From an uncultured Oscillospiraceae bacterium (GTDB lineage Bacteria > Bacillota > Clostridia > Oscillospirales > Oscillospiraceae), in contig CANRHH010000004.1 of the NCBI GenBank assembly GCA_947630375.1, positions 24,698 through 88,697 on the forward strand: 64,000 bases of DNA. Direction: 5' to 3'. The position numbers were made by a program, and so were the translations under genes. Position 1 is the first letter of the stretch. Every line of letters begins with the position of its first letter. The notes beneath the pieces were generated by a model. The model was not told the origin of the DNA. It saw only the letters and a program-made list of their open reading frames with translations, and searched no databases. Positions 1 through 64,000 of the stretch are shown piece by piece.

Positions 1-2
1 AC

Positions 3-1451
3 TGCGAGGTCAAGCCCTATGATCTGCCCTTGGAGGAGATCCGCCGCTTTGACCCCATCGGCATCATCTTCACCGGCGGACCCAACAGTGTGTACGCCGC
101 CGGGTCCCCCCACCCGGACCCGGGGGTCTTCGCCCTGGGCCTGCCCATTCTGGGCATCTGCTACGGCTGCCAGCTCCTGGCCCAGGAGCTGGGGGGCCTG
201 GTCACCGCCGCCCAGGCCGACTCCGCCCGGGAGTACGGCAAGACCCTCACCTTTTTTGACCCGTCCTGCAAGCTGTTCCGGGGCCTGCCGGAGCAGAGCG
301 TCACCTGGATGAGCCACGGGGACTATCTGGCGAAGGTGCCCGAGGGCTTTTCCCTCTGCGCCCGGTCGGAGGCCTGCCCCACCGTGGGCATCTGCGACGA
401 GAGCCGGGGCTTTTACGGGGTGCAGTTCCACCCGGAGGTGAACCACACCCAGTACGGCAGCCAGATGCTGCGCAACTTCCTCTATGCCGTCTGCGGCGCC
501 GCCGGCGGCTGGACCATGGCCGGCTACAAGCAGGAGGCCATCGAGAACGTCCGGGCCCGGGTAGGCGGCGGCAAGGTGCTGCTGGCCCTCTCCGGCGGGG
601 TGGACTCCTCCGTGGCCGCGGCCCTGCTGGCCGAGGCCGTGGGCAGCCAGCTGACCTGCGTCTTTGTGGACCACGGGCTGATGCGCAAAAACGAGGGGGA
701 CGAGGTGGAGGCCGCCTTTGCCCCTTGGGACATCCATTTTGTCCGGGTCAACGCCCAGGACCGCTTTCTCGGCCGCCTGGCCGGGGTCACGGAGCCGGAG
801 CAGAAGCGGCACATCATCGGCGAGGAGTTTATCCGGGTCTTTGAAGCGGAGGCCAAGAAGATCGGCCAGGTGGATTTCCTGGTCCAGGGCACCATCTATC
901 CGGATGTGATCGAGTCCGGCAAGGGGGACGCCGCCGTCATCAAGAGCCACCACAACGTGGGCGGCCTGCCGGAGCATGTGGATTTCAAAGAGATCATCGA
1001 GCCGCTGCGGATGCTGTTCAAGGACGAGGTCCGGGCCCTGGGCCGGGAGCTGGGCCTGCCGGAGTATCTGGTGTCCCGCCAGCCCTTCCCGGGGCCGGGC
1101 CTGGGCATCCGGATCATCGGCGAGGTGACCGAGGAGAAGCTGGCCCTGCTGCGGGAGGCGGACGCCATTTTCCGCCAGGAGGTAGCCCGGGCCGGCTTCC
1201 CCATGGACCAGTATTTTGCCGCTCTGACCAATATGCGCTCCGTGGGCGTCATGGGGGACGGCCGCAGCTATGACTACGCGGTGGCCCTCCGGGGCGTCCT
1301 CACCAGCGATTTCATGACCGCCGACTGGGCCCGCATCCCCTATGAGCTGCTGGACCGGGTCTCCAGCCGCATTGTCAACGAGGTCCGGGGCGTCAACCGG
1401 GTCCTGTACGATATCACCTCCAAACCCCCCGCCACGGTGGAATTTGAGTGA
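3..1451 (+). CDS. guaA: GMP synthase (glutamine-hydrolysing), 5' end cut by window
   Basis: Makes GMP from XMP, glutamine and ATP in the cytosol, the last step of guanine nucleotide synthesis. The frame is open from base 3, so the first few tens of residues lie outside the window. The glutaminase half shows the nucleophile motif GICYGCQ and the VQFHPEV motif with its His and Glu. The ATP pyrophosphatase half shows the P-loop [10 protein letters not shown], and the C-terminal dimerisation part shows [16 protein letters not shown]. It ends KPPATVEFE, a mild variant of the usual PPGTIEWE ending. An AT-rich island starts directly after the stop, and the last 12 bases recur at 1557-1568, as expected where an element integrated into the 3' end of guaA. 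Confidence 0.97.
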
Positions 1452-1452
1452 A
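1441..1452 (+). repeat. Direct repeat, copy 1 (3' end of guaA), possible attachment site
   Basis: AATTTGAGTGAA spans the last guaA codons and the stop. The same 12 bases recur at 1557-1568, just before the Fic antitoxin gene. The 3' end of guaA is a known integration site for genomic islands; that this repeat is an att scar is an inference, because no integrase remains nearby. Confidence 0.5.
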
Positions 1453-1556
1453 TTAATGAATACGAGAGAGTCTATCGCTCGATACCTCGAAAATAGCTAA
1501 AATAATTCGGACCAAATCATATAAACATATTTGTTTAGAATACAGAGGCAAAAACC

Positions 1557-1568
1557 AATTTGAGTGAA
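1557..1568 (+). repeat. Direct repeat, copy 2 of the guaA end
   Basis: AATTTGAGTGAA, identical to 1441-1452. The 104 bases between the copies are AT-rich and hold no gene. They may be a leftover of an excised element or the promoter region of the Fic operon. Confidence 0.5.
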
Positions 1569-1592
1569 ATTTATACCCAGGAGATCTTTTGT

Positions 1593-1772
1593 ATGCAAAA
1601 AAACTTTTCCCCTGAAATTGCGCTGGAATCTTCTCTGGCCTCCAACAAGATGGAAGGCTTCCATGTGACGGAGCAGACGCGGAGAGATTGCCTGCGGTTA
1701 ATGGATGGCAAAGTTTCTTTTGAAGAACTGGTGCGTGAGATCAGCTCCCGCACTGCGGGGAAGGTGGAATAA
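1593..1772 (+). CDS. Fic-type antitoxin (VbhA-like, class I inhibitory helix)
   Basis: A 59-residue protein, probably the antitoxin that blocks the ATP site of the downstream Fic enzyme. I chose the ATG at 1593 because AGGAGA at 1579-1584 sits 8 bases upstream; a TTG at 1560 would extend it without a ribosome site. Near residue 17 it carries SNKMEG, matching the class I Fic inhibitory motif [S/T]xxxE[G/N], in which the Glu displaces the gamma-phosphate of ATP. The rest is predicted helical (VTEQTRRDCLRLMDGKVSFE). It ends 2 bases before the fic start, so the two are surely co-translated. The family assignment rests on the motif and the neighbour. Confidence 0.8.
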   Translation: MQKNFSPEIALESSLASNKMEGFHVTEQTRRDCLRLMDGKVSFEELVREISSRTAGKVE

Positions 1773-1774
1773 GT

Positions 1775-2359
1775 ATGCCTTATAGTCTCGACCCGATCTC
1801 CGCAAATTGCTATCCTGGTACAACGACACTTGTCAACAAATTCAATATTCGGGACAAGAGCGTTTTGGAAGAAGCCGAAGATGTACTTACCGCTTCTAAA
1901 AGTACTCAGTGGCTGAGTGCGCCGAAAATGAATACCTTCGACTTTGCGCATTACAAAGCGATCCACTCTTTCCTTTTCTCCGATTTGTATGATTGGGCCG
2001 GGCAAGTCCGCACCGTGAATATCAGTAAAAAAGGAACGTCCTTTTGCCCAGCGGAGAAAATAAATGATCAAGCAAACCGGATATTTGCCTATTTGAAGAA
2101 GCAGAATTTCCTTTGCAGACTGGAAAAAGGACCTTTTGTAGAAGCGCTTGTAGATTTTTATTGCGCGACTAATATGCTCCACCCTTTCCGGGAGGGCAAC
2201 GGTCGTACACAGCGCACTTTCTTATCTCAGCTGGCACAGAACGCGGGCTATACGCTGAATTTTGCGAAAATCGACGGTGACTTGCTGATGATCGCCACGA
2301 TTCAGGCTGCGCAAGGCGTGACAGATCTGCTGAGAGAATTGATTAAAACGGCTATTTAA
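1775..2359 (+). CDS. Fic/Doc family protein (AMPylase-type toxin)
   Basis: A 194-residue Fic-domain protein. Such enzymes transfer AMP, or more rarely another phosphate-containing group, to a protein target. The catalytic loop HPFREGNGRTQR is at residues 136-147, with catalytic His136 and the complete Fic consensus, so the enzyme should be active. Upstream, TSFCPAEKI around residues 88-96 is the usual flap region. The start at ATG 1775 follows the antitoxin stop by 2 bases. The operon is AT-rich, unlike guaA before it. A degenerate copy of its first about 85 bases lies at 4983-5077, so the module was once duplicated. The target cannot be read from the sequence. Confidence 0.93.
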   Translation: MPYSLDPISANCYPGTTTLVNKFNIRDKSVLEEAEDVLTASKSTQWLSAPKMNTFDFAHYKAIHSFLFSDLYDWAGQVRTVNISKKGTSFCPAEKINDQANRIFAYLKKQNFLCRLEKGPFVEALVDFYCATNMLHPFREGNGRTQRTFLSQLAQNAGYTLNFAKIDGDLLMIATIQAAQGVTDLLRELIKTAI

Positions 2360-2401
2360 CAGATAAAAGTTATATTTTTGTAGAGTAAGGAATAAGGAAA
2401 T

Positions 2402-2659
2402 ATGATTTATAACCAATATCCGTATAGTATTTTTAATCAAACATACGTTGCACCAGACTATCTAAAACAGATCCAAATCCAAAAGCATAATGCGGAACAA
2501 CAGAAAAAGATTGCAGATATGGTAAAAGCGATTTCGGATTATTGTAATGCAGCAAGAAGTATTGACCCAGCGTATCATCAAGAGGCAATAGCAGCTTGTC
2601 TCGCCGAGATTTCAAGGCAGATAGAAATTGACCAGCAGTATTTTGGACAGCCTTGGTGA
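2402..2659 (+). CDS. Hypothetical protein, 85 aa
   Basis: I do not recognise this gene. It starts MIYNQYPYSIFNQTYV, is rich in Tyr, Gln and Ile, and from about residue 20 is predicted helical and charged (IQKHNAEQQKKIADMVKAI), so it is probably a soluble helical protein. The start is preceded by AAGGAA. It lies 42 bases after fic in the same AT-rich island and the same direction, with no terminator between, so it may be co-transcribed with the Fic pair. No membrane segment or Cys cluster is visible. Confidence 0.55.
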   Translation: MIYNQYPYSIFNQTYVAPDYLKQIQIQKHNAEQQKKIADMVKAISDYCNAARSIDPAYHQEAIAACLAEISRQIEIDQQYFGQPW

Positions 2660-3001
2660 CTGCGTGCATCAGGGTGCATGAGACAAACCTGGACGCCCGT
2701 TTAGGCTTTTGATAGCCTACATCTGATAGTTTTTTGATAGCAAAAATTTGGATAGACCATAGGATAAGTATAATCTGTATCACGAAAAACCACGGCATAT
2801 TAAATTTTCTAAGCAAAAAAGTTTAGAAAACGATTTGACTCGGCGAATTTGAATAAGAAAGAGTTAAGGGACCTTTCAAAAATAATTTTACATTTTTCCT
2901 TTGATTATTTAATAAAAACGCCTTTTTTACGCATTTCTGAGCTGTTCAGGGTAGATTGTTATGAGATATTGCAAATAAGATTAAACGGAGGAGATAAATA
3001 T
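2660..3001. other. AT-rich intergenic stretch before the AIPR gene
   Basis: No gene seen. It holds imperfect direct repeats of TTTTGATAGC (about 2706-2742) and a small hairpin, TTTTCTAA...TTAGAAAA (2803-2828). An open frame runs in from 2849 in frame with the AIPR gene but has no ribosome site. No convincing promoter hexamer pair was found. Confidence 0.4.
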
Positions 3002-4843
3002 ATGCAGATAACAGCATCTTCGTATGAGTTCATCACAGATAAAATAAAAGCATTAAAAGATACATATCCAACTCTGCGCAGTAAAACAGACGAGTATGCT
3101 TTCTCTGCCCTTTGCGTTAAATCGAATTTTTACAAAAATCCTGCACTTATATTAAATGAAAACGATTTAAAAGATATCGTGGTTGATGGACAATATGATG
3201 GAGGCGTTGATATCCTTTTAAATGATCCAAATTCGGAAGGTGCAGATCTGGTCATTGGACAGGCTAAATTTTGGAGAACGATTGATTACGAAGCAGTCCT
3301 CAATGCTATGATTAAAATGGCTCTTTTTTATAAAGATATGATTAGAGGACAATTTGAGCAGGTTAATGCTACAGTACAGCGTAGATTTTTAACCCTGAAC
3401 TCAGAAAGAGGTGATGAATCGAAGATCCGATTTGTGTTTTATACAAGTGCTCCGCAGGCAGGTATCCGCCGGGATAGGATAGAAAAGAAATTTAGAGAAC
3501 AGTTTGTAGGTATTAGCAATATTGAAGTTTCAATACTATTTGCAACAGATATAGAAGACGAAATTAAAGAATCGGAATCCAGACGCCCTGCTGTTGAATC
3601 AGGGAAAATCCGTATCGATGAGAGAGATAATTATCTTCTTTACGGTGATGGCGCTGCTATTGTAAATGTCTCAGCATATTCGATAAAGCAACTGTATGCC
3701 CAGCATAATACAAATTTGCTGGCCCGTAATTTACGTTACCATATTGCAGGACGCGATATTGATAAAGCTATTGCAGAAACCATCCAAACGGATCCGGACT
3801 CTTTCTGGTTGAAAAATAACGGCCTAACACTAATCTGTGATGACTTTGACATCGATGGTAAAGAAGTCAAATTAAAAAATTTTTCTATTGTCAATGGTGG
3901 CCAAACCACATATATGATACACAAAAGCCCTATCATTAATAGTGAGCATGATTTTTTCCTTCCATGTAAAATTATTAAGATAGCAGGAGACACAGAAGAC
4001 GAAAAGAACTTGTTTAGTTTATCCATAGCAAAAGCGACCAATTCTCAAAAAGCTATTAAACCTGTTGATCTCAAAGCAAATTCGCCGGAACAAGTACGAT
4101 TTGCACAAGCAATGAGAGAGGTTGGAATTTTTTATCAAACAAAACGAGGAGAAACTGTTCCTGCGGCATTCAGACAGCCATATCTAAATACAGATCTTGT
4201 GGAGGTGGGAAAACTGTGTTTAGCGGCAATTTTTCAGATTCCCTGCACAAGTAGATCAAAACCGTCGTTACTCTATCAAGACAAGTATTACGCTCCTGTT
4301 TTTAATGGAAACCAAGCGCAAATTTCAAAACTTTGTAAGGAACTGTTATACATTGACTACTACTTCCGCACAGTCTATCAGAGAGACTTTGATCGAAAAA
4401 ACAGTTCATCACCCAATGCAGATATCAAAATATCGTTTGCTCATAATGCCCGTACACTTTGCATTGCTTTTGTAGCATTTGCAGCAAGGTATAGGCAAGG
4501 CAACATAACAGATAGAGATTTAACACCCTTATTTAATTCTTCTTCGTCTGAAAGCATACCTGATATTTTATATGAATCCTTTAGAGATATTGGGACCCTT
4601 CAATTTTTCCTACCGCCCCAGTTATTTGCCAACAAGGACCAGTACGACAGCGCGTTAAGTAGACTCTTCTCCATCATCATAAGGGAAGGTATTGCAAGTT
4701 ATACTCACGAATGCCGTCATGATTCGACCTTAACAGCTACAAATTATTTAAAGAAAGATAAGAATTATTATGACATTCTTAGTATACAGTGGGAAAGAAT
4801 AATAGATGATCTCAACTCTTTCTTCCCTCAAATTGGAATGTGA
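3002..4843 (+). CDS. AIPR (abortive infection phage resistance) family protein with nuclease-like N-terminus
   Basis: A 613-residue protein starting at ATG 3002, with GGAGGAG just upstream; the open frame begins at 2849 but lacks a ribosome site. Residues 238-310 carry AIPR hallmarks: NLLARNLRYHI, FWLKNNGLTLI (268-278) and IVNGGQTT (296-303). The N-terminal part has GGVD with Asp70, then QAK (Gln87, Lys89), which fits the D...QxK core of a PD-(D/E)XK nuclease fold. AIPR proteins are linked to phage abortive infection. It is AT-rich and shares an island with the Fic toxin-antitoxin pair beside guaA, so a defence role is likely. No methylase or partner subunit is adjacent. Confidence 0.85.
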   Translation: MQITASSYEFITDKIKALKDTYPTLRSKTDEYAFSALCVKSNFYKNPALILNENDLKDIVVDGQYDGGVDILLNDPNSEGADLVIGQAKFWRTIDYEAVLNAMIKMALFYKDMIRGQFEQVNATVQRRFLTLNSERGDESKIRFVFYTSAPQAGIRRDRIEKKFREQFVGISNIEVSILFATDIEDEIKESESRRPAVESGKIRIDERDNYLLYGDGAAIVNVSAYSIKQLYAQHNTNLLARNLRYHIAGRDIDKAIAETIQTDPDSFWLKNNGLTLICDDFDIDGKEVKLKNFSIVNGGQTTYMIHKSPIINSEHDFFLPCKIIKIAGDTEDEKNLFSLSIAKATNSQKAIKPVDLKANSPEQVRFAQAMREVGIFYQTKRGETVPAAFRQPYLNTDLVEVGKLCLAAIFQIPCTSRSKPSLLYQDKYYAPVFNGNQAQISKLCKELLYIDYYFRTVYQRDFDRKNSSSPNADIKISFAHNARTLCIAFVAFAARYRQGNITDRDLTPLFNSSSSESIPDILYESFRDIGTLQFFLPPQLFANKDQYDSALSRLFSIIIREGIASYTHECRHDSTLTATNYLKKDKNYYDILSIQWERIIDDLNSFFPQIGM

Positions 4844-5129
4844 TACATTGGCATAAAGAATAGACTTCATGTAAACTTTCTTTCCGCAGGTAAAAAGAAT
4901 GAGGCTCAGATTTTGGCTCTGGTCACGCGGACAGCTTTTTGCCAGGAAAATTTCGATGTTCTTTAGGATAATCTAACCAAACGGAACAAGTACGCCTTAC
5001 AGCATCGGCCCGATCTCCGCAAATTGTTATCCTGGTACGACGATTCTTGTCAACAACTTGAATTTCCGGGTTCGGGGAAATACAGAAAGAAAAATAGAGA
5101 TTTCAAAAAGAGAAGCGAGGAAAAAGAAC
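4844..5129. other. Island right flank with gene debris
   Basis: 286 bases without an intact gene. The first 140 show nothing recognisable; the remainder contains the decayed fic copy listed separately. Composition rises toward the GC-rich chromosome at the right end, so the island border probably falls here or before 5360. Confidence 0.4.
4983..5077 (+). pseudogene. Decayed 5' fragment of a second fic gene
   Basis: Bases 4983-5077 align with 1766-1860, the end of the antitoxin gene and first codons of fic, at roughly 80 percent identity by eye and without gaps. Shared blocks include CCCGATCTCCGCAAATTG. The fic ATG has become ACG and similarity stops after about 30 codons. This is a remnant of a second Fic operon, left by duplication or by recombination between two related islands. 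Confidence 0.75.
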
Positions 5130-5354
5130 GTGAAAATAGGAAGGGTTGAGATCCATGCATGTCCATATTGCGAAGGGACGGACCTTCGATATGGGTATCA
5201 AAGCGGATATAGCAGACTTTATGGAGCATCAGGATTTCTGGAAAATCAAGAAGCGATTCACCATTTAGTTTGTGCGCAATGTGGCGCAATGATATTTTCC
5301 TGGGTGACAAATCCGCGCAAATATCCAAAAAATATACCGGATACAGCGGTGTAG
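5130..5354 (+). CDS. Small zinc-ribbon protein, 74 aa
   Basis: Begins at GTG 5130 (VKIGRVEIHACPYC), with GAGG about 10 bases upstream; an alternative longer frame from 5058 runs through the fic debris and is less likely. Two CxxC pairs, CPYC near residue 11 and CAQC near residue 53, are spaced as in a zinc ribbon. Between them is a Tyr- and Gly-rich stretch (YGYQSGYSRLYGASGF). No enzyme motif is visible. Similar short zinc-ribbon proteins are common in Firmicutes and remain without a known function. It lies at the right border of the AT-rich island. Confidence 0.6.
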   Translation: MKIGRVEIHACPYCEGTDLRYGYQSGYSRLYGASGFLENQEAIHHLVCAQCGAMIFSWVTNPRKYPKNIPDTAV

Positions 5355-5392
5355 TCCTGTGTTTTCCCGGAGAATTTGAACAAAAACCGGCC

Positions 5393-5422
5393 GGAGCGCC
5401 GCGGGATCTCCCGCGGCGCTCC
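5393..5422 (-). terminator. Terminator of the CarD-like gene
   Basis: A 14-bp perfect stem, GGAGCGCCGCGGGA / TCCCGCGGCGCTCC, with a two-base loop. On the minus strand it is followed by GGCCGGTTTTTG. It may also stop the zinc-ribbon transcript from the other side. Confidence 0.75.
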
Positions 5423-5442
5423 GAACGGTTTTGCTCCTTCTC

Positions 5443-5958
5443 TCACTGTCTGCCCAGGGTACTGGCGATGTAGCTCGGGACTTCTGCCCGGTCGATCTCC
5501 AGGGCGGCGGCCAACTCCCCGTAGAGCAGGGCCTCCGTCTCCTCCATGAACCGCTGGTCCACCGCGCCCAACTTCCGCTTCCGGCCCTCCGCCTCCTGCT
5601 TTTTCGCGTAAATGGAGCTGAGCAGCCGGGCCATATCCCGGCAGGAAAAGCTGCTCAGCTGCTGCCGGTAGTGCTCCTTGAGCTGGTTCATGTTCTGGTT
5701 GTGGTACGGCTCGGCCGACAGAGAGGGCAGGGCCCGGATCAGGGCCTGGGCCTGCTCCCGGTTCATGATCGGCCGGGAAAAGATCGTGCCGTCCTCCATT
5801 TTCTCCACCGGCGCGCCGATGGTGCCGTCCTGGTAGAGCGGGCGCATGAGATAATAGGGGGCCGTGCCCTTTCGCCCGGACAGCGCCCTCTCCGCAATGC
5901 CCTCTACCCGGCATACGCCGGTGCGGCCGTATAGAATCAGTGTCCCTGTCGCGTACAT
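5443..5958 (-). CDS. CarD/CdnL-like transcriptional regulator
   Basis: A 171-residue protein starting MYATGTLILYGRTGVCRVEG. The N-terminal 60 or so residues match the CarD/CdnL/TRCF RNA-polymerase-interacting fold (LILYGRTGVCRV, then YYLMRPLY). The C-terminal part is an all-helical Arg/Lys-rich region (CRDMARLLSSIYAKKQEAEG), which in the family contacts promoter DNA and stabilises open complexes. It therefore probably acts as a general transcription modulator. It is monocistronic, ending at a strong hairpin. The length is typical of clostridial members. Confidence 0.85.
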   Translation of the reverse strand: MYATGTLILYGRTGVCRVEGIAERALSGRKGTAPYYLMRPLYQDGTIGAPVEKMEDGTIFSRPIMNREQAQALIRALPSLSAEPYHNQNMNQLKEHYRQQLSSFSCRDMARLLSSIYAKKQEAEGRKRKLGAVDQRFMEETEALLYGELAAALEIDRAEVPSYIASTLGRQ

Positions 5959-6252
5959 GTCCTCTCCTTTCCGGAGCGCGGAGCCTCTGCCCGCTCTCCT
6001 GCCAATAAAAAAAGCGCGGCGAAACTGGACTTACGCAGAACGCCGCACGTTTATACTTTTATTTTACACGTTTTCTCCGCTTTTTTCAAAGGCTGTTTTG
6101 CACGAACCCGCGCCCCGCCGCCGGCCTTTTTCTGTGCAGAAATGGGGCGGCCTCCGCTTGCTGTCCCGGCGCTTGCCTTTCCGCCGGTTTTATGTTAGGA
6201 TGTAAAAAATACGACGGGGAGCGCCCGGCACTTCCCAAGGGAGCGGCAAACG
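5959..6252. other. Divergent intergenic region carD / methyltransferase
   Basis: 294 bases with no gene. It contains an inverted repeat GCGGCG...CGCCGC around 6018-6048, downstream of an A-run, and the promoter listed at 6173-6201. Nothing else stands out. Confidence 0.4.
6173..6201 (+). promoter_or_regulatory. Predicted promoter of the methyltransferase gene
   Basis: -35 TTGCCT, 17-base spacer, -10 TAGGAT, located 51 bases before the ATG at 6253. The match is moderate. Confidence 0.4.
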
Positions 6253-7107
6253 ATGGTTGATGCGTCTCGGCCGGTATATAAAATGCTGAACCGGCTGTAT
6301 GAAGAGGACTGCCTAACATGTATGGAACGGATCCCCGCCGGGTCCATTGACATGATCCTGTGCGACCTGCCCTACGGCATGACCCAGAACCAGTGGGACA
6401 GCTATATCCCTCTGGACCGGCTGTGGGAGCAGTACACCCGGATCATCAAGCCCAACGGGGCCATTGTGCTGACCTCCCAGGGCCTGTTTACCGCCCGTCT
6501 GATCATGAGCCAGCCCAAGCTGTACCGCTATAAATGGATCTGGGAAAAATCCAAGCCCACCAATTTTCTCAACGCGAAGAAGCAGCCGCTGCGCAAGCAT
6601 GAGGAGGTCTGCGTCTTCTACAAAAAGCAGCCCACTTATCATCCCCAGATGACGAAGGGGGAGCCCTACGACAAAGGGGTGCGGAAGAACCAGCTGAGCG
6701 GCAGCTACGGGGACTTTCAGCCGGTCCATGTGTTCAGCGACGGGGAGCGGTATCCCACGGACATTCTCTATATCAAAACGGCGGAGAACGAGGGGGAGGT
6801 CCTGCACCCGACCCAGAAGCCCGTCGAGCTGGGGCGGTACTTTGTCCGGACCTACACCGACCCGGGGGACGTGGTCCTGGATAATACCTTTGGCAGCGGC
6901 TCCTTTCTGGTGGCGGCGCTGCTGGAGGGGCGGAATTTTATCGGCATCGAGAAGAACGAGGATGTGGCCCTGTTCAAAAAGGACCAGATCGACTACATAG
7001 AGGTGGCCCGCAGGCGGCTGCTTTCGGCCTGGCAGGGCCTGGACGGGGAGGCCCGCCGGACGGTGGCCCGGGTCAACCTGATCCGGGAATTTGAAGAAGA
7101 GAGATAA
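6253..7107 (+). CDS. Site-specific DNA methyltransferase (N4-cytosine/N6-adenine type, beta class)
   Basis: A 284-residue protein starting at ATG 6253 with AAGGGAG 9 bases upstream. The catalytic motif DLPYG (a DPPY variant) is at residues 38-42, and the AdoMet-binding motif FGSGSF is at 213-218 after DVVLDNT. The catalytic-first order defines the beta class. The central part (TNFLNAKKQPLRKHEEV, then HPTQKPVEL) is typical of the N4/N6 family. No restriction enzyme, specificity subunit or Vsr gene lies next to it, so it is an orphan, and its GC content matches the chromosome. The recognition site cannot be told from sequence. Confidence 0.9.
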   Translation: MVDASRPVYKMLNRLYEEDCLTCMERIPAGSIDMILCDLPYGMTQNQWDSYIPLDRLWEQYTRIIKPNGAIVLTSQGLFTARLIMSQPKLYRYKWIWEKSKPTNFLNAKKQPLRKHEEVCVFYKKQPTYHPQMTKGEPYDKGVRKNQLSGSYGDFQPVHVFSDGERYPTDILYIKTAENEGEVLHPTQKPVELGRYFVRTYTDPGDVVLDNTFGSGSFLVAALLEGRNFIGIEKNEDVALFKKDQIDYIEVARRRLLSAWQGLDGEARRTVARVNLIREFEEER

Positions 7108-7144
7108 GCGCCGGACCGGCGCGGACAGGAGAGGAGAGAGAACC

Positions 7145-7621
7145 ATGCCGGAGATCACCATCCGCCCCGCCGGGCGGGACGACGTGCCGCTGATCCTGGA
7201 CTTTATCCGAAAGCTGGCGGTCTATGAGAAGCTGGAGGACCAGGTGGTGGCCACGGAGGCGCTGCTGGATGAGTGGATCTTCACCCGGCAGCGGGCAGAG
7301 GTGCTGCTGGCCTATGTGGACGGGGAGCCGGCGGGCTTCGCCCTGTTCTTTCACAACTTTTCCACCTTCCTGGGCCGGGCGGGCCTCTATTTGGAGGACC
7401 TGTATGTGGACGACCGGTTCCGGGGCCTGGGCTGCGGCAAGGCCCTCTTGGGGCGCTTGGCCCGGCTGGCGGTGGAACGCCGCTGCGGCCGGCTGGAGTG
7501 GTCCTGCCTGGACTGGAACACCCCCAGCATCGGCTTTTACCGCTCTTTGGGGGCGGTGCCCATGGAGGGCTGGACCGTCTACCGCCTGACCGGAGAGGCC
7601 CTGAAACAGCTGGGTAAATAA
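7145..7621 (+). CDS. GNAT family N-acetyltransferase (SSAT-like)
   Basis: A 158-residue acetyltransferase starting at ATG 7145 behind AGGAGAGGAG; an earlier in-frame ATG at 7091 overlaps the methyltransferase gene and lacks a ribosome site. The acetyl-CoA loop is RFRGLGCGKALL, preceded by YLEDLYVDD. The C-terminal WSCLDWNTPSIGFYRSLGA matches the pattern seen in spermidine/spermine and thialysine acetyltransferases. The substrate is probably a polyamine or other primary amine, by family resemblance only. It shares its transcript with the methyltransferase and ends in a bidirectional hairpin. Confidence 0.88.
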   Translation: MPEITIRPAGRDDVPLILDFIRKLAVYEKLEDQVVATEALLDEWIFTRQRAEVLLAYVDGEPAGFALFFHNFSTFLGRAGLYLEDLYVDDRFRGLGCGKALLGRLARLAVERRCGRLEWSCLDWNTPSIGFYRSLGAVPMEGWTVYRLTGEALKQLGK

Positions 7622-7669
7622 AAGCAAACCCTCCGGCGCTGCGTTTTGCGGCGCCGGAGGGTTTGCTTT
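7621..7669. terminator. Bidirectional terminator
   Basis: A 19-bp stem, AAAGCAAACCCTCCGGCGC and its complement, around an 11-base loop. It lies between the convergent acetyltransferase and ABC ATPase genes and provides T-runs on both strands. Confidence 0.9.
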
Positions 7670-8399
7670 ATTCTCCCGCCTCTAAGAGCTGGCGGGTGTA
7701 GGGGTGCTTCGGGTGGGCGAAGATCTCCTCCACCGGGCCCTCTTCCACGATGCGGCCGTGCTGCATCACCAGCACCCGGCTGCAGATCTGGTAGATCACA
7801 TTCAGATCGTGGCTGATAAAGAGATAGCTTAAGTCATAGTCCTCCTTCAGCTGGGCCAGCAGCCGGAGGATCTGGGCCTGGATGGTCACGTCCAGGGCGC
7901 TGACCGGCTCATCCGCGATGATAAGAGCGGGCCGGGTGATCACCGCGGCGGCGATGGACACCCGCTGCCGCTGGCCGCCGGAGAGCTCCCGGGGGCGGCG
8001 GGAGGCGTAGTCCGCGTCCAGCCCGGTCTTTTCCAGGATCTCCGCCACCATCTCCTGCCGCTGCCGGGGGTCCCGGATGCCGGCGGCCCGGAGAGGCTCC
8101 TGGAGGATCCAGCCCACGGTGTGGGCCGGGTTCAGGCTGCTGAAGGGGTCCTGAAACACCATTTGGGGCCGTTTGGAGCGGTGGAGGATCTCCCCCTCGT
8201 AGTCCGGCAGAAGCCCCAAAATGGCCCGGCAGAGGCTGGTTTTGCCGCTGCCGCTCTCGCCCACCAAGCCCAGGATCTCGCCCCGGGCGATGGAAAAGCT
8301 CAGGTCAAAGAGCACCTGCTGCTTTTTGCCGCTGCCGAAGAGGGCGCGCCCCTCCTCATACCAGGCGTTCAGGTGCCGGACCTCCAATATGTTTTCCAA
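7668..8399 (-). CDS. Oligopeptide/dipeptide ABC importer, ATP-binding protein (DppF/OppF-like)
   Basis: A 243-residue ATPase of a peptide-type importer. I place the start at TTG 8399 because AAAGGAGG sits 7 bases upstream; a longer frame to 8561 would overlap the previous gene by more than 140 bases. It shows Walker [10 protein letters not shown]-loop QDPFSSLNP, signature LSGGQRQR, Walker B LIIADEP and the switch HD in ISHDLN. The C-terminal [13 protein letters not shown] is typical of Opp/Dpp ATPases, though the iron-sulfur Cys cluster of some members is absent. Last gene of the five-gene importer operon. Confidence 0.93.
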
Positions 8400-8419
8400 G
8401 GCGCGCCTCCTTTCCCCGC

Positions 8420-9223
8420 TCACTGTCCGTCCGTTTTCGGCCGCATGGGGATGGCGGCAATGAGCTGCCTGGTATATGCGTGCCGGGGATGGAGGAAAAC
8501 CTCCTCCGCCGGCCCGTCCTCCACGATTTTCCCCCGCTGCATCACCACCACCCGGCCGCACAGCCGGCGGACCAGGTTCAGATCGTGGCTGATAAACAGC
8601 ACGGCCATGCCCAGCTCCCGGTTCAGCCGCTTTAAAAGGGCGAGGATCTGGGCCTGGATGGTCACGTCCAGGGCGGTGGTGGGCTCGTCGGCCAGGAGCA
8701 GCTTGGGCCGGCCGATCAGCGCCGCCGCGATCATCACCCGCTGGAGCATCCCGCCGGAGAGCTGGTGGGGATATTTTTTATACAGAAGCTCCGGCTCGGG
8801 CAGATCCGCCCAGGCCATGGCCTCCAAAGCCCGGGCCTTCTGCTCTGCCGCCGGGAGCCGGGTGTGTACCCGCAGGCACTCTTCCACCTGGGGGCCGATG
8901 CGCCGCACCGGGTTCAGGCTGGTCATGGGCTCCTGGAATACCACCGCCAATTCCTCTCCCTGGATCCGCCGCAGCTCCTTTTCGGAGCAGCGCAGCATCT
9001 CCCGGCCGTTGAGCCGGACGCTGCCCTGGGTCTCCGTCCGGCCCTGGGGCAGCAGGCCGCTGACGCTCATGGCGGTGACAGTCTTGCCGCTGCCGCTCTC
9101 GCCCACCAGGCCCAGCATCTCCCCGCCGGCCATGGAAAAGGACACCCCATCCACCGCCCAGCGCTCCGGCGCGGCGGAGAGGAAATGCACCCGCAGATTT
9201 TCCACTTTCAGAAGCTCTTCCAT
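8420..9223 (-). CDS. Oligopeptide/dipeptide ABC importer, ATP-binding protein (DppD/OppD-like)
   Basis: A 267-residue ATPase, partner of the downstream one in powering uptake. It shows Walker [13 protein letters not shown]-loop [10 protein letters not shown], signature LSGGMLQR (a common OppD variant of LSGGQ), Walker [13 protein letters not shown], and the switch motif ISHDLN. It lies 4 bases after the permease gene and about 20 bases before the next ATPase gene, consistent with translational coupling. The C-terminal [11 protein letters not shown] is a family hallmark. Ligand specificity is set by the binding protein, not here. Confidence 0.94.
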
Positions 9224-9227
9224 AGGT

Positions 9228-10037
9228 TCACGCTCCGTTTTGCCGCTGGAGTCCCTCGCTCAGCAGGCTGAAGCCCAGCACCAGCAGCACCACGGCCCCG
9301 CCGGCGCCGAAGGCGTACCAGGGGGCGCTCTGGAGATAGGTCTGGCTGTCGCTGAGCATCAGGCCCAGGCTGGCCTCAGTGGGCTGCACGCCGATGCCCA
9401 GAAAGCTCATGCTGGCCTCGCTCAAAATGGCGTTGTTGAAGCCGATGGTGACCGCCGGCAGCAGCACCGGAAAGGTGTTGGGCAGGATGTGCCGGAAGAG
9501 GATGCGGAAGCTGCCCACCCCCATGATCCGGGCGCTCTTGATATAGTTCTGGTCCCGGCAGCGGGCGAACTCCCCCCGGGTCAGCCGGGCGAAGCTGGGG
9601 ATGAACAGGATCCCCAGGGCCAGGACCACGTTGCCGGCCCCGGGCCCGGTGAGGCTCACCACCACCAGGGCCAGCAAAATGGCCGGAAAAGCGGTGATAG
9701 AGTCGCAGATCCGGGTGAGCACCAGGTCCGCCAGGCCCCCGTAATAGCCGCAGAGGCTGCCGATGAGCACCCCCAAGACGCAGCTGAAAAGCACCACACA
9801 CAGGGCGATGAGAAAGCTGCTGTCCGCCCCCTGGAGCACCCGGCTGAAAATGTCCCGGCCGAAGTTGTCGGTCCCCAGCAGATGGGCCGGGGAGGGGGGC
9901 TGGAACTTGGCGGAGGCGTCCATGGCGGTGGGACTGTAGGGGGTCCAGAAAGCCCCCAACAGGATCAGCAGCGTCATGACACCGCTGAGGACGGCCCCGC
10001 TATAGAGAAAGGAATTTCCTTTTGTTTTCTTCTTCAT
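9228..10037 (-). CDS. Peptide-type ABC importer permease (DppC/OppC-like)
   Basis: A 269-residue inner permease subunit. After one N-terminal membrane segment comes the characteristic FQPPSPAHLLGTDNFGRDIF of OppC/DppC proteins, then five hydrophobic segments. The EAA coupling loop is visible as SEASMSFLGIGVQPTEASLG near the C-terminus, where it docks on the ATPases. It starts at ATG 10037, about 10 bases after the preceding permease gene, and is clearly part of the operon. Confidence 0.95.
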   Translation of the reverse strand: MKKKTKGNSFLYSGAVLSGVMTLLILLGAFWTPYSPTAMDASAKFQPPSPAHLLGTDNFGRDIFSRVLQGADSSFLIALCVVLFSCVLGVLIGSLCGYYGGLADLVLTRICDSITAFPAILLALVVVSLTGPGAGNVVLALGILFIPSFARLTRGEFARCRDQNYIKSARIMGVGSFRILFRHILPNTFPVLLPAVTIGFNNAILSEASMSFLGIGVQPTEASLGLMLSDSQTYLQSAPWYAFGAGGAVVLLVLGFSLLSEGLQRQNGA

Positions 10038-10047
10038 ACGTTTTTCC

Positions 10048-10989
10048 TCAGCGCAGGCGAATGCGCGGGTCGGCCAGCTGATAGAGCAGGTCGGCGGCGA
10101 AATTCACCAGCACGATCCAGGCCGCCAGCAGCACCACGATGGCCTGCGCCACCGGGAAGTCCCGGTTGGAGATACTGGCCAGCAGCAGCCGGCCTATGCC
10201 GGGCACGGTGAACACCTGTTCGATGATGATGCTGGCCGTCATGATCTCCGCCAGAGACACGGCCATGAAGGTGATCACCGGGATCAGGGCATTGGGCAGG
10301 GCGTGCCACAGCAGCTGCCGGGCCCGGCTGCCGCCCCGGCTGCGGGCGGTGCGGATATAGTCCTGCTCCATCTCCTGGCGGATGGCCCCCCGCAGGAGCT
10401 TGACGGTCATGGCCGTCCGGGGCAGGGCGATGGACAGGGCCGGGAACACCAGGTAGGCCAGGCACCCGGTCCAGCTGTCCTCATAGGAGACAAAGGCCCC
10501 CGGGGAAAACAGCCGCAGCACCAGCCCGAAGAGCCAGCAGGCCAGCATCCCGATGAAAAAGGGCGGGACGCTCATCACGACCTGGTCCAGGGCGGCAAAG
10601 AGATTGTCCAGCGCGCGGCTGCGGATGCTCCCGGCCAGGACCCCCAGGGGGATGGACAGGAGCAGGGTAAAGAGGAAGGACAGCCCCGTCAGCAGCCCCG
10701 TCAGGGGCAGCTTGTCCGAGAGCATGTCCCAGACCGGCATATGATAGCTGTAGCTCTCGCCGAAATCCCCCCGGAGGACCCCGGCCAGCCAGGCAAAGTA
10801 GCGCGCCAGCACCGGCCGGTCCAGCCCCAGCTGGGAGCGCAGGGCCGCCCGGGCCTCCGGCGTGGCCTCGGTGCCCAGCAGCTTAGTGGTGGGGTCCCCG
10901 GGGATGACCTGAAAGGCCAGAAAGGCGAGGAGAGAAACAAGGAACAATGTAATAATGAGAGCCGCGATTTTTCTGAGGATCTGTTTCAT
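10048..10989 (-). CDS. Peptide-type ABC importer permease (DppB/OppB-like)
   Basis: A 313-residue permease starting at ATG 10989 behind AAGGAGGTGAGG; an upstream in-frame ATG would overlap the binding-protein gene. The N-terminal FLVSLLAFLAFQVIPGDPT and RSQLGLDRPVLARYFAWL are standard for DppB/OppB. About six membrane segments follow, and the coupling loop is RSRGGSRARQLLWHALPNA. It pairs with the next gene to form the channel. It lies about 25 bases downstream of the lipoprotein gene. Confidence 0.95.
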   Translation of the reverse strand: MKQILRKIAALIITLFLVSLLAFLAFQVIPGDPTTKLLGTEATPEARAALRSQLGLDRPVLARYFAWLAGVLRGDFGESYSYHMPVWDMLSDKLPLTGLLTGLSFLFTLLLSIPLGVLAGSIRSRALDNLFAALDQVVMSVPPFFIGMLACWLFGLVLRLFSPGAFVSYEDSWTGCLAYLVFPALSIALPRTAMTVKLLRGAIRQEMEQDYIRTARSRGGSRARQLLWHALPNALIPVITFMAVSLAEIMTASIIIEQVFTVPGIGRLLLASISNRDFPVAQAIVVLLAAWIVLVNFAADLLYQLADPRIRLR

Positions 10990-11014
10990 CTCCTCACCTC
11001 CTTGGATGCCACGC

Positions 11015-12562
11015 TTACGCGGCAAAATGCAGTAAACTCATGTCGATCACGTACAGGGGATAGAACGTGAAGCCCTCCAAAGCCGGGTTGATGGCCACGA
11101 AGTCCGCCAGGTCCTGGGTATAGACGTTGGCGGCCGTCTCGCTGAGGATCTCCAGGCAGCGCATGTACTGCTCTGTCTGCTCCGCCTCGCTGAGACTGGG
11201 GTCCTGGGCCAGGGCATAGGCCGCGTCGTAGTCCGGATTGGAGTAGTTGATCATGTTCTTGCCGTTATCCGAGACCCAGCGGGCCAGCATGGCGCTGGCG
11301 GTCAGGCTGCTGGCGTCAAAGCCGGAGACGGTGGTCTCGAAGTTCCGGGCGCCGTATACGTCTGTGAGCCAGGTGTTCCAGTCCACCTGCTGCACCTGGG
11401 CCGTGATGCCCGCCTCTTTCAGCTGCTCGGCCAGGACCAGGGCCGTGTCCACATGGGGGCCGTAGTTGCTGGGGACCGTGATGGTGAACGAGAAGCCGTC
11501 CGGGTATCCCGCCTGGGTCAGCAGCTCCTTGGCCTTCTCCACGTCATGGGGGTAGGCGTCGGCCAGGGAGGGGTCAAAATACTTGCCGAAGGCCGGATAC
11601 ATGGAGGAGCCCACCCGGGTCCCGTGGCCCTCGGCGGTCAGCTCCATCATGGCGGGCACATCTACCGCGTAGCACAGGGCCTGGCGCACCCGCACATCGT
11701 CGAAGGGGGCCACGGCGTTGTTCAGGTACAGGGCCTGGACCAGATTCATGGTCCCTTCCTCCACCTTGTAGCCGTTGGTCAGGTTGTTCACCTGGTCGAT
11801 GGTCAGGTGGGCCACCAGATCCAGCGCCCCGCCGTTGAGGGCGGTGAAGAGGGCGTTGTTGTCCTCAAAGATCCGGTAAGTCACCCGGTCCAGACTGGCG
11901 GGGGTCCCGTAGTAGTCCCCGTTTTTCTCCAGGATCACGTTCTCCTGGACGCTGCGGGACACGTACTTGAAGGGGCCGGTGCCCACCGGCGCTGTGGCCT
12001 GGTCCGCGTAGTCCCTGGGCACGATGTACACGCTGGACACGTAGCTCAGGAAATCCGGGTTGGGCGCATCCAGCGTCACGGTGACGGTGTTCCCCTCCGC
12101 GGACACGTGGGCAGCAGAAAGCGCCGTGACCAGGGCGGAAGTCACCGAGGTCGCGGCGCAGGTCTCAAACGAGTAAAGCACGTCATCCGCTGTGCAGGCC
12201 GCGCCGTTGTGGAAGACCACGCCCTCCCGCAGGGGGAAGGTATAGGTCAGCCCGTCGTCCGACACATTGGCGCCGGAAGCGACCGCACAGACAAAATTTC
12301 CGTCCGAATCGGGCTTTACCAGCCCTTCAAAGACGTTAAACATGACCTCTCGAGTTCCTGCCGCCGTCATCTGATAGGGGTCAAGACTGTCATCCAGGTC
12401 CTGGGCGATACCCACGGTGATCTCATTGACCGGGGCCGCCGGGGAAGAAGGCGCAATTTCGTCGCTGGGAGCGGGCGTTTCGGAAGTTGTTCCTCCGCAG
12501 CCGCAGAGTGAACACATCAAAACAACCGCCGCCAGGAAAATTGCAAGAGACCGATACTTCAT
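11015..12562 (-). CDS. Peptide-type ABC importer, substrate-binding lipoprotein (SBP family 5)
   Basis: A 515-residue binding protein starting at ATG 12562 behind AAGGAG. It has a lipoprotein signal: MKYRSLAIFLAAVVLM, then lipobox LCGC, followed by a Ser/Pro-rich linker. The mature part shows the family 5 signature (LREGVVFHNGAACTADDVLYS) and the Tyr- and Ala-rich hinge QALCYAVDVPAMM. Family 5 proteins bind di- and oligopeptides or nickel and heme-like ligands. The neighbouring C-S lyase gene makes sulfur-containing peptides or thioethers a reasonable guess, but the ligand is not readable. Confidence 0.93.
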   Translation of the reverse strand: MKYRSLAIFLAAVVLMCSLCGCGGTTSETPAPSDEIAPSSPAAPVNEITVGIAQDLDDSLDPYQMTAAGTREVMFNVFEGLVKPDSDGNFVCAVASGANVSDDGLTYTFPLREGVVFHNGAACTADDVLYSFETCAATSVTSALVTALSAAHVSAEGNTVTVTLDAPNPDFLSYVSSVYIVPRDYADQATAPVGTGPFKYVSRSVQENVILEKNGDYYGTPASLDRVTYRIFEDNNALFTALNGGALDLVAHLTIDQVNNLTNGYKVEEGTMNLVQALYLNNAVAPFDDVRVRQALCYAVDVPAMMELTAEGHGTRVGSSMYPAFGKYFDPSLADAYPHDVEKAKELLTQAGYPDGFSFTITVPSNYGPHVDTALVLAEQLKEAGITAQVQQVDWNTWLTDVYGARNFETTVSGFDASSLTASAMLARWVSDNGKNMINYSNPDYDAAYALAQDPSLSEAEQTEQYMRCLEILSETAANVYTQDLADFVAINPALEGFTFYPLYVIDMSLLHFAA

Positions 12563-12643
12563 TGCTTTTCTCCTTCCGCCGCCTTCGCGGGCGGCGTTAC
12601 AACAAAAAGTCATCTTCTCCCATTATTAAATTGTCCGTTGCCT

Positions 12644-12672
12644 ATTGTAGAGCATAGGCGGCAAAAGTGCAA
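12644..12672 (-). promoter_or_regulatory. Promoter of the ABC importer operon
   Basis: On the minus strand: -35 TTGCAC at 12667-12672, 17-base spacer, -10 TACAAT at 12644-12649. It lies about 80 bases before the lipoprotein ATG and downstream of the patB stop, so the importer can be transcribed apart from patB. Confidence 0.65.
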
Positions 12673-12705
12673 GAGTTATTTCAAAGAAATACCCGGTAAA
12701 AGATA

Positions 12706-13902
12706 TCAAAGAAATACATATTTTTGCAGCCGCTCCATGGCCTCCCGGAGCTTGGCCATGGGCAGGGCCAGGTTCATGCGGATGCTCTCTGGCCAGATGA
12801 AGTCCTCCCCGTTCTGCCACACAACGCCCACTTCCACGCCCCGGCGCAGCAGGGCCCCGATGCTCTCGCCCCGGGCCCGGCACCAGCCGGCGCAGTCCAG
12901 AAACAGCATGTAGGTCCCCTCCGGCCGGAACACCGACACCCCGGGGAAATGTGAGCGGATGAAGTCCACCGCGTAGGTCACGTTTTCGTCCACCGCCCGG
13001 CACATCTGCTCCGCCCAGGCCTCCCCCTCGGGGCTGTAGGCCCCCACCAGGGCGTGCATGGACAGGACGTTGCAGCTGTTGTAATGGCTCAGAGAGCTCT
13101 GGCGGCGGAGCCGGTGGCGCAGATAGGGGTTATAGACGATGTGATAGGAGCCGATGAGCCCGGCCAAACTGAAGGTCTTGCTGGGGGCGTAAAAGGCGAT
13201 GGTCCGGTTTTTCGCGTCCTCGGACACCAGTTGGGCGGGGGTGTGCGTGTGCCCGGGCAGAATGATGTCCGACCAGATCTCGTCGGAGAGGACCAGACAG
13301 TCGTTGGCGGCGTAGACCGCCATGGCTTTTTCGACCTCCCAGCGCTCCCAGACCCGGCCGGTGGGGTTGTGAGGGGAGCAGAAGATGGCCAGGTGGATCC
13401 GATGCTCCTTCAGCTTCCGGTCCATATCCTCGTAGTCCATGCGCCAGACGCCGTTTTCATCCCGGACCAGGGCGCTGTGGACAATGGGGCGGCCCAGATT
13501 CTCCAAAGTGTGGGTGAAGCCCACATAGGTGGGCGCGTGGACCAGGATCTTATCCCCGGGGACGGTGAAGGCCTGCACCGCGGCGCTGACCCCGCCCAGC
13601 ACGCCGTTTTCATAGCCGATGTGCTCCTTCTCCAGGGCCGCCGCGCCGTTGCGCCGCCGCTGCCAGGAGAGAATGCTGTCATAATAGGCCTCCGACATGG
13701 GGAAATACCCGAAGCTGGGCAGCTCCAGCCGGGCCTTCAGCGCCTCCAAGACCGGCGGTGCGGTGGGGTAGCTCATGTCCGCGACCCACATGGGGATGGG
13801 CTCGAAGCCCTCCCGGACCCGGACGCCCTCAAAGGGGAGCTGGTCCGCGGCCAGGGAGTCTCTCCCCCGGCGCTCCACAAAGGTGGTAAAATCGTATTCC
13901 AT
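12706..13902 (-). CDS. patB: PatB/MalY family C-S lyase (cystathionine beta-lyase type aminotransferase)
   Basis: A 398-residue fold-type I PLP enzyme that cleaves C-S bonds of cystathionine, cysteine or related thioethers to thiol, pyruvate and ammonia. Visible are CSPHNPTGRVW (175-185), SDEIWSD (206-212) and the PLP lysine in PSKTFSLAG (Lys242). The N-terminal PMWVADMSYPTAPPV is the MalY/PatB hallmark. It starts at ATG 13902 with AAGGAG upstream, only 32 bases after the AraC-type gene, so the two are probably co-transcribed. The importer operon follows on the same strand. True substrate unknown. Confidence 0.92.
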   Translation of the reverse strand: MEYDFTTFVERRGRDSLAADQLPFEGVRVREGFEPIPMWVADMSYPTAPPVLEALKARLELPSFGYFPMSEAYYDSILSWQRRRNGAAALEKEHIGYENGVLGGVSAAVQAFTVPGDKILVHAPTYVGFTHTLENLGRPIVHSALVRDENGVWRMDYEDMDRKLKEHRIHLAIFCSPHNPTGRVWERWEVEKAMAVYAANDCLVLSDEIWSDIILPGHTHTPAQLVSEDAKNRTIAFYAPSKTFSLAGLIGSYHIVYNPYLRHRLRRQSSLSHYNSCNVLSMHALVGAYSPEGEAWAEQMCRAVDENVTYAVDFIRSHFPGVSVFRPEGTYMLFLDCAGWCRARGESIGALLRRGVEVGVVWQNGEDFIWPESIRMNLALPMAKLREAMERLQKYVFL

Positions 13903-13934
13903 AGCGTTCTCCTTGGTATATGGTTTTTCTCAGC

Positions 13935-14777
13935 TTATTTTTTCAGCGCCCCCGGGTTGATGCCGAAGGTCTCCCGAAAGGCCCGGTGAAAGGAGGAGTA
14001 ATCCGCAAAGCCGCTGTCCGCCGCCGCCTTGTTCACCGGCACCCCCTCCCGGATCAGCCGGGCCGCGCTCATGAGCCGCTTCTGGCGCACATAGGCGTGG
14101 ACGGTGCTGCCCGTCTGGGCCTTGAACAGGCGCATAAAGTGGTACTTGCTCAGGTAGACCTGCTCCGCCAGCAGCTCCACGCTCAGCTCCCCGGACAGAT
14201 GCTCGTTGATATAGGACAGGGCCTGCTCGATCTTCTCATCGTAGAGGCCGGCGCTGCCCTGCTGGGCGGCTCCCATCCGGCAGACGAACACCAGCAGCTG
14301 GATGATCAGCGTGTCCCGCAGGGTCTGGGCCCCAAAGCCCTCGTCCCGCTGGGCCCACTCGTAGGCGGCGAACAGCCGCTCCATGGTCCGGCGCTGCTCC
14401 GGCCCGGGCACCAGCAGGTGCCGCCCCGGCCGGTCCGCCGCGTCAAAGCAGTTCATGAGCTGGGCCCCGGGCATGCCCCGGTCGAAAAAACGCCGGTCCA
14501 GATAGATGATGATCCGCTCATAAGGCTCGCTCTTGTCGATAAGGGCCTTGTGGATGGTGTGGTGCTTGACCAGAAGCACGTTCCAGGGCTGGAGCGCATA
14601 GGATTCTCCCTCCACGATGTAGTCCACCCGGCCCGAGAGCAGGATCACCGCCTTGTCAAAGTCGTGGAAATGAAAGTCCCGCTCCTGGCCGGCGGTGTCC
14701 CGCAGGTGAAAATAGCGGTAATTCTCCTTCAGGTAGCCCTCCCGGCTGTATTCTCCGGCGTTCTTCACAGGCCGCAT
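13935..14777 (-). CDS. AraC family transcriptional regulator (cupin sensor plus AraC HTH)
   Basis: A 280-residue regulator. The N-terminal cupin-like sensing domain contains the metal- or ligand-site-like HFHDFDKAVILLSG and the later VKHHTIHKA. The C-terminal 100 residues hold the double helix-turn-helix (LAEQVYLSKYHFMRLFKAQTG, then DSGFADYSSFHRAF). I chose ATG 14777 because an excellent promoter has its -10 at 14793-14798, ruling out the earlier in-frame starts; GAAGAGG lies just upstream. It leads into patB and probably controls patB and perhaps the peptide importer. Confidence 0.92.
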   Translation of the reverse strand: MRPVKNAGEYSREGYLKENYRYFHLRDTAGQERDFHFHDFDKAVILLSGRVDYIVEGESYALQPWNVLLVKHHTIHKALIDKSEPYERIIIYLDRRFFDRGMPGAQLMNCFDAADRPGRHLLVPGPEQRRTMERLFAAYEWAQRDEGFGAQTLRDTLIIQLLVFVCRMGAAQQGSAGLYDEKIEQALSYINEHLSGELSVELLAEQVYLSKYHFMRLFKAQTGSTVHAYVRQKRLMSAARLIREGVPVNKAAADSGFADYSSFHRAFRETFGINPGALKK

Positions 14778-14792
14778 CACCTCTTCGCCAAG

Positions 14793-14821
14793 AGTATACA
14801 GCATCTTTTGCCAGGTTTCAA
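14793..14821 (-). promoter_or_regulatory. Promoter of the AraC-type gene
   Basis: Minus strand: -35 TTGAAA at 14816-14821, 17-base spacer, -10 TATACT at 14793-14798. The expected leader is under 10 bases long, and this fixes the araC start at 14777. Confidence 0.75.
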
Positions 14822-14862
14822 GCACCAACCGCCGTTTCCTTGGCAAAAGCGCTTGCTGCCGG

Positions 14863-14893
14863 ATTCAAAAGAAAGACCTCCCTTTGGGAGGTC
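14863..14893 (-). terminator. Terminator of the 14899-15690 gene
   Basis: Minus strand stem GACCTCCC / GGGAGGTC (14875-14893), followed by TTTCTTTT. It separates this gene from the araC promoter downstream. Confidence 0.8.
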
Positions 14894-14898
14894 CTTTG

Positions 14899-15690
14899 TT
14901 AGATCATGCTTCTGTAGTCGTCGCAGCTGCTGATGCTGTCCGGCGGGAAGAACTCCTCCACCGGGAAGCGGATGCGGCTGAACAGGGTGCAGGGATCGTC
15001 CTCGGTGGTGCAGGGGCACTCTTTGTCGGGCAGGCTGTAGTCGTAGGCGGGCACCAAAAGCTGGGTATCCCGCTCCAGGCGGATGATGCTGAACTGGCCG
15101 ATGGTCACGAACCAGCGGCGGGCCGTATCCGTCAGCACCAGGGCCTCCGGGAAGGAGGCGGCGATGAAGGGCGGGATGGTCCGCTGCTCTAAGTCCGTGG
15201 GGAGCAGGCAGTCCGCGTCCACCAACTTCATGTGCAGGGCGATGGGGTCCACCGAGTCCACCACGGCGATGGGCAGATCGTCCGGCCCGGCCCCGGGCAG
15301 GGGACTTTCGGAGGAGAAGGTCTTGGAGCTGGCCACGCTGCCGAAGAGCATGACCCGCTTGTCGAACACGGCCAGACCGTTGACGGTCTCTCCGGCGGGG
15401 AAGGTCTCCCCGGTGACGCTGTAAAAGTAGGTGCAGTCAATGGTGTAGTAGCCCCGATTGAAGCTGATCGGTTCCACATGCACCGCCACATACAGAAGCT
15501 CCGCAGACTTCGGGCGTATGCTCAGCGCGCTTTCTATGTAGGACTGGGAGCTGACGGTGGGGAAAACCCGCAGATCGTCCACGCAGTCCTTGTCGCGGCA
15601 GCTGTCAAATATCTTCCTGGTGTTGATGCTCACGGCCTCGCGGATGCTCGCTGAGCTCTCCACGGGCCCGGGCACAACCTTGTCGGGCAT
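14899..15690 (-). CDS. Conserved clostridial protein of unknown function, 263 aa
   Basis: I do not recognise a named family. The N-terminal part has SINTRKIFDSCRDKDCVDDL, a Cys-containing block that I recall from many uncharacterised clostridial proteins. The C-terminal part has CPCTTEDDPC, a second Cys cluster, so metal or disulfide binding is possible. There is no signal peptide and no membrane segment. The central part is predicted mainly beta (VAVHVEPISFNRGYYTIDCTY). It starts at ATG 15690 with AGGAGG upstream and is a single-gene unit. A spore-envelope role is conceivable from the Cys-rich beta-type composition but unproven. Confidence 0.7.
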   Translation of the reverse strand: MPDKVVPGPVESSASIREAVSINTRKIFDSCRDKDCVDDLRVFPTVSSQSYIESALSIRPKSAELLYVAVHVEPISFNRGYYTIDCTYFYSVTGETFPAGETVNGLAVFDKRVMLFGSVASSKTFSSESPLPGAGPDDLPIAVVDSVDPIALHMKLVDADCLLPTDLEQRTIPPFIAASFPEALVLTDTARRWFVTIGQFSIIRLERDTQLLVPAYDYSLPDKECPCTTEDDPCTLFSRIRFPVEEFFPPDSISSCDDYRSMI

Positions 15691-15768
15691 AGTTATACCT
15701 CCTGTTGTCTGAATTGAAGGGCTTCAGTACAGTGTATGCGCCCGGCTCCCTTTTGTGTGATTTTCTGC

Positions 15769-15796
15769 TTGAAAATTTGTCCGGCTGACGTATAAT
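15769..15796 (+). promoter_or_regulatory. Promoter of the DUF4364/asnA operon
   Basis: -35 TTGAAA, 16-base spacer, -10 TATAAT, 33 bases before the ATG at 15829, with AAAGGAGG between. Confidence 0.75.
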
Positions 15797-15828
15797 AAGA
15801 GGGAGAACGGAGCAAAGGAGGCGGCCCC

Positions 15829-16344
15829 ATGGACCGGCTGGGCTTTATACACGATCCCCTGGATATCAAGATCCTGATCCTCTATGTACTGCGCAGGCTC
15901 CCCGCCCCGGCTTCGCCGGAGGAGCTGCTGGAGCTGTGCCAGTGTGACGGCGGCGTGGGCTACTTTGAGTATTCCGACTGCCTCAGTGAGCTGGTGGAGA
16001 ACGGCCACGTGCTCCAGACCGAGGACGGCTATCAGATCACCCAAAAGGGCGCCCGGAACGCGGACGCGGTGGAGAGCAGCCTGCCCTACTCGGTGCGGGC
16101 CAAGGCCCAAAAGCTTATCGCCCCGGTGGAGGAGCGGATGCGCCGGGAGGCCATGCTCACCGCCCGCCACGAGAACACCGAGGCCGGCTGCCTGGTGGAG
16201 CTGGCTATGGCCGACGGGAAGGGCGAGGTGTTCCGCCTGCGCTTCCTCTGCGCCGGGGAGGAGCAGGCCAAGCAGATCGAGAAAAAATTCCGCCGGGACG
16301 CGGAGGGGTACTACCAGAAGATCGCCGCGCTGATGACGGAATAA
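15829..16344 (+). CDS. DUF4364 family winged-helix protein
   Basis: A 171-residue cytosolic protein of the DUF4364 family, found in clostridia and predicted to be a transcription regulator. The N-terminal IHDPLDIKILILYVLRRL followed by a winged-helix-like GVGYFEYSDCLSELVENGHV and the wing TEDGYQITQKG are typical. The C-terminal half is an alpha/beta dimer-type domain. A ribosome site, AAAGGAGG, precedes ATG 15829. It lies 20 bases upstream of asnA in one operon, so it may regulate asnA or merely be co-expressed. No ligand motif is visible. Confidence 0.85.
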   Translation: MDRLGFIHDPLDIKILILYVLRRLPAPASPEELLELCQCDGGVGYFEYSDCLSELVENGHVLQTEDGYQITQKGARNADAVESSLPYSVRAKAQKLIAPVEERMRREAMLTARHENTEAGCLVELAMADGKGEVFRLRFLCAGEEQAKQIEKKFRRDAEGYYQKIAALMTE

Positions 16345-16364
16345 GAATAAAGGAGAGAGGCACC

Positions 16365-17381
16365 ATGAAAACGAGCATCCCCCAGGGCTACCAGAGCCCC
16401 CTGGGCATGTATGACACACAGAAGGCCATCAGCCTGCTCAAGCGCCTGTTTGAGGACCGGCTGGGGGCGCTGCTGAACCTGGTCCGGGTCTCCGCGCCCC
16501 TTTTTGTGGACGCGGCCTCGGGCCTGAACGACAACCTCAACGGCGTGGAGCGGCCCGTCAGCTTTGACATTCTCCGCTCGGACCGGCGGGCCGAAGTGGT
16601 CCAGTCCCTGGCCAAGTGGAAGCGGCTGGCCCTCAAGCGCTACGGCTTTTTCCCCGGCAAGGGCCTGGTGACGGATATGAACGCCATCCGCCGGGACGAG
16701 GACGAGCTGGACAATCTGCACTCGGTGTATGTGGACCAGTGGGACTGGGAGAAGGTGATCCTGCCGGAGAACCGGAACTTGGACTATCTGAAGCTGACGG
16801 TGATGGACATCGTCACCGCCATCTGTGACACCCAGGACACCATGCAGGCCATCTATCCCCAGCTCCAGTCTCTGGGCAAGCTGAAGCGGCGGGTCTCCTT
16901 CGTGACCGCCCAGCAGCTGGAAGATACGTACCCGGAGCTGACGCCCCGGCAGCGGGAGAACGCCTACTTAAAAGAGCACGGCACCGCCTTTATCATCGGC
17001 ATCGGCGGGGCCCTGACGGGCTCCGGCAAACCCCACGACGGCCGGGCCCCGGACTATGACGACTGGGCCCTGAACGGGGATATCCTGTTTTATAACGAGC
17101 TGCTGGGCTGCGCCTTTGAGGTGTCCTCCATGGGCATCCGGGTGGACCCGGTGTCTCTGGACCGGCAGCTGCGCCTGTCCGGCCACGAGGAGCGGCGGGC
17201 CCTGCCCTATCACCAGGCCCTGCTGGCCGGGGAGCTGCCCCTGACCATCGGCGGCGGCATCGGCCAGTCGCGGCTGTCCATGCTGCTGCTGGGCAAGGCC
17301 CATATCGGGGAGGTCCAGGCCTCCATCTGGGACGAGGCCACGGTGCAGACCTGCGCCGAGGCGGGCGTGACACTGCTTTGA
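16365..17381 (+). CDS. asnA: Aspartate-ammonia ligase (asparagine synthetase A)
   Basis: A 338-residue class II synthetase-like enzyme that makes asparagine from aspartate, ammonia and ATP. It shows the family start SPLGMYDTQKAISLLKRLFE, the block LNDNLNGVERPVSFDI, the ATP/aspartate region SVYVDQWDWEKVI, and the C-terminal TIGGGIGQSRLSMLLLGK with the motif 3 arginine. Length and motifs match the standard enzyme. RBS is AAAGGAGAG. The gene follows the DUF4364 gene and is closed by a strong terminator. Confidence 0.97.
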   Translation: MKTSIPQGYQSPLGMYDTQKAISLLKRLFEDRLGALLNLVRVSAPLFVDAASGLNDNLNGVERPVSFDILRSDRRAEVVQSLAKWKRLALKRYGFFPGKGLVTDMNAIRRDEDELDNLHSVYVDQWDWEKVILPENRNLDYLKLTVMDIVTAICDTQDTMQAIYPQLQSLGKLKRRVSFVTAQQLEDTYPELTPRQRENAYLKEHGTAFIIGIGGALTGSGKPHDGRAPDYDDWALNGDILFYNELLGCAFEVSSMGIRVDPVSLDRQLRLSGHEERRALPYHQALLAGELPLTIGGGIGQSRLSMLLLGKAHIGEVQASIWDEATVQTCAEAGVTLL

Positions 17382-17402
17382 TCAAATGCGACCCGCGCAC
17401 AA

Positions 17403-17433
17403 AAATCCGGCTGCTTTCGCAGCCGGATTTTTT
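17403..17433 (+). terminator. Terminator of asnA
   Basis: Stem AAATCCGGCTGC / GCAGCCGGATTT around a TTTC loop, then a T-run. It also faces the converging glycerophosphodiesterase gene. Confidence 0.9.
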
Positions 17434-17462
17434 GGATCTATGCGGTTTTGCGCACAGGCGGA

Positions 17463-18209
17463 TCACTTGCCCGCCTCTTTGGACAGCACCCAGCCCTTGG
17501 CCACGCCGGGGAAGTTGGTGATGACCCCGTCACAGCCCAGAGCCCACACCTTCTCCAGACCTTCCATGTCGTTGACGGTCCAGACGTTGACGAGGATGCC
17601 GTGCTCCTTGCAGCTGCGCACATTCTCCTCGTTGAGGATGCACAGGGGCGGGTGATAGGCCTGGAAGCCGGTCTCCTGGCAATACTCGCCGGGATAGACC
17701 TTCAGCCCGTCAACCCGGGGGGTCAGGGCGCCCAGCACGACCTCCGGCGGAACGATCTTCTGCATCCGGACAAGGGAGATGTGGTTGAAGGAGGAGAAGA
17801 GGACCTTCTGCTCCAGCCCGTATTTGACCACCATGTCCCAGAGCTTGCGCTCGATATCGGGATAAAAGACGTTGTCGGTCTTGATCTCGATGTTGGTGAA
17901 GATGTCCTGGGTGGCTGCCCAGGCGCAATACTCCTCAAAAGTGGGGATGGGCTCAAAGGGCAGCTTGCCCTCGTAGAGCTTGGCGGCGTTGAAGGTTTTC
18001 AGCTCGTCCAGGGTGTAGTCCAGAAGGTACCCGGTGCCGTCGGTGGTCCGGTCCAGCACTTCGTCGTGGAAAACCACCAGCTGCCCGTCCTTGCTCTCGT
18101 GCACGTCCAGCTCGATGCCGTCCGTCCCGGCCTCCACGGCTTTGCGGAAGGCCAGCATGGTGTTTTCGGGATAAGCGCCGCTGTAACCGCGGTGTGCCAT
18201 TACTTTCAT
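17463..18209 (-). CDS. Glycerophosphodiester phosphodiesterase
   Basis: A 248-residue GDPD-family enzyme that splits glycerophosphodiesters to sn-glycerol 3-phosphate and an alcohol. The start at ATG 18209 gives MKVMAHRGYSGAYPENTM, with the catalytic HR(G) and the EN pair; then DGIELDVHESKDG with the metal-binding Glu and Asp, and the second catalytic His in VVFHDEVLDRTT. No signal peptide, so it is cytosolic. It begins 41 bases after the TRAP large permease gene on the same strand, which suggests it acts on what the TRAP system imports. RBS is TTAGGAG. Confidence 0.95.
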   Translation of the reverse strand: MKVMAHRGYSGAYPENTMLAFRKAVEAGTDGIELDVHESKDGQLVVFHDEVLDRTTDGTGYLLDYTLDELKTFNAAKLYEGKLPFEPIPTFEEYCAWAATQDIFTNIEIKTDNVFYPDIERKLWDMVVKYGLEQKVLFSSFNHISLVRMQKIVPPEVVLGALTPRVDGLKVYPGEYCQETGFQAYHPPLCILNEENVRSCKEHGILVNVWTVNDMEGLEKVWALGCDGVITNFPGVAKGWVLSKEAGK

Positions 18210-18250
18210 AGAGGATCGCGCTCCTAACAAACAGAATAAGGGGATGCGTA

Positions 18251-19561
18251 TCAGCCCGGACCGTACAGCAGGTCGGGCACGATGGTGATGAGCCTGGGGC
18301 AGAAGGTGCACAGCAGCAGCACGGCGATCAGGCTCAGGATGAAGGGCCAGATCTCCTTCAAAAACTCGCTGATGGGGCAGCCGGTGATGCCGCAGGTGGT
18401 GAACATCATGGAGCCGAAGGGAGGCGTGATGCCGCCGACCATGATGTTGACAATGGCCACCAGGCCGTAGTGGATGGGGTCAATGCCCAGCTGGAGCGCC
18501 ACAGGCAGAAGCAGCGGGGTGGTGATCATCAGGCAGGCGCCGCCTTCCAGGAACATGCCCATAATGAGCAGGACCACGTTGCACAGCAGCAGGAACACAT
18601 ACTTGTTGCTGGTCAGGTTCAAAATGGCGGTGGCGACGATCTTGGGGATGTTGACCCAGCTCAGATAGTTGCCGAAGACGCTGGCGGAGACCATGATCAG
18701 CACCACGCTGGAGGTACCGGCGATGGTGTCCAGCAGGATGGGGATAAAGTGCTTCTTCAGGTTCAGCTTCCGGTAGAACAGGCCGCCCACGATGAAGCAG
18801 TACAGCACGGCCACGGCGCCGCCCTCGGAGGGGGTGAACATGCCGAGACGCATACCGATGATGATGCCGAAGGGGAAGGCCAGGCCCCAGAAGGAGATGA
18901 AGGCCTGCTTCAGGATCTCCCAGATGGAGGGGAACTTGTCCCGGGTGGTGGGATAGTGCCGCTTACGGGCGATGATAGCCACCACAATCATCATGGAGAT
19001 GGCCATCAGGATGCCGGGCACATAGCCGGCGGCGAAGACCCGGCCCAGAGAGGTCTGGGCCAACAGGCAGAACACAATCAGGTTGACCCCGGGAGGAATG
19101 ACCGGCGTGGCCGCCGAGGAGGCGGCGGTGACCGCCGCGGAGAAGGCTTTGGAATAACCCCGGCGCTCCATCTCGGGTACCAGCATCTTGGACTGCATGG
19201 CGCAGTCGGCGTTGGCGGAACCGGAGCAGCCGCCCATCAACATACTCAGCAGCACGTTGACCTGGGCCAGGCCGCCTTTCATGTGGCCCGTGACACATTC
19301 ACAGAAGTCCATCAGCTTTTCACTGATGCCGCCGTAGTTCATCACCGAGCCGGCCATGATAAAGAAGGGGATGGCCAGCATGGAGAAGGACTGGGTGGAA
19401 CCCATGACCTTCTGGAGGATCAGCCAGGGCTTTGAAGTGGTGTCGATCACCAGGAAGTAGAAGAAGGTGGCGCCGAACAGGGAATACACGATGGGCATCC
19501 CCATAAAGTACAGCAGGAAGACCAGGAAGATCGGGATCAGATCGATAAAGGTCAATGTCAT
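18251..19561 (-). CDS. dctM: TRAP transporter large permease (DctM)
   Basis: A 436-residue, very hydrophobic protein with about 12 membrane segments, the ion-coupled transport subunit of a TRAP system. Family features include SMLAIPFFIMAGSVMNYGGI, GGCSGSANADCA, ASSAATPVIPPGVNLIVF and the C-terminal GGITPPFGSMMF. Its ATG overlaps the dctQ stop (ATGA), showing tight coupling. It is followed by the phosphodiesterase gene. TRAP systems import organic acids or related anions with sodium; the ligand is decided by DctP. Confidence 0.95.
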   Translation of the reverse strand: MTLTFIDLIPIFLVFLLYFMGMPIVYSLFGATFFYFLVIDTTSKPWLILQKVMGSTQSFSMLAIPFFIMAGSVMNYGGISEKLMDFCECVTGHMKGGLAQVNVLLSMLMGGCSGSANADCAMQSKMLVPEMERRGYSKAFSAAVTAASSAATPVIPPGVNLIVFCLLAQTSLGRVFAAGYVPGILMAISMMIVVAIIARKRHYPTTRDKFPSIWEILKQAFISFWGLAFPFGIIIGMRLGMFTPSEGGAVAVLYCFIVGGLFYRKLNLKKHFIPILLDTIAGTSSVVLIMVSASVFGNYLSWVNIPKIVATAILNLTSNKYVFLLLCNVVLLIMGMFLEGGACLMITTPLLLPVALQLGIDPIHYGLVAIVNIMVGGITPPFGSMMFTTCGITGCPISEFLKEIWPFILSLIAVLLLCTFCPRLITIVPDLLYGPG

Positions 19562-20106
19562 CAGAAATTCCCTCCTTCCACTTGATATCCGGCGTCAAGG
19601 TCCGTTTTTTTCGTTTTAATGATATGGAACCGCTCGGTCAGCAGGAATTTGATGGAGTAAATGGTAGACAGACCGAAGCCGACAGGCACGGCGGCCCCGA
19701 TGATCCAGGAGGGGATGCGGAGCACGTCGGTGACGGTGGGCTTGTATACCCCGCGGACATAGATCAGATTGTACACATACTGGGCGCTGATCACCGTCAG
19801 CATGATGAGGATCAACAGCTCTAAGATGCTGATGATGTCCTGCACGATGGCGCGGGTCTTGCCGTGCATCAGGTTGACCACAATGTCCACCCCCAGATGG
19901 GCGTGTTTGCGGTGGGCATAGGCGCTGCCGATGAATACGGTCCACACGAAGAGCCCCGTGATGACCTCATTGCCCCACAGAAGCGGACTTTTGAAGAAGT
20001 AGCGCATGATCACGTTCAAATTGGCCAGGATCACGCAGATGGTCAGCGTAGTGCCGGTAATGACCGCGTCAAAATTCAAAAGAATCTTTTTTAATGTTTT
20101 CATCAT
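19561..20106 (-). CDS. dctQ: TRAP transporter small permease (DctQ)
   Basis: A 181-residue protein with four membrane segments. Typical DctQ features are VILANLNVIMRYFF, PLLWGNEVITGLFVW and AYAHRKHAHLGVDIVV. The start is either ATG 20106 or ATG 20103, neither with a strong ribosome site. A hairpin (20155-20194) lies between it and dctP. It shares four bases with dctM. Confidence 0.93.
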   Translation of the reverse strand: MMKTLKKILLNFDAVITGTTLTICVILANLNVIMRYFFKSPLLWGNEVITGLFVWTVFIGSAYAHRKHAHLGVDIVVNLMHGKTRAIVQDIISILELLILIMLTVISAQYVYNLIYVRGVYKPTVTDVLRIPSWIIGAAVPVGFGLSTIYSIKFLLTERFHIIKTKKTDLDAGYQVEGGNF

Positions 20107-20154
20107 AAGCAAGTACCCTGTAATTCGAGATTTCAAACTGGCTCTTTTAAGAAC

Positions 20155-20194
20155 ATCATCATAGACTGCCCCGGCAGGGACAGTCTATGATGAT
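20155..20194 (-). other. Intercistronic hairpin between dctP and dctQ
   Basis: A perfect 14-bp stem, ATCATCATAGACTG / CAGTCTATGATGAT, with a 12-base loop and no long T-run. It is placed as expected for an mRNA-stabilising or partial-termination structure that raises binding-protein levels above permease levels. Confidence 0.75.
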
Positions 20195-20228
20195 CAAACT
20201 TTACAGTGCCGGGACTTCTTTCAAACGA

Positions 20229-21329
20229 TCAGGCGTTGGCGGCGCGGTACTCGGCTACCAGAGCGGTCAGCTGATCATAGGCTTCGTAGGTGGAGCCGTA
20301 CTCTTCCACGATCCAGTCGATAACAGGGGCGCAGGCGGCGGAGAAAGCGTCCAGATCGACCTCGTTCCAGGTCACGCCGTCCTCGGTCTTCATCTTCTCG
20401 ATCTGAACAGCCTCATCGTCCTCGCAGCTCTTCTGCTCCCACATGCCCCATTCATAGGCGCAGTCGGAGATGATCTTCTGATACTTCTCGGGGATGGTCT
20501 GCCACACGTCCTCGGGCATGAACAGCCAACGGGTGGCGATCAGGTGGTTGGTCAGAGCGACCTTCTTGACCAGCTCATAGGGCTCGCCGGCGCCGGCCAG
20601 GGTGGACACGGAGCCCTCAAAGCCTTCCACGACGCCCTGCTGGATAGCGGCCAGGCAATCGGTGAAGTCCATGGGCTGGGGGGTGGCGCCCAGGCACTCC
20701 AGGGTCTTGGAGAACAGGGCGGAGGAGGTGGCGCGGAACACGTGGCCCTTCAGGTCGTCAGGCGTATACACATCCAGGTTGGAGCAAATGGACCGGAAGC
20801 CGAAGGAATAGTGAGTGTCCAGGATGTGGATGTTCTGCTCGGCCAGGCGGTCGATCAGGTCAGCCACAAAGTCGGAATCCATCACGTAGTTGTACTCCTC
20901 GTTGCTGCTGTACAGCATGGGAGCGATAACCATGGCGGCATCGCCCACATAGTCGGCGAACAGGGAGGGCTCTTCCAGGCCCATCCAGTTGGCGCCGTTG
21001 ACAGCCTGAGTCACAGAGGCGGCATAGCAGTCCAGCTCGTTGGTGCCGTAGTAGGTGACGGTGATGTGGCCGTCGGTCTTCTCGGTGATGTCCTTGGCCA
21101 GGTTCTCAGACGCCTTGTAGTTCCATTCTTTGGGGTTGAAGACGTTGGAGAACTTGATGTCCAGATAGAAATCATCGGCGGGATCGGCTTCGCCCTCGGC
21201 GGGAGCCTCTTCCGCGGGGGCTTCCTCGGCAGGGGCTTCAGTAGCCGGGGGGGTGCTGGAGTTTCCGCCGCAGGCGGCCAGGCTGAGAACCATGACCAGG
21301 GCCAGCAGCAGAGCAAGCAGTTTCTTCAT
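20229..21329 (-). CDS. dctP: TRAP transporter solute-binding lipoprotein (DctP)
   Basis: A 366-residue lipoprotein starting at ATG 21329 with AAGGAG upstream. Signal MKKLLALLLALVMVLSLAACG has a clear lipobox, followed by a low-complexity linker with tandem APAEE units. The mature part carries DctP features: NLAKDITEKTDGHITVTYYG, and later DFTDCLAAIQQGVVEGFEGS, matching the conserved Q.GVVDG.E block. It captures the substrate outside the cell and delivers it to DctQM. A hairpin follows the gene. The glycerophosphodiesterase in the operon hints at a phosphodiester-type or related ligand, which is only an inference. Confidence 0.94.
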   Translation of the reverse strand: MKKLLALLLALVMVLSLAACGGNSSTPPATEAPAEEAPAEEAPAEGEADPADDFYLDIKFSNVFNPKEWNYKASENLAKDITEKTDGHITVTYYGTNELDCYAASVTQAVNGANWMGLEEPSLFADYVGDAAMVIAPMLYSSNEEYNYVMDSDFVADLIDRLAEQNIHILDTHYSFGFRSICSNLDVYTPDDLKGHVFRATSSALFSKTLECLGATPQPMDFTDCLAAIQQGVVEGFEGSVSTLAGAGEPYELVKKVALTNHLIATRWLFMPEDVWQTIPEKYQKIISDCAYEWGMWEQKSCEDDEAVQIEKMKTEDGVTWNEVDLDAFSAACAPVIDWIVEEYGSTYEAYDQLTALVAEYRAANA

Positions 21330-21393
21330 TCTTACGTTTCTCCTTACAAAAAAATTTGTCACATGGCAACTTGGTACCATCAAACATGAACTT

Positions 21394-21422
21394 ATTATGA
21401 ACTTTTTCCCTTTTCCTGTCAA
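21394..21422 (-). promoter_or_regulatory. Promoter of the dctPQM operon
   Basis: Minus strand: -35 TTGACA at 21417-21422, 17-base spacer, -10 CATAAT at 21394-21399. The leader contains the near-palindrome TTGGTACCAT (21371-21380), a possible operator. Confidence 0.75.
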
Positions 21423-21523
21423 CCTTTTCGCCGTATCCCCTCTGTAATTTTATAGACTTGCACAAAAGGGGGGGCCATATTTCAACAAATTTAATATTTA
21501 ACAAACCGCACGAAAAAAAGCCT

Positions 21524-21552
21524 TTGCATTTCCGGTTTTCTTGTGATAAAAT
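21524..21552 (+). promoter_or_regulatory. Promoter of the YcxB-like gene
   Basis: -35 TTGCAT, 17-base spacer, -10 TAAAAT. About 27 bases beyond the -10 lies an 18-bp perfect palindrome. Confidence 0.6.
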
Positions 21553-21578
21553 GACAGATAGTTTACCATAAAACAGGA

Positions 21579-21596
21579 TTCGTAAAATTTTACGAA
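21579..21596. promoter_or_regulatory. Perfect 18-bp palindrome, candidate operator
   Basis: TTCGTAAAATTTTACGAA lies in the leader of the YcxB-like gene, about +20 from the predicted start of transcription. Its size and symmetry suit a dimeric repressor, or it forms a short leader hairpin. The regulator is unknown. Confidence 0.5.
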
Positions 21597-21659
21597 ATGA
21601 GCCGAGAATCCGGCTGATTACAAATAGGAGAGGAGCGGAGCGCCACGGAGACCTTCAGC

Positions 21660-22217
21660 GTGGAGACCCGGCACAGCGAAGAGAGCCTGGAAGCCTTGTC
21701 CCGGATGCAGTACGATCTGTTCTGCCAGAAGAACCGCCTGGCGCGAAGCATCATCAGTGTGGTGTGCGTATTACTGGGCGTTGTCTATTACACCAGCTGG
21801 TGGGCGCTGCTGCTGATCGCCTACGGCTGCTATCTGACCACCAGTACCTACAGCTCCGCCAACCGGACGGCTCACAAGCTGGCCGCCCAGATGCGGGCGG
21901 CCGGCGGGTTCCCCCGTTCCCGCTACGTGTTTGAGAAAAAGCAGATGCGGGTCTTCAGCCTGCCGGATGAGGAGGAGCTGACGCCCCTGGCCTATGAGGC
22001 CGTGGCCGGGCTGGGGGAGGACCGGGACGCCTTTTATCTGTTCCGGGACAGCTATGGGGGCTACCGGGTGCCCAAAAGCGCTTTGGGGGACCGGGAGGAG
22101 GCCTTTCGTGACATGATCGAGGCCCGGGCCGGGCGCCGCTTCGCCCGCCGCCGCACCCCGTTCAACCAGCTCCGGGACTGGATGAAGCGCAAAGAAAACG
22201 AACCTGAGCATCTATAG
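21660..22217 (+). CDS. YcxB-like membrane protein
   Basis: A 185-residue protein with one or two membrane segments (SIISVVCVLLGVVYYTSWWALLLIAYGCYL) followed by a cytosolic domain resembling the YcxB C-terminal fold (SRYVFEKKQMRVFS, then DAFYLFRDSYGGYRVPKSAL). Function unknown. The start is uncertain: GTG 21660 has no ribosome site, while AGGAGAGGAG (21627-21636) is ideally placed for the in-frame ACG at 21645. ACG may be a mutated ATG or a rare start. The gene is followed by a large hairpin-rich 3' region containing a repeat element. Confidence 0.7.
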   Translation: METRHSEESLEALSRMQYDLFCQKNRLARSIISVVCVLLGVVYYTSWWALLLIAYGCYLTTSTYSSANRTAHKLAAQMRAAGGFPRSRYVFEKKQMRVFSLPDEEELTPLAYEAVAGLGEDRDAFYLFRDSYGGYRVPKSALGDREEAFRDMIEARAGRRFARRRTPFNQLRDWMKRKENEPEHL

Positions 22218-22254
22218 GCATGTTAACAAAGGCCAAAGGACTTTGTTAACATGC
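22218..22254 (+). other. Perfect hairpin after the YcxB-like gene
   Basis: A 14-bp stem, GCATGTTAACAAAG / CTTTGTTAACATGC, with a 9-base loop and no T-run, immediately after the stop codon. It precedes the repeat element. Confidence 0.7.
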
Positions 22255-22255
22255 T

Positions 22256-22598
22256 TCAAATGCGACCCGCTTGTGCCCTTCGGGTACTTCGCTGGGCTCG
22301 CATTTGATACTCGCGCTTATCGCGCTTCGCTTGGTCGGCGCGGCGTCAGAACAAGGCTGTAAAGCCATTTAGCGGTCCAAGGCCCGCCAAATCGGCAGAC
22401 AGCCTTGTTCTTCCTTACCAAAACCAAAGCATGTGCTTTGGTTTTGAGAGGAGGCAGAGTGGAGCAAATGAGCTTTCCCGTTTACGGGGAAGCGAATGCG
22501 AGGAACTTCTGCCGACGACATGCGGCTCAGAGTGTTTTTGAGGCGGCAAAGCTGCCTCAAAAACGATTGAATCCTTTCTTCGCCGCTCTGCGGCGAAG
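22256..22598 (+). repeat. Three-module hairpin repeat element, long copy
   Basis: Modules in order: A (22256-22342), a 50-base hairpin closed by CAAATGCGA / TCGCATTTG plus a GC-rich second stem; B (22534-22564), stem GTTTTTGAGGC / GCCTCAAAAAC; C (22565-22598), stem CGCCGC / GCGGCG. All three recur in the same order, inverted, at 33976-34153. Module A is about 95 percent identical. The 190 bases between A and B are specific to this copy and hold three further hairpins (GAACAAGGCTGT...ACAGCCTTGTTC; CCAAAACCAAAGCA...TGCTTTGGTTTTG; GCTTTCCC...GGGGAAGC). No coding role is apparent, and weak antisense reading frames here are probably spurious. Confidence 0.85.
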
Positions 22599-22615
22599 GT
22601 AGCGCAGTCTCTGTA

Positions 22616-22656
22616 ATGTAAAAGCGTGCCGGAAATTTTCCGGCACGCTTTTACAT
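22616..22656. terminator. Bidirectional terminator of the YcxB-like unit and thiN
   Basis: A 17-bp stem, ATGTAAAAGCGTGCCGG and its complement, with a 7-base loop. The thiN stop codon lies inside it. Confidence 0.85.
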
Positions 22657-23268
22657 GCGGCACATGGCTACCAGCAGCAGCCCGGAGGAGAAGGACAGCT
22701 CCGCCTCCGGCCCGGCCCACTGGTTGCTGACGCCTAAGGGGAAACAGTTGTCCAGAACCGTGTCCTCCAGCGGGTACTGGACGCCCCGGATACACACCCC
22801 GGCGCACGTATCCGTCAGAGCGAAGAGGGACAGGCTCCAGCCTTCCCGGCGGGGCAGGGTCAGGCGGCAGGGGGGCAGCACCAGCAGGTCCGCGTCCCGG
22901 TCCCGGAGGCGGACCCGGACGCCCCGCCGGGCGGCCCAGGCGGCGGACTGGAGGTTGGCCAGGCTGTGGTCCAGCCGGTTTCCCAGGGCGCAGCAGAGCT
23001 CCACTTCCTCAAAGCCCAGGGCCAGGGCCCGGCGCAGGGCCAGCATGGTGTCCGTGTCATCCTTCCGGATGGGGTGGCGCTCCAGGGGCACGCCCTCCGG
23101 CAGAGGCGCGGTGCAGGAATCCAGGTCGCCCACGATCAGATCCGGCCGGAGGCCGCAGCGCTGGGCGTATTCAAAGCCCCTGTCGCAGGCGATGAGAAAG
23201 GTCCCCGGTTCGGGGGGCGCGATGGGGCTGAAGCGCCCGCCGGTGACGATGAGGCATTTTTTTGCCAT
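22651..23268 (-). CDS. thiN: Thiamine pyrophosphokinase
   Basis: A 205-residue enzyme that makes thiamine diphosphate from thiamine and ATP. Signature blocks are [27 protein letters not shown] and the catalytic [25 protein letters not shown] matches the conserved G.R.DH.L.N motif. The C-terminal beta-domain ([15 protein letters not shown]) binds thiamine. It starts at ATG 23268 with AAAGGAG upstream and has its own strong promoter. No thiamine riboswitch was seen in the leader. Confidence 0.95.
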
Positions 23269-23301
23269 GGGTGAAGCTCCTTTCTTGTTGCTCTGTACTG
23301 T

Positions 23302-23330
23302 ATTATGGCCGCCGGGGGAGCGTTTGTCAA
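23302..23330 (-). promoter_or_regulatory. Promoter of thiN
   Basis: Minus strand: -35 TTGACA at 23325-23330, 17-base spacer, -10 CATAAT at 23302-23307. Confidence 0.75.
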
Positions 23331-23394
23331 TGCCGGGCTTTTTTCGCTTTTCCGGGACGGGCCTGTATATTTTCCCGCTCAGGATGGGAGAATA

Positions 23395-23423
23395 TTGTCA
23401 GCACCCTACATACACTGTATTGG
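23395..23423 (+). promoter_or_regulatory. Possible promoter of mazF
   Basis: -35 TTGTCA, 17-base spacer, -10 TATTGG; the -10 is weak. It lies 30 bases before the ATG at 23453. Confidence 0.35.
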
Positions 23424-23452
23424 GCGACACTTTTCCGGAGTGTGAAAACAGC

Positions 23453-23797
23453 ATGGTCAAACGAGGAGATATCTACTACGCCGACCTGAGCCCGGTGGTA
23501 GGCAGCGAACAGGGCGGGATGCGCCCCGTGCTCATCGTACAGAACGACACCGGCAACCGGCACAGCCCCACGGTCATTGCCGCGGCTATCACCAGCCAGA
23601 CCGGCAAAGCCCGCCTGCCCACCCACATCGCGCTGTCCGGGCAGAGCGTGGGCCTGAACCGGGACAGCGTCATTCTGCTGGAGCAGATCCGCACCATCGA
23701 CAAATCCCGCCTGCGGGAGCGTATGGGCCGCCTGGACGAGGGCACCATGAGCGCCGTGGACAACGCGCTGGCCGTCAGCTTCGGCTTAGGCGGCTGA
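23453..23797 (+). CDS. mazF: MazF/EndoA (PemK family) endoribonuclease toxin
   Basis: A 114-residue mRNA interferase close to Bacillus EndoA (NdoA). It shows the family start [20 protein letters not shown], then [24 protein letters not shown] and the C-terminal [15 protein letters not shown]. The Arg and Thr catalytic residues of EndoA are conserved. I start it at ATG 23453 (GGAG 12 bases upstream), although the frame is open further upstream. No MazE-type antitoxin and no alanine racemase gene lies next to it, unlike the Bacillus arrangement, so the antitoxin must be encoded elsewhere or the protein has another control. Confidence 0.93.
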
Positions 23798-23811
23798 AAA
23801 GCATAGGATCC

Positions 23812-23847
23812 CCACCCTGCTCATATGCTGTGAGCAGGGTGGTTTTG
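23812..23847 (+). terminator. Terminator of mazF
   Basis: Stem CCACCCTGCTCA / TGAGCAGGGTGG, then TTTTG. Confidence 0.8.
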
Positions 23848-23880
23848 CCTGTAGGGCCGCCGCCCGGAAGGAGGCCGGAG

Positions 23881-24408
23881 ATGGACATTCCCATCCTGAT
23901 CGACGGAGAGAAAGCGGGGGAGCTGCGCATAGGCCGGGAGGGGCTGTATACCCTGTTCGAGGCCAGGCTCCCGCCGGCGGAGGGGCTGACCCGGCTGTGG
24001 GTGGCCGGGGGCGGGGAGAGTGCCTGCCTGGGGCTGATGGAGCCCCGGCCGGAGGGCCGCTGCCTGCGCCGCCGGTACAGCGGCCTGGAGCTGAAAAAGC
24101 TGCCGGCGCGGATCGAATACGCCTGCACGGCGAAGCCCGCGCCTCCCGCCGCCCCGCCGGCGCCTGGCGCAGAGGAGGCGGAGTCCCCGGCCCCGGAGGA
24201 GGGGGACACCGGTCCGCCGGAGGCAGAGAGGGCGGAAGCCCCGCCCGAAGAGGCGGGGCTTTTGTGGTTCTCCCGGCCGGACGGCAGCCTCTGCGCCTTT
24301 GACGGGGTGCACACGCTTCTGGCCCTGCCGGCCCGGCTGCGCCGGGTCCCGGCGGGGGTGCGGCTGCTGCGGATCGGGGAAAGGGAGTATCTGGTATTCC
24401 GCTCTTGA
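23881..24408 (+). CDS. Hypothetical protein, 175 aa, two-part with acidic Pro-rich linker
   Basis: Starts at ATG 23881 with GGAGG upstream. The N-terminal about 75 residues (MDIPILIDGEKAGELRIGRE, then GLYTLFEA and CLGLMEPRPEG) look like a small beta-rich domain that I recall in several uncharacterised clostridial proteins. A linker rich in Pro, Ala and Glu follows, then a C-terminal part (GLLWFSRPDGSLCAFDGVHT). There is no signal peptide or membrane segment. No function can be given. The promoter of the next gene overlaps its stop codon. Confidence 0.6.
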   Translation: MDIPILIDGEKAGELRIGREGLYTLFEARLPPAEGLTRLWVAGGGESACLGLMEPRPEGRCLRRRYSGLELKKLPARIEYACTAKPAPPAAPPAPGAEEAESPAPEEGDTGPPEAERAEAPPEEAGLLWFSRPDGSLCAFDGVHTLLALPARLRRVPAGVRLLRIGEREYLVFRS

Positions 24409-24433
24409 GAAATAGCGGGAAAGGGTGTATACT
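24405..24433 (+). promoter_or_regulatory. Promoter of pdp
   Basis: -35 TTGAGA, 17-base spacer, -10 TATACT, overlapping the end of the preceding gene. Confidence 0.7.
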
Positions 24434-24479
24434 GTCTGTAATGAAACCCGGATAAAGGCTGAAAAGGAGAGAACACCCT

Positions 24480-25784
24480 ATGCAAATGACGGATTTGATC
24501 GCAAAAAAGAGGGACGGTGGCCGGCTCAGCGGCCAGGAGATCGACTTCATGGTCCAGGGATACACCCGGGGGGAGATCCCGGACTATCAGATGTCCGCCA
24601 TGTGTATGGCGATCCTGTTCCGGGGCATGGACGACCAGGAGACGCTGGATCTGACCATGTCCATGGTCCACTCCGGCCAGACCATCGACCTGAGCCCCAT
24701 TCAGGGCCTGAAAGCGGATAAGCACTCCACCGGCGGCGTGGGGGACAAGACCAGCCTGGTCCTCTGCCCCATGGTGGCGGCCTGCGGGCTGAAGATCGCC
24801 AAAATGTCCGGCCGGGGCCTGGGGCACACCGGCGGCACCATCGACAAGCTGGAGAGCTTCCCCGGCTTCTCGGTGGATATCTCCGAGGAGCGGTTTTTCC
24901 AAAATGTGAACGACATCGGCATCGCCGTGATCGGCCAGACGGCGGACCTGGTCCCGGCGGACAAGAAGCTCTACGCCCTGCGGGACGTGACGGGGACGGT
25001 CCCCTCCATCCCGCTGATCGTCAGCTCCATCATGTCCAAGAAGCTGGCCTCCGGGTCGGATATCATCGTGCTGGACGTGAAGTGCGGCAGCGGGGCCTTT
25101 ATGAAGACTCCGGAGGCGGCCCGGGAACTGGCCCGGGGCCTGACCCGGATCGGCCGCCTGGCCCAGCGCCGCTGCGCCGCGGTGATCACCGACATGGACC
25201 AGCCCCTGGGCTTCGCGGTGGGCAACGCCCTGGAGGTGAAGGAGGCGATCTCGGTGCTGAAGGGCGAACAGCGGGGGGATCTGCTGGAGCTGTGCCTGAC
25301 CTTGGGGGGCCTGATGCTTACCGAGGCGGGGATGGCGGCGGATATGGAGGCCGCCCAGGCCCGGCTGCTGGAGGCCGTGAAGGACGGCAGCGCCCTGGAG
25401 AAGCTGGCCCAGATGGTCCGGGCCCAGGGGGGCGACGCCGCGCCGGTGTACGAGCCGGCCCTGCTGCCCCAGGCCCCGGTGGTGCTGGAGGTCCGGGCCG
25501 ACCGGGCGGGCTATGTGGAGCGCATCCAGGCCGAGCAGGTGGGGCTGGTATCCATGCACCTGGGCGGCGGCCGGGTGAACAAGGAGAGCTCCATCGACCT
25601 GTCTGTGGGCGTGGTGCTGGACAAGAAGGTGGGGGACCGGGTCGCCCCCGGGGACCGGCTGGCGGTGCTGCACGCCCCCTCGGCGGAAAAGGCCCGGGAG
25701 GCGGCGGAGCAGCTGAAAGCCTGCTTCCGCTTCTCAGACAGCCCCGTGCCCGCCCGCCCCTTTATCATCGACATCGTGCGGTAA
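24480..25784 (+). CDS. pdp: Pyrimidine-nucleoside phosphorylase
   Basis: A 434-residue enzyme that splits uridine, thymidine or deoxyuridine with phosphate to the base and (deoxy)ribose 1-phosphate. Conserved blocks are DGGRLSGQEIDFMVQGYTRG, KHSTGGVGDKTSL (phosphate site), MSGRGLGHTGGTIDKLES and VLDVKCGSGAFMKT. The C-terminal AGYVERIQAEQVG and GDRVAPGDRLAVLHAP belong to the family's third domain. Start ATG 24480 follows AAAAGGAGAG. It has its own promoter and a strong terminator. Part of nucleoside salvage. Confidence 0.97.
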   Translation: MQMTDLIAKKRDGGRLSGQEIDFMVQGYTRGEIPDYQMSAMCMAILFRGMDDQETLDLTMSMVHSGQTIDLSPIQGLKADKHSTGGVGDKTSLVLCPMVAACGLKIAKMSGRGLGHTGGTIDKLESFPGFSVDISEERFFQNVNDIGIAVIGQTADLVPADKKLYALRDVTGTVPSIPLIVSSIMSKKLASGSDIIVLDVKCGSGAFMKTPEAARELARGLTRIGRLAQRRCAAVITDMDQPLGFAVGNALEVKEAISVLKGEQRGDLLELCLTLGGLMLTEAGMAADMEAAQARLLEAVKDGSALEKLAQMVRAQGGDAAPVYEPALLPQAPVVLEVRADRAGYVERIQAEQVGLVSMHLGGGRVNKESSIDLSVGVVLDKKVGDRVAPGDRLAVLHAPSAEKAREAAEQLKACFRFSDSPVPARPFIIDIVR

Positions 25785-25792
25785 CAGACGCG

Positions 25793-25828
25793 AAACATCC
25801 CCCGGCGCGCAGCGCCGGGGGATGTTTT
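25793..25828. terminator. Bidirectional terminator pdp / TRAP permease
   Basis: A 16-bp stem, AAACATCCCCCGGCGC / GCGCCGGGGGATGTTT, with a 3-base loop and T-runs on both sides. Confidence 0.9.
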
Positions 25829-25837
25829 ATACGATTG

Positions 25838-27826
25838 TCAGGCGGCGTTGGCTTTTTTGGCGCCGAAGTACTGCCAGGCCAGGAGGACCAGCAGCAGGGC
25901 GATGCCCACGAAGTCGGTCAGGTTGCCGGGATAGAGCATCATCAACCCGCCCGCGCACAGCAGGGCCCGGACCAGCCAGTTGGCCTTTTTGAACAGGAAG
26001 CCGTTCATGGCCGCGGCCACGCCGAAGATGCCGAACAGGGAGGTAATGACGATCTGTACCACCTCCAGCACCGTGGTATCGATCAGCAGCATGGCCGGGT
26101 TCAGCGCGAAGATATAGGGCACCACAAAGGCGGCGATGGCCAGCTTTGTGGCGTTGAAGGCCGTCTTCATCGGCGGGGACTTGGCAATGGCGGAGCCGGC
26201 ATAGGCCGCCAGGGCCACAGGGGGCGTGATATCCGCCACGATGCCGAAGTAGAACACAAAGAAGTGGGCGGCCATCTGGGGGATGCCCATCTGGATCAGG
26301 ATGGGGGCGCAGGTAGAGGCCATGATGCAGTAGTTGGCGGTGGTGGGCACGCCCATGCCCAGCACGATGCAACAGAGCATGGTCAGCAGCAGGGCGATGA
26401 TCACCCGGCCGCCGGAGATGGACACGATCCCGGTGATGAGCTTGGAGGCCAGGCCCGTCATGTTGATGCAGCCGGCGATAACGCCAGCCATGCCGCAGGC
26501 GGCGGCCACGGTGATGCAGCTCTTGGCGCCGGCGGCCAGCGCGTCAAAGAAGACGGCGGGGGTCATGCGGGTGTCCTTGTTGAACAGGCTGACCACAATG
26601 GCGATGACGATGGAGATGGCCGCGGAATAGGCCATGGTCCGTCTGCCGCTGGAGACCAGATACACCAGCGCGACCAGGGGCAGCAGCAGATAGATCTTCC
26701 CCACCAGATGGCTGAACCGGGGCAGCTCCTCCCGGGGAATGCCCCGCAGGCCCAGCTTTCTCGCCTCCAGGTGGACGCAGATAAAGATGCCTAAGAAGTA
26801 CAGCACCGCCGGCAGAATGGCCCGGACGATGATGTCCGAATAGGGCACGCCCACATATTCCGCCATCAGGAAGGCGGCGGCGCCCATAATGGGGGGCATG
26901 ATCTGCCCGCCGGTGGAGGCGGCGGCCTCCACGGCCCCGGCAAATTCCCCCTTGTAGCCGGTCTTTTTCATCATGGGGATGGTGACGGAGCCGGTGGTGA
27001 CGGTATTGCCCACCGAGGAGCCGGACACCATGCCGCACAGGGCCGAGGAAATGACGGCCACCTTGGCCGGGCCGCCCGAAGAGGAGCCGGCCAGGCAGTT
27101 GGCCAGGTTGATGAAGAAATCGGAGATGCCGGTCCGCTCCAGGAAGGCGCCGAAGATGATGAACACCACAATGAACTTGGCGCAGACCTGCACAGGCGTC
27201 GTCAGCACGCCGGTGGTCTGATAGAACAGGCCGATGGTCACCTGGCGGATGGCCCGGGCCGCGCCCATATTCCGGCTGAAGCAGTAATAATAGAGGGCAT
27301 AGAGCAGGAAGGCGCTGGCCACGCACAAAATGGGCAGGCCCACGCTCCGGCGGCAGAGCTCCGCCAGGGCGATGATGCCGATGATGCCGATGACGATCTC
27401 ATAGGATTTGATATTCAGCGTGCCCAGCCGGACCGTCAGGCTCTGGGCGTTGACGACCACATAGAAAAAGGCGGCCGCGCCCAGCACCATGAGCAGCCAG
27501 TCGTACCAGGGCATGGAATTGGGCTTGTGAGCGCCCTTTTTCGCGGGGAAATTCAGATAGCCGATCACGATGATGCAGGCCAGGAACGAGGGGTAGCGGA
27601 TCAGATCCAGCCAGGTGGCGAACAGGGTCACATAGATGGAAAAACAGGAGAAAGCGGCCAGGACGATGTTCACCGCCCATTTCTGCCAGCCCTCCCACAC
27701 CCGGGTGTTGGACTCCCGGTCGTATTTTTTCATCACTTCATCCACCGCGGATTGGTCGAAGAAGTGTTCTTCAGCCCGATGGGCTGCGATTTCCTGCTGT
27801 ACGTTCTTGTCTTTAGCCATGGGCAT
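25838..27826 (-). CDS. TRAP transporter fused permease (4TM/12TM, TAXI type)
   Basis: A 662-residue membrane protein combining DctQ-like and DctM-like parts, as is usual for TAXI-type TRAP systems. After a charged N-terminal of about 45 residues come more than 15 hydrophobic segments. DctM-like motifs are ISSALCGMVSGSSVGNTVTT, GGQIMPPIMGAAAFLMAEYV and TPPVALAAYAGSAIA. The start is ATG 27826 with GGAGG upstream. It follows the TAXI binding-protein gene, with a hairpin between, and ends against a bidirectional terminator. Confidence 0.95.
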   Translation of the reverse strand: MPMAKDKNVQQEIAAHRAEEHFFDQSAVDEVMKKYDRESNTRVWEGWQKWAVNIVLAAFSCFSIYVTLFATWLDLIRYPSFLACIIVIGYLNFPAKKGAHKPNSMPWYDWLLMVLGAAAFFYVVVNAQSLTVRLGTLNIKSYEIVIGIIGIIALAELCRRSVGLPILCVASAFLLYALYYYCFSRNMGAARAIRQVTIGLFYQTTGVLTTPVQVCAKFIVVFIIFGAFLERTGISDFFINLANCLAGSSSGGPAKVAVISSALCGMVSGSSVGNTVTTGSVTIPMMKKTGYKGEFAGAVEAAASTGGQIMPPIMGAAAFLMAEYVGVPYSDIIVRAILPAVLYFLGIFICVHLEARKLGLRGIPREELPRFSHLVGKIYLLLPLVALVYLVSSGRRTMAYSAAISIVIAIVVSLFNKDTRMTPAVFFDALAAGAKSCITVAAACGMAGVIAGCINMTGLASKLITGIVSISGGRVIIALLLTMLCCIVLGMGVPTTANYCIMASTCAPILIQMGIPQMAAHFFVFYFGIVADITPPVALAAYAGSAIAKSPPMKTAFNATKLAIAAFVVPYIFALNPAMLLIDTTVLEVVQIVITSLFGIFGVAAAMNGFLFKKANWLVRALLCAGGLMMLYPGNLTDFVGIALLLVLLAWQYFGAKKANAA

Positions 27827-27872
27827 GAACCTCCGTGGTGAGATTTGGCAGGGAAAAGGAAAAAATGCGCAG

Positions 27873-27902
27873 GGAGTGCCGCGGGATGTTCCGCGGCACT
27901 CC
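27873..27902 (-). other. Intercistronic hairpin in the TAXI-TRAP operon
   Basis: A 12-bp stem, GGAGTGCCGCGG / CCGCGGCACTCC, with a 6-base loop and no long T-run, between the binding-protein and permease genes. The layout mirrors 20155-20194. Confidence 0.7.
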
Positions 27903-27939
27903 GTTGTGCCTGTTTCAGAATGAGGTTTTTACACCTAAA

Positions 27940-29001
27940 TCATGCGGCGGTTTCCACCGTGATGCCGTTTTCCGCATAGTACTTGGCAGCGCCGGGGGAG
28001 AAGGGGGCCGCAATGCCCTCGGTGGCAAAGGTCAGGTCCAGCTCGGCGCCCTTGGCGTGCAGCTGGGTGATGGCGTCCTTGCCGTTGAAGATGGTGGAGA
28101 CGATGGCATAGGCCACGTCGTCATCGATGTCGGCCTTGGCGATCAGGGTCGCCTTGGTGGTGATGGTGGTGCAGTCCTCGTCAAAGCCGTTGTAGGTGCC
28201 GGCGGGGATGGTGTAAGCGGCGTAGTAGGGGGCGTCGGCCAGCAGCTTATCCATGTGCTCCTGATCGATGGAGATCAGATACACGGTCTTGCTGGAAGCC
28301 AGGTCGGTGATGGCGGGAGTGGGCGCGCCGGCGGTCTGCACGGCCACGTCGATCTTGCCGTCCTTCAGGCTCTCGGCGGAGTCGGCAAAGGACTGGTACA
28401 CAGGGTTCACATCGTCCAGGGTCATGTCATAGGCGGCCAGAATGTCCACGGTGTTGTAGTACGTACCGGAGCCCACGTCGCCCACGCAGATGCTCTTGCC
28501 GCGGATGTCTTCCACAGACTTGATGTCCGGGTCGCAGGTGATGAGCTGTACGGTCTCGGCGTACAGAGCGCCCAGGGCCACGAAGCTGGTGACAGCGCCG
28601 GTCTCGGCGAAGGTGTTGGTGCCGCCGTAGGCATAGCCCAGCACGTCGGACTGGACGGTGGCCAGGTCATACAGGCCGGTGTCGATGCCGGTGATGTTGG
28701 CGGCGGAACCGCCGGTCTCGTTCACGGTGATGTCCAGGCCAGTCTCCTGCTTGATGTAGGTGGCCAGCACGCCGCTGAAGGCATAGTAGGTGCCGGCGGA
28801 GCCGCCGGTGCCGATGGACAGGCTGGTCCCGGACAGATCCACAGCGGGGGCTTCTTCAGCGGGGGCCTCGGCGGCAGGGGCTTCTTCAGCCGGAGCCTCA
28901 GCGGCAGGCGCTTCCGTGGCGGCGGGGGCGGTATTTCCGCCGCAGGCGGCCAGAGCAAACAGCATGCACAGGGCAAGCAGCATAGCAGTCAGTTTTTTCA
29001 T
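27940..29001 (-). CDS. TAXI family TRAP transporter solute-binding lipoprotein
   Basis: A 353-residue lipoprotein with signal MKKLTAMLLALCMLFALAACG and a linker of repeated APAEEAPAA units. The mature part has the TAXI signature SLSIGTGGSAGTYYAFSGVL, then TGGSAANITGIDTGLYDLAT and VCVGDVGSGTYYN-like text (CVGDVGSGTYYN). TAXI proteins of this type bind glutamate, 2-oxoglutarate or similar small acids in the few studied cases. It starts at ATG 29001 with AAGGAGG upstream and heads the operon with the fused permease. Confidence 0.95.
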   Translation of the reverse strand: MKKLTAMLLALCMLFALAACGGNTAPAATEAPAAEAPAEEAPAAEAPAEEAPAVDLSGTSLSIGTGGSAGTYYAFSGVLATYIKQETGLDITVNETGGSAANITGIDTGLYDLATVQSDVLGYAYGGTNTFAETGAVTSFVALGALYAETVQLITCDPDIKSVEDIRGKSICVGDVGSGTYYNTVDILAAYDMTLDDVNPVYQSFADSAESLKDGKIDVAVQTAGAPTPAITDLASSKTVYLISIDQEHMDKLLADAPYYAAYTIPAGTYNGFDEDCTTITTKATLIAKADIDDDVAYAIVSTIFNGKDAITQLHAKGAELDLTFATEGIAAPFSPGAAKYYAENGITVETAA

Positions 29002-29057
29002 TTTCTTTTCCTCCTTATTCAGAGTAGATCGCTTCCACTTTCTGAAGCTGTGCCCAT

Positions 29058-29086
29058 ATCATACCGCGAAAAACACGACTTTGCAA
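29058..29086 (-). promoter_or_regulatory. Promoter of the TAXI-TRAP operon
   Basis: Minus strand: -35 TTGCAA at 29081-29086, 17-base spacer, -10 TATGAT at 29058-29063. Confidence 0.7.
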
Positions 29087-29186
29087 GAGTAAATTGCTAA
29101 ATTCCCGCTTCGCACAAAATCTGAGGCCCGCCGGGGAGAAGATTTGTATAATAATACAGCGTTCTGCATGAAAAACCGGAGGAAAA

Positions 29187-29273
29187 ATGAAACAAGCCCC
29201 GCTTGACGGGGGCTTTGTCCTTTATAAAAAGCAAATTTTCGGAAAAAAAGGAAAAAAGTCTTGTCAAAATTGA
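29187..29273 (+). CDS. Possible 28-aa small ORF with strong ribosome site
   Basis: ATG 29187 is preceded by GGAGGAAAA. The peptide begins MKQAPLDGGFVLYKKQIFG and is strongly basic. A GC-rich hairpin, AAGCCCC...GGGGGCTT (29192-29215), lies inside it. TATAAT occurs upstream at 29147-29152 without a clear -35. It could be a small protein, a leader peptide for the HAD gene, or chance. Confidence 0.25.
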   Translation: MKQAPLDGGFVLYKKQIFGKKGKKSCQN

Positions 29274-29289
29274 AAAGATAAGGCATAAT
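29261..29289 (+). promoter_or_regulatory. Promoter of the HAD hydrolase gene
   Basis: -35 TTGTCA, 17-base spacer, -10 CATAAT. It shows that the in-frame ATG at 29290 lies upstream of the transcription start and supports GTG 29320 as the start codon. Confidence 0.75.
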
Positions 29290-29319
29290 ATGCAAGACAA
29301 AAAGAAAGAGGTGGAAACG

Positions 29320-30165
29320 GTGTCCTACAAGCTGATCGCTTTTGATCTGGACGGGACCCTGCTCAACGACGACAAGAGCATCTCCCCGGAGAATCTGCGC
29401 GCTTTGGAGGCCGCGGCGGCGCGGGGGGCGGAGCTGGTCCCGGCCACGGGCCGCATCGTCACCGGCGTGCCGGAGCAGATCCGCCGCCTGCCCTTTATCC
29501 GCTATTATATCGCCATCAACGGGGCCTGCGTGTACGACGCCCGGGAGGACCGGACCCTCTACCGGGGGGAGATCCCGCCGGAGCTGGCCCTGCGCCTGTG
29601 CCGGTATATGGATACGCTGCCCGTTTTGTACGACTGCTATCAGTACGGCACCGGCTGGATCAGCCGGGACATGCTGGAGCGGGCGGCGCCCTATTTCGTC
29701 CTGGAGCCGGGGATCTATGAGCTGGTCAAGTGGACCCGGCACCCGGTGGACGATCTCAAAGAGACCCTCTTGGAGCGGAGGGAGCCGGTGCAGAAATTCC
29801 AGATGTATTTCAAACCGGAGCAGATGGACCTGCGCCGGCAGCAGATCGAACAGCTGCCCCGGCTGTTCCCGGAGCTGCAGGCGGCCAGTTCCCTGAAAAA
29901 CAACATCGAGATCAACAGCGTCAGCGCCGGGAAGGGCCCGGCCCTGCTGGCCCTGGCGAAGCATCTGGGCCTGGAGCGGGGCGAGACCCTGGCCTTTGGC
30001 GACGGCAGCAACGATCTGAGCATGGTGCGCGAGGCCGGGCTGGGCGTGGCCATGGCCAACGGCGAGGCCGCCGTCAAGGCGGCGGCGGGGCTGGTGACGG
30101 TCAGCAACCAGGAGGCCGGGGTGGCCCGGGTCCTGTGGGATCTGATAGAGCGCGGTAAAATTTGA
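29320..30165 (+). CDS. Cof-type HAD superfamily phosphatase
   Basis: A 281-residue HAD hydrolase of the Cof subfamily, dephosphorylating small sugar phosphates or cofactors. Motif I is AFDLDGTLL at the N-terminus with two catalytic Asp; motif II is ATGRI; the C-terminal AFGDGSNDLSM holds motif IV. The cap lies between. I start at GTG 29320, with AGAGGTG about 6 bases upstream. The INSVSAGKGPALLALAKHLG block is a Cof hallmark. It is a single-gene unit followed after 37 bases by the promoter of the MATE gene. Confidence 0.93.
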   Translation: MSYKLIAFDLDGTLLNDDKSISPENLRALEAAAARGAELVPATGRIVTGVPEQIRRLPFIRYYIAINGACVYDAREDRTLYRGEIPPELALRLCRYMDTLPVLYDCYQYGTGWISRDMLERAAPYFVLEPGIYELVKWTRHPVDDLKETLLERREPVQKFQMYFKPEQMDLRRQQIEQLPRLFPELQAASSLKNNIEINSVSAGKGPALLALAKHLGLERGETLAFGDGSNDLSMVREAGLGVAMANGEAAVKAAAGLVTVSNQEAGVARVLWDLIERGKI

Positions 30166-30202
30166 ACAAATTATTATATTTTCCGGCTATATGCCCGCCC
30201 GA

Positions 30203-30231
30203 TTGACTTTTGAACCGGGTGGGCATATACT
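30203..30231 (+). promoter_or_regulatory. Promoter of the MATE gene
   Basis: -35 TTGACT, 17-base spacer, -10 TATACT. Confidence 0.75.
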
Positions 30232-30266
30232 TTGAAGAACGATTTTTCAGGCAGGAGGTCCTTTCA

Positions 30267-31631
30267 TTGGCAGTTACCCTGCGCCATCGGGACACGGACA
30301 TGACCAGCGGCAGCATTCCCCGGCTGCTCATCCAGTTCTCCGTTCCGCTTCTGATCGGCAACGTCTTCCAGCAGCTGTACAACACGGTGGACACCATTGT
30401 GGTGGGCAACTTTGTGGGCCGGCAGGCCCTGGCCGCCGTGGGCTGCACCGGGCCCATCGTCAACGCCCTCATCGGCACCTTTTCCGGCCTCTCCTCCGGC
30501 GCCAGCGTGGTCATTTCCCAGTACTACGGGGCCAAGGAGGGGGAAAAACTGCACCAGTCCGTCCAGACCACCATGGGGCTGACCTTTATCATGTGCGTGG
30601 TGCTGACGGCGGTGGGCGTGCTGTTCACCCCCGCCATGCTCCGGCTCATGGACACGCCGGAGGACGTGTTCAGCCAGGCGGTGGAGTATCTGACCATCTA
30701 TTTCTGGGGCCTGTCCGGCCTGCTGCTGTATAACACCGGCGCGGGCATCCTCCGGGCGGTGGGGGACTCGGCCCACCCGCTGTATTTCCTCATTTTCTCC
30801 GCCCTGACCAACACCGTGCTGGATATCCTCTTTGTCCGGTCCTTCCATATGGGCATCGCCGGGGCCGCCGTGGCCACCATCGTATCCCAGATGATGTCGG
30901 CCGTTCTGGTGCTGCGGATGCTCTCCCGGACCACCGCGGACTACCGGGTGGATCTGCGCCATACCCGTATGACCAGCTATATCCTGGGCAAGGTCTGCGC
31001 CATCGGCATCCCCACGGCGCTGCAGATGTTCGTCACCGCCATCTCCAACATCTTTGTCCAGGCCTACATCAACCGCTTCGAGAGCGCCTGCATGGCCGGC
31101 TGGACCGCCTATAACCGGATCGACGCCTTTGCCATGATGCCCATGATGTCCCTGTCCATCGCCCTGTCCACCTTTGTGGGGCAGAATTTGGGGGCCGGGG
31201 AGCTGAAGCGGGCCCGGAGCGCCCCCAAATACGGCATGGTCATGGGCCTGGTGATGATGCTGGTGATCCTGACGCCGCTGATGATCTTTGCCCGGCAGCT
31301 GACCTATCTGTTCAACCAGGAGCCGGAGGTGCTGGATTACGGGGCCTTCTTCATCCGCATCATCTCCCCCTTCTATCTGACCTTCTCCGTCACCCAGGTG
31401 TATGCCGGGGCCCTGCGGGGAGCGGGGGACACCAAGAGCACCATGATCATCATGCTCTTCTCCTATGTGCTCTTCCGGCAGCTGTATCTGTATGTGTCCT
31501 ACCGGGTGTTCGGCGGCATCACCTCCGTGGCCCTGGGCTACCCCATGGGCTGGGCCATGTGCGCCGTGCTGCTGCTGGTGTATTATTACGGCTTCCACCG
31601 AGGCAAACAGGAGCAGCTGCGCATAGCTTGA
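30267..31631 (+). CDS. MATE family efflux transporter
   Basis: A 454-residue membrane antiporter with about 12 segments. The start is set at TTG 30267, since AGGAGG lies 8 bases upstream and the promoter excludes earlier codons; ATG 30300 is an alternative. Family motifs: MTSGSIPRLLIQFSVPLLIG at the N-terminus, NTVDTIVVGNFVG, and ALSTFVGQNLGAG in the second half. MATE proteins export cationic drugs or metabolites in exchange for Na+ or H+. Monocistronic with a terminator after it. Confidence 0.95.
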   Translation: MAVTLRHRDTDMTSGSIPRLLIQFSVPLLIGNVFQQLYNTVDTIVVGNFVGRQALAAVGCTGPIVNALIGTFSGLSSGASVVISQYYGAKEGEKLHQSVQTTMGLTFIMCVVLTAVGVLFTPAMLRLMDTPEDVFSQAVEYLTIYFWGLSGLLLYNTGAGILRAVGDSAHPLYFLIFSALTNTVLDILFVRSFHMGIAGAAVATIVSQMMSAVLVLRMLSRTTADYRVDLRHTRMTSYILGKVCAIGIPTALQMFVTAISNIFVQAYINRFESACMAGWTAYNRIDAFAMMPMMSLSIALSTFVGQNLGAGELKRARSAPKYGMVMGLVMMLVILTPLMIFARQLTYLFNQEPEVLDYGAFFIRIISPFYLTFSVTQVYAGALRGAGDTKSTMIIMLFSYVLFRQLYLYVSYRVFGGITSVALGYPMGWAMCAVLLLVYYYGFHRGKQEQLRIA

Positions 31632-31637
31632 TAATAA

Positions 31638-31669
31638 AGATCCTCCGGCTTTCGCCGGAGGATCTTTTT
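31638..31669. terminator. Bidirectional terminator
   Basis: Stem AAGATCCTCCGGC / GCCGGAGGATCTT, then TTTG. The inner CCTCCGGCTTTCGCCGGAGG is identical to that in the hairpin at 33929-33955. Confidence 0.9.
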
Positions 31670-31671
31670 GC

Positions 31672-33831
31672 TCAGCCGTATTTTTCCGCCATGTAGATGG
31701 CGGCGCGGGACTGGGAGGCGGAGGCGGCCTCCTGGGCCGTGACCTGCCCGGCGTAGAAGCGCTGGGCCTCCTCCCGGAGGATGGCCAGCAGCTCCGGGTG
31801 TTCGCCCGCCACGGCGTGGGTGCTCTCCAGCAGGGCGCGGAACTGCTCCGCGTCCGCGGGCGTCACGTCCCCCGCTCTCTCCGCCTTGCCGCTGGCCAAA
31901 AGCTTCAGCTGCTGCTCCAGCGTGGCGTTGAGGGTGGAGATCTGCCTTTGGGAGGCCCCTAAGGGGGAGGACAGGCAATAGTCGATAAAGTCCCAGGCCC
32001 CCTCCTTGTTCTGGCTGCCGGCGGAGACGGCTAAAACCGTGGACAGGCTGAAAAGGCTGCCCATGGCGTTGACATAGCCATAGTTCTCCCCGAAGAAGGT
32101 CCGGCCATAGCCGGCGCTTAATAAAGAATCGGTATTCAGATAATGGTACACCAGGGCGGCGCTGTCCGGGGCGTAGCTCTTCTGGAAGGCGGCGCAGTTT
32201 TCCAAGAGCGCCGCATAGTCCGGGCTGTCAAAATCGCAGGTGCCGTTTGCCTCGTCCAGGTGGGTGCCCATGTAGACGGTGGCCAGCCAGTCAAAGAGAC
32301 CGTCCCGGGTAAAGCCCTCCGGGAACAGATCCAGCCAGCCGGTGTAGCTGCTCGCGGCGAAGACCCGGGCCTCCTCGGCCCGGACCTGGGGCAGGGCATA
32401 GGAGGCGGAGAAGGGGGCGTTGGGGTCCGGCTGGAGGGCGGTGTTCTGGATGAACAGGGCCAGGATGAAGCCTAAGGGCACGGAGTACATCTCTTCCCCC
32501 GGGTTCACCGCCTCCATCAGGGAGGGGAGGAAGTCCGCCTTGCTCCGGCCGGAGGCGGCCAGATAGGGCGTCAGCTCCTCAAAGACCGTGCTGTCCGTCC
32601 AGCCCATAAAGCCGTCCCCGTCGAAGGCGTACAGATCCGGCCCCCGGCCGGCGGCCAGCTCCGTGGAGGCCTCCTGCTGGTCGATATTCTTGTAGCGGAC
32701 CAGATAGGGCGCGTCGCTGATGTTGTAGCGCTCCAGATAGGGGAGCATAAGATTATAATCCGCGCCGTCGATCCACATGTCCAGGGCCGTTTTCTCCGGC
32801 AGAGGGCCGTACTGGAGGCAGGCCAGCTCGTCCTCGTAGCTGGGGATCAGGTAGCCCCCGGACCAGGGGAGGACCACGGAGCCCAGAATGTCGCTGCTCA
32901 GCCCCGCCTCATAGTAACTGAACAGAGTCTCGCCGGTGCCGCTGGGGGGCGCGGCCTTGCAGATGCGGTCGTTGCGAATCTCCAGGAGCAGCTCTCCCTC
33001 CGCCGTATAGCCGATGGAGAACAGATCCAGACCGTCCTCATAGCTCTCCGTGTGGCAGCGAAAGAGCAGTTCCGGCTCCGCGTTGGCGGAGGCCAGGCGC
33101 CGGACCTGCATCCAGTCCTCCTGACCGTCGTAAAAATAGCTCAGGGTCAGCAGGCCCTGGGGCCCGGTGATCATGCAGCTGCCGATACCGAAGTCGGAGA
33201 AGGTCCGCCGGATCTGCAGGCTGCTGTCCAGCTGGAAGATCAGTCTGTCTCCGGCCAGGAACAGGCAGCCGTCATACCAGGCGACGCTGCGGAGGATGAA
33301 ATTGGCGATGCCGCCGTCCACCTCGCTCTTGCCCACGCGGCCGATCTCCTCTAAGGCGGGGGTCAGGTCCTGCCGGGAGAGGAGCTGGCCCTCCCCGTCA
33401 TAGAGCAGCAGCTCCCGGGGGCAGGGTTCGTCAGCGTTGTGCTCCGTGATCCAGTTGTAGTTGTCCGGCCCGCCCAGGACCCCCATGCCCCCGCCGGAGG
33501 TGGGGAAAATGTCGCTCAGTGTCTCCAGGTCCTCCGGGACCGGATAGGGGGTGAAGCGCTCCCCGTCGTACCGGCCCACGGTGTTCTTCCCGTCCGGGCC
33601 GATGCCGGCCAGGTAGATAAAGTTTCCGTCGGCGCACTGGCCCACGGAGTCCACGATGCCCTCCGGCAGGGGGAGATAGTGCATGGACCAGCCCTGTTTT
33701 CCCTCCGCCGCCAGAGGGGCCTCTTCTGTTGATCCGACGTCCTTCTTTTTGCCGCCGGCTTTTTTGGAGGCGCAGCCGAAAAGGGAAAAGGACAGGGCCA
33801 AAATCAGCAGGATGCTCACGATCTTTTTCAT
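31672..33831 (-). CDS. Large solute-binding-type lipoprotein with N-terminal extra domain, 719 aa
   Basis: Lipoprotein signal MKKIVSILLILALSFSLFGC, then a Lys-rich linker. Residues about 50-340 look like beta-propeller-type repeats (DGNFIYLAGIGPDGKNTVGR, GEGQLLSRQDL-like strands), while about 350-719 resemble an extracellular solute-binding protein of the ABC sugar type (STELAAGRGPDLYAF, then EEMYSVPLGFILALF and AGSQNKEGAWDFIDY). At 719 residues it is far longer than a normal binding protein. No permease or ATPase gene is near, so it may be a sensor or scavenger rather than part of an importer. Starts at ATG 33831. Confidence 0.75.
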   Translation of the reverse strand: MKKIVSILLILALSFSLFGCASKKAGGKKKDVGSTEEAPLAAEGKQGWSMHYLPLPEGIVDSVGQCADGNFIYLAGIGPDGKNTVGRYDGERFTPYPVPEDLETLSDIFPTSGGGMGVLGGPDNYNWITEHNADEPCPRELLLYDGEGQLLSRQDLTPALEEIGRVGKSEVDGGIANFILRSVAWYDGCLFLAGDRLIFQLDSSLQIRRTFSDFGIGSCMITGPQGLLTLSYFYDGQEDWMQVRRLASANAEPELLFRCHTESYEDGLDLFSIGYTAEGELLLEIRNDRICKAAPPSGTGETLFSYYEAGLSSDILGSVVLPWSGGYLIPSYEDELACLQYGPLPEKTALDMWIDGADYNLMLPYLERYNISDAPYLVRYKNIDQQEASTELAAGRGPDLYAFDGDGFMGWTDSTVFEELTPYLAASGRSKADFLPSLMEAVNPGEEMYSVPLGFILALFIQNTALQPDPNAPFSASYALPQVRAEEARVFAASSYTGWLDLFPEGFTRDGLFDWLATVYMGTHLDEANGTCDFDSPDYAALLENCAAFQKSYAPDSAALVYHYLNTDSLLSAGYGRTFFGENYGYVNAMGSLFSLSTVLAVSAGSQNKEGAWDFIDYCLSSPLGASQRQISTLNATLEQQLKLLASGKAERAGDVTPADAEQFRALLESTHAVAGEHPELLAILREEAQRFYAGQVTAQEAASASQSRAAIYMAEKYG

Positions 33832-33928
33832 AGCTTCTTTCCGCTCCTTGTTTTATTGAGGCGCCGGGAACGCCTCTCACCCTTTAATAACCCCCAAAGG
33901 CCCTGTTTTGTTTCAGATTTGGATAAAA

Positions 33929-33955
33929 AAACCTCCGGCTTTCGCCGGAGGGGTT
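33929..33955 (-). terminator. Terminator of the PepSY transcript
   Basis: Stem CCTCCGGC / GCCGGAGG with flanking A/T pairing; on the minus strand it ends in TTTTTTT. It lies beyond the repeat element, so the element belongs to the 3' region of the PepSY mRNA. Confidence 0.85.
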
Positions 33956-33975
33956 TTGAAGACACCTCGTCAAAT

Positions 33976-34153
33976 ATGCCGCCATGCGGCAAAAGAGAAT
34001 TAAATCTGTTTTTGAGGCAGCTTTGCCGTCTCAAAAACACCCTGAGGCGAGCCAAGCGAGCCCTCGCGCCGACCAAGCGAAGCGCGATAAGCGCGAGCCC
34101 CTCAAATGCGAGCCCAGCGAAGTACCCGAAGGGCACAAGCGGGTCGCATTTGA
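33976..34153 (-). repeat. Three-module hairpin repeat element, short copy
   Basis: Inverted copy of 22256-22598. Module A lies at 34065-34153, differing by only a few bases from the first copy; module B at 34008-34038; module C at about 33976-34006. Only 26 bases separate A and B here, against 190 in the other copy. On the minus strand A begins 5 bases after the stop codon of the PepSY gene. As in the other copy, it lies in sense orientation between stop codon and terminator. Confidence 0.85.
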
Positions 34154-34157
34154 CGCG

Positions 34158-34850
34158 TTAGCGGTTTGGCTCTGTGTGGTTGCGGAGGATCTCGCCGGTG
34201 AAGGCGTCCACGTCGTACTCATACTCGGTGGAGGCGGTCTCAAAATCCACCTCGTAGTAGGCGGAGCTGATCCGCCGCTCCAGCTCTATGCCGATGTCGT
34301 ACACGTCCGTCTCCGCCAGGCCCGCGTCCGCCAGGGCGGCGGCCAGGGCCTCCTCCCGGGTGATCATATCGGCCGTGGCCGTCTCCGGAGCGGGGGCCTC
34401 GGAGGGCGGCTGGGGCGCGTCCCCGCCGGGGGCCTGGACCGGCTGTTCCGCCGCGGGGGCCTCTGCCGGCGCTTCGGCCGGGGCGCCGGCAGGCACCGGG
34501 GCGTTCTGGCCGGGGGCAAAAGCCTGGAAACCGCCGCCCAGGGCCCGGCCCTCGCCGGAGAAAGCCAGCACCTGGCCGGTGACCGCGTCGATAAAGCAGT
34601 CGTAATCCGCGCCCAGATACTCAAAATCCACCTCGTACCGGGGACTGCCGTTCTTGCGGCGCTCCAGCTCGATGTCGATATCGTTCACGTCGCTCTTGGA
34701 CAGGCCCGCCTGCTCCAGAGCGATGGCCAGGGCCTCTTCCCGGCCGATGGTGCTGCCGCTGCCGCGGCCCAGCAGGAAGCCCAGCAGCACCCCGCCGGCC
34801 ACCACGACCACCGCCAGCACGGCCAACAGGATCTTGACAGATTTTTTCAT
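34158..34850 (-). CDS. Membrane-anchored protein with two PepSY domains
   Basis: A 230-residue protein with an N-terminal membrane anchor (SVKILLAVLAVVVVAGGVLLG). Two PepSY-type repeats follow, about residues 33-95 (IGREEALAIALEQAGL ... YDCFIDAVTGQVL) and 165-228 (ITREEALAAALADAGL ... YEYDVDAFTGEIL), separated by a Pro/Ala/Glu-rich linker. PepSY domains often inhibit proteases or act as extracellular sensors. It is divergent from the two-component system genes at 34980-36981, so it may act as a signal partner. Starts at ATG 34850 after AAAGGAGG. Confidence 0.88.
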   Translation of the reverse strand: MKKSVKILLAVLAVVVVAGGVLLGFLLGRGSGSTIGREEALAIALEQAGLSKSDVNDIDIELERRKNGSPRYEVDFEYLGADYDCFIDAVTGQVLAFSGEGRALGGGFQAFAPGQNAPVPAGAPAEAPAEAPAAEQPVQAPGGDAPQPPSEAPAPETATADMITREEALAAALADAGLAETDVYDIGIELERRISSAYYEVDFETASTEYEYDVDAFTGEILRNHTEPNR

Positions 34851-34979
34851 GTTCTCATTCCTCCTTTATTTGCTTTTTGCTTGGTTTTAATATAAAATAT
34901 TTTTCTAAGAAAAGAATTAAATTTTCTTTAAAGATTTGAGGATATTCTTCTTTTATAAAAAGGAGAGGAGGTCATACCC

Positions 34980-35651
34980 GTGCGGATCTTAGTTGTGGAG
35001 GACGAGAAGAACTTAAACCGCATCATCTCAGAGGCCATGGAGGACGAGGGCTACAGCGTGGACCGCTGCTTTAACGGCCTGGACGCGCTGGATTACGCCG
35101 CCGGCACCGTGTACGATGTGATGATCCTGGATGTGATGATGCCCGGGCTGGACGGCTTTGAGCTGGTGCGCCGGCTGCGCCGGCAGGGGAACACCACCCC
35201 CGCCCTGTTCCTCACCGCCCGTGACAGCGTGATGGACCGGGTGGAGGGCCTGGAGAGCGGGGGAGACTATTACCTGGTCAAGCCCTTTGACTTCAAGGAG
35301 CTGATGGCGGTGGTCCGGGCCATGACCCGCAAATACACCGGCAACCGCTCCAATGTGTACACCGTGGCGGACCTGAGCCTGGACGCGGCGGCCAAGACCG
35401 TCACCCGGGCGGGCAGGACCATCGACCTGACGGCCAAGGAATATGCCCTGTTGGAGTACATGATCCGCCACAAGGGGATGGTCCTGTCCCGGGAGATGAT
35501 CGAGAACAACCTCTGGAACTATGACTACGAGGGCGGCACCAACGTGGTGGACGTGTATGTGAGCTATCTGCGCAAGAAGATGGACACGGGCTTTGACCGG
35601 AAGCTGATCCACACCGTCTGGGGCACCGGCTGGGTCTTAAAGGAGGAGTGA
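34980..35651 (+). CDS. OmpR/PhoB family response regulator
   Basis: A 223-residue regulator starting at GTG 34980 with GGAGAGGAGG upstream. The receiver domain has acidic EDE (7-9), phosphoacceptor Asp51 in MILDVMMPG, the switch Thr79 in LFLTARD and Lys101 in LVKPFDF. The C-terminal winged helix binds DNA (IDLTAKEYALLEYMIRHKG, then VDVYVSYLRKKMD, HTVWGTGWVL). The histidine kinase gene starts 5 bases after its stop. The target may include the divergent PepSY gene. Confidence 0.96.
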   Translation: MRILVVEDEKNLNRIISEAMEDEGYSVDRCFNGLDALDYAAGTVYDVMILDVMMPGLDGFELVRRLRRQGNTTPALFLTARDSVMDRVEGLESGGDYYLVKPFDFKELMAVVRAMTRKYTGNRSNVYTVADLSLDAAAKTVTRAGRTIDLTAKEYALLEYMIRHKGMVLSREMIENNLWNYDYEGGTNVVDVYVSYLRKKMDTGFDRKLIHTVWGTGWVLKEE

Positions 35652-35655
35652 GGGT

Positions 35656-36981
35656 ATGTCCGCGAAGTTACGGCTGATCCTCTGGTTCACCCTGATGATC
35701 CTGCTGCTGTCGGCCATGGTGCTGGTGTTCCTGCTGGTGATCAACGCCCACACCCTGCCGGACAACCCCGCCGACCGGCTGGTGGACGTGGTGCTGGACA
35801 ACGCCGACGACGTGGAGTTTGACAACGGCCGTTTCGACTGGGAGGATCTGGACCCCTACAGCCACGGAGTCTACTGCTTCTTTTACGACAGCGCCGGGCA
35901 GCTCCGGCTCTCCGCCGCCCCGGAGGGGCTGGAGCGGATGGACCCCTTCAAGCCCAACATCGTCCGCACTGTGGAGATCGACGGCAGCGAATATTATATG
36001 TATGACACCTATGTGGACATGAGCGTCACCGGCATCTGGATCCGGGGCCTGATCGACTCCACGGACCGCTCGGGCCTGATGCACACCATCCTGGTCCTGA
36101 CGGCCACCCTGCTGCCGGCGATTTTGATCCTGACGGTGGGCGGGGGCTGGCTCATCGCCTGGGACACCTTCCGCCCCATGGAAAAGATCCTCTCGGCGGC
36201 GGACTCCATCTCCGACGGCTCCGATTTGAGCGCCCGAGTGAACTTGCGCCGGGGGCCCCGGGAGATGCGCCGCCTGAGCCAGGCTTTTGACCGGATGTTC
36301 AGCCGCCTGGAGCGCTCCTTCCTGGCGGAGCGGCAGTTTACCTCCGACGCCTCCCACGAGCTGCGCACGCCCATCACCGTCATCCTGGCCCAGTGCGACC
36401 GGTCCCGCCGGAAGGACAGGACCCCCGAGGACTTTCTGGCCTCCATCGACGTGATCGAGCACCAGGCCCGGCGCATGTCCGACCTGGTGCAGCAGCTGCT
36501 GGGCCTGACCCGGATGCAGCACGGCACCGACCGGTATCCCCTGAAGGAGGCGGACCTGAGCGCCTTTACCCAGGCCGCGGCAGAGGACTTTGTCCCCGCC
36601 GCGGACCGGGGGATCCGCCTGGAGACGGATATCGAGCCCGGCGTGGAGGCCCGCTTCAACCCCACGCTGCTCTCCCGGGTGATCCAGAACCTGCTGGAAA
36701 ACGCCTACAAATACGGTCGGGAGAACGGGCACATCCGCCTGAGCCTGCGCCGGGAAGGGGAGCGGGCGGCGCTCCGGGTGGAGGACGACGGGGTGGGCAT
36801 CGCCCCGGAGGACCTGGACAAGGTCTGGCAGCGCTTCTGGCAGGCGGACCCGTCCCGGGGGGACGAGGGCAGCAGCGGCCTGGGCCTGGCTATGGTGAAG
36901 GAGATCGCGGAGTTCCACGGGGGCGAGGCCCTGGTGGAGAGCGAGCCGGGCAAGGGCAGCGTCTTCACGGTGCGGATTTAA
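35656..36981 (+). CDS. Sensor histidine kinase
   Basis: A 441-residue membrane kinase, partner of the preceding regulator. Membrane segments at about 7-29 and 145-169 flank an extracytoplasmic sensor of roughly 115 residues. A HAMP-like linker follows (FRPMEKILSAADSI), then the dimerisation/phosphoacceptor motif SDASHELRTPI with His234. The ATPase domain has the N box NLLENAYKYG, G1 DDGVGIAPED and G2 SSGLGLAMVKEI. RBS is AAGGAGGAG, overlapping the regulator's end. Confidence 0.96.
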   Translation: MSAKLRLILWFTLMILLLSAMVLVFLLVINAHTLPDNPADRLVDVVLDNADDVEFDNGRFDWEDLDPYSHGVYCFFYDSAGQLRLSAAPEGLERMDPFKPNIVRTVEIDGSEYYMYDTYVDMSVTGIWIRGLIDSTDRSGLMHTILVLTATLLPAILILTVGGGWLIAWDTFRPMEKILSAADSISDGSDLSARVNLRRGPREMRRLSQAFDRMFSRLERSFLAERQFTSDASHELRTPITVILAQCDRSRRKDRTPEDFLASIDVIEHQARRMSDLVQQLLGLTRMQHGTDRYPLKEADLSAFTQAAAEDFVPAADRGIRLETDIEPGVEARFNPTLLSRVIQNLLENAYKYGRENGHIRLSLRREGERAALRVEDDGVGIAPEDLDKVWQRFWQADPSRGDEGSSGLGLAMVKEIAEFHGGEALVESEPGKGSVFTVRI

Positions 36982-36998
36982 CAATAAAACAATAAAAT

Positions 36999-37026
36999 AA
37001 AAAAGGACCGTTCGGTCCTTTTTTAT
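36999..37026. terminator. Terminator after the two-component system
   Basis: Stem AAAAAGGACCG / CGGTCCTTTTT, bidirectional. Confidence 0.85.
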
Positions 37027-37437
37027 TTATGTTTTTCTGTATAAAACGTAACCGCACTTGCATTGGATGTGGATCTTTCCCTTGCCCCGGGGGACCCGGA
37101 GCATGGCCTTGCAGCCGGGGCAGCGGAAAAACCGGTAGTTCTTCCGCTGGCGGAACCGGTCCTGCCAGGCCCGGAAAGCCCGCTTTCGCCCCTCCAGAAA
37201 GCGCAGATACGCCGCGTTTTCCGCCTCCCGGGCGGCAAGCCGCCGGGAGAAGGCCCGCACAAAAGCCATCAGCAGCAGGAAGAAGAACAGCGTGCTGAAC
37301 AGGCCCCCCAGCCCGGGCAGGAGCAGACCCGCCGGCCCGGCCAGGAGGAAACAGACCAGCCCGGCCCAGAAGAGGGCCTTGGACAACTCGTCCATCCCTT
37401 GGCGTCCCATAAAGATTCTGTTAAACCAAGCTCTCAT
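37027..37437 (-). CDS. Membrane protein with C-terminal zinc ribbon, 136 aa
   Basis: Two hydrophobic stretches at about 20-65 (ALFWAGLVCFLLAG, LFSTLFFFLLLMAFVRAF) are followed by a basic amphipathic helix and a zinc-ribbon-like end, RCPGCKAMLRVPRGKGKIH then CKCGYVLYRKT. Proteins of this layout are common in clostridia, with no assigned role. Start ATG 37437. It follows the 670-aa zinc-ribbon protein gene on the same strand and may be co-transcribed. Confidence 0.7.
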   Translation of the reverse strand: MRAWFNRIFMGRQGMDELSKALFWAGLVCFLLAGPAGLLLPGLGGLFSTLFFFLLLMAFVRAFSRRLAAREAENAAYLRFLEGRKRAFRAWQDRFRQRKNYRFFRCPGCKAMLRVPRGKGKIHIQCKCGYVLYRKT

Positions 37438-37470
37438 GGTCTCGTCCGCTCCTATCCGGCCCGGCGCCGC

Positions 37471-39483
37471 TCAGTCTCTGGTATAGTCGCAGCTGCCGGC
37501 CATACCGTCGCTGGTGGTATAATATTTCATGTAGGCCAGGCGGCCGGCAATAGAGATGTTCGAGTAGTACCGGACGCCGGACTCGCTGTCGTTGACAAAG
37601 GAGAGGGACTCCGGATCCGTGTGCAGCTCCACATGGAAGGCCGGGTCCTCGTCGGAGCGGATGTGCAGGACGATCTGGTCCAGCGCCACAGTGACGCCGG
37701 TGCTGATATGCTTGCAGGGCCCCTCCGCCCCGGCGGACATGGGGACCAGCGTGGGGTCGCCGGAGTACAAGGTCCACGTGCCGCAGAAGGTCTTATAGAG
37801 CTCCAGCAGCTCCAGCCAGCGCTCCCGGTCGTCAAACTCCTCCTCGTAGGCCATGAGCCAGTCGTAGGCCCCATACACGTCGCCCTCCTCGCACAGCTGG
37901 AAGAAGGGGCGGGTATAATCCTGGGCCAGCCGGAGCTTTTCCGCGTAGTCCTGGCTGTCCTTGTAATCTCCCAAGGAGGCGAAGAGCTCCTCCAGATCCT
38001 TCAGCATGGGCCGCAGGTCCGAAGTGGGGCCGTCCTCCAGGCGGATGTCGCTGCCGTCCCCGCCGCAGGCGTCCCGCAGTTCGCCGATGGCGTCGCTGCC
38101 GATCTCCAGGGCCCGCTCGGTGGAGATGGAGAACACGCTGTGTGTCCCGGCGTCCGCGCTGAGCTTGGAGTACAGGTAGCGGACCTTGTATTTCTCGGTA
38201 AAGCCGTAGAGCCGCAGGGCCTTCTGATAGACGGCCTCCTTGGTCATATCGGCGCTGTCCTCAAAATCGCCCAGGGCCAGGAAGGCCTCCCGGGCCTGGC
38301 TGTACATCCCGGCCTCCAGCAGCTTGGTGGCCACGGTGTAGTCCGTCCTCTGCTTCTCCAGACGCAGCGCGTCCAGCTCTGTCTGGCACTGCTGGGAGAG
38401 GGGGACGCTGTTTTTATATTCGCCCAGGCCCTTGAAGACGGTTTGGGCCGTCTGATAGAGCAGGGCCGCCGTGCCGCCGTCCCCGTATTCCTCCTGGGGA
38501 ACGTCCTCTGCGCGCTTGCCGATAAAGGCCAGGCCGCCTTCGTCCCGGGTCCGGGCCAGGTCCATCATGTGCATGGCCCGCATATAGGGCACGTTCATGG
38601 ACGCCTGCTCCACGCTGTCCCGGTAGTCCCCCAAGGCGGTAAAGGCCGCGGCCGCCTCGTCATACTGGCCGGCGGTCAGCATGGAGGAGGCGGAGGAGTA
38701 GGCGCGCATCTTGGCGGCCCGGGGCGGCACGGTGATCAGCAGGATGACGGCTAAGATCAGCACCGGCACCGCCACGGAGGCGATGCGCAGCAGCTTCTTG
38801 TTCTTGATACGGGCCTCCGCTTTCCCGGCGGCCTCTTCCTCCCGCTCCACCTTCAGCCGGTCCTCGCACTGGCTGCGCAGATTCTCGATGTTGACGGTTT
38901 TCATGGCGGACAGGGTCCGGCGGCAGGCCCGGCACTTCTGTTCTCCCATGGGGTTGACCGCCCCGCAGGTGCAGTACCACAGCTCCGCGCCCGCCTCGCC
39001 GGGGGCATATTTGCAGTCGTTCCCGTAGCGGATCCGGTACTGGTCGGCCAGGTCCTTGCTCCCTAAGGACTCCTCCAGCAGCTGGTGCCGGGCCACGGCG
39101 ATCCACTGGGTGTCCTCCGCGGGGCTCCAGAGGGCGCCGCTTTCAAACTGCACCTCCAGAAGGGACACGGTGAACGAGCGGACGCCCTCCTTGGGCAGCA
39201 CGATGGCCACGTTCCGGCCAAACTCCGTGTCCCGCCCGGCGTTGAGCCCCGTGTATTGATACTCCAGGGGATTGCCCAAAGGCTCCCCCTCGGCGCTCAG
39301 CATACAGATGCTGACCCGGAGGGCGGAGACGGGCTCCTCCCCCAGGTTGATGTATTTCAGCTGGGCCAGGGCGTTGGCGCTGTAGTTGTCCTTCAGCAGC
39401 GTGCCGGCGGCGATCATCACCGGGGCATCGGGGGCGTACAGGCCGTTTTCCAGGGTGAAAAGCCTGATATATCTGTCAGCCAT
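37471..39483 (-). CDS. Large membrane protein with zinc ribbon and TPR-like repeats, 670 aa
   Basis: Residues 1-160 are beta-rich (IRLFTLENGLYAPDAPVMIA; LLEVQFESGALW). A zinc ribbon follows at about 168-186 (WYCTCGAVNP, then CRAC), then a charged helix, a single membrane segment (VPVLILAVILLITV, about 230-250) and a long outer region of helical repeats of the type AGQYDEAAAAFTALGDYRDS, repeated as GMYSQAREAFLALGDFEDS and later LGDYKDSQDYAEKL. No catalytic motif seen. Function unknown; topology suggests a cytosolic metal-binding head linked to an outer repeat domain. Confidence 0.7.
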   Translation of the reverse strand: MADRYIRLFTLENGLYAPDAPVMIAAGTLLKDNYSANALAQLKYINLGEEPVSALRVSICMLSAEGEPLGNPLEYQYTGLNAGRDTEFGRNVAIVLPKEGVRSFTVSLLEVQFESGALWSPAEDTQWIAVARHQLLEESLGSKDLADQYRIRYGNDCKYAPGEAGAELWYCTCGAVNPMGEQKCRACRRTLSAMKTVNIENLRSQCEDRLKVEREEEAAGKAEARIKNKKLLRIASVAVPVLILAVILLITVPPRAAKMRAYSSASSMLTAGQYDEAAAAFTALGDYRDSVEQASMNVPYMRAMHMMDLARTRDEGGLAFIGKRAEDVPQEEYGDGGTAALLYQTAQTVFKGLGEYKNSVPLSQQCQTELDALRLEKQRTDYTVATKLLEAGMYSQAREAFLALGDFEDSADMTKEAVYQKALRLYGFTEKYKVRYLYSKLSADAGTHSVFSISTERALEIGSDAIGELRDACGGDGSDIRLEDGPTSDLRPMLKDLEELFASLGDYKDSQDYAEKLRLAQDYTRPFFQLCEEGDVYGAYDWLMAYEEEFDDRERWLELLELYKTFCGTWTLYSGDPTLVPMSAGAEGPCKHISTGVTVALDQIVLHIRSDEDPAFHVELHTDPESLSFVNDSESGVRYYSNISIAGRLAYMKYYTTSDGMAGSCDYTRD

Positions 39484-39495
39484 CCGGCGCCTCCT

Positions 39496-39753
39496 TTATA
39501 ATTCGGGCAGATCGTCGCTTACCAGAGCGGTCATACCGGCCGCGCCCCGGTCCGGCAGGGCGATCACCAGCAGATACCCCGCAAAGGGCAGCAGGACGGA
39601 GAACCAGAAATACCGCTTCCCGGGCCAGCCCTTTAGCACGGCGGCCTTGTAAAACTCCCGGGCCAGAAGGATATCGGCGGCGATCAGCACCAGGGAGGCG
39701 AGCACGATCAAGATCACATTTACTGCCATAAACGGAAACCGGTCCTTTCCCAT
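39496..39753 (-). CDS. Small membrane protein, 85 aa
   Basis: Two hydrophobic segments (MAVNVILIVLASLVLIAADI and FWFSVLLPFAGYLLVIAL). No recognised family. ATG 39753 or ATG 39729 could be the start; neither has an ideal ribosome site. It has its own promoter and lies 12 bases upstream of the 670-aa protein gene, so it heads that operon. Confidence 0.6.
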   Translation of the reverse strand: MGKDRFPFMAVNVILIVLASLVLIAADILLAREFYKAAVLKGWPGKRYFWFSVLLPFAGYLLVIALPDRGAAGMTALVSDDLPEL

Positions 39754-39776
39754 TTTGTCGATTTACGTCAACCGAT

Positions 39777-39805
39777 AGTATAGCATATCTGTTGCGCAAA
39801 CGCAA
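39777..39805 (-). promoter_or_regulatory. Promoter of the 39753-37027 operon
   Basis: Minus strand: -35 TTGCGT at 39800-39805, 17-base spacer, -10 TATACT at 39777-39782. Confidence 0.6.
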
Positions 39806-39875
39806 TGCATGAAAAAAGGAATACGCCCACTTTTTTCAAAAAAACGGGCGGGAAGCTTTTCCTGGCAGTTTGGGC

Positions 39876-39904
39876 TTGAACCTTGGGGGAGATGGTGGTA
39901 AAAT
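39876..39904 (+). promoter_or_regulatory. Promoter of rpiB
   Basis: -35 TTGAAC, 17-base spacer, -10 TAAAAT. Confidence 0.65.
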
Positions 39905-39944
39905 AACAAAAACAGGACGAAAGCACGGAAACGGGGGAAGGAAA

Positions 39945-40373
39945 ATGCTTGCTCTGGCCAGCGATCACGGGGGTCTGGCGCTGAAGAAAGCGGTGATGGC
40001 CCATCTGAAGGAGAGGGGCCTGGCCTATCAGGACTTCGGGACCTATACGGACGCCAGCTGCGACTATCCGGATTTCGGCCGTCCGGCGGCCCAGGCGGTG
40101 GCCTCGGGCGCCTGCGACCGGGGGATCCTGATCTGCACCACCGGCATCGGCATGTCCATCACCGCCAACCGGATCCCCGGCATCCGGGCCGCCCTGTGCG
40201 GGGACTGCTTTTCCGCCCGGATGACCCGTTTGCACAACGACGCCAACATTCTCGTTTTAGGCGCGGCGGTGACGGGGGAGGGCCTGGCCCTGCTGATCGT
40301 GGACACGTTTTTGGACACGGCCTTTTCCAATGAGGAGCGCCACAAGCGCAGGATCTCGAAGATCGAAGGCTGA
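39945..40373 (+). CDS. rpiB: Ribose-5-phosphate isomerase B (RpiB/LacAB family)
   Basis: A 142-residue isomerase interconverting ribose 5-phosphate and ribulose 5-phosphate in the pentose phosphate pathway. Features: ALASDHGGLALKKAV with the substrate-binding Asp and His, the catalytic-loop Cys in GILICTTGIGMSITANRI, and RLHNDANILVLGA. Start ATG 39945 with GGGGGAAGG upstream. Allose or galactose phosphate isomerase activity is an alternative within the family. It is followed after 21 bases by the glycosidase-like gene. Confidence 0.93.
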   Translation: MLALASDHGGLALKKAVMAHLKERGLAYQDFGTYTDASCDYPDFGRPAAQAVASGACDRGILICTTGIGMSITANRIPGIRAALCGDCFSARMTRLHNDANILVLGAAVTGEGLALLIVDTFLDTAFSNEERHKRRISKIEG

Positions 40374-40394
40374 AGCCGGGCCCGGCCCGGCGGA

Positions 40395-41591
40395 ATGGAG
40401 CATATCTTGGCGAAAGTACAGGTATTTTACAAGGGGCGGCGGAAGCGGCGCAATTATGCCTTGATCCCTTTTATCCTCGTGTTGGCCTTGGTGGTGCTGG
40501 CGGTGGCCACCTTCTACGGCTTTCAGCGCTATGCCGTCATCACCAAAGAGGGCGTATCGGTGGAGTTCCCGCTGCTGGGCCGCGAGGAGAACGTGATCGT
40601 GGACAGCCAGGGCAACGAGGTCCGGGTCTTTGACCAGGTGGAGACCCAGCTGATCGTGGACGCGCCGGACTACTCCCGCATCCAGGCCACGGCCGGGCGC
40701 TATCTGTCCGGCATCAAGGCCATCTTTGTGCCCTACACGGATCTGAATACGGAAAAGATCGCGGAATACACCGCCCGTCTCAACCGGGGCAATGCCCTGA
40801 TCTTGGAGATGAAGCCCCGCAACGGCCTGCTCATGTGGAACTCGGCGGCAAACGCCGCCGTCAGCTACGGCCTGTCGGCCACGCCGGAACAGTCGGCGGT
40901 GGTGGAGGGGATCATCCAAAGCCTGCGGGAAAATCCCCCCGAGGGGAAGGACAAGATCTATCTGGCGGCCCAGATCAGCTGCTGTATCGACGAGCTGTTT
41001 CCCAGCCGGAGCACCACCGTGGCCCTGCGCACGGAGTACGGCATGAATTATACCGACTCCAAGGGCTCCTGGCTGGACCCCTATAACGCGGATCTGCGCA
41101 CCTATATCGCCCAGCTGGCCCAGGAGCTGTACGCCATGGGCTTTGATGAGGTGATCCTGGCCGATGTGGAGCACCCGGTGCCGGAGCCGGTGGAGGGGCA
41201 GCCGGAGGTCAAGTTCGTGTACAGCCGGGAGATGTCCTCCACCCCCAACCCGGTGACCGCGGTCTGCGGCTTCGCCGTCAGCGTGGCCCAGCAGCTGGAG
41301 GACCGGGACGGGGCCCTGTCCATCTATTGCAGCAAGGCCACGGCCCTGGTCCACGCCGACCAGTCCAACGGCCAGGACGCGGTGCTGTTTATGAAGCTCT
41401 ATGACCGGGTCTATTTCCCCACGGACACCTATGCCTACACCACCTACAACGTGCCGGATATGGCGCCGAACGTGACCATCGGGGATGTGCATGTGCGCTT
41501 CGTTCCGGTGCTGACCAACTATCTGTTCAGCAACAGCAGCGACAATGCCTCCTGGGTCCTGGTGGACCAGGTGGAGGAGACAGAGGAATAA
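40395..41591 (+). CDS. Membrane-anchored protein with putative glycoside hydrolase (DUF4015-like) barrel
   Basis: A 398-residue protein with a basic N-terminal and a membrane anchor (ALIPFILVLALVVLAVATFYG), then an extracellular alpha/beta domain. KAIFVPYTDLNTEKIAEYTA and ALILEMKPRNGLLMW resemble the start of DUF4015-type TIM-barrel putative glycoside hydrolases; DEVILADVEHPVPEP may be a later barrel strand. No catalytic pair can be named safely. ATG 40395 is used as start; TTG 40407, with GGAG 6 bases upstream, is an alternative. It is transcribed with rpiB and ends in a 20-bp hairpin. Confidence 0.6.
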   Translation: MEHILAKVQVFYKGRRKRRNYALIPFILVLALVVLAVATFYGFQRYAVITKEGVSVEFPLLGREENVIVDSQGNEVRVFDQVETQLIVDAPDYSRIQATAGRYLSGIKAIFVPYTDLNTEKIAEYTARLNRGNALILEMKPRNGLLMWNSAANAAVSYGLSATPEQSAVVEGIIQSLRENPPEGKDKIYLAAQISCCIDELFPSRSTTVALRTEYGMNYTDSKGSWLDPYNADLRTYIAQLAQELYAMGFDEVILADVEHPVPEPVEGQPEVKFVYSREMSSTPNPVTAVCGFAVSVAQQLEDRDGALSIYCSKATALVHADQSNGQDAVLFMKLYDRVYFPTDTYAYTTYNVPDMAPNVTIGDVHVRFVPVLTNYLFSNSSDNASWVLVDQVEETEE

Positions 41592-41630
41592 AAATTTGGA
41601 GAGGACGAAAGTCCTCTCCAAATTTTTATT
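41587..41630. terminator. Bidirectional terminator
   Basis: A 20-bp perfect stem with a GAAA loop (41607-41610). The stop codons of both converging genes lie within the stem. Confidence 0.9.
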
Positions 41631-42888
41631 CCAGGGCTGCGGCGGCCGCGTCCCAGCTGCCGCCGGCCGAGTACGCGGTCAGGGCGCTGTACAGGCCCTC
41701 GGCCCAGGCGTCATCCTCCTGACAGAGGATATAGGCTTTGCCCCCGGCAATGTCCTCCAGCGTGGCGCTGAGGAAGAGGTCCTCCGGGGCGGGGACATTC
41801 TGGTAGGGCAGGACCAGGCCCATAGCGGCCAGGGCCGCCTGACCGTCCGCGGAGCGGACGCACCAGGCGAGAAAGTCCAGCGTGGCCTCCAGATCGTTCA
41901 GATCCGCGTCCCGGTTGAGGCACCAGAAGCGCGCGTTGCCCAGGCAGCGGAACTGATCCCGGCCCTCCACGCCGGTGACCAGGGGCAGAACGGCCAGCCC
42001 GGCCTCGGGCATGGCCTGGCGCAGGGAGGCATAGGCCCAGCTGCCGGTCAGGCAAAAGACGGCCTTTCCCTCGGCAAACTCCTTCAGATCGTCCCCCGGG
42101 GCCCGCCGGCCCAGCTCCCCGGCCGGGCAGACGCCGCTGCCGGCGAGAAGATCCCACAGGACCTTGAGGCAGGACGGCCCCGGGGAGCCCTCCTCCCCGT
42201 CCGCCGCCGCGTCTCCCAAACCCAGGGCCAGGCTGCCCAGCAGGCAGGCCGTGCCCGGTTCCCCCGGCGCGCCGGGGACCGGGGACGCGAAAGCGGTGAA
42301 GCCCAGCTCCTCCCGGCGCCCGGCGATATCCTCCGCTGCGGCCAGCAGCCCGGAGAGGCTCTCCAGCTCGGTGACGCCGTGGCCCGTCTGCTCCAGCAGG
42401 CCCAGGTTGACCAGCAGCCCGGCGGCGTCCAGATCATAGGGCAGGGCCAGCACGGCCTCCTCCCGCTCCAGTGCCAGATCCGGCACGCTCAGCAGGCCCA
42501 GGATCTCCGAGCCGGTCAGATCCCAGCCGTAGTCCAGCCAGTGGCTCTGCTCCGCCCCGCCGGAGACGGAGAACAGGGTGGGCGCCTCCACCCGGGGCAT
42601 TTCCGCGGCCAGAGCCTCCTCGTAAGCGCCCTCCTCCGGGGTGACCACCCGCACCGGGACACCGGTGGCCTGGGTATACGCGGCGGCCAGGCTCTGCCAC
42701 TGGGCGTCCAGGGCCGGGTCCGGGTTCAGATAATATACCGCGGCGTCCGGGTTCGTGACGGCCACATCCGGGTCCTCCGGCAGCGCCGGCCCCTGGCAGG
42801 CTGCCAGCTGCAGGGCCAGGGCGGCGCACAGCGCGGCAGCCAGCGCCCCGCTCCGGGGCGGGCGGCGTTTCTTTTCTCTCCCGTTCAT
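41626..42888 (-). CDS. Orphan ABC-type sugar-binding lipoprotein
   Basis: A 420-residue lipoprotein starting at ATG 42888 behind GGAGG. Signal ALAAALCAALALQLAAC contains the lipobox. The mature part matches family 1 extracellular binding proteins (QSLAAAYTQATGVPVRVVTP, LLVNLGLLEQTG, GKAVFCLTGSWAYASLRQAM). No permease or ATPase gene is nearby. Its ATG overlaps the stop of the PfkB kinase gene (ATGA), so the two are translated together, suggesting that kinase and binding protein serve the same sugar or nucleoside. Confidence 0.85.
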   Translation of the reverse strand: MNGREKKRRPPRSGALAAALCAALALQLAACQGPALPEDPDVAVTNPDAAVYYLNPDPALDAQWQSLAAAYTQATGVPVRVVTPEEGAYEEALAAEMPRVEAPTLFSVSGGAEQSHWLDYGWDLTGSEILGLLSVPDLALEREEAVLALPYDLDAAGLLVNLGLLEQTGHGVTELESLSGLLAAAEDIAGRREELGFTAFASPVPGAPGEPGTACLLGSLALGLGDAAADGEEGSPGPSCLKVLWDLLAGSGVCPAGELGRRAPGDDLKEFAEGKAVFCLTGSWAYASLRQAMPEAGLAVLPLVTGVEGRDQFRCLGNARFWCLNRDADLNDLEATLDFLAWCVRSADGQAALAAMGLVLPYQNVPAPEDLFLSATLEDIAGGKAYILCQEDDAWAEGLYSALTAYSAGGSWDAAAAALE

Positions 42889-43823
42889 GCTTCTTCCTCC
42901 ACTTCCAGCTCCAGCCCCAGCTCTTTGGGCAGGAAGCGGGGGCACACGTTTTCAGACACGGTGATGACCGAGGCGGCCAGCCGGGTGCCGATGGCGATGG
43001 CGTCCTCCATGCCCTTGCCGTAGGTCAGGCCGATGGAGACGCCGGCGCAGAAAGCGTCCCCGGCGCCGGTGGTATCCCGCACCTTGACCCGCTGGGCCGG
43101 ATAGACCCCCCGGCTGCCCTCTATGGTGGCGTACACCGCGCCCCGGCTGCCCATGGTCACCACCATGGCGGGGATGCGGGCGCTGACCACGCACCGGGCC
43201 AGCTCCCGGCTCATCTCCTCCGGCGTCAAGCCGGAGAAGTCCTTCACAAAGAGGATGCCGGCCTCCTGGACGTTGCACACAAAGCAGTCGATGGACTGGA
43301 GAAAATCCCGCCGCTGGGAGGCGATGCTCATATTGGCCACCACGGCGTATACCTTTTTCCGGTATTTCTCCGCGTAGCGGAAGACCCGCTTGATGACCTC
43401 CTTGTCCATGTCCAGCTCCACCACGATGCTGTCCGCGTCGGAAAAGATCTCGTCCCCCTTCTCGTCCAGCAGCTCCACCATGGCATCCATGACCGGGCGC
43501 TTGGAGATAGAACTGACGATGTCCCCGGTGCTGTCAAACACGGCCAGCCAGATGCCCATGCCGTCCGGCACGGAGACCACATAGCGGGTGTCCACCTTGT
43601 GGTTGCGCAGCTTCCGGAGCACCTCTTCCCCCTGGGCGGTGTTGTCCACCATGCTGACAAAGCGGGGCCGCAGCTCCGCGTTGGCGATATCCTCCACCAC
43701 GTTCCGGCCCACGCCCCCGTGGACGATCTCCACGCTGCCGGAATTGCGCCCGGCCGGGATATACTTGGTGTCCGGGAAGCCCTTGATATCCACAAAAACA
43801 TTGCCCACTACCACGATTGCCAT
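42885..43823 (-). CDS. PfkB family carbohydrate/nucleoside kinase
   Basis: A 312-residue ribokinase-fold kinase. Near the N-terminus it has VGNVFVDIKGFP and HGGVGRNVVEDIANA (substrate-side motif), and near the C-terminus RDTTGAGDAFCAGVSIGL with the catalytic Asp and anion hole. Candidates include ribokinase, pseudouridine kinase or fructokinase; sequence alone does not decide. Start ATG 43823. The promoter is near consensus and the leader contains a stable hairpin. It overlaps the sugar-binding lipoprotein gene by 4 bases. Confidence 0.93.
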   Translation of the reverse strand: MAIVVVGNVFVDIKGFPDTKYIPAGRNSGSVEIVHGGVGRNVVEDIANAELRPRFVSMVDNTAQGEEVLRKLRNHKVDTRYVVSVPDGMGIWLAVFDSTGDIVSSISKRPVMDAMVELLDEKGDEIFSDADSIVVELDMDKEVIKRVFRYAEKYRKKVYAVVANMSIASQRRDFLQSIDCFVCNVQEAGILFVKDFSGLTPEEMSRELARCVVSARIPAMVVTMGSRGAVYATIEGSRGVYPAQRVKVRDTTGAGDAFCAGVSIGLTYGKGMEDAIAIGTRLAASVITVSENVCPRFLPKELGLELEVEEEA

Positions 43824-43859
43824 GGACCTGTCCCCCTGTCTGTCTTGATCGATTGCTCC

Positions 43860-43889
43860 GCGAAACCGGCGGCTTTCGCCCGGTTTCGC
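43860..43889 (-). other. 5' leader hairpin of the PfkB operon
   Basis: Stem GCGAAACCGG / CCGGTTTCGC with a 10-base loop, directly after the predicted start of transcription. No riboswitch family recognised; it may stabilise the mRNA 5' end. Confidence 0.5.
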
Positions 43890-43900
43890 CCGTATACTCC

Positions 43901-43930
43901 ATTATAGGTTTCCCCCGGCCGCCCTGTCAA
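43901..43930 (-). promoter_or_regulatory. Promoter of the PfkB operon
   Basis: Minus strand: -35 TTGACA at 43925-43930, 18-base spacer, -10 TATAAT at 43901-43906; both hexamers are consensus. Confidence 0.85.
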
Positions 43931-43946
43931 CCGGCAGATGCCCGGT

Positions 43947-44651
43947 TCAGAGCGCCGGGGCCACTTTTTTCAGCTTTTCCCGCCGCTGCTTCCAGTCCGG
44001 AAGAAAGGAGGAGAGGAGGCTGTAAAAGGCGGGGGAGTGGTCCGGCCGGAGAAAATGGGTCAGCTCATGGACCACCACATATTCCACGCAGTCCAGGGGT
44101 GCCGCCGCCAGCGCGCTGCTGAAGCTGACGGTGCCCTTGGCCGGGATGCAGCTGCCCCAGCGGCTCTTCATCCGCCGGACCCGGATCTTAGGCGCCGGCA
44201 CCCCATAGGGGGCGAAGAGGGGCATATACCGGTCGCAAAGGACGGCGAGGACCGTCTCCAGCTCGCCTTTGAGCCAGGTCTCCAGCCCTTTCCGGCGCTG
44301 TTCCGGGTCCTCCGGCCGGGGCAGGGACAGAAGCAGCTCCTCCCCCAGCAGGCGGCTGTCCCGGGCCGGGCCCTGCCGGACGCGCAGGGTCACCGTCCGG
44401 CCAAAGACGGGGACCGTCTCCCCGTCCGCCCAGCTCCGGAGTGGGGCGGGCGGTTGCTCCAGCCGGTCCAGCGCGGACAGGATCGCGGCGGCCTTGCGCC
44501 GCATGAAATCCTCCACCGCACAGACCGGCACATACCGGGGCACCGAGGCAAAGACCCCCTCGGGCCTGACACGCAGGTTGATGTTTTTTACGTTTTTTCG
44601 CTCCAGCTCATAGCGGACGCAGCGTCCGTTCAGCTCCACGCTTCTCAGCAT
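43947..44651 (-). CDS. YgjP/SprT-like zinc metallopeptidase family protein
   Basis: A 234-residue protein of the DUF45/YgjP-like metallopeptidase family. The zinc motif HELTH (VVHELTHFLRPDHSPAFY) is complete, with a third ligand His six residues on. Also visible are RRMKSRWGSCIPAKGTVSF, a block typical of the family, and N-terminal KNVKNINLRVRPEG. Start ATG 44651 with GGAGGAG upstream. No signal peptide. Physiological substrate unknown. It lies upstream on the same strand as the pfkB operon, but that operon has its own promoter. Confidence 0.92.
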   Translation of the reverse strand: MLRSVELNGRCVRYELERKNVKNINLRVRPEGVFASVPRYVPVCAVEDFMRRKAAAILSALDRLEQPPAPLRSWADGETVPVFGRTVTLRVRQGPARDSRLLGEELLLSLPRPEDPEQRRKGLETWLKGELETVLAVLCDRYMPLFAPYGVPAPKIRVRRMKSRWGSCIPAKGTVSFSSALAAAPLDCVEYVVVHELTHFLRPDHSPAFYSLLSSFLPDWKQRREKLKKVAPAL

Positions 44652-44703
44652 CCGTGCTCCTCCGGCGTTTTTCCCCAGTTTACCTTTTTTTCCGCAAAAA
44701 GGC

Positions 44704-44745
44704 AAGAGAAAAGCGAACGCTTACCGGAGCGTTCGCTTTTCTCTT
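44704..44745 (-). terminator. Terminator of the 96-aa PepSY-like gene
   Basis: An 18-bp perfect stem, AAGAGAAAAGCGAACGCT and its complement, with a 6-base loop. Confidence 0.9.
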
Positions 44746-44755
44746 AAAAGATCTT

Positions 44756-45046
44756 TTAAGCGCTTAAGGTCTCCTCGCAGAAGCGGGGCGCCGGGAACTC
44801 ATACCGGCAGGGGAGGCGCTCGCTGTCCACGGAGGGCTCATAATCCAGGCCCAGCAGCAATCCGGTCTCCGTGGAGACATAGGCCTCATACTTCATCCAG
44901 TCCGTGCGGAATACCAGGTGGTACAGTCCATCCTGCCGCTCGGCCAGCAGGAAGCGGGCCTCGGATACGGAGAGCTGGGTGGCCTCCAGGGCGGCGTTGA
45001 CGGCGGCGAGGTAGGAGAGATTCTTATCGTTAAAATTCATGATCAT
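44756..45046 (-). CDS. Small PepSY-like protein, 96 aa
   Basis: Contains NLSYLAAVNAALEATQLSVSE followed by GLYHLVFRTDWMKYEAYVST and ETGLLLGLDY, the helix-plus-sheet pattern of a PepSY domain, but without signal peptide or membrane segment, so it is probably cytosolic. Start ATG 45046 (AAAGGA 5 bases upstream) or ATG 45040. Monocistronic with a strong terminator. Function unknown. Confidence 0.6.
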   Translation of the reverse strand: MIMNFNDKNLSYLAAVNAALEATQLSVSEARFLLAERQDGLYHLVFRTDWMKYEAYVSTETGLLLGLDYEPSVDSERLPCRYEFPAPRFCEETLSA

Positions 45047-45162
45047 CGTTTCCTTTCTGTTTTATTTTCGGAGCTTGGCTCCCTGTCTATGATCAAAGAA
45101 TAGCAGAGATTTTTAAAAAGAATATTAATCAGAAAAATAACAAAAAATTTTTTCGCAGAAAA

Positions 45163-45197
45163 ATCCCCCGCCCGGGCAAAAGCCGCGAGCGGGGGAT
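45163..45197 (-). terminator. Terminator of the 63-aa gene
   Basis: Stem ATCCCCCGC / GCGGGGGAT, followed on the minus strand by TTTTTC and a longer T-rich run. Confidence 0.8.
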
Positions 45198-45215
45198 GGA
45201 AGAGCGCTTCAGAGG

Positions 45216-45407
45216 TCACGAGATCAAAAACGCGTCGTAGACCTGCATGATATAGTCGTAATACACCTGGAGGTGATACCGGTCGTCCAGCGTCTGAAAG
45301 ATCCGGTCCCCGTTGGCGCCGGTGATGACGCCCACGCCTACGCTGACCGCCCCTAAAAACAGGGCCGCGACCACAAGAAACAGCACGATTCTCCAGCCTT
45401 TTTTCAT
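45216..45407 (-). CDS. Small single-span membrane protein, 63 aa
   Basis: One membrane segment (IVLFLVVAALFLGAVSVGVGV) after a basic MKKGWR start, then a short outer tail (DDRYHLQVYYDYIMQVYDAF). Its ATG overlaps the stop of the upstream gene (ATGA), so it is translationally coupled to it and probably forms a complex with it. No family recognised. Confidence 0.65.
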   Translation of the reverse strand: MKKGWRIVLFLVVAALFLGAVSVGVGVITGANGDRIFQTLDDRYHLQVYYDYIMQVYDAFLIS

Positions 45408-46627
45408 ACCGCGGGCACCTCCTTATAGCACCAGCGGCCGCCCAGGGAGCACACGCCCCGCACCAGGCCGGCCATGGCGCCGCCGATAAACCAGATAAAC
45501 AGCCACAGAAGCAGGATGCCCAGGGCCAGCACGATCAGCGCCACGCCCAGCACCACCATGATATCCGCGAACACCTTGAACCCGCTGAAGGCGGCGATCA
45601 GGACGGCGGCCCCAACGCCCAGCACGGCCACCGCCAGCGCCAGGCACAGGAGAGTGGGGATCAGCAGCAGCAGGATCCCCAGCAGGGTGATGGGAACGGC
45701 AAAAAGAACATACAGGATCAGCAGAAAGACCTTCGGCTTGCGCAGAGTCTCCCCGGTGGGGGCCGGCGCAGGCTCTTTCGGTTCCGCCGGCTGGACGGCC
45801 TCCGCCGGGCTGTCCTCCAGCCGGAGCAGGGGGGCCTCCTCCGAAACCGGGGCTTCCGGCAGGACCGCTTCCTCCGGCAGGGAGAAGCCGGCCACAAAGT
45901 CGTCCACATCCACCGCCGCGGGCGCGGGCGCGGGTTCCCCGGCCTCCGGGGCCTGGGGCGCTTCCGCCTCCGGCGCAGGGACCTCCTCCGGGACCTCCGG
46001 GTAGACCGGGGCAGGGATGAACGCCGGCGCTTCCGGCGCGGGGACCGGCTCCGCCTGGACCGGCATGGGAGCGACCTCCGGGACCTCCTCCCGGACCGGA
46101 GCCGCCGGCGTCTGGACCGGGGCCTGGGGAACGGTCACCTGGACCGGGGCCTGAGCCGGGACCTCCGGCGCGGCCGCGTAGACCGGGGCGGGGGCAGGCG
46201 CCTTGCCCCGGGGGATATAGGCGTCCTCGTCATAGGCATAGGTCTCGGTGAGGTTGCTGTCGTCGTCCGCAAAGAGGGTAAACTGGCCGGAAGTCACCTC
46301 CGGCGCGATGATGTGCTGATCCACGGCGGAGAGATAGATCTGGTTGATGGCGCGGACAAAGTCCGGCATCTCGCCGTTGCTGGCCGGGGCCGCTTCCCGG
46401 GATTGGGTATAGACGTCCAATTTATGCTCTCTGGCGTTATATGCCCGGGCCACGATCACGGCCTGGCGCGTAGGGGAGACGAGAAGCTGCAGCAGGGCCA
46501 TCTCATCCTCCGCCTTATCAAACATCCGTTCATAGAGAGCCAGGGCGGTCTGCCGGTCCTCCTCATACATGAAGGTCAGCAGTTTTCCCAGCTCCGTGAG
46601 GAATTTCTGCTTGTTGATATCTGTCAC
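45404..46627 (-). CDS. Multi-span membrane protein with long Pro/Ala/Glu linker, about 407 aa
   Basis: N-terminal cytosolic helical domain (TDINKQKFLTELGKLLTFMY, then TRQAVIVARAYNAREHKLDV), a central region of roughly 140 residues rich in Pro, Ala and Glu (PEVPAQAPVQVTVPQAPVQ), and a C-terminal domain with about four membrane segments (LYVLFAVPITLLGILLLL; VLGVGAAVLIAAFSG). I prefer GTG 46627 as start: the promoter -10 at 46650-46655 overlaps the upstream ATG 46651, which therefore lies before the transcript begins. Function unknown; coupled to the 63-aa protein. Confidence 0.65.
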   Translation of the reverse strand: MTDINKQKFLTELGKLLTFMYEEDRQTALALYERMFDKAEDEMALLQLLVSPTRQAVIVARAYNAREHKLDVYTQSREAAPASNGEMPDFVRAINQIYLSAVDQHIIAPEVTSGQFTLFADDDSNLTETYAYDEDAYIPRGKAPAPAPVYAAAPEVPAQAPVQVTVPQAPVQTPAAPVREEVPEVAPMPVQAEPVPAPEAPAFIPAPVYPEVPEEVPAPEAEAPQAPEAGEPAPAPAAVDVDDFVAGFSLPEEAVLPEAPVSEEAPLLRLEDSPAEAVQPAEPKEPAPAPTGETLRKPKVFLLILYVLFAVPITLLGILLLLIPTLLCLALAVAVLGVGAAVLIAAFSGFKVFADIMVVLGVALIVLALGILLLWLFIWFIGGAMAGLVRGVCSLGGRWCYKEVPAV

Positions 46628-46649
46628 CTCCGAACATAGGTCATTTAGC

Positions 46650-46678
46650 ATTATAGCCGTTCTATGGCGGAAGGTCAA
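46650..46678 (-). promoter_or_regulatory. Promoter of the 46627 gene
   Basis: Minus strand: -35 TTGACC at 46673-46678, 17-base spacer, -10 TATAAT at 46650-46655. Confidence 0.7.
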
Positions 46679-46710
46679 GAAAAATTGTGGATTTTCCGGA
46701 CTTTCAGCCC

Positions 46711-46739
46711 TTGACAAGGCCCCGCGCGGAAGATAGAAT
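46711..46739 (+). promoter_or_regulatory. Promoter of proS
   Basis: -35 TTGACA, 17-base spacer, -10 TAGAAT. The leader (46740-46812) has a GC-rich stem, CCCCGC...GCGGGG, but is too short for a T-box. Confidence 0.75.
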
Positions 46740-46812
46740 ACTGTCTTGCGGCGGGTTTTCCCCGCTGAATACGGCGGGGCAAGGGCCCTGGCGAAAAGAG
46801 AGGGTTTGACAA

Positions 46813-48249
46813 ATGGCAAAAGAGAAGAAAGTGGAACAGATCACCGATATGGAGCAGGATTTCGCCCAGTGGTACACCGACGTGTGCACCAAGGCGGAGC
46901 TGATCGGCTACACCAGCGTGAAGGGCATGTTCATCCTGCGCCCCTACGGCTACGCCATCTGGGAGAACATCCAGGCGGAGCTGGACAAGCGCTTTAAGGC
47001 CACCGGCCATGTGAACGTGGCCATGCCGCTGCTGATCCCCGAGAGCCTGCTGCAAAAGGAAAAGGACCATGTGGAGGGCTTCGCCCCCGAGTGCGCCTGG
47101 GTCACCCTGGGCGGCAGCGAGGAGCTGCCCGAGCGGCTGTGCGTCCGCCCCACCTCGGAGACCCTTTTCTGCGAGCACTGGAGCCATGTGGTCCACTCCT
47201 GGCGGGATCTGCCCATGCTGTATAACCAGTGGTGCTCCGTGCTCCGCTGGGAAAAGACCACCCGGCCCTTCCTGCGGCACCGGGAGTTCCTGTGGCAGGA
47301 GGGGCACACCCTCCACGCCACCGCCGAGGAGGCCATCCAGGAGACCGAGCGGATGCTGAACGTGTACGCGGACGTGTGCGAGAACGTGCTGGCCATGCCG
47401 GTGGTGAAGGGCCTGAAGACCGACAAGGAGAAATTTGCCGGCGCGGAGCGGACCTATACCATCGAGTGCATGATGCACGACCGGAAGGCCCTCCAGAACG
47501 GCACCAGCCACTATTTTGGCGACGGCTTTGCCAAAGCCTTTGACATCACCTTTACCGACAAAGAGAACAAACAGCGCACCCCCTTCGAGACCTCCTGGGG
47601 CTTCACCACCCGGACCATCGGCGGCGTCATCATGACCCACGGGGACAACCGGGGCCTGGTGCTGCCGCCCCGGGTGGCCCCCACCCAGGCCATCGTCATC
47701 CCCGTGGCCCAGCACAAGCCCGGGGTCCTGGAGGCGGCCAACACCCTGCTGGAGCGGCTGAAGGCCGCGGGCGTCCGGGCCGGGATCGACGATTCCGAGC
47801 AGTCTATGGGCTGGAAGGCCGCCGAGTATGAGATGAAGGGCGTGCCCCTGCGCATCGAGATCGGCCCCCGGGACCTGGAGAAGGACCAGTGCTGCGTCTG
47901 CCGGCGGGACAGCGGGGAGAAGGTCTTTGTTCCCCTGGCGGAGCTGGAGGACCGGGTCAAAGATCTGCTGGACCAGGTGCACGAGGGGCTGTATGCCCGG
48001 GCCAAAAAGAACCTGGAGGAGCACACCAAGGTCTGCCAGACCTTGGAGGAGGTCAAGACCTTCATGGAGACCGAGGGCGGCTTCGCCAAAACCATGTGGT
48101 GCGGCGATGTGAAGTGCGAGGAGGAGATGAAGGAGAAGGCCGGCGTGTCCTCCCGGTGCATGCCGCTGGTGCAGGAGCCGGTGGGGGAGCGCTGCGTCTG
48201 CTGCGGCCGCCCCGCCAGGCACATGATCTACTGGGGCGTGGCGTATTAA
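46813..48249 (+). CDS. proS: Prolyl-tRNA synthetase, archaeal/eukaryotic type
   Basis: A 478-residue class II synthetase charging tRNA-Pro. It lacks the large editing insertion of the bacterial form and has the C-terminal zinc-binding extension ([11 protein letters not shown], then RCVCCGRPA), so it is the archaeal/eukaryotic-type ProRS known from many clostridia. Motifs: [31 protein letters not shown], and motif 3 region [17 protein letters not shown]. Ends in Tyr, as is typical. Start ATG 46813 with AGAGGG upstream. The only proS in the window. Confidence 0.97.
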
Positions 48250-48255
48250 AATGAT

Positions 48256-48295
48256 AAAAATCTTGCCTGTGCCATTTGGCACAGGCAAGATTTTT
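48256..48295. terminator. Bidirectional terminator proS / mnmA
   Basis: An 18-bp stem, AAAAATCTTGCCTGTGCC and its complement, with a 4-base loop. Confidence 0.9.
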
Positions 48296-49352
48296 ATAAA
48301 ACGGTGCCGCCTCCTAAGAGCAGCTCTCCGTCATAGAGCACCGCCGCCTGGCCCGGCGCGGGCCGCCGCTGGGGCTCATCCAGCACCAGGCGCAGCCGGC
48401 CGCCTTTCTCCGGATAGGCGGTGGCCGGCAGATCCCGGCCCCGGTAGCGGAGCTTAGCCGTGCAGCGGAAAGGCGCGGCCTGCGGGGCCAGGGAGACCCA
48501 GTTGAAGTCCTCGGTCCACAGCTCCCGGCACAGCAGGTCCTCCGCCCGGCCCAAGAGCACGGCGTTGTCCTCCGCCCGGATGCCGCAGACATAGAGCTTC
48601 TCGTGCCAGCCCAGGCCCAGGCCCCGGTGCTGGCCCACGGTGTAGTGGATGATGCCCTTGTGGGTGCCCAGCACCCGGCCCTCCCGGTCCAGATAGGGCC
48701 CGGGCCCCGGCTCTCCGCCGTACTGGCGGACCACCTTGGCATAGTCCCCGTCCGGGGCAAAGCAGATGTCCTGGCTGTCGGGCTTGGCGGCGTTGACAAA
48801 GCCCCCCTCCCGGGCCAGCTGCCGCACCTGCTCCTTGCTCAGCTCTCCCAGAGGGAAGAGGGTGCGGCTCAGCTCCTCCTGACCCAGGCAGTAGAGCACA
48901 TAGCTCTGGTCCTTCTCGGTATAGACCGCCCGCTTCAGCCGCCAGCGGCCCTCCGCCCGGTCGATGCGGGCATAGTGCCCCGAGACGAGCTTTTCACAGC
49001 CCAGCACCCGGGCCCGCCGGTACAGGGCGGTAAACTTCATGCTGCGGTTGCAGTCGATGCAGGGGTTGGGGGTCTTGCCCTGGCGGTAGCTGTCGGCAAA
49101 TTTTTGGATGACCTTTTCGGCAAACTCGTCTTTGAAATTGAAGACATAATAGGGGATGCCCAGGCTCCGGGCCACGCTCCGGGCGTCCTCCACATCGTCC
49201 AGGGAGCAGCAGGTCCGCAGACCGTCCTCCTGCCCCTCCGGCCCGTCGTAGAGACGCATGGTGGCGCCCACGCAGTCATACCCCTGCCGCAGCGCCAGCA
49301 GCGCGGCCACGCTGGAGTCCACGCCTCCGCTCATGGCGATCAGCGCCTTCAT
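48294..49352 (-). CDS. mnmA: tRNA-specific 2-thiouridylase MnmA
   Basis: A 352-residue enzyme that thiolates U34 of tRNA-Lys, -Glu and -Gln using ATP and a persulfide donor. PP-loop SGGVDSS is near the N-terminus; catalytic Cys residues lie in NPCIDCNRSMKF and PDSQDICF; GKTPNPC and GTHKGIIHYTVGQHRGLG are family blocks. I use ATG 49352 with GGAGGG upstream; the open frame runs on to 49499 without a ribosome site. It lies next to the tRNA-Gln gene. No cysteine desulfurase gene adjoins it here. Confidence 0.97.
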   Translation of the reverse strand: MKALIAMSGGVDSSVAALLALRQGYDCVGATMRLYDGPEGQEDGLRTCCSLDDVEDARSVARSLGIPYYVFNFKDEFAEKVIQKFADSYRQGKTPNPCIDCNRSMKFTALYRRARVLGCEKLVSGHYARIDRAEGRWRLKRAVYTEKDQSYVLYCLGQEELSRTLFPLGELSKEQVRQLAREGGFVNAAKPDSQDICFAPDGDYAKVVRQYGGEPGPGPYLDREGRVLGTHKGIIHYTVGQHRGLGLGWHEKLYVCGIRAEDNAVLLGRAEDLLCRELWTEDFNWVSLAPQAAPFRCTAKLRYRGRDLPATAYPEKGGRLRLVLDEPQRRPAPGQAAVLYDGELLLGGGTVL

Positions 49353-49492
49353 CCCGGCAACACCCTCCTCTCCCGGCGGCCCCGGGCCGCCCGTGTGGGC
49401 CCATCTTAGCATTTTCCCGGGCCCCCTGTCAATCGCTTTCGGACCCGCCGGCGGGACCGGCGCTTTTTCCCATTCCCGTTTGGAAAAAAATC

Positions 49493-49520
49493 TTGACAAA
49501 TGGAAAAAACTTAGTATAAT
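49493..49520 (+). promoter_or_regulatory. Promoter of tRNA-Gln
   Basis: -35 TTGACA, 16-base spacer, -10 TATAAT, 14 bases before the tRNA. Confidence 0.85.
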
Positions 49521-49533
49521 AACTTATGCGTTT

Positions 49534-49607
49534 AGCGGGATTGTGTAAAGGTAGCACAGCGGACTCTGACTCCGTATGTGAGGGTTCGAATCCTTCTCCC
49601 GCTGCCA
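49534..49607 (+). tRNA. tRNA-Gln (anticodon CUG)
   Basis: Acceptor stem AGCGGGA pairs with TCCCGCT; the 3' end GCCA is encoded. The anticodon loop CTCTGAC gives anticodon CTG (reads CAG, Gln), in the stem GCGGA / TCCGT. The T arm is GAGGG TTCGAAT CCTTC, with the G-U pair tolerated. The D arm is short, as usual for tRNA-Gln. Its 3' end is a probable integration site: a tyrosine integrase gene pointing at it lies 320 bases downstream. Confidence 0.95.
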
Positions 49608-49608
49608 A

Positions 49609-49639
49609 ACCGCCTCGGAACTTTCCGGGGCGTTTTTCT
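49609..49639 (+). terminator. Terminator-like hairpin after tRNA-Gln
   Basis: CGCCTCGGA...TCCGGGGCG with T-run TTTTTCTTG. It acts as the tRNA terminator, whether native or supplied by the element. Confidence 0.7.
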
Positions 49640-49774
49640 TGCTTTTTCCACTGAAAAACGGGATTATCAAAACCTGTACATGGTCAAACAGGCCGGTTTT
49701 GTTCTCCCGCCAGGCTCCTCTTCCAACTGCTTTTTTTACGTCTGTAAGCCCATTTTTACGCCCGAAAAAGAAAT

Positions 49775-49798
49775 TTTGATGTTAAATTTGATGTTAAA
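49775..49798 (+). repeat. Tandem 12-bp repeat, candidate integrase arm-binding sites
   Basis: TTTGATGTTAAA occurs twice head to tail, 130 bases from the integrase stop. Paired short direct repeats near the attachment site are typical integrase arm sites. Confidence 0.5.
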
Positions 49799-49930
49799 TT
49801 TTTCGCGCCGGAGTCTTGATTTTGAGAACTTTTTCTCGCCAATTTCAAAGAATGACCGGCAGTTGAGCTCGAATGGGAGCTTTTCTGCCGATCATTAAAA
49901 ATAAGGTTTCAGAAAATCTGGGAGAACAAA

Positions 49931-51205
49931 CTATTCTGCCTTCGCTTTCTTGGCGGCGTCATTCAGCATTTTCCCGGCGATCTGTACGTCCTTGCAGTCC
50001 GTATGAGTATAGATCGCAGCTGTGATCTTGATATCCTCATGCCCCATGATGACTTTTGCTATATTGAGGGGGACGCCCGCTTTCTGCATATCCGTGCAGG
50101 CTGTGTGCCTCAGGCAATAGGGCACAAGGTCCGGAGCGATTTTATGGCCGTTTCGCGGTTCTCCGTTTTCATCCGGATAAAGAGGAACACCGTGCTTGTC
50201 CAGATCTTTCGGGTCGTAGATGTGCCCGTGGGCTGTTGTTTTGGCCCCCATCTTCAAGTCCATCTGCCGAGCGAAGGAGCGCCAGTTGTTGCTCATGGCC
50301 GTTGTTGTCATCATAGTCTTGCCGTCCATCTGGGGGAAAACAAAACTCTCCGGTTCACGGTCCTTTGTCGCGTCCAGAAGCGTCTCTCTGATGTCATCCC
50401 GGATGGGAATATGTCTGATGCCGGCAGCCGATTTTGGCGGACCTATGACGTTTTCTGTACCGCTCTCGATGGGTTTATAAATCGAAATGAGGTTATTATC
50501 AAAATCCAGATCCTTGATTTGCAGAGGGGCCGACTCAGCAGGCCTCACGCCCGTAGAGAGCAGGAAACGTACCCACAAACCGCAGCGATGGGTTGCCGCT
50601 ACGTCCAGAAGGATCTCCCGCTCATAAGCGGTTATGCTCCTCCGTCCTGTCCCATTTTCCGCTGTGACAACAAGATCTTCAGCCGGGTTATAGGGGATAA
50701 GTCTTGACTTGACCGCCTGATGAAACATAGCGTTGATCACGATCTTCACTTTGCTGCAGTGCGATTTGGACATTCCCCGCTCTTTTTCACCGTTTAAAAT
50801 CTGCTGAAGATTGGTGTCTGTCACATCTTTGAGCTTCATTTGTCCAATAGCCGGCAGAATACAGCCATTCAGCTTTTGAACATACATATTGTAGGATTTC
50901 TGTGAGATTGTATTCTTCTGCTTATCAGAACCGGGTTTCCGGATTTTCGGCTTGATATATGTGGAAAGCCAAAGGGCGGAATACTTCTCCACCGTGTAGT
51001 CGCCAGTCACCGCTTTTACCGCTGCAGATCCGCTATGCTGCTTGACGGCGATCCCTGCCTCCAGATCTCGGCGGAGCTTTGCCATTTTTGTTTTGGCTTC
51101 CTTCTCTGTCTTCCCGTAGACGGCATACAGTTCCCCGTCAAAACGAAAAGATTTGCGGATATAACGGTATTCTTTTTGAGAACTTGCTGTGTTTTCTTTT
51201 GCCAT
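49931..51205 (-). CDS. Tyrosine-type site-specific integrase
   Basis: A 424-residue recombinase starting at ATG 51205 behind AGGAGGTGAT. N-terminal arm-binding domain (YRYIRKSFRFDGELYAVYGK), core-binding SAM-like region, then the catalytic domain: Arg in LLSTGVRPAES, R in PYCLRHTACTD, His in MGHEDIKITAAIY and the nucleophile Tyr in IYTH. It is oriented toward tRNA-Gln, which is the usual arrangement for elements inserted in tRNA 3' ends. It integrates and, with a directionality factor, excises the element. Confidence 0.95.
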   Translation of the reverse strand: MAKENTASSQKEYRYIRKSFRFDGELYAVYGKTEKEAKTKMAKLRRDLEAGIAVKQHSGSAAVKAVTGDYTVEKYSALWLSTYIKPKIRKPGSDKQKNTISQKSYNMYVQKLNGCILPAIGQMKLKDVTDTNLQQILNGEKERGMSKSHCSKVKIVINAMFHQAVKSRLIPYNPAEDLVVTAENGTGRRSITAYEREILLDVAATHRCGLWVRFLLSTGVRPAESAPLQIKDLDFDNNLISIYKPIESGTENVIGPPKSAAGIRHIPIRDDIRETLLDATKDREPESFVFPQMDGKTMMTTTAMSNNWRSFARQMDLKMGAKTTAHGHIYDPKDLDKHGVPLYPDENGEPRNGHKIAPDLVPYCLRHTACTDMQKAGVPLNIAKVIMGHEDIKITAAIYTHTDCKDVQIAGKMLNDAAKKAKAE

Positions 51206-51231
51206 GATATCACCTCCTAAAGCAATGCCAT

Positions 51232-51504
51232 TCACTTAGGAAGCAGCCGATATGCCTCTTCTACCGGGCAATTTGCAGCGTTGCACAATGTGATGATGTC
51301 GCTCACGGTCCATTTCCCAATGGGACGAAGAAGTTTAAGCCTCACATTAGCGCCCGTGCAATTTATTCTCTCGCCTAATTCCTCGGTCGTCATTTGTTGG
51401 GCCTTCATGTAGCGTCTCAGCAAGTCAGCCACATAGTTTGCCTCTGGCACATTTTTTACGACCTTTTTATTCTTTTCCGATATGTAATTTTTAGTTTTTG
51501 GCAT
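51232..51504 (-). CDS. Small helix-turn-helix protein, candidate excisionase/regulator, 90 aa
   Basis: Basic N-terminal (MPKTKNYISEKNKKVVKN), then a helical DNA-binding part (LLRRYMKAQQMTTEELGERINC, TGANVRLKLL, WTVSDIITLCNAA) resembling an XRE-type fold. It starts at ATG 51504 with AAAGGAGG, lies 26 bases before the integrase start on the same strand, and shares its promoter. Position and size suit a directionality factor or integrase regulator; this is inference. Confidence 0.7.
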   Translation of the reverse strand: MPKTKNYISEKNKKVVKNVPEANYVADLLRRYMKAQQMTTEELGERINCTGANVRLKLLRPIGKWTVSDIITLCNAANCPVEEAYRLLPK

Positions 51505-51899
51505 GTGGCCTCCTTTCCATCCACGCTGCTCATTTTTATTCTAACATGACGAAAAAACCAATTCAAGGCGTGGAAAAGCTTTATTTTGAGCGCCAAAAGT
51601 ATTTAAAATGCTCCCCGACGAGCTGACCCGCCGGAGAGCATCTTTTCTTTTCTTGCAGTTTAATATTACCACAGTTCCCGGTTTGTAATCAAGTACATTT
51701 TCTGTGAGAGAAGTGTTAGGTTTTCATTAGTTTTGTAAGAGGGCTGGAAAGCGACTCCGGCAGAATAGTATATGAAGAATTTCAGATAAAACTAAAGCAA
51801 AAAATAAATCAAAAAAGAAATATGTTTCTTGCTAATACGTCATACATAGGCATTAAAAACAGTCACTTTATCTATTAAACTTAAATCAGGTGATGTAGG
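51505..51899. other. Divergent control region of the element
   Basis: 395 bases between the integrase operon and the XRE regulator. It contains the promoter at 51538-51566, a second possible minus-strand promoter (TTGATT, 18 bases, TAATAT, about 51662-51691), and a hairpin, ATGCTC..CGCCGG.GAGCAT type, at about 51608-51643, followed on the plus strand by TTTTCTTTTCTT. No gene seen. The hairpin plus T-run could end a short transcript. Confidence 0.5.
51538..51566 (-). promoter_or_regulatory. Promoter of the integrase operon
   Basis: Minus strand: -35 TTGAAT at 51561-51566, 17-base spacer, -10 TAGAAT at 51538-51543. Confidence 0.65.
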
Positions 51900-52229
51900 A
51901 TGCTCTATGATATGAAAAGAATCGGCAAAGTCTTCCAAATGGCCCGGCGCAACAAACATTTGACACAACTGGCGCTTGCCGAGAAGATAGATGTTACGCC
52001 GAAAACGATTGGAGATATCGAAGGCGGAAGGAGAAACCCTACCTTTGATGTCTTGTTTAAGCTGATCGCCACGCTGGACATTCCCGCCAATCTTATATTC
52101 CGTCCTGAAAGCATCGAACATACTCCGGACGTTGAGCAGTTTATCCATGAATTGCTCCTGGCTGACGAACGGGAACGGAGGGTCGCTATGGCAGTCGTCC
52201 GCGAGATGTGGGCGGAAATGAAAAAATAA
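51900..52229 (+). CDS. XRE family transcriptional regulator
   Basis: A 109-residue regulator with a Cro/CI-type helix-turn-helix at about 8-65 (GKVFQMARRNKHLTQLALAEKI, then VTPKTIGDIEGGRRNPTFDVL), followed by a short C-terminal helix (LLLADERERRVAMAVVREM). Start ATG 51900 with AGGTGA upstream; ATG 51912 is an alternative. It is divergent from the integrase operon and most likely represses it or the element's transfer genes. Confidence 0.9.
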   Translation: MLYDMKRIGKVFQMARRNKHLTQLALAEKIDVTPKTIGDIEGGRRNPTFDVLFKLIATLDIPANLIFRPESIEHTPDVEQFIHELLLADERERRVAMAVVREMWAEMKK

Positions 52230-52238
52230 CGATTAAGC

Positions 52239-52282
52239 TATAAATAAAAAGGGGCTGCCTTGAGACAGCCCCTTTATTTATA
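52239..52282. terminator. Bidirectional terminator
   Basis: Stem GGGGCTG / CAGCCCC flanked by complementary A/T runs (TATAAATAAA...TTTATTTATA), between the converging XRE and 324-aa genes. Confidence 0.9.
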
Positions 52283-52284
52283 GA

Positions 52285-53259
52285 TCACGCTGCTTTTTGA
52301 AATCGGAGCCCCTGGGCTCTGATGGAGAGCTCCTGGGACAGAAATTTAAGGGTATCAAATTCTTCGTCCAACCCGTTCAGCTCCCTGCGGAGCACATTCT
52401 CGTAGTGGCGCTTCTTCCCCTCCAGAGCGTTAATCTTCAGCACCCAGCGCTCCATGATAGCGGGGCTCTGGCTGCCGCTCTTGATGAGATAGTCGGCCCG
52501 CTCCTGGTACTCGGCGATCTCCTTCTTGACGGCGGCATAGAATTCCTCCGCCATTTTGTCCCGCTGCTTAGCGTCGTCTATGACATAGATGGAATTTGCC
52601 ATGAGCGGGGTGTCGTTCCTGTTCAGTTTGCTCAGAGCGTCGATGAAGTCCTCAAAGATGTCCACCTTCTCCATGTTGTGCCGGGGGACAAAGTAGAGGT
52701 GCCCGTTGACGCTCATTTTTGTGGCCTCCAGGCTGCGCAGGAAGTTGAGGCAGATGGTCTCCACCTGCTTCCGGTTGGCGCACACCTGGTAGAGCTCGAA
52801 AAGCTCCTCAGCCTTCCGGCAGTAGACGGCGGCGTCCACGTCGCTGTCATAGGCCAGATTGTCCGTGCTGAAGCTGCCGTAGGTCTTGTCGAAGCTGATG
52901 TTGGCCAGCTTCTCATACTGATTGGTCTCCCGGTTCAGTGTCTCCTTCACCAGCTCTCTGGACAGCACTTGGCCGCTGTGCCGGTTGTCCCGGCAGTAGA
53001 CCAGATAGATCTGCTGCTGACCGCCGACCTTCTTCACGATGCGGTCCCGCACATCCCCGGTGGCGCTTTTGAAAGCGTCCGCCACGGAGACGCGGCGGCT
53101 CCCGCCGTGATAGATGCCCAGGCTGTCGCAGAGCTCGTTCAGCTTGTCCTTCTCGATCAGAATATTGGACAGGGAGAAGTACAGCAGCTTGCCCAGCATG
53201 TTGTTCTTGTCGCCGGAGGCGGCGCCGATCATGTCGTTCATGGAAATGCAGTCACCCAT
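52285..53259 (-). CDS. Element-type protein of unknown function, 324 aa
   Basis: I recall similar proteins only from clostridial integrative elements; a DUF6744-type match is possible but unverified. The first 200 residues are alpha/beta (GKLLYFSLSNILIEKDKLNEL, VNGHLYFVPRHNMEKVDIFED), the last 100 a charged helical region (FYAAVKKEIAEYQERADYLI). This resembles plasmid proteins that measure or prepare DNA ends, but no catalytic motif is visible. Start ATG 53259 overlaps the preceding stop (TAATG) and has AAAGGAG upstream. Part of the minus-strand element operon. Confidence 0.65.
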   Translation of the reverse strand: MGDCISMNDMIGAASGDKNNMLGKLLYFSLSNILIEKDKLNELCDSLGIYHGGSRRVSVADAFKSATGDVRDRIVKKVGGQQQIYLVYCRDNRHSGQVLSRELVKETLNRETNQYEKLANISFDKTYGSFSTDNLAYDSDVDAAVYCRKAEELFELYQVCANRKQVETICLNFLRSLEATKMSVNGHLYFVPRHNMEKVDIFEDFIDALSKLNRNDTPLMANSIYVIDDAKQRDKMAEEFYAAVKKEIAEYQERADYLIKSGSQSPAIMERWVLKINALEGKKRHYENVLRRELNGLDEEFDTLKFLSQELSIRAQGLRFQKAA

Positions 53260-53474
53260 TATAATACTCCTTTCACATTCGGCTTTCTGATATAAATTTC
53301 AGGTTTGACCCCATAGCTTGTATGGAAATCACAGCGCATGACTTCATATTCTCCATACTTCTCCAAAACTTCCTCATAACCCTCTTTAGGGTAGCTCCCA
53401 ACAATATGGGAATCGAGAATAATATAAATGGTATCGGCATGAAGAATGGGCAGTAATTCTTTCAAATAGGTCAT
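53259..53474 (-). CDS. Small element protein, 71 aa
   Basis: Starts at ATG 53474 (AAAGGA upstream) with MTYLKELLPILHADTIYIIL. Predicted alpha/beta (YEEVLEKYGEYEVMRCDFHT), no known family. It overlaps the start of the next gene by one base and lies 11 bases after the primase-like gene, so it is part of the same operon. Confidence 0.6.
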   Translation of the reverse strand: MTYLKELLPILHADTIYIILDSHIVGSYPKEGYEEVLEKYGEYEVMRCDFHTSYGVKPEIYIRKPNVKGVL

Positions 53475-53485
53475 ACAGTTTTCCT

Positions 53486-54541
53486 TTACACCGCGGCGGC
53501 GCGGGCCTGGTAGAAATCGTCCACGCCCTTGTACGCCGGGTCCCATACATATTTGGATACTTTCAGATCTGGTATGCTGTTGAGCTCCCGGCGCATGGCC
53601 AGGACCGCCTTTCGCGCCTGGGGATTTGTGTATTGATCCATGTCCATGGCCTCCACGACTTCAGTGACGCCCAGATCCAGGATCGTCTCCTTCAGCCCGT
53701 GCAGAGAGCCAACGCCGCCGATGCACACAAAGAGAGCGTCGTTATCCAGAAAACTGGCGATGTCCCCCTTGAGCGGGCCTTCCGTGATGAAGGCCCGCTT
53801 GCTGGCGGTGTTGCCGGTCACATGGACCCAGGAATAGCTTCTGGTCCCGTTTGGCATGTTCCGGCTGGAGAGCCAGCGGTATTTTCCGCCGTTCTCCACA
53901 TCCAGCCGTATCTTCAGCCCCTGGATCAGCCCGTCCTTGGTGCGGACGGGGATCAGAAAGCCGTTGGCTCCGGCCAGGGTCCAGCTGTTGTACCGGGTGC
54001 GAAAGCCGGGGATGCCGTGCAGATCGTGCCCGCAGCCCATGAGAAGTCCGGCCAGAAGCCGGCGGCCGTTCTCTGTCTCCGGCATAGAGCGGTATCGGTT
54101 CCGCTCTATGCGTTCCTCAGAGAGTCCGCGGCGTAGAAGATCCTCCCGATGCCGCTCAGAGAGCGTCAGCAGACTGAGCATATCGGAATAGACCCTGTCG
54201 CGTTCGGCCAGTTCACGGGGCTGCGGTTCTGTGTATGGGGAGCTGGGCTGCCGGGGCATGGGGTAGATGCTGCCGTCCCCGTCCAGCTCCAAAAATGCTT
54301 CCCGGTTGGTCAGGCCCTTCACCTTGGCGTACAGCGTCACGCTGTTGCCGGAGGCGTTGCAGAGGATGCAATGGTACTGATCGGTGGAAGTGTTCAGAAA
54401 GAGATGGTATTTCCCCGCGCCGTGGTCGCCGCAGAAGGGGCAGCTGGCCTCTATCTCGCTGCGCCGGAGCGTGCGCTGGTTGAGGACAAGTCCGCATCTT
54501 CTGGCCGATTCCAGAATGGGTATTTTCTTGTATTCAGGCAC
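53486..54541 (-). CDS. DNA primase-like protein (CHC2 zinc finger plus Toprim)
   Basis: A 351-residue protein. N-terminal CHC2-type zinc finger: Cys34 and Cys37 in SCPFCGDH, His46, then Cys58 and Cys61 (YHCILC). A Toprim-type domain follows, with the Glu in FITEGPLKGDIASFL and the acidic EAMDMDQY. It lacks the DnaB-interacting end of chromosomal DnaG and is much shorter. It probably primes replication of the excised or transferred element. Gene order fits mobile-element replication modules. Confidence 0.88.
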   Translation of the reverse strand: MPEYKKIPILESARRCGLVLNQRTLRRSEIEASCPFCGDHGAGKYHLFLNTSTDQYHCILCNASGNSVTLYAKVKGLTNREAFLELDGDGSIYPMPRQPSSPYTEPQPRELAERDRVYSDMLSLLTLSERHREDLLRRGLSEERIERNRYRSMPETENGRRLLAGLLMGCGHDLHGIPGFRTRYNSWTLAGANGFLIPVRTKDGLIQGLKIRLDVENGGKYRWLSSRNMPNGTRSYSWVHVTGNTASKRAFITEGPLKGDIASFLDNDALFVCIGGVGSLHGLKETILDLGVTEVVEAMDMDQYTNPQARKAVLAMRRELNSIPDLKVSKYVWDPAYKGVDDFYQARAAAV

Positions 54542-54560
54542 AGTCTGTCACGTCATCTCC

Positions 54561-55199
54561 TTATGCCGCACTGGGCAGCTCTGTCAGAATGGGCTTCACA
54601 GCGCGGACGCTCAGCTCGGTCCGGCTTACGCACTTGGCCATGAGCACCTGTCCGGTGGGCCGCACGTTGTTCAGATCGTCCACAGACTCCATGTTGTCCA
54701 CAAAGACGGGGTAGTTCCTGCCGGTAAGCCGCTTCATGAGCTCGGATACCTCCATACCGGCCCGGATCTTCTCTGACAGGGAGAGCCGGTCATACCGGCG
54801 GCCGTTATACTCAAATTTGAACACGTCCTTGACCTCCCCGGTGGATTTCACCACGTCAAAGAGGGAGATGGTGACGCGGTTCATTTTGAGCTGGGCCAGA
54901 GAGAGTTCCGCTCGCTTTGCGGTGTACTGCAACAGGCAGCTCACCTTGTTTTTCAGGCCGGAGATCTCCTCCTGGGCCTTCGCGATGCGCTCCTCAAACT
55001 CCTTTGCCGTGGGAAGCTCCGCATTCCGGTGGGCCTCGATCTCCGCGTTCAGCCGCTGCCGTTCATCCCCAAGCTCTTTCATGCGGTCATATTCCTCCTG
55101 GGAAAGAGCGCCGTACTCCAGATCGGCCGTCAGGCTCTGCATCTGTCCGCGCAGTTCGTCCAGCTGCTTTTTACAGATCCTGTTGTGTATTTTTTGCAT
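54561..55199 (-). CDS. Element protein, coiled-coil, possibly 5'-truncated
   Basis: A 212-residue frame starting MQKIHNRICKKQLDELRGQM. Residues 10-90 form a strong coiled coil (EEYDRMKELGDERQRLNAEI), then a beta/alpha part (VTISLFDVVKSTGEVKDVF; GRRYDRLSLSEKIRAGME; FVDNMESVDDLNN) reminiscent of the C-terminal part of SMC/RecN-like ATPases, including a D-loop-like VFVDNMES. No Walker A lies in the frame and there is no ribosome site before the ATG. So this is plausibly the C-terminal half of an AAA/SMC-like ATPase cut off by the cargo insertion at about 55200. Confidence 0.65.
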   Translation of the reverse strand: MQKIHNRICKKQLDELRGQMQSLTADLEYGALSQEEYDRMKELGDERQRLNAEIEAHRNAELPTAKEFEERIAKAQEEISGLKNKVSCLLQYTAKRAELSLAQLKMNRVTISLFDVVKSTGEVKDVFKFEYNGRRYDRLSLSEKIRAGMEVSELMKRLTGRNYPVFVDNMESVDDLNNVRPTGQVLMAKCVSRTELSVRAVKPILTELPSAA

Positions 55200-55252
55200 A
55201 GATTGTTGAAACTCAATAAAAAACAGAATGAAATTTGGTATGCTATGTCCAA

Positions 55253-55281
55253 TTGAAATTCACGGGCAGGTATGTTAATAT
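55253..55281 (+). promoter_or_regulatory. Promoter of the sugar-acid cargo operon
   Basis: -35 TTGAAA, 17-base spacer, -10 TAATAT, 56 bases before the ATG at 55337. Confidence 0.7.
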
Positions 55282-55298
55282 TCGGACATAATGTGTAT

Positions 55299-55313
55299 AG
55301 CTGTATAACAGCT
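55299..55313. promoter_or_regulatory. Candidate operator of the cargo operon
   Basis: AGCTGT ATA ACAGCT, a perfect 6-3-6 dyad about 18 bases after the -10. The encoded GntR-family regulator (61927-62661) is the natural candidate to bind it; not proven. Confidence 0.5.
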
Positions 55314-55336
55314 TAACAGATTGAAAGGGGTTCTAT

Positions 55337-56542
55337 ATGAAGATTACCAGCGTGGACGTCCTGAAGTGCAAGGGCGGGTCGAGCGTTGCGGGTGAAGAAT
55401 TCTTTGTCATCTGCGTGCGGATCAATACGGACGAAGGGATCTGTGGCTTCGGCGAGGCGGGCGTAGCCTACGGCGTAGGCGCAGACGCTGCTTTCGGTAT
55501 GTGCAAAGAGATGGCCTATCTCATTTTAGGGAAAGATCCTATGGATACGGAAGCCCTCTGGAACAAGATGCACCGTAAGACTTTCTGGGGCATGGCCGGC
55601 GGCACGATCGTTTATGCCGGGATCAGCGCCCTGGATATCGCTCTCTGGGATATAAAGGGCAAGGCGCTGGGTGTTCCCGTATACAAGCTTCTGGGGGGCA
55701 TGATGAATCCCCAGCTTCGCACGTATGCCAGCCAGATCCAATTCGACTGGAGCCCCCATGCGAAGCCCATGCTCAGCGGCGAGGATTATAAACAGGCAAC
55801 CCGGAATGCCATGCAGGTCGGGTTTGATTGTGTGAAGGTGGACCCTCTTCTCTGGGATCCGCAGGGCGGTTTCCAGGCTTGGGACACCCGGGGCATCCTG
55901 TCCAATGAGCAGCTCCGCATTGCTGAGGAGCGTGTTGCTGCAATCCGCGAGGAAGGCGGCGATCATATGGACATCATCATTGAATTGCACGCCTATACGG
56001 ACACCAATACGGCTGTCCAACTGGCAAAAGTCCTGGAAAAGTACAACATCTATTACTATGAAGAGCCTACGCAGCCTCTGAACTCCAGGCTTTTTCGGGA
56101 GATCGCAAACAAGACTTCTATCCCTCTGGCCAGCGGCGAGCGTATCTTCACCCGCTGGGGCTACCGGCCCTTCTTTGAAGAGCGGAGCCTCTCCGTAATC
56201 CAGCCCGATGTTTGCAACACCGGAGGCATTACAGAAATCAAAAAAATCTGCGATATGGCCCATGTCTACGATATCGGCGTTCAACTGCACATTTGCGGCG
56301 GCCCCATCTCCACGGCGGCTTCTCTCCAGGTAGAGGCCGCTATCCCCAACTTCCTTATCCATGAGCACCACCAGGCCGCGCTTCTCAAAGCCAACAGAGA
56401 TCTGTGCAAATACGATTATCAGCCTGTTAACGGGTATTTCCAGGTCCCGGAGCTGCCCGGCATCGGACAGGAGCTGACAGACCGGGCGATCGACGAAGCC
56501 GTTGTCAAGGTCAACGTTTCCGGCGCGTGCCGGTTCGGCTGA
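55337..56542 (+). CDS. Mandelate racemase/enolase superfamily dehydratase (galactonate dehydratase-like)
   Basis: A 401-residue enzyme that probably dehydrates a sugar acid to a 2-keto-3-deoxy acid. Metal ligands are visible in IIIELHAYT, YYYEEPTQP and LASGERIF. The general acid/base His is in VQLHICGGPI, and the C-terminal PNFLIHEHH matches the NF.IQE block of galactonate dehydratases. The lid domain (GEAGVAYGVGADAAF) and barrel are full length. Substrate stereochemistry cannot be read off. First gene of the cargo operon; RBS AAAGGGG. Codon use is less GC-rich than the left-hand chromosome. Confidence 0.9.
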   Translation: MKITSVDVLKCKGGSSVAGEEFFVICVRINTDEGICGFGEAGVAYGVGADAAFGMCKEMAYLILGKDPMDTEALWNKMHRKTFWGMAGGTIVYAGISALDIALWDIKGKALGVPVYKLLGGMMNPQLRTYASQIQFDWSPHAKPMLSGEDYKQATRNAMQVGFDCVKVDPLLWDPQGGFQAWDTRGILSNEQLRIAEERVAAIREEGGDHMDIIIELHAYTDTNTAVQLAKVLEKYNIYYYEEPTQPLNSRLFREIANKTSIPLASGERIFTRWGYRPFFEERSLSVIQPDVCNTGGITEIKKICDMAHVYDIGVQLHICGGPISTAASLQVEAAIPNFLIHEHHQAALLKANRDLCKYDYQPVNGYFQVPELPGIGQELTDRAIDEAVVKVNVSGACRFG

Positions 56543-56619
56543 GCCCAGTCCTGTACTGACTGATCACCTATCTATTTTTTGCTTGTGGGACGGCGATCCC
56601 GCAGAAAGGAAGGCTCGTT

Positions 56620-57156
56620 ATGAAAAAAATACCCCTGGCGATCGACGTTGTTAACCGGAAGTTCAGTCTCATGCTCAGCGGCATCCAGCTGGCAGCCATC
56701 GTATTCGCCGCTGTTCTCGTCACCCTGGATGTCTTGTTGAGGGCCTTGTTTTCCAAGCCAATCTCCGGCACCTCCGAATATGTCGGATACATCATGATCC
56801 TTGCCTCGTTCTTCGGCCTGGGCCTTTGTACCATGGACCGTTCCCACCTGAAGGTAGATCTGATCGTGCAGAACCTGCCGGCAAAGGTTCAACATGTCAT
56901 CGACGCGGTCAACGATGTGGTGGTCTGCGCGGTCGGATGCATCATGACCTACGCCGCCTTTAACCAGGGCGCTGTGACCTTCGGCCTGAAGACCAGGGGC
57001 ATGTTTTCGGGCGTTCCCAACTGGCCCTTTTATTATCTGATGGGTATAGGCTATCTGTCGGTTGCGACCGGTGCGGTGAGCCTACTCATCCAAGATCTGC
57101 TTGCCTTGCGCAAGCCGGCTGTTCAATCTGAGGCAGAGAAAGGAGAAGACTGCTGA
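56620..57156 (+). CDS. dctQ: TRAP transporter small permease (DctQ), cargo
   Basis: A 178-residue protein with four membrane segments. Typical features: AAIVFAAVLVTLDVLLRALF, KPISGTSEYVGYIMILASFF and CTMDRSHLKVDLIV. RBS AAGGAAGG precedes ATG 56620. Its stop overlaps the start of the large permease gene by one base. Together with the next two genes it forms an uptake system, presumably for the sugar acid used by the preceding dehydratase. Confidence 0.93.
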   Translation: MKKIPLAIDVVNRKFSLMLSGIQLAAIVFAAVLVTLDVLLRALFSKPISGTSEYVGYIMILASFFGLGLCTMDRSHLKVDLIVQNLPAKVQHVIDAVNDVVVCAVGCIMTYAAFNQGAVTFGLKTRGMFSGVPNWPFYYLMGIGYLSVATGAVSLLIQDLLALRKPAVQSEAEKGEDC

Positions 57157-58448
57157 TGAATATCGTTTTATATGGCGCTGTTGCCGTTGCGCTCCTGCTG
57201 GTCCTTGTTTTCTTTAAAATGTGGATCGGCGCCGCGCTGATCTCCATCGGGTTTGTGGGCTACGCTATGATCTACGGCTTTGACAAATCCGTCATCATGG
57301 TGGCCTCAGAGGCCTTTTCTCAGATCGGCAACTACTCTTTCGCCTGTGTCATTCTGTTTACCTATATGGGCTGCATTATTGCTGGTACAGGAATCGGGGA
57401 TGATATGTTCAACACCGTGGACAAATGGCTGGGCCGGATCCGCGGCGGTGTGGCCATCGCTTCCACCGTCTCCTGCGGCATCTTCGGCGCGGTTTGCGGC
57501 AGCTCCACGGCCTGCGCGCTGACGATGAGCAAGGTGGCCTATCCCGCTATGAAAAAGCTGGGATATGATGACCGGCTTTCGGCGGCAACCGTATCCTCCG
57601 GCGGAACGATCGGCTTTCTGATCCCTCCGAGCATCGGCTTTATCATGTACGGTCTCATTACCGAAAACTCTATCGCAAAGCTGTTTCTGGCCGGCGTGAT
57701 GCCCGGGATCGTCCAGGTGATCCTGTATATCATCGTGATCGTTATCCTGTCGAAGGTTTATCCCGGCTGGATCCCCAACAACGCTGAGCACCGTTTTACT
57801 CTCAAGGAAAAGATCCGCTCTACCAAGGATACCTGGCCCATTTTCCTGCTCATCATCGTTATTATTACCGGCCTTTACGGGGGCATCTTTACCGCCACCG
57901 AGGCGGGCGCTACCGGCGCGGTGATCGCTCTGCTGGTCGCGGCTCTCTCAAAAAAGCTTACCAAGAAGAACTTCCTGTCCGTCACAGTGGATACGGCAAA
58001 AACTACCGGTCAGGTCGTCTTCCTTCTGGTCGGCGCCTATGTGTTCTCCCGATTCCTCACTGTCACCCGCCTGCCGGAGAGAATGACTGAGCTGGCCATG
58101 GGCATTGAGTCCACCGTTCTGCTGATGGTCGCCATCTGTGTCCTTTACATCATTTTGGGCATGTTCCTAGACATCTACTCAATCACTATCCTCACGATCC
58201 CGATTCTCTATCCGATTTCCCGTGCGGCCGGCTGGGATGCCATCTGGTTCGGCGTTATCCTGGTCAAGCTGATGCAGATCGGCATGGTCTCTCCCCCCTA
58301 TGGCACCAACCTCTTTGTCACCTCCTCCGCAACGGGAGTCCCTATCAAGGAACTGTACAGAGGCTCTGTTCCTTTCCTGATAGCAGACATCGTACACCTG
58401 ATCCTTCTCATCGCCATTCCGCAGATCTCCCTCTGCCTGGTGCACTAA
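57156..58448 (+). CDS. dctM: TRAP transporter large permease (DctM), cargo
   Basis: A 430-residue, roughly 12-span permease. Motifs: VCGSSTACALTMSKVAYPAM, SSGGTIGFLIPPSIGFIMYG, FTATEAGATGAVIALLVAAL and MVSPPYGTNLFV. It is clearly distinct from the DctM at 18251-19561, so the two systems are not recent duplicates. The gene order Q-M-P differs from the chromosomal P-Q-M order. Confidence 0.95.
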   Translation: MNIVLYGAVAVALLLVLVFFKMWIGAALISIGFVGYAMIYGFDKSVIMVASEAFSQIGNYSFACVILFTYMGCIIAGTGIGDDMFNTVDKWLGRIRGGVAIASTVSCGIFGAVCGSSTACALTMSKVAYPAMKKLGYDDRLSAATVSSGGTIGFLIPPSIGFIMYGLITENSIAKLFLAGVMPGIVQVILYIIVIVILSKVYPGWIPNNAEHRFTLKEKIRSTKDTWPIFLLIIVIITGLYGGIFTATEAGATGAVIALLVAALSKKLTKKNFLSVTVDTAKTTGQVVFLLVGAYVFSRFLTVTRLPERMTELAMGIESTVLLMVAICVLYIILGMFLDIYSITILTIPILYPISRAAGWDAIWFGVILVKLMQIGMVSPPYGTNLFVTSSATGVPIKELYRGSVPFLIADIVHLILLIAIPQISLCLVH

Positions 58449-58505
58449 GTGCGATTCCCCGCGTTGGCGGGTTTATCCAAATTATTTTATAAAAGGAGAA
58501 AAAAC

Positions 58506-59582
58506 ATGAAAAAAGCACTTACCCTGTTGCTTGCCCTGGCAATGCTGCTTGCTCTCGCCGCCTGCGGCGGCGGAAATACCGCTCCGGCGGGCGGAGATCC
58601 GCCCGCGGCTTCAGCGGGGTCCACAGAAGAACCCATCGTTTTGACCTTCGCTGCGCATTTTTCCAACACCATCCCTCTCGGACAGGATGTTGAGACCGCA
58701 AAAGCCATTCTGGAAGAGAAGTCCGGCGGCACTATGACCCTCGATATGTTCTTTAACGAATCCCTCCTCAAGCAGACCGATACCTTCGTCAGCCTCGGTC
58801 AGGGTGTGGCGGACATTGCTTACGTCCCTTCCCAGAACATGAGCGATGTAAAGATGTCCGGCATCTTTAAGATCCTCTTTCCCCAGGGCGCGGTCAACGA
58901 TGTTCTTGCCATGACAGACATCTACCGCTCTGCCGTCGAGAACACGGATTTTCAGGAGAACCTGGCTCAATTCAACCTCCACTGCCTGGATGTCAACTCC
59001 CTCGGCGGCAAGGTGCTGTGCACCAGCAAAAAGCAGGTGCATACGCCCGATGATCTGAAGGGTATGAACATCGGCGCAAACGGGAACGATGCGAATTTCT
59101 TCACGGCGGTCGGCGCCGGCGCAGTGGCTCTTGCCAATGCGGATTACTACAGCGGCATGAGCAACGGCCTTGTGGACGGCCTGGCCAACCACTATGCTTC
59201 CGTTTACAACTACAACCTCTATGAGGTCACCAAGTATATCACCGAGTTCGGCGGCGGCATCGAATGCAGCGCCACGGCCTTCCTCATGAACCTGGACAAA
59301 TGGAACAGCCTCACCGAACAGCAGCAGTCGTGGGTGACCGAGACCTTCAAAGAGGTCGGCGATCTGACTGCTGTTCATCACGCGGAGGATATCACCAACT
59401 ACCGTCAGTTCTGCATAGACAACGGCATCGAGGTCTACACCCTCACGGAAGATGAGCAGGCTGTCTTCGCTCCTTACATGGAGGAGGTCAACCAGACCTG
59501 GATCAAAGAGGCCAGCACCGATGGCTGGGACGCTCAGGGCGCCTACGACTACATCGTCTCCGAGATCGCCAAGATTGGCTGA
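58506..59582 (+). CDS. dctP: TRAP transporter solute-binding lipoprotein (DctP), cargo
   Basis: A 358-residue lipoprotein starting at ATG 58506 behind AAAGGAG. Signal MKKALTLLLALAMLLALAAC and a short Gly/Pro/Ala linker. The DctP core has VETAKAILEEKSGGTMTLDM, the pocket-forming GMNIGANGNDANFF, and ADYYSGMSNGLVDGLAN. Most likely binds the sugar acid processed by the dehydratase. Followed by 129 bases without a clear terminator, then the reductase gene. Confidence 0.94.
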   Translation: MKKALTLLLALAMLLALAACGGGNTAPAGGDPPAASAGSTEEPIVLTFAAHFSNTIPLGQDVETAKAILEEKSGGTMTLDMFFNESLLKQTDTFVSLGQGVADIAYVPSQNMSDVKMSGIFKILFPQGAVNDVLAMTDIYRSAVENTDFQENLAQFNLHCLDVNSLGGKVLCTSKKQVHTPDDLKGMNIGANGNDANFFTAVGAGAVALANADYYSGMSNGLVDGLANHYASVYNYNLYEVTKYITEFGGGIECSATAFLMNLDKWNSLTEQQQSWVTETFKEVGDLTAVHHAEDITNYRQFCIDNGIEVYTLTEDEQAVFAPYMEEVNQTWIKEASTDGWDAQGAYDYIVSEIAKIG

Positions 59583-59711
59583 AAAAACGGTTTTTTGAAT
59601 AGGCGTTAAAAGCCGCGTAGAATCGTTATGCGGGGGCAGCTTTGTGAAAGGGTCCTGACCTTGAAGCAGCTGCCTCTGCAGCCTTAAACCGAAAAACAGG
59701 AGGAGCGTTTG

Positions 59712-61679
59712 ATGAACCCCTATTACCCCCATTTATTCGAGCCGATAAAGATCCGGAACAAGGTTTTTCGAAACCGTATTTTTGCCACGCCCAACTGCAT
59801 CTACGGCGAGCACTCCGGCGATGTAGCCTTTTTCCAGAACAAGGCCGCCGGCGGCGCCGCAGTCGTCACCATGAGCGAAGCCGCCGTGAGTCTGGACTGC
59901 GAGAGTCAGGATCCGGAATTCGGGATGGGCCTGGCCCGGAAGAACGATTACCACAAGGCCCGCCTGGGAGACATCACCCTGGCCATCAAGGCCTTTGGCG
60001 CCGTGCCGAGCATTGAGCTCATGCACCATGGGTCGTTCGCCCGGCCCGACAAAAACGGCGGAGCGCCTCCGATGGGTCCGGTGAGCTTTATCCGGGAGCG
60101 GGACGGCGTGAAAGTAGTCGCCATGGACGAAGAGATGATCGAGGGTGTCATCCACGACTACGCCTATGCCGCCCAGTTTGCCAAACGCTGCGGCTTTGAG
60201 ATGGTCATGGTCCATCTGGGGCACGGCTGGCTGCCCTCCCAGTTCCTCTCCGCCAGGACCAACACCCGCACTGACCGCTGGGGCGGCAGCCTGGAAAACC
60301 GGGCCCGGCTTAGCGTGGAGATCTGTAAGCGGATCAAAGAATACTGCGGGGATGATTTCATCATCGAGGCCCGTATCACAGCAGAAGAATATATCAAAGA
60401 CGGCATGCACCTGGAGGACGCCTGTGCCTTCGCCGAGATCATCCAGGACTATGTCGACCTGATCAACGTCTCCTGCGGCATCCACGATGAGCGCAGCACG
60501 GTAGGACATATGATCCCTCTCACCGGCTTTGTGCCGACCGGCTTCAACGTGGATATGGCCGCGGAGATCAAGCGCCATATCCATATTCCCGTATCGGTGA
60601 TCAGTGGCATCACCACGCCGGAATTTGCTGAAAAGATCCTGGCAGAAGGAAAGGTGGATATCATCGGCATGGGCCGCGGTCTTATCGCGGATCCGGATTT
60701 CCCCCGAAAGGCTATGCACGGCCGGGCAGAGGACATCATTCACTGCATGCGGTGCAACCAGTGTATCTCCGACCTGGCCTTTGACCCGCTGCCCTTCGGC
60801 CAGAACAAGCAATTCGGCTGTGCGGCGAACCCGCGTGTTGCCCGGGACCTGATGCTCCAGCGTATCCCAAAGCCGGAGGGCAGCCGCTATGTGGTGGTCG
60901 TCGGCTCCGGACCGTCCGGACTTATGGCCGCGAAGACCGCCGCCGAGCGCGGCCATCGGGTAACTCTCATTGAAAAATCCGACGCTTTGGGTGGCTATCT
61001 CCGGATCGCCGAACGGGAACGGCTAAAGACCGATACGGTGGCCTATAAGGATTATCTCATTCGTCAGGTCAACAAGCTCGGGGTGGATGTCCGGCTGAAC
61101 ACCGAGGCGACAGCCGAGTATGTGCGTTCTCTGGGGCCTGATGCCGTGATCTGCGCCTGCGGTTCCAACATTCTGATCCCGCCCATTCCCGGGGTGGATC
61201 GGGAAAAGGTTTTGACCTTTATGGACGCTTTTTACCGGCCGGAGACCATCGGCCGGGACGTTATCATCATCGGCGGAGGGATCGTGGCCTGCGAAGCGGC
61301 CCTCTGTCTTGCGGACAGCGACCCTGATCGCCGGATCCACCTGATTGAGATGCGCGGACAGCTGTGCGATCCCGACTATGTATATCATTATAATACCATG
61401 GTCCCCACGCTGGACAAGCACCCGCAGATTGACTACCGTCTGGAGACAAAATGCGTAGCTGTGACCGACAAGACGGTCACGGTTGAGCACAAAGGCTGCC
61501 GGGAGACGCTGAGCACAGACTCCGTTGTCTTTGCCACGGGCCTTTCTCCCAATAAAAAGTTGGTGGAGGAGCTGCGCGACACTGCGCTGGAGTTCTATGA
61601 CGTGGGCGACTGCACTTCCGTTCGCAAGATCAAAGACGCCACCCGCTCCGGCTTCTTTGCCGCTATGGGTATCCGCTGA
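59712..61679 (+). CDS. Old-Yellow-Enzyme/FAD-NAD(P)H oxidoreductase (2,4-dienoyl-CoA reductase/enoate reductase type)
   Basis: A 655-residue two-part flavoenzyme. Residues 1-370: FMN-binding TIM barrel (PIKIRNKVFRNRIFATPN; HLGHGWLPSQFLSARTNTRT; GGSLENRARLSVEI) with the 4Fe-4S cysteines in CMRCNQC and GCAANP. From about 395: Rossmann FAD site VVVGSGPSGLMAAKTA and NAD(P)H site VIIIGGGIVACEAAL. Such enzymes reduce activated C=C bonds, or oxidise in reverse. Start ATG 59712 with AGGAGGAG upstream. In this operon it may reduce an unsaturated acid derived from the imported substrate; unproven. Confidence 0.93.
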   Translation: MNPYYPHLFEPIKIRNKVFRNRIFATPNCIYGEHSGDVAFFQNKAAGGAAVVTMSEAAVSLDCESQDPEFGMGLARKNDYHKARLGDITLAIKAFGAVPSIELMHHGSFARPDKNGGAPPMGPVSFIRERDGVKVVAMDEEMIEGVIHDYAYAAQFAKRCGFEMVMVHLGHGWLPSQFLSARTNTRTDRWGGSLENRARLSVEICKRIKEYCGDDFIIEARITAEEYIKDGMHLEDACAFAEIIQDYVDLINVSCGIHDERSTVGHMIPLTGFVPTGFNVDMAAEIKRHIHIPVSVISGITTPEFAEKILAEGKVDIIGMGRGLIADPDFPRKAMHGRAEDIIHCMRCNQCISDLAFDPLPFGQNKQFGCAANPRVARDLMLQRIPKPEGSRYVVVVGSGPSGLMAAKTAAERGHRVTLIEKSDALGGYLRIAERERLKTDTVAYKDYLIRQVNKLGVDVRLNTEATAEYVRSLGPDAVICACGSNILIPPIPGVDREKVLTFMDAFYRPETIGRDVIIIGGGIVACEAALCLADSDPDRRIHLIEMRGQLCDPDYVYHYNTMVPTLDKHPQIDYRLETKCVAVTDKTVTVEHKGCRETLSTDSVVFATGLSPNKKLVEELRDTALEFYDVGDCTSVRKIKDATRSGFFAAMGIR

Positions 61680-61926
61680 AGAAAGACATACCCCCCTAAC
61701 GGCGCCGTTCATTTTGCCGTTGGGGAGGTATTTTTTCAAAGAAGTCATTCCTTCGGTTTATCGGAAAATTTTGTCTTTCCAAGTTGTATTCCTTATGATA
61801 TAATAAAATAATAAAAAAAATAATCTACATTTAAATCTGATTTGGCACCGATTCGGCACCAAAGCTTCCTTCACGGTTTTCCCGGTCCGCGTTCGAATAG
61901 TGCTACAGAAGGGCAAGTGAGTCTCT
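61680..61926. other. Intergenic region before the GntR gene
   Basis: Beyond the terminator it is AT-rich. It holds TATAAT (61797-61802) with a weak -35 TTCCAA 16 bases upstream, a tandem GGCACC repeat (61845-61860) and a tRNA-T-arm-like GTTCGAAT at 61891-61898. It may be an old junction; see findings. Confidence 0.4.
61688..61737 (+). terminator. Terminator of the cargo operon
   Basis: Stem ATACC.CC.AACGGC / GCCGTT.GG.GGTAT, followed by TTTTTTC. Confidence 0.85.
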
Positions 61927-62661
61927 ATGAATGAAAAAATCGACAAACGAAATCTGTCAGAACAGGTCTTTGAGGTGCTCAAGGACCGGATTATCAGCGG
62001 GGAATACCAAGTTGTGGATAAGCTGCCCTCTGAAAACGCTTTGGCGCAGGAATTTGGCGTGAGCCGCCTGACGATCCGCGCTGCCATCGCCCGCCTCTGT
62101 GCGCTGGGCTATGTGGACGTGCGTAACGGGGAAGGTACCTTTGTCAAGGAGAGCCGGGCCAGCCTTCAGAATTTTTACCCGACGATTGCAGACTCCGTCA
62201 CCCTGGAAAATGTAAATGACTTTCGGCAGCTGATGGAGGCTGAATGTGTCCAGATGGTCACGGACCGCGCAACGAAGGAGGATATGGAGCAGCTGCACGC
62301 TTGCAATCAGCGCTTCGTAGAGTATCTCAGCCAGTTGAATGCGTTCGATACCGAGCAGAAGCTACATATCGTTGAGCTGGACTTTGCCTTTCATCTGCTG
62401 ATTTGTAAACTCAGCGGCAATCCTCTATATTATATGGTGTACGAGTCTGTGGGCGATATCATCAAAAAACATATGTTTGTTAACTTGTCCTCGCGCTGGT
62501 ATTTTAACCGGACGGACCCAAAAAGCGAGGAGTCAAGAAGAAGCTTCGCAGAGGGGCATTCCAACATTCTGGACGCCGTTGCATCAAGAGATAAGGCCCG
62601 CGCCCGAAGCATTGCCAGGATCCACGCGGACTACACCTCTTTTGCCAAGAGCCGCGGATAG
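61927..62661 (+). CDS. GntR family regulator
   Basis: A 244-residue regulator. N-terminal winged helix: VFEVLKDRIISGEYQVVDKL, PSENALAQEFGVSRLTIRAA and the wing VRNGEGTFV. The C-terminal domain is all-helical and of FadR/FCD type: FRQLMEAECVQMVTDRAT, a later LHIVELDFAFHLLI and EGHSNILDAVASRD, including the His residues that hold a metal in FCD sensors. It is encoded downstream of the operon it probably controls, in the same direction, and likely responds to the imported acid or its product. Confidence 0.93.
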   Translation: MNEKIDKRNLSEQVFEVLKDRIISGEYQVVDKLPSENALAQEFGVSRLTIRAAIARLCALGYVDVRNGEGTFVKESRASLQNFYPTIADSVTLENVNDFRQLMEAECVQMVTDRATKEDMEQLHACNQRFVEYLSQLNAFDTEQKLHIVELDFAFHLLICKLSGNPLYYMVYESVGDIIKKHMFVNLSSRWYFNRTDPKSEESRRSFAEGHSNILDAVASRDKARARSIARIHADYTSFAKSRG

Positions 62662-62743
62662 TGTTTGATCCATTCCCAGATCCATTCCCATAAAATCCAA
62701 CGATTTTCATAGGGCGAGCGCAAGAGAGAATGGGATTTCTCTC

Positions 62744-63697
62744 TCATATTGAGCGAAGCTGCACCGTAAAGAAGGCCGACCCGCCATATGGACTGGCCTC
62801 AGCTTGTGGACAAAGGCCTGCGGGCTTTGTCTCCAAGCTTCTGAAAAAACATGCTACGCTTGGCAAATGCGCCGGGATAAACCCGGCCCTGACCGACTGA
62901 AACTCGGTGATCTTGGTTTTGGGAGCGATAAATTCGCCCTGTTCCGTTTTCCGAAGCTCATAGATGTGGCCGTCGCTGCCGGGAAAGAGGCAGATCACCT
63001 TATCCGACGCTCTGGCCTCCTCGGGATCGGAAAAGAAGCCCTTGTAGGAGGCGGTGCCCTTGTGCTTCATGACCACTTTGGGCTTGACGAAGCAGTCCGG
63101 GTTCTTGTCCTTGGATTTGTGGAGCATCTCCAGAAACTCCATGGATCGCTCGATCTTCTCCTTCATGGAGGCGATGGTGGTCCCCTGGGGGTCGGTCACA
63201 TCCTTGCGGATATTGCCGTATTCCACAGTCCAGGAGACATACTTGCCTTCCTCCAGGTCGGCAAAATCCTCCGCCTTGCGGATGCGCAGCTCCTCAAAGG
63301 TGATGTAGCTGTCCTCGATGACCTCTTTGGCACCCTTGTGGTAAAAGACGGGGGCTTTCTCAAAGAGGCTCTTCTGAGCGTTGGCGGTAGTCTGGGCCGC
63401 AAAGGCGGCGGCAATGGGATCGGCCTCCGCCGGGGCCGGTTTGCTCTCCGCCGCTTTGGCGGACTTGGCCGGAGCGGTTTTCTTCTCAGGCTTGGCCGAA
63501 GAAGTGGCGGGCGCGGGCGTGGGCACAGGGGCAAGCGTGGGAGCAGTGGCAGGGGTAGGCGCGGGGTCGGGTGTTGCTGCGGGGGCGGGGTCCTCAAAGG
63601 GGTTCTCGGCGGCGCCGGAGCCGATGCCAAAGATGGCGTCCAGGTCCAGACCGTCGTCGGGCAGCTCGGTGAACACACCGGAGGCAAGATCGCTCAT
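62744..63697 (-). CDS. Element protein of unknown function with Pro/Ala linker, 317 aa
   Basis: N-terminal MSDLASGVFTELPDDGLDLD, then a low-complexity Pro/Ala/Thr region (about 35-90), then a folded part (KAPVFYHKGAKEVIEDSYIT, VSWTVEYGNIRKDVTDP) that I associate with clostridial conjugative elements, without a known function. After TEFQSVRAGFIPA the last about 45 residues run over a hairpin next to the cargo and may be a fusion caused by insertion. Start ATG 63697 with AAAGGAG upstream. Same strand as the 54561-55199 gene on the other side of the cargo. Confidence 0.65.
   Translation of the reverse strand: MSDLASGVFTELPDDGLDLDAIFGIGSGAAENPFEDPAPAATPDPAPTPATAPTLAPVPTPAPATSSAKPEKKTAPAKSAKAAESKPAPAEADPIAAAFAAQTTANAQKSLFEKAPVFYHKGAKEVIEDSYITFEELRIRKAEDFADLEEGKYVSWTVEYGNIRKDVTDPQGTTIASMKEKIERSMEFLEMLHKSKDKNPDCFVKPKVVMKHKGTASYKGFFSDPEEARASDKVICLFPGSDGHIYELRKTEQGEFIAPKTKITEFQSVRAGFIPAHLPSVACFFRSLETKPAGLCPQAEASPYGGSAFFTVQLRSI
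62800..62841. repeat. Hairpin at the right cargo junction
   Basis: Inverted repeat AGCTTGtgGACAAAG / CTTTGTCtcCAAGCTT with a 9-base loop, lying inside the C-terminal tail of the 62744-63697 frame. Confidence 0.6.
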
Positions 63698-64000
63698 GGG
63701 AATTCTCCTTTCTCATTTCCAACAAAAAAGACCGTGATCACCTTTCGGCAATTACGGTCTTCTTTGTTTTTTCTTTTTCAGTTCAAGTCTTAGAGCGGAG
63801 GCAGAATACACCTCCATCATCTATTTTTGCCCATACTTACTCCGCCCTAACTTACTTCTCCCTGAAATACGATCAAATTGTAGCACAGGGCGGCGGGCTT
63901 TTACAGGTGTAATTGTCTCACCTGCTACTACAATATATTTGGTCGTAAGCTTGACCGCCAGTCAAGGATACGTCCATCTCGTTGCTTAAGCTGTTAGAAT
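63698..64000. other. Leader and upstream region at window edge
   Basis: 303 bases without a gene. It contains the hairpin at 63728-63761 and a second inverted repeat, CAGGTG...CACCTG (63915-63933). The next gene lies outside the window. Confidence 0.4.
63728..63761 (-). terminator. Hairpin with T-runs upstream of the 63697 gene
   Basis: Stem AAGACCGT.AT / AT.ACGGTCTT. On the minus strand TTTTTTGTT follows, only about 20 bases before the ribosome site, so it may be the terminator of the preceding gene or a leader attenuator. Confidence 0.6.

Follow-up and report, generated by a model that had tools for sequence, protein, structure and literature searches.

A hairpin-chain element at the 3′ ends of Oscillospiraceae genes as a probable IS1182-type MITE with a preference for terminator stem-loops

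Two copies of one hairpin element in the window

The window, a 64,000-nt stretch of a contig from an uncultured Oscillospiraceae bacterium, contains two copies of the same noncoding chain of hairpins, and this raises the question whether they are insertions of a mobile repeat aimed at gene 3′ ends or members of a family of structured 3′-UTR RNAs. The first copy (w1, 22218–22597, plus strand) directly follows the stop codon (22215–22217) of a YcxB-like gene, which scored 20.5 bits with the Pfam YcxB model, under the 23.3 cut-off. The second copy (w2, 34154–33978, minus strand) starts 3 nt after the stop codon of a PepSY gene. The first-pass annotation had described three modules, A, B and C, that recur in equal order on opposite strands. 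This was borne out by three alignments between the strands, 22253–22307 with 34102–34156 (98% identity over 55 nt), 22310–22342 with 34065–34097 (100% over 33 nt) and 22523–22564 with 34008–34049 (93% over 42 nt), together with the palindromic module C, the second copy of which is a diverged palindrome as judged by eye. Module A does recur, but as two separate hairpins rather than as a single module; we refer to them as hairpin A and hairpin 2.

The w1 copy opens with a left-end hairpin (GCATGTTAACAAAG ... CTTTGTTAACATGC, 22218–22254), the 14-bp stem of which ends at hairpin A and which is the counterpart of the left end in other copies. It is followed on the same strand by hairpin A (22256–22307), delimited by alignment with w2, folding and comparison with other copies in the genome, and by hairpin 2 (22310–22342) and hairpin B (22534–22564), both delimited by alignment with w2 and by the other copies. 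Between the latter two lies an additional multi-hairpin segment of about 180 nt (approximately 22343–22521; folding and other copies). Hairpin C (22579–22597) was placed from the other copies, and the end search found no recognisable right end after it. Folding then indicated a bidirectional terminator-like hairpin (approximately 22618–22656) between w1 and a convergent thiamin pyrophosphokinase gene. In w2, a left-end hairpin is absent. Alignment and folding place hairpin A at 34103–34154, hairpin 2 at 34065–34097 and hairpin B at 34008–34038, all on the minus strand, and folding adds a diverged hairpin C (33978–33995) and a terminator (approximately 33925–33957) on that strand. Both copies thus read in the direction of the preceding gene and are enclosed by its stop codon and a terminator, as had been noted. 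The difference in the spacer between A and B is likewise genuine, with about 180 nt more in w1, and the additional segment is common to 6 of the 22 full copies in the genome. When folding was compared with dinucleotide shuffles, 22215–22660 gave z = −15.6 and 33920–34160 (minus strand) z = −5.4, each stretch including the terminator. A hairpin at 22455–22513 in the additional segment of w1, with flanks like GAATGAGCTTTC ... GGAAGCGAATG, has similar ones in other intergenic repeats, near position 4000 in two other loci (L074 and L076).

A genus-wide family with IS1182-type ends

In the genome that carries the window (64 contigs, 2.33 Mb), searches with module A and with the whole element revealed 27 places, comprising 22 full copies and five A-only fragments. 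The element is therefore not restricted to the two copies in the window, and in the genus it was matched in 53 of 102 genomes at E ≤ 0.001. Two sister genomes, G099 and G100, gave at least 31 and at least 46 matches, respectively; these are lower bounds from the best 40 candidates scored, and one copy may give several matches. The genus-wide copy numbers are lower bounds as well, with the best eight candidates scored per genome. Among 80 loci of Clostridia type (retained from 547) surrounding named relatives of a phosphorylase encoded near w1, five showed partial matches to the canonical element (74–81% identity). Over the element, Rfam gave no match at gathering score and sub-threshold matches only. 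Elsewhere, Rfam matched a pemK RNA (L076, 2306–2402) and a purine riboswitch (L075, 3076–3177).

The copies share the order left-end hairpin (present in some), hairpins A, 2, 3, B and C, then TTTGTCTACARTCTGA, and a canonical copy measures about 170–220 nt. Across the genome, hairpins A and 2 have variable tips, and hairpin 3 is small and variable. In three loci (L062, L055 and L052) the tips of hairpins A and 2 appeared swapped among alternative small hairpins, as if these were units. The element holds no transposase gene, and gene calls from a simple codon-usage caller overlapped none of the 27 places.

The ends of the element pointed to its probable mobilising partner. The element's right end, TTTGTCTACAGTCTGA, when reverse-complemented, agrees at 16/16 positions with the left end, TCAGACTGTAGACAAA, of an IS1182-family insertion sequence in the same genome (L113/L121). 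The other IS1182 end in this genome, TTTGTCGACAATTTGA, corresponds in its first 10 bases to the reversed left end of the element, so that the terminal inverted repeats are common to both, with 16/16 positions at the right and 10 leading bases at the left. With up to two mismatches, the genome contains TTTGTCTACARTCTGA 26 times (14 in forward and 12 in reverse orientation), compared with one for the reversed control. Thirteen of these were read: three are the IS end (L107, L109, L113), three the other IS end, reading TTTGTCGACAATTTGA (L110, L111, L112), and three the end of a second MITE-like repeat (L108, L114, L115). A stem-loop directly follows the IS end in L107, L109, L113, L110, L111 and L112. 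One place inside a gene (L119) is probably a chance match. The nine further places are copies of the element, and four (two on contig C4 and two on C26) were left out. We had considered TTTGTCTACARTCTGA as an independent 3′-UTR motif and rejected this, given that most of the places read are element copies or ends of IS or MITE-like repeats.

The transposase reading frame of the IS in L113/L121 matched DUF772 and half of the NCBIfam IS1182 model NF033551. The score with this model, 217 bits, falls under the cut-off of 270 because the frame runs into a contig end. Two pieces at contig ends cover model positions 6–248 and 247–487 and were kept separate; since the IS1182 copies of this genome are cut by contig ends, no complete partner was seen there. 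In the genus, the model was matched in 47 of 102 genomes, 17 of them over its cut-off, and 4 of 30 loci contained complete IS1182 elements with paired ends (up to four substitutions each) 1.57–1.64 kb apart. By eye, a stem-loop touches each end of these four elements; the stem-loops at the two ends of an intact copy differ in sequence and show no duplication. Across the 102 draft genomes, element and IS1182 did not co-occur significantly (28 with both, 25 with the element only, 19 with the IS only, 30 with neither; p = 0.17).

Terminator stem-loops as targets and the two states of the copies

To characterise the insertion sites, we collected copies from three genomes by pattern. Of 82 matches, three were removed by hand as spurious (k = 4, 15 and 23) and one as a duplicate (k = 44), leaving 78 copies (21 from the genome of the window, 22 from G099 and 35 from G100). 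The pattern missed one full copy (C1b) and the five A-only fragments, and the counts for the first genome therefore use 21. The two flanks of each copy were aligned with each other, and flanks of different copies served as control (6162 pairs from 79 rows, k = 44 included), with 99.9% of the control at score 26 and a maximum of 29. Ten of the 78 copies exceeded this maximum, all of them among the 35 with a left end (the left end was set by eye in two of the ten, k = 51 and 71). In all ten, the duplicated unit was a terminator stem-loop of 23–35 nt. Its right-hand copy began exactly at the right end of the element in 10/10 cases; in eight, no more than about 5 nt separated the end of its left-hand copy from the detected left end. 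The remaining 68 copies, including 25 of the 35 with a left end, showed no duplication over the control maximum; a partial duplication of 14 nt was seen in k = 12. A hairpin above the 99th percentile of mononucleotide shuffles started within 3 nt of the right end in 30 of 48 copies in which that end was recognisable, and at the same level on the left side in 9 of 26, leaving 18 right and 17 left ends without one. Some insertions lie at no hairpin at all, and two of these (k = 33 and 35) seem by eye to have repeats of 7–8 nt.

Empty sites were found as well. A single terminator stem-loop in the window (23813–23842, plus strand) is the empty site for a copy in G099 (L078), where the element is flanked by two copies of that very stem-loop (score 53). 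Another G099 copy (L082) sits behind a tRNA gene, the counterpart of which in the window (49534–49604) has no element. Copy C6c of the window genome is missing from G099 (compared with L092), and conversely the G099 copy in L092 and a G100 copy in L079 are missing from the window genome (compared with L057 and L052, respectively). The site of w2 is empty in both G099 and G100, where the PepSY stop codon is followed by a short gap and a terminator-like hairpin; by DNA match, the PepSY gene occurs in 3 of 102 genomes, including the one studied here. For w1, thiamin pyrophosphokinase genes were matched in 38 other genomes, and the five sister loci compared had no element within about 1.5 kb. The 80 loci of named relatives provided no empty site because the YcxB-like, thiamin pyrophosphokinase and PepSY genes were not found there; of thiamin pyrophosphokinase, only two fragments at locus ends were present. 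Several loci were occupied in two of the three genomes, mostly in opposite orientations, with k = 7 and 65 as a candidate pair on the same side. The filled site in L092 (about 1480–1720), between genes that we take to be rpsB and tsf, lacks a stem-loop present at L057 (2845–3040), and a loss of this stem-loop is possible.

Taken together, the sequences make it probable (we would say about 85%) that the element is a non-autonomous MITE of IS1182 type with a body of chained hairpins, ends matching an IS of the same genome and a preference for terminator stem-loops. Of the proposals in the first-pass annotation, a nonautonomous mobile repeat that targets 3′ ends is thus supported by the IS1182-type ends, the terminator duplications and the empty sites. 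The MITE inserts beside stem-loops resembling rho-independent terminators, sometimes duplicating the stop signal, and would be moved in trans by the IS1182 transposase.

The copies with and without a left end differed in their relation to the upstream gene. Among the 35 copies with a left end, to which k = 51, 63 and 71 were assigned by hand and k = 70 was counted although its detected hairpin looks like a terminator, 18 were sense and 16 antisense. Among the 43 without a left end, 31 were sense and 10 antisense (p = 0.0015 against 1:1), while the difference between the classes was borderline (p = 0.053). Upstream genes were taken from the codon-usage caller, and three copies without a called one were left out of these counts. 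Over all copies, 49 are sense to the upstream gene and 26 antisense (p = 0.011). This excess comes from the copies lacking a left end; those with one are randomly oriented. Of the sense copies, 28/31 without a left end started between −3 and 11 nt from the stop codon, compared with 8/18 with one. Almost without exception, the copies without a left end begin at the foot of hairpin A. Their right ends were worse in all three genomes and their mean identities slightly lower (0.936 versus 0.946, 0.963 versus 0.975 and 0.920 versus 0.927; small differences). These copies resemble elements that have become part of a 3′ UTR. We infer that, after insertion, many copies lose their left end along with the terminator upstream of it, arriving at an arrangement of stop codon, hairpin chain and terminator as in w2; w1 would be similar, with the left-end hairpin kept and the right end lost. 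Loss of the upstream terminator together with the left-end hairpin would also remove the direct repeat needed for clean excision. Stop-fused copies may last because clean excision is thereby prevented, or because sense 3′-UTR hairpins are harmless or useful.

Rival readings and relation to known systems

The stop-fused state could instead have been made at insertion, the element replacing a stem-loop so that the foot of hairpin A became its left edge, rather than by later deletion. The nearly constant left edge fits this view, as do the IS1272 insertions that remove hairpin sequence according to the parts of PMC5678879 and PMC4923244 considered here. We nevertheless regard it as fairly unlikely, since in many stop-fused copies a terminator is still present 3′ of the right end, and the slightly greater divergence and worse right ends of these copies are as expected if they are older. 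A broader alternative holds that the element is a selected family of structured 3′-UTR RNAs or released small RNAs, in which the chain of hairpins serves to protect the 3′ ends of mRNAs or to bind a partner and mobility is a means of spread only. The sense excess of the copies without a left end and their position next to stop codons speak for it, and so does the structure. In 52 of the 78 copies (A-to-B distance 120–145 nt; w1 and w2 are outside this set), a three-helix structure had 99.5% of cells paired, compared with 97.6% in shuffles, and 47 cells changed on both sides; shuffles gave 13.7 ± 2.8 such cells, and slid versions gave 0 or 1. The sense strand folded more stably than the antisense strand in 52/52 copies, by 8.8 kcal/mol on average; the copies share recent ancestry, however, so that this difference can be inherited. 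Compensatory changes in the stems, the lack of which had been named as a refuting sign, exist, yet at only 4 of 45 pairs, and further pair types did not exceed the shuffles (8 versus 8.9), related copies not being independent. The random orientation of the copies with a left end, the missing Rfam match and the observation that occupied sites are seldom common to the three sister genomes also weigh against an RNA family, which we judge unlikely.

The structure statistics fit selection on RNA, selection on DNA hairpins or hairpin-templated repair alike. An RNA function of the stop-fused copies is possible from their sequences, and we put forward only tentatively, as less than an even chance, that the terminator-duplicating IS1182-type MITE supplies 3′ UTRs whose sense hairpin chain is kept for RNA action. 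If so, once the upstream terminator and left end are lost, the covarying hairpin chain would become a fixed sense 3′ UTR and could serve in 3′-end protection, as a binding platform or as a released small RNA. The element is palindromic, intergenic and repeated, as would be a REP-like one mobilised by a Y1 (RAYT-type) transposase. However, the ends of the element match IS1182 instead, long stem-loop duplications do not fit the Y1/RAYT route, and no Y1_Tnp (PF01797) match at E ≤ 0.001 was present in the 95.9% complete genome, whereas the same search was positive in 5 of 14 control genomes. We rejected such mobilisation as highly improbable.

The closest likeness to the MITE is found in IS1272 and TnSha1, IS1182-family elements of staphylococci. 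In the parts of PMC5678879 and PMC4923244 considered, both are described as targeting stem-loops, proven terminators included, as striking one terminator repeatedly in both orientations, and as deleting the target sequence without duplication. They thus share with our case the transposase family of the presumed partner and the stem-loop targets. In contrast to these gene-carrying elements that delete their target, the MITE is geneless and the whole stem-loop was duplicated in 10/78 copies; a replacement of the stem-loop without duplication, as in IS1272, was not what we found for it. Duplication of the whole stem-loop, drawn as a possible pathway in the legend of Fig. 13 of PMC5678879 and known from the consulted part of that paper only in this form, is now shown as an outcome.

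The element also resembles bacterial MITEs as characterised in the consulted part of the review PMC10969869, being short, non-autonomous, intergenic and strongly structured with IS-related terminal inverted repeats. It is set apart by a body of distinct hairpins whose tips are interchangeable, and by the terminator as preferred target. The same part of this review describes BOX, RUP and SPRITE of Streptococcus pneumoniae as small structured intergenic repeats, SPRITE being terminator-like, and does not contain the word IS1182. These pneumococcal repeats are likewise small, structured and intergenic, but presumably differ from the element in sequences and ends. BOX repeats of Streptococcus pneumoniae are modular. 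We know of no terminator duplication on insertion for BOX, RUP or SPRITE. The top matches in the open-access literature included no report of such an IS1182-type MITE in these bacteria.

Stem-loop targeting by IS1272, a member of the IS1182 family, is already published; apparently new are the duplication of the whole terminator, the body of chained hairpins and the copies fused to stop codons. The findings extend stem-loop-directed transposition from staphylococcal IS1272 to Oscillospiraceae presumably of the gut, a placement taken from named relatives, and the element may add structured RNA to message ends in this group of bacteria. They also provide naturally occurring stages between a fresh insertion and a 3′ UTR fused to the stop codon, which makes it testable how a transposon can build 3′ UTRs and alter termination without gene breakage. 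The second MITE-like repeat, which has a similar right end, lies outside the window at about eight places in the same genome (20 matches at E ≤ 0.01), among them L108, L114 and L115 (about 450–665); in L115 and L114, a terminator was seen by eye on either side of it.
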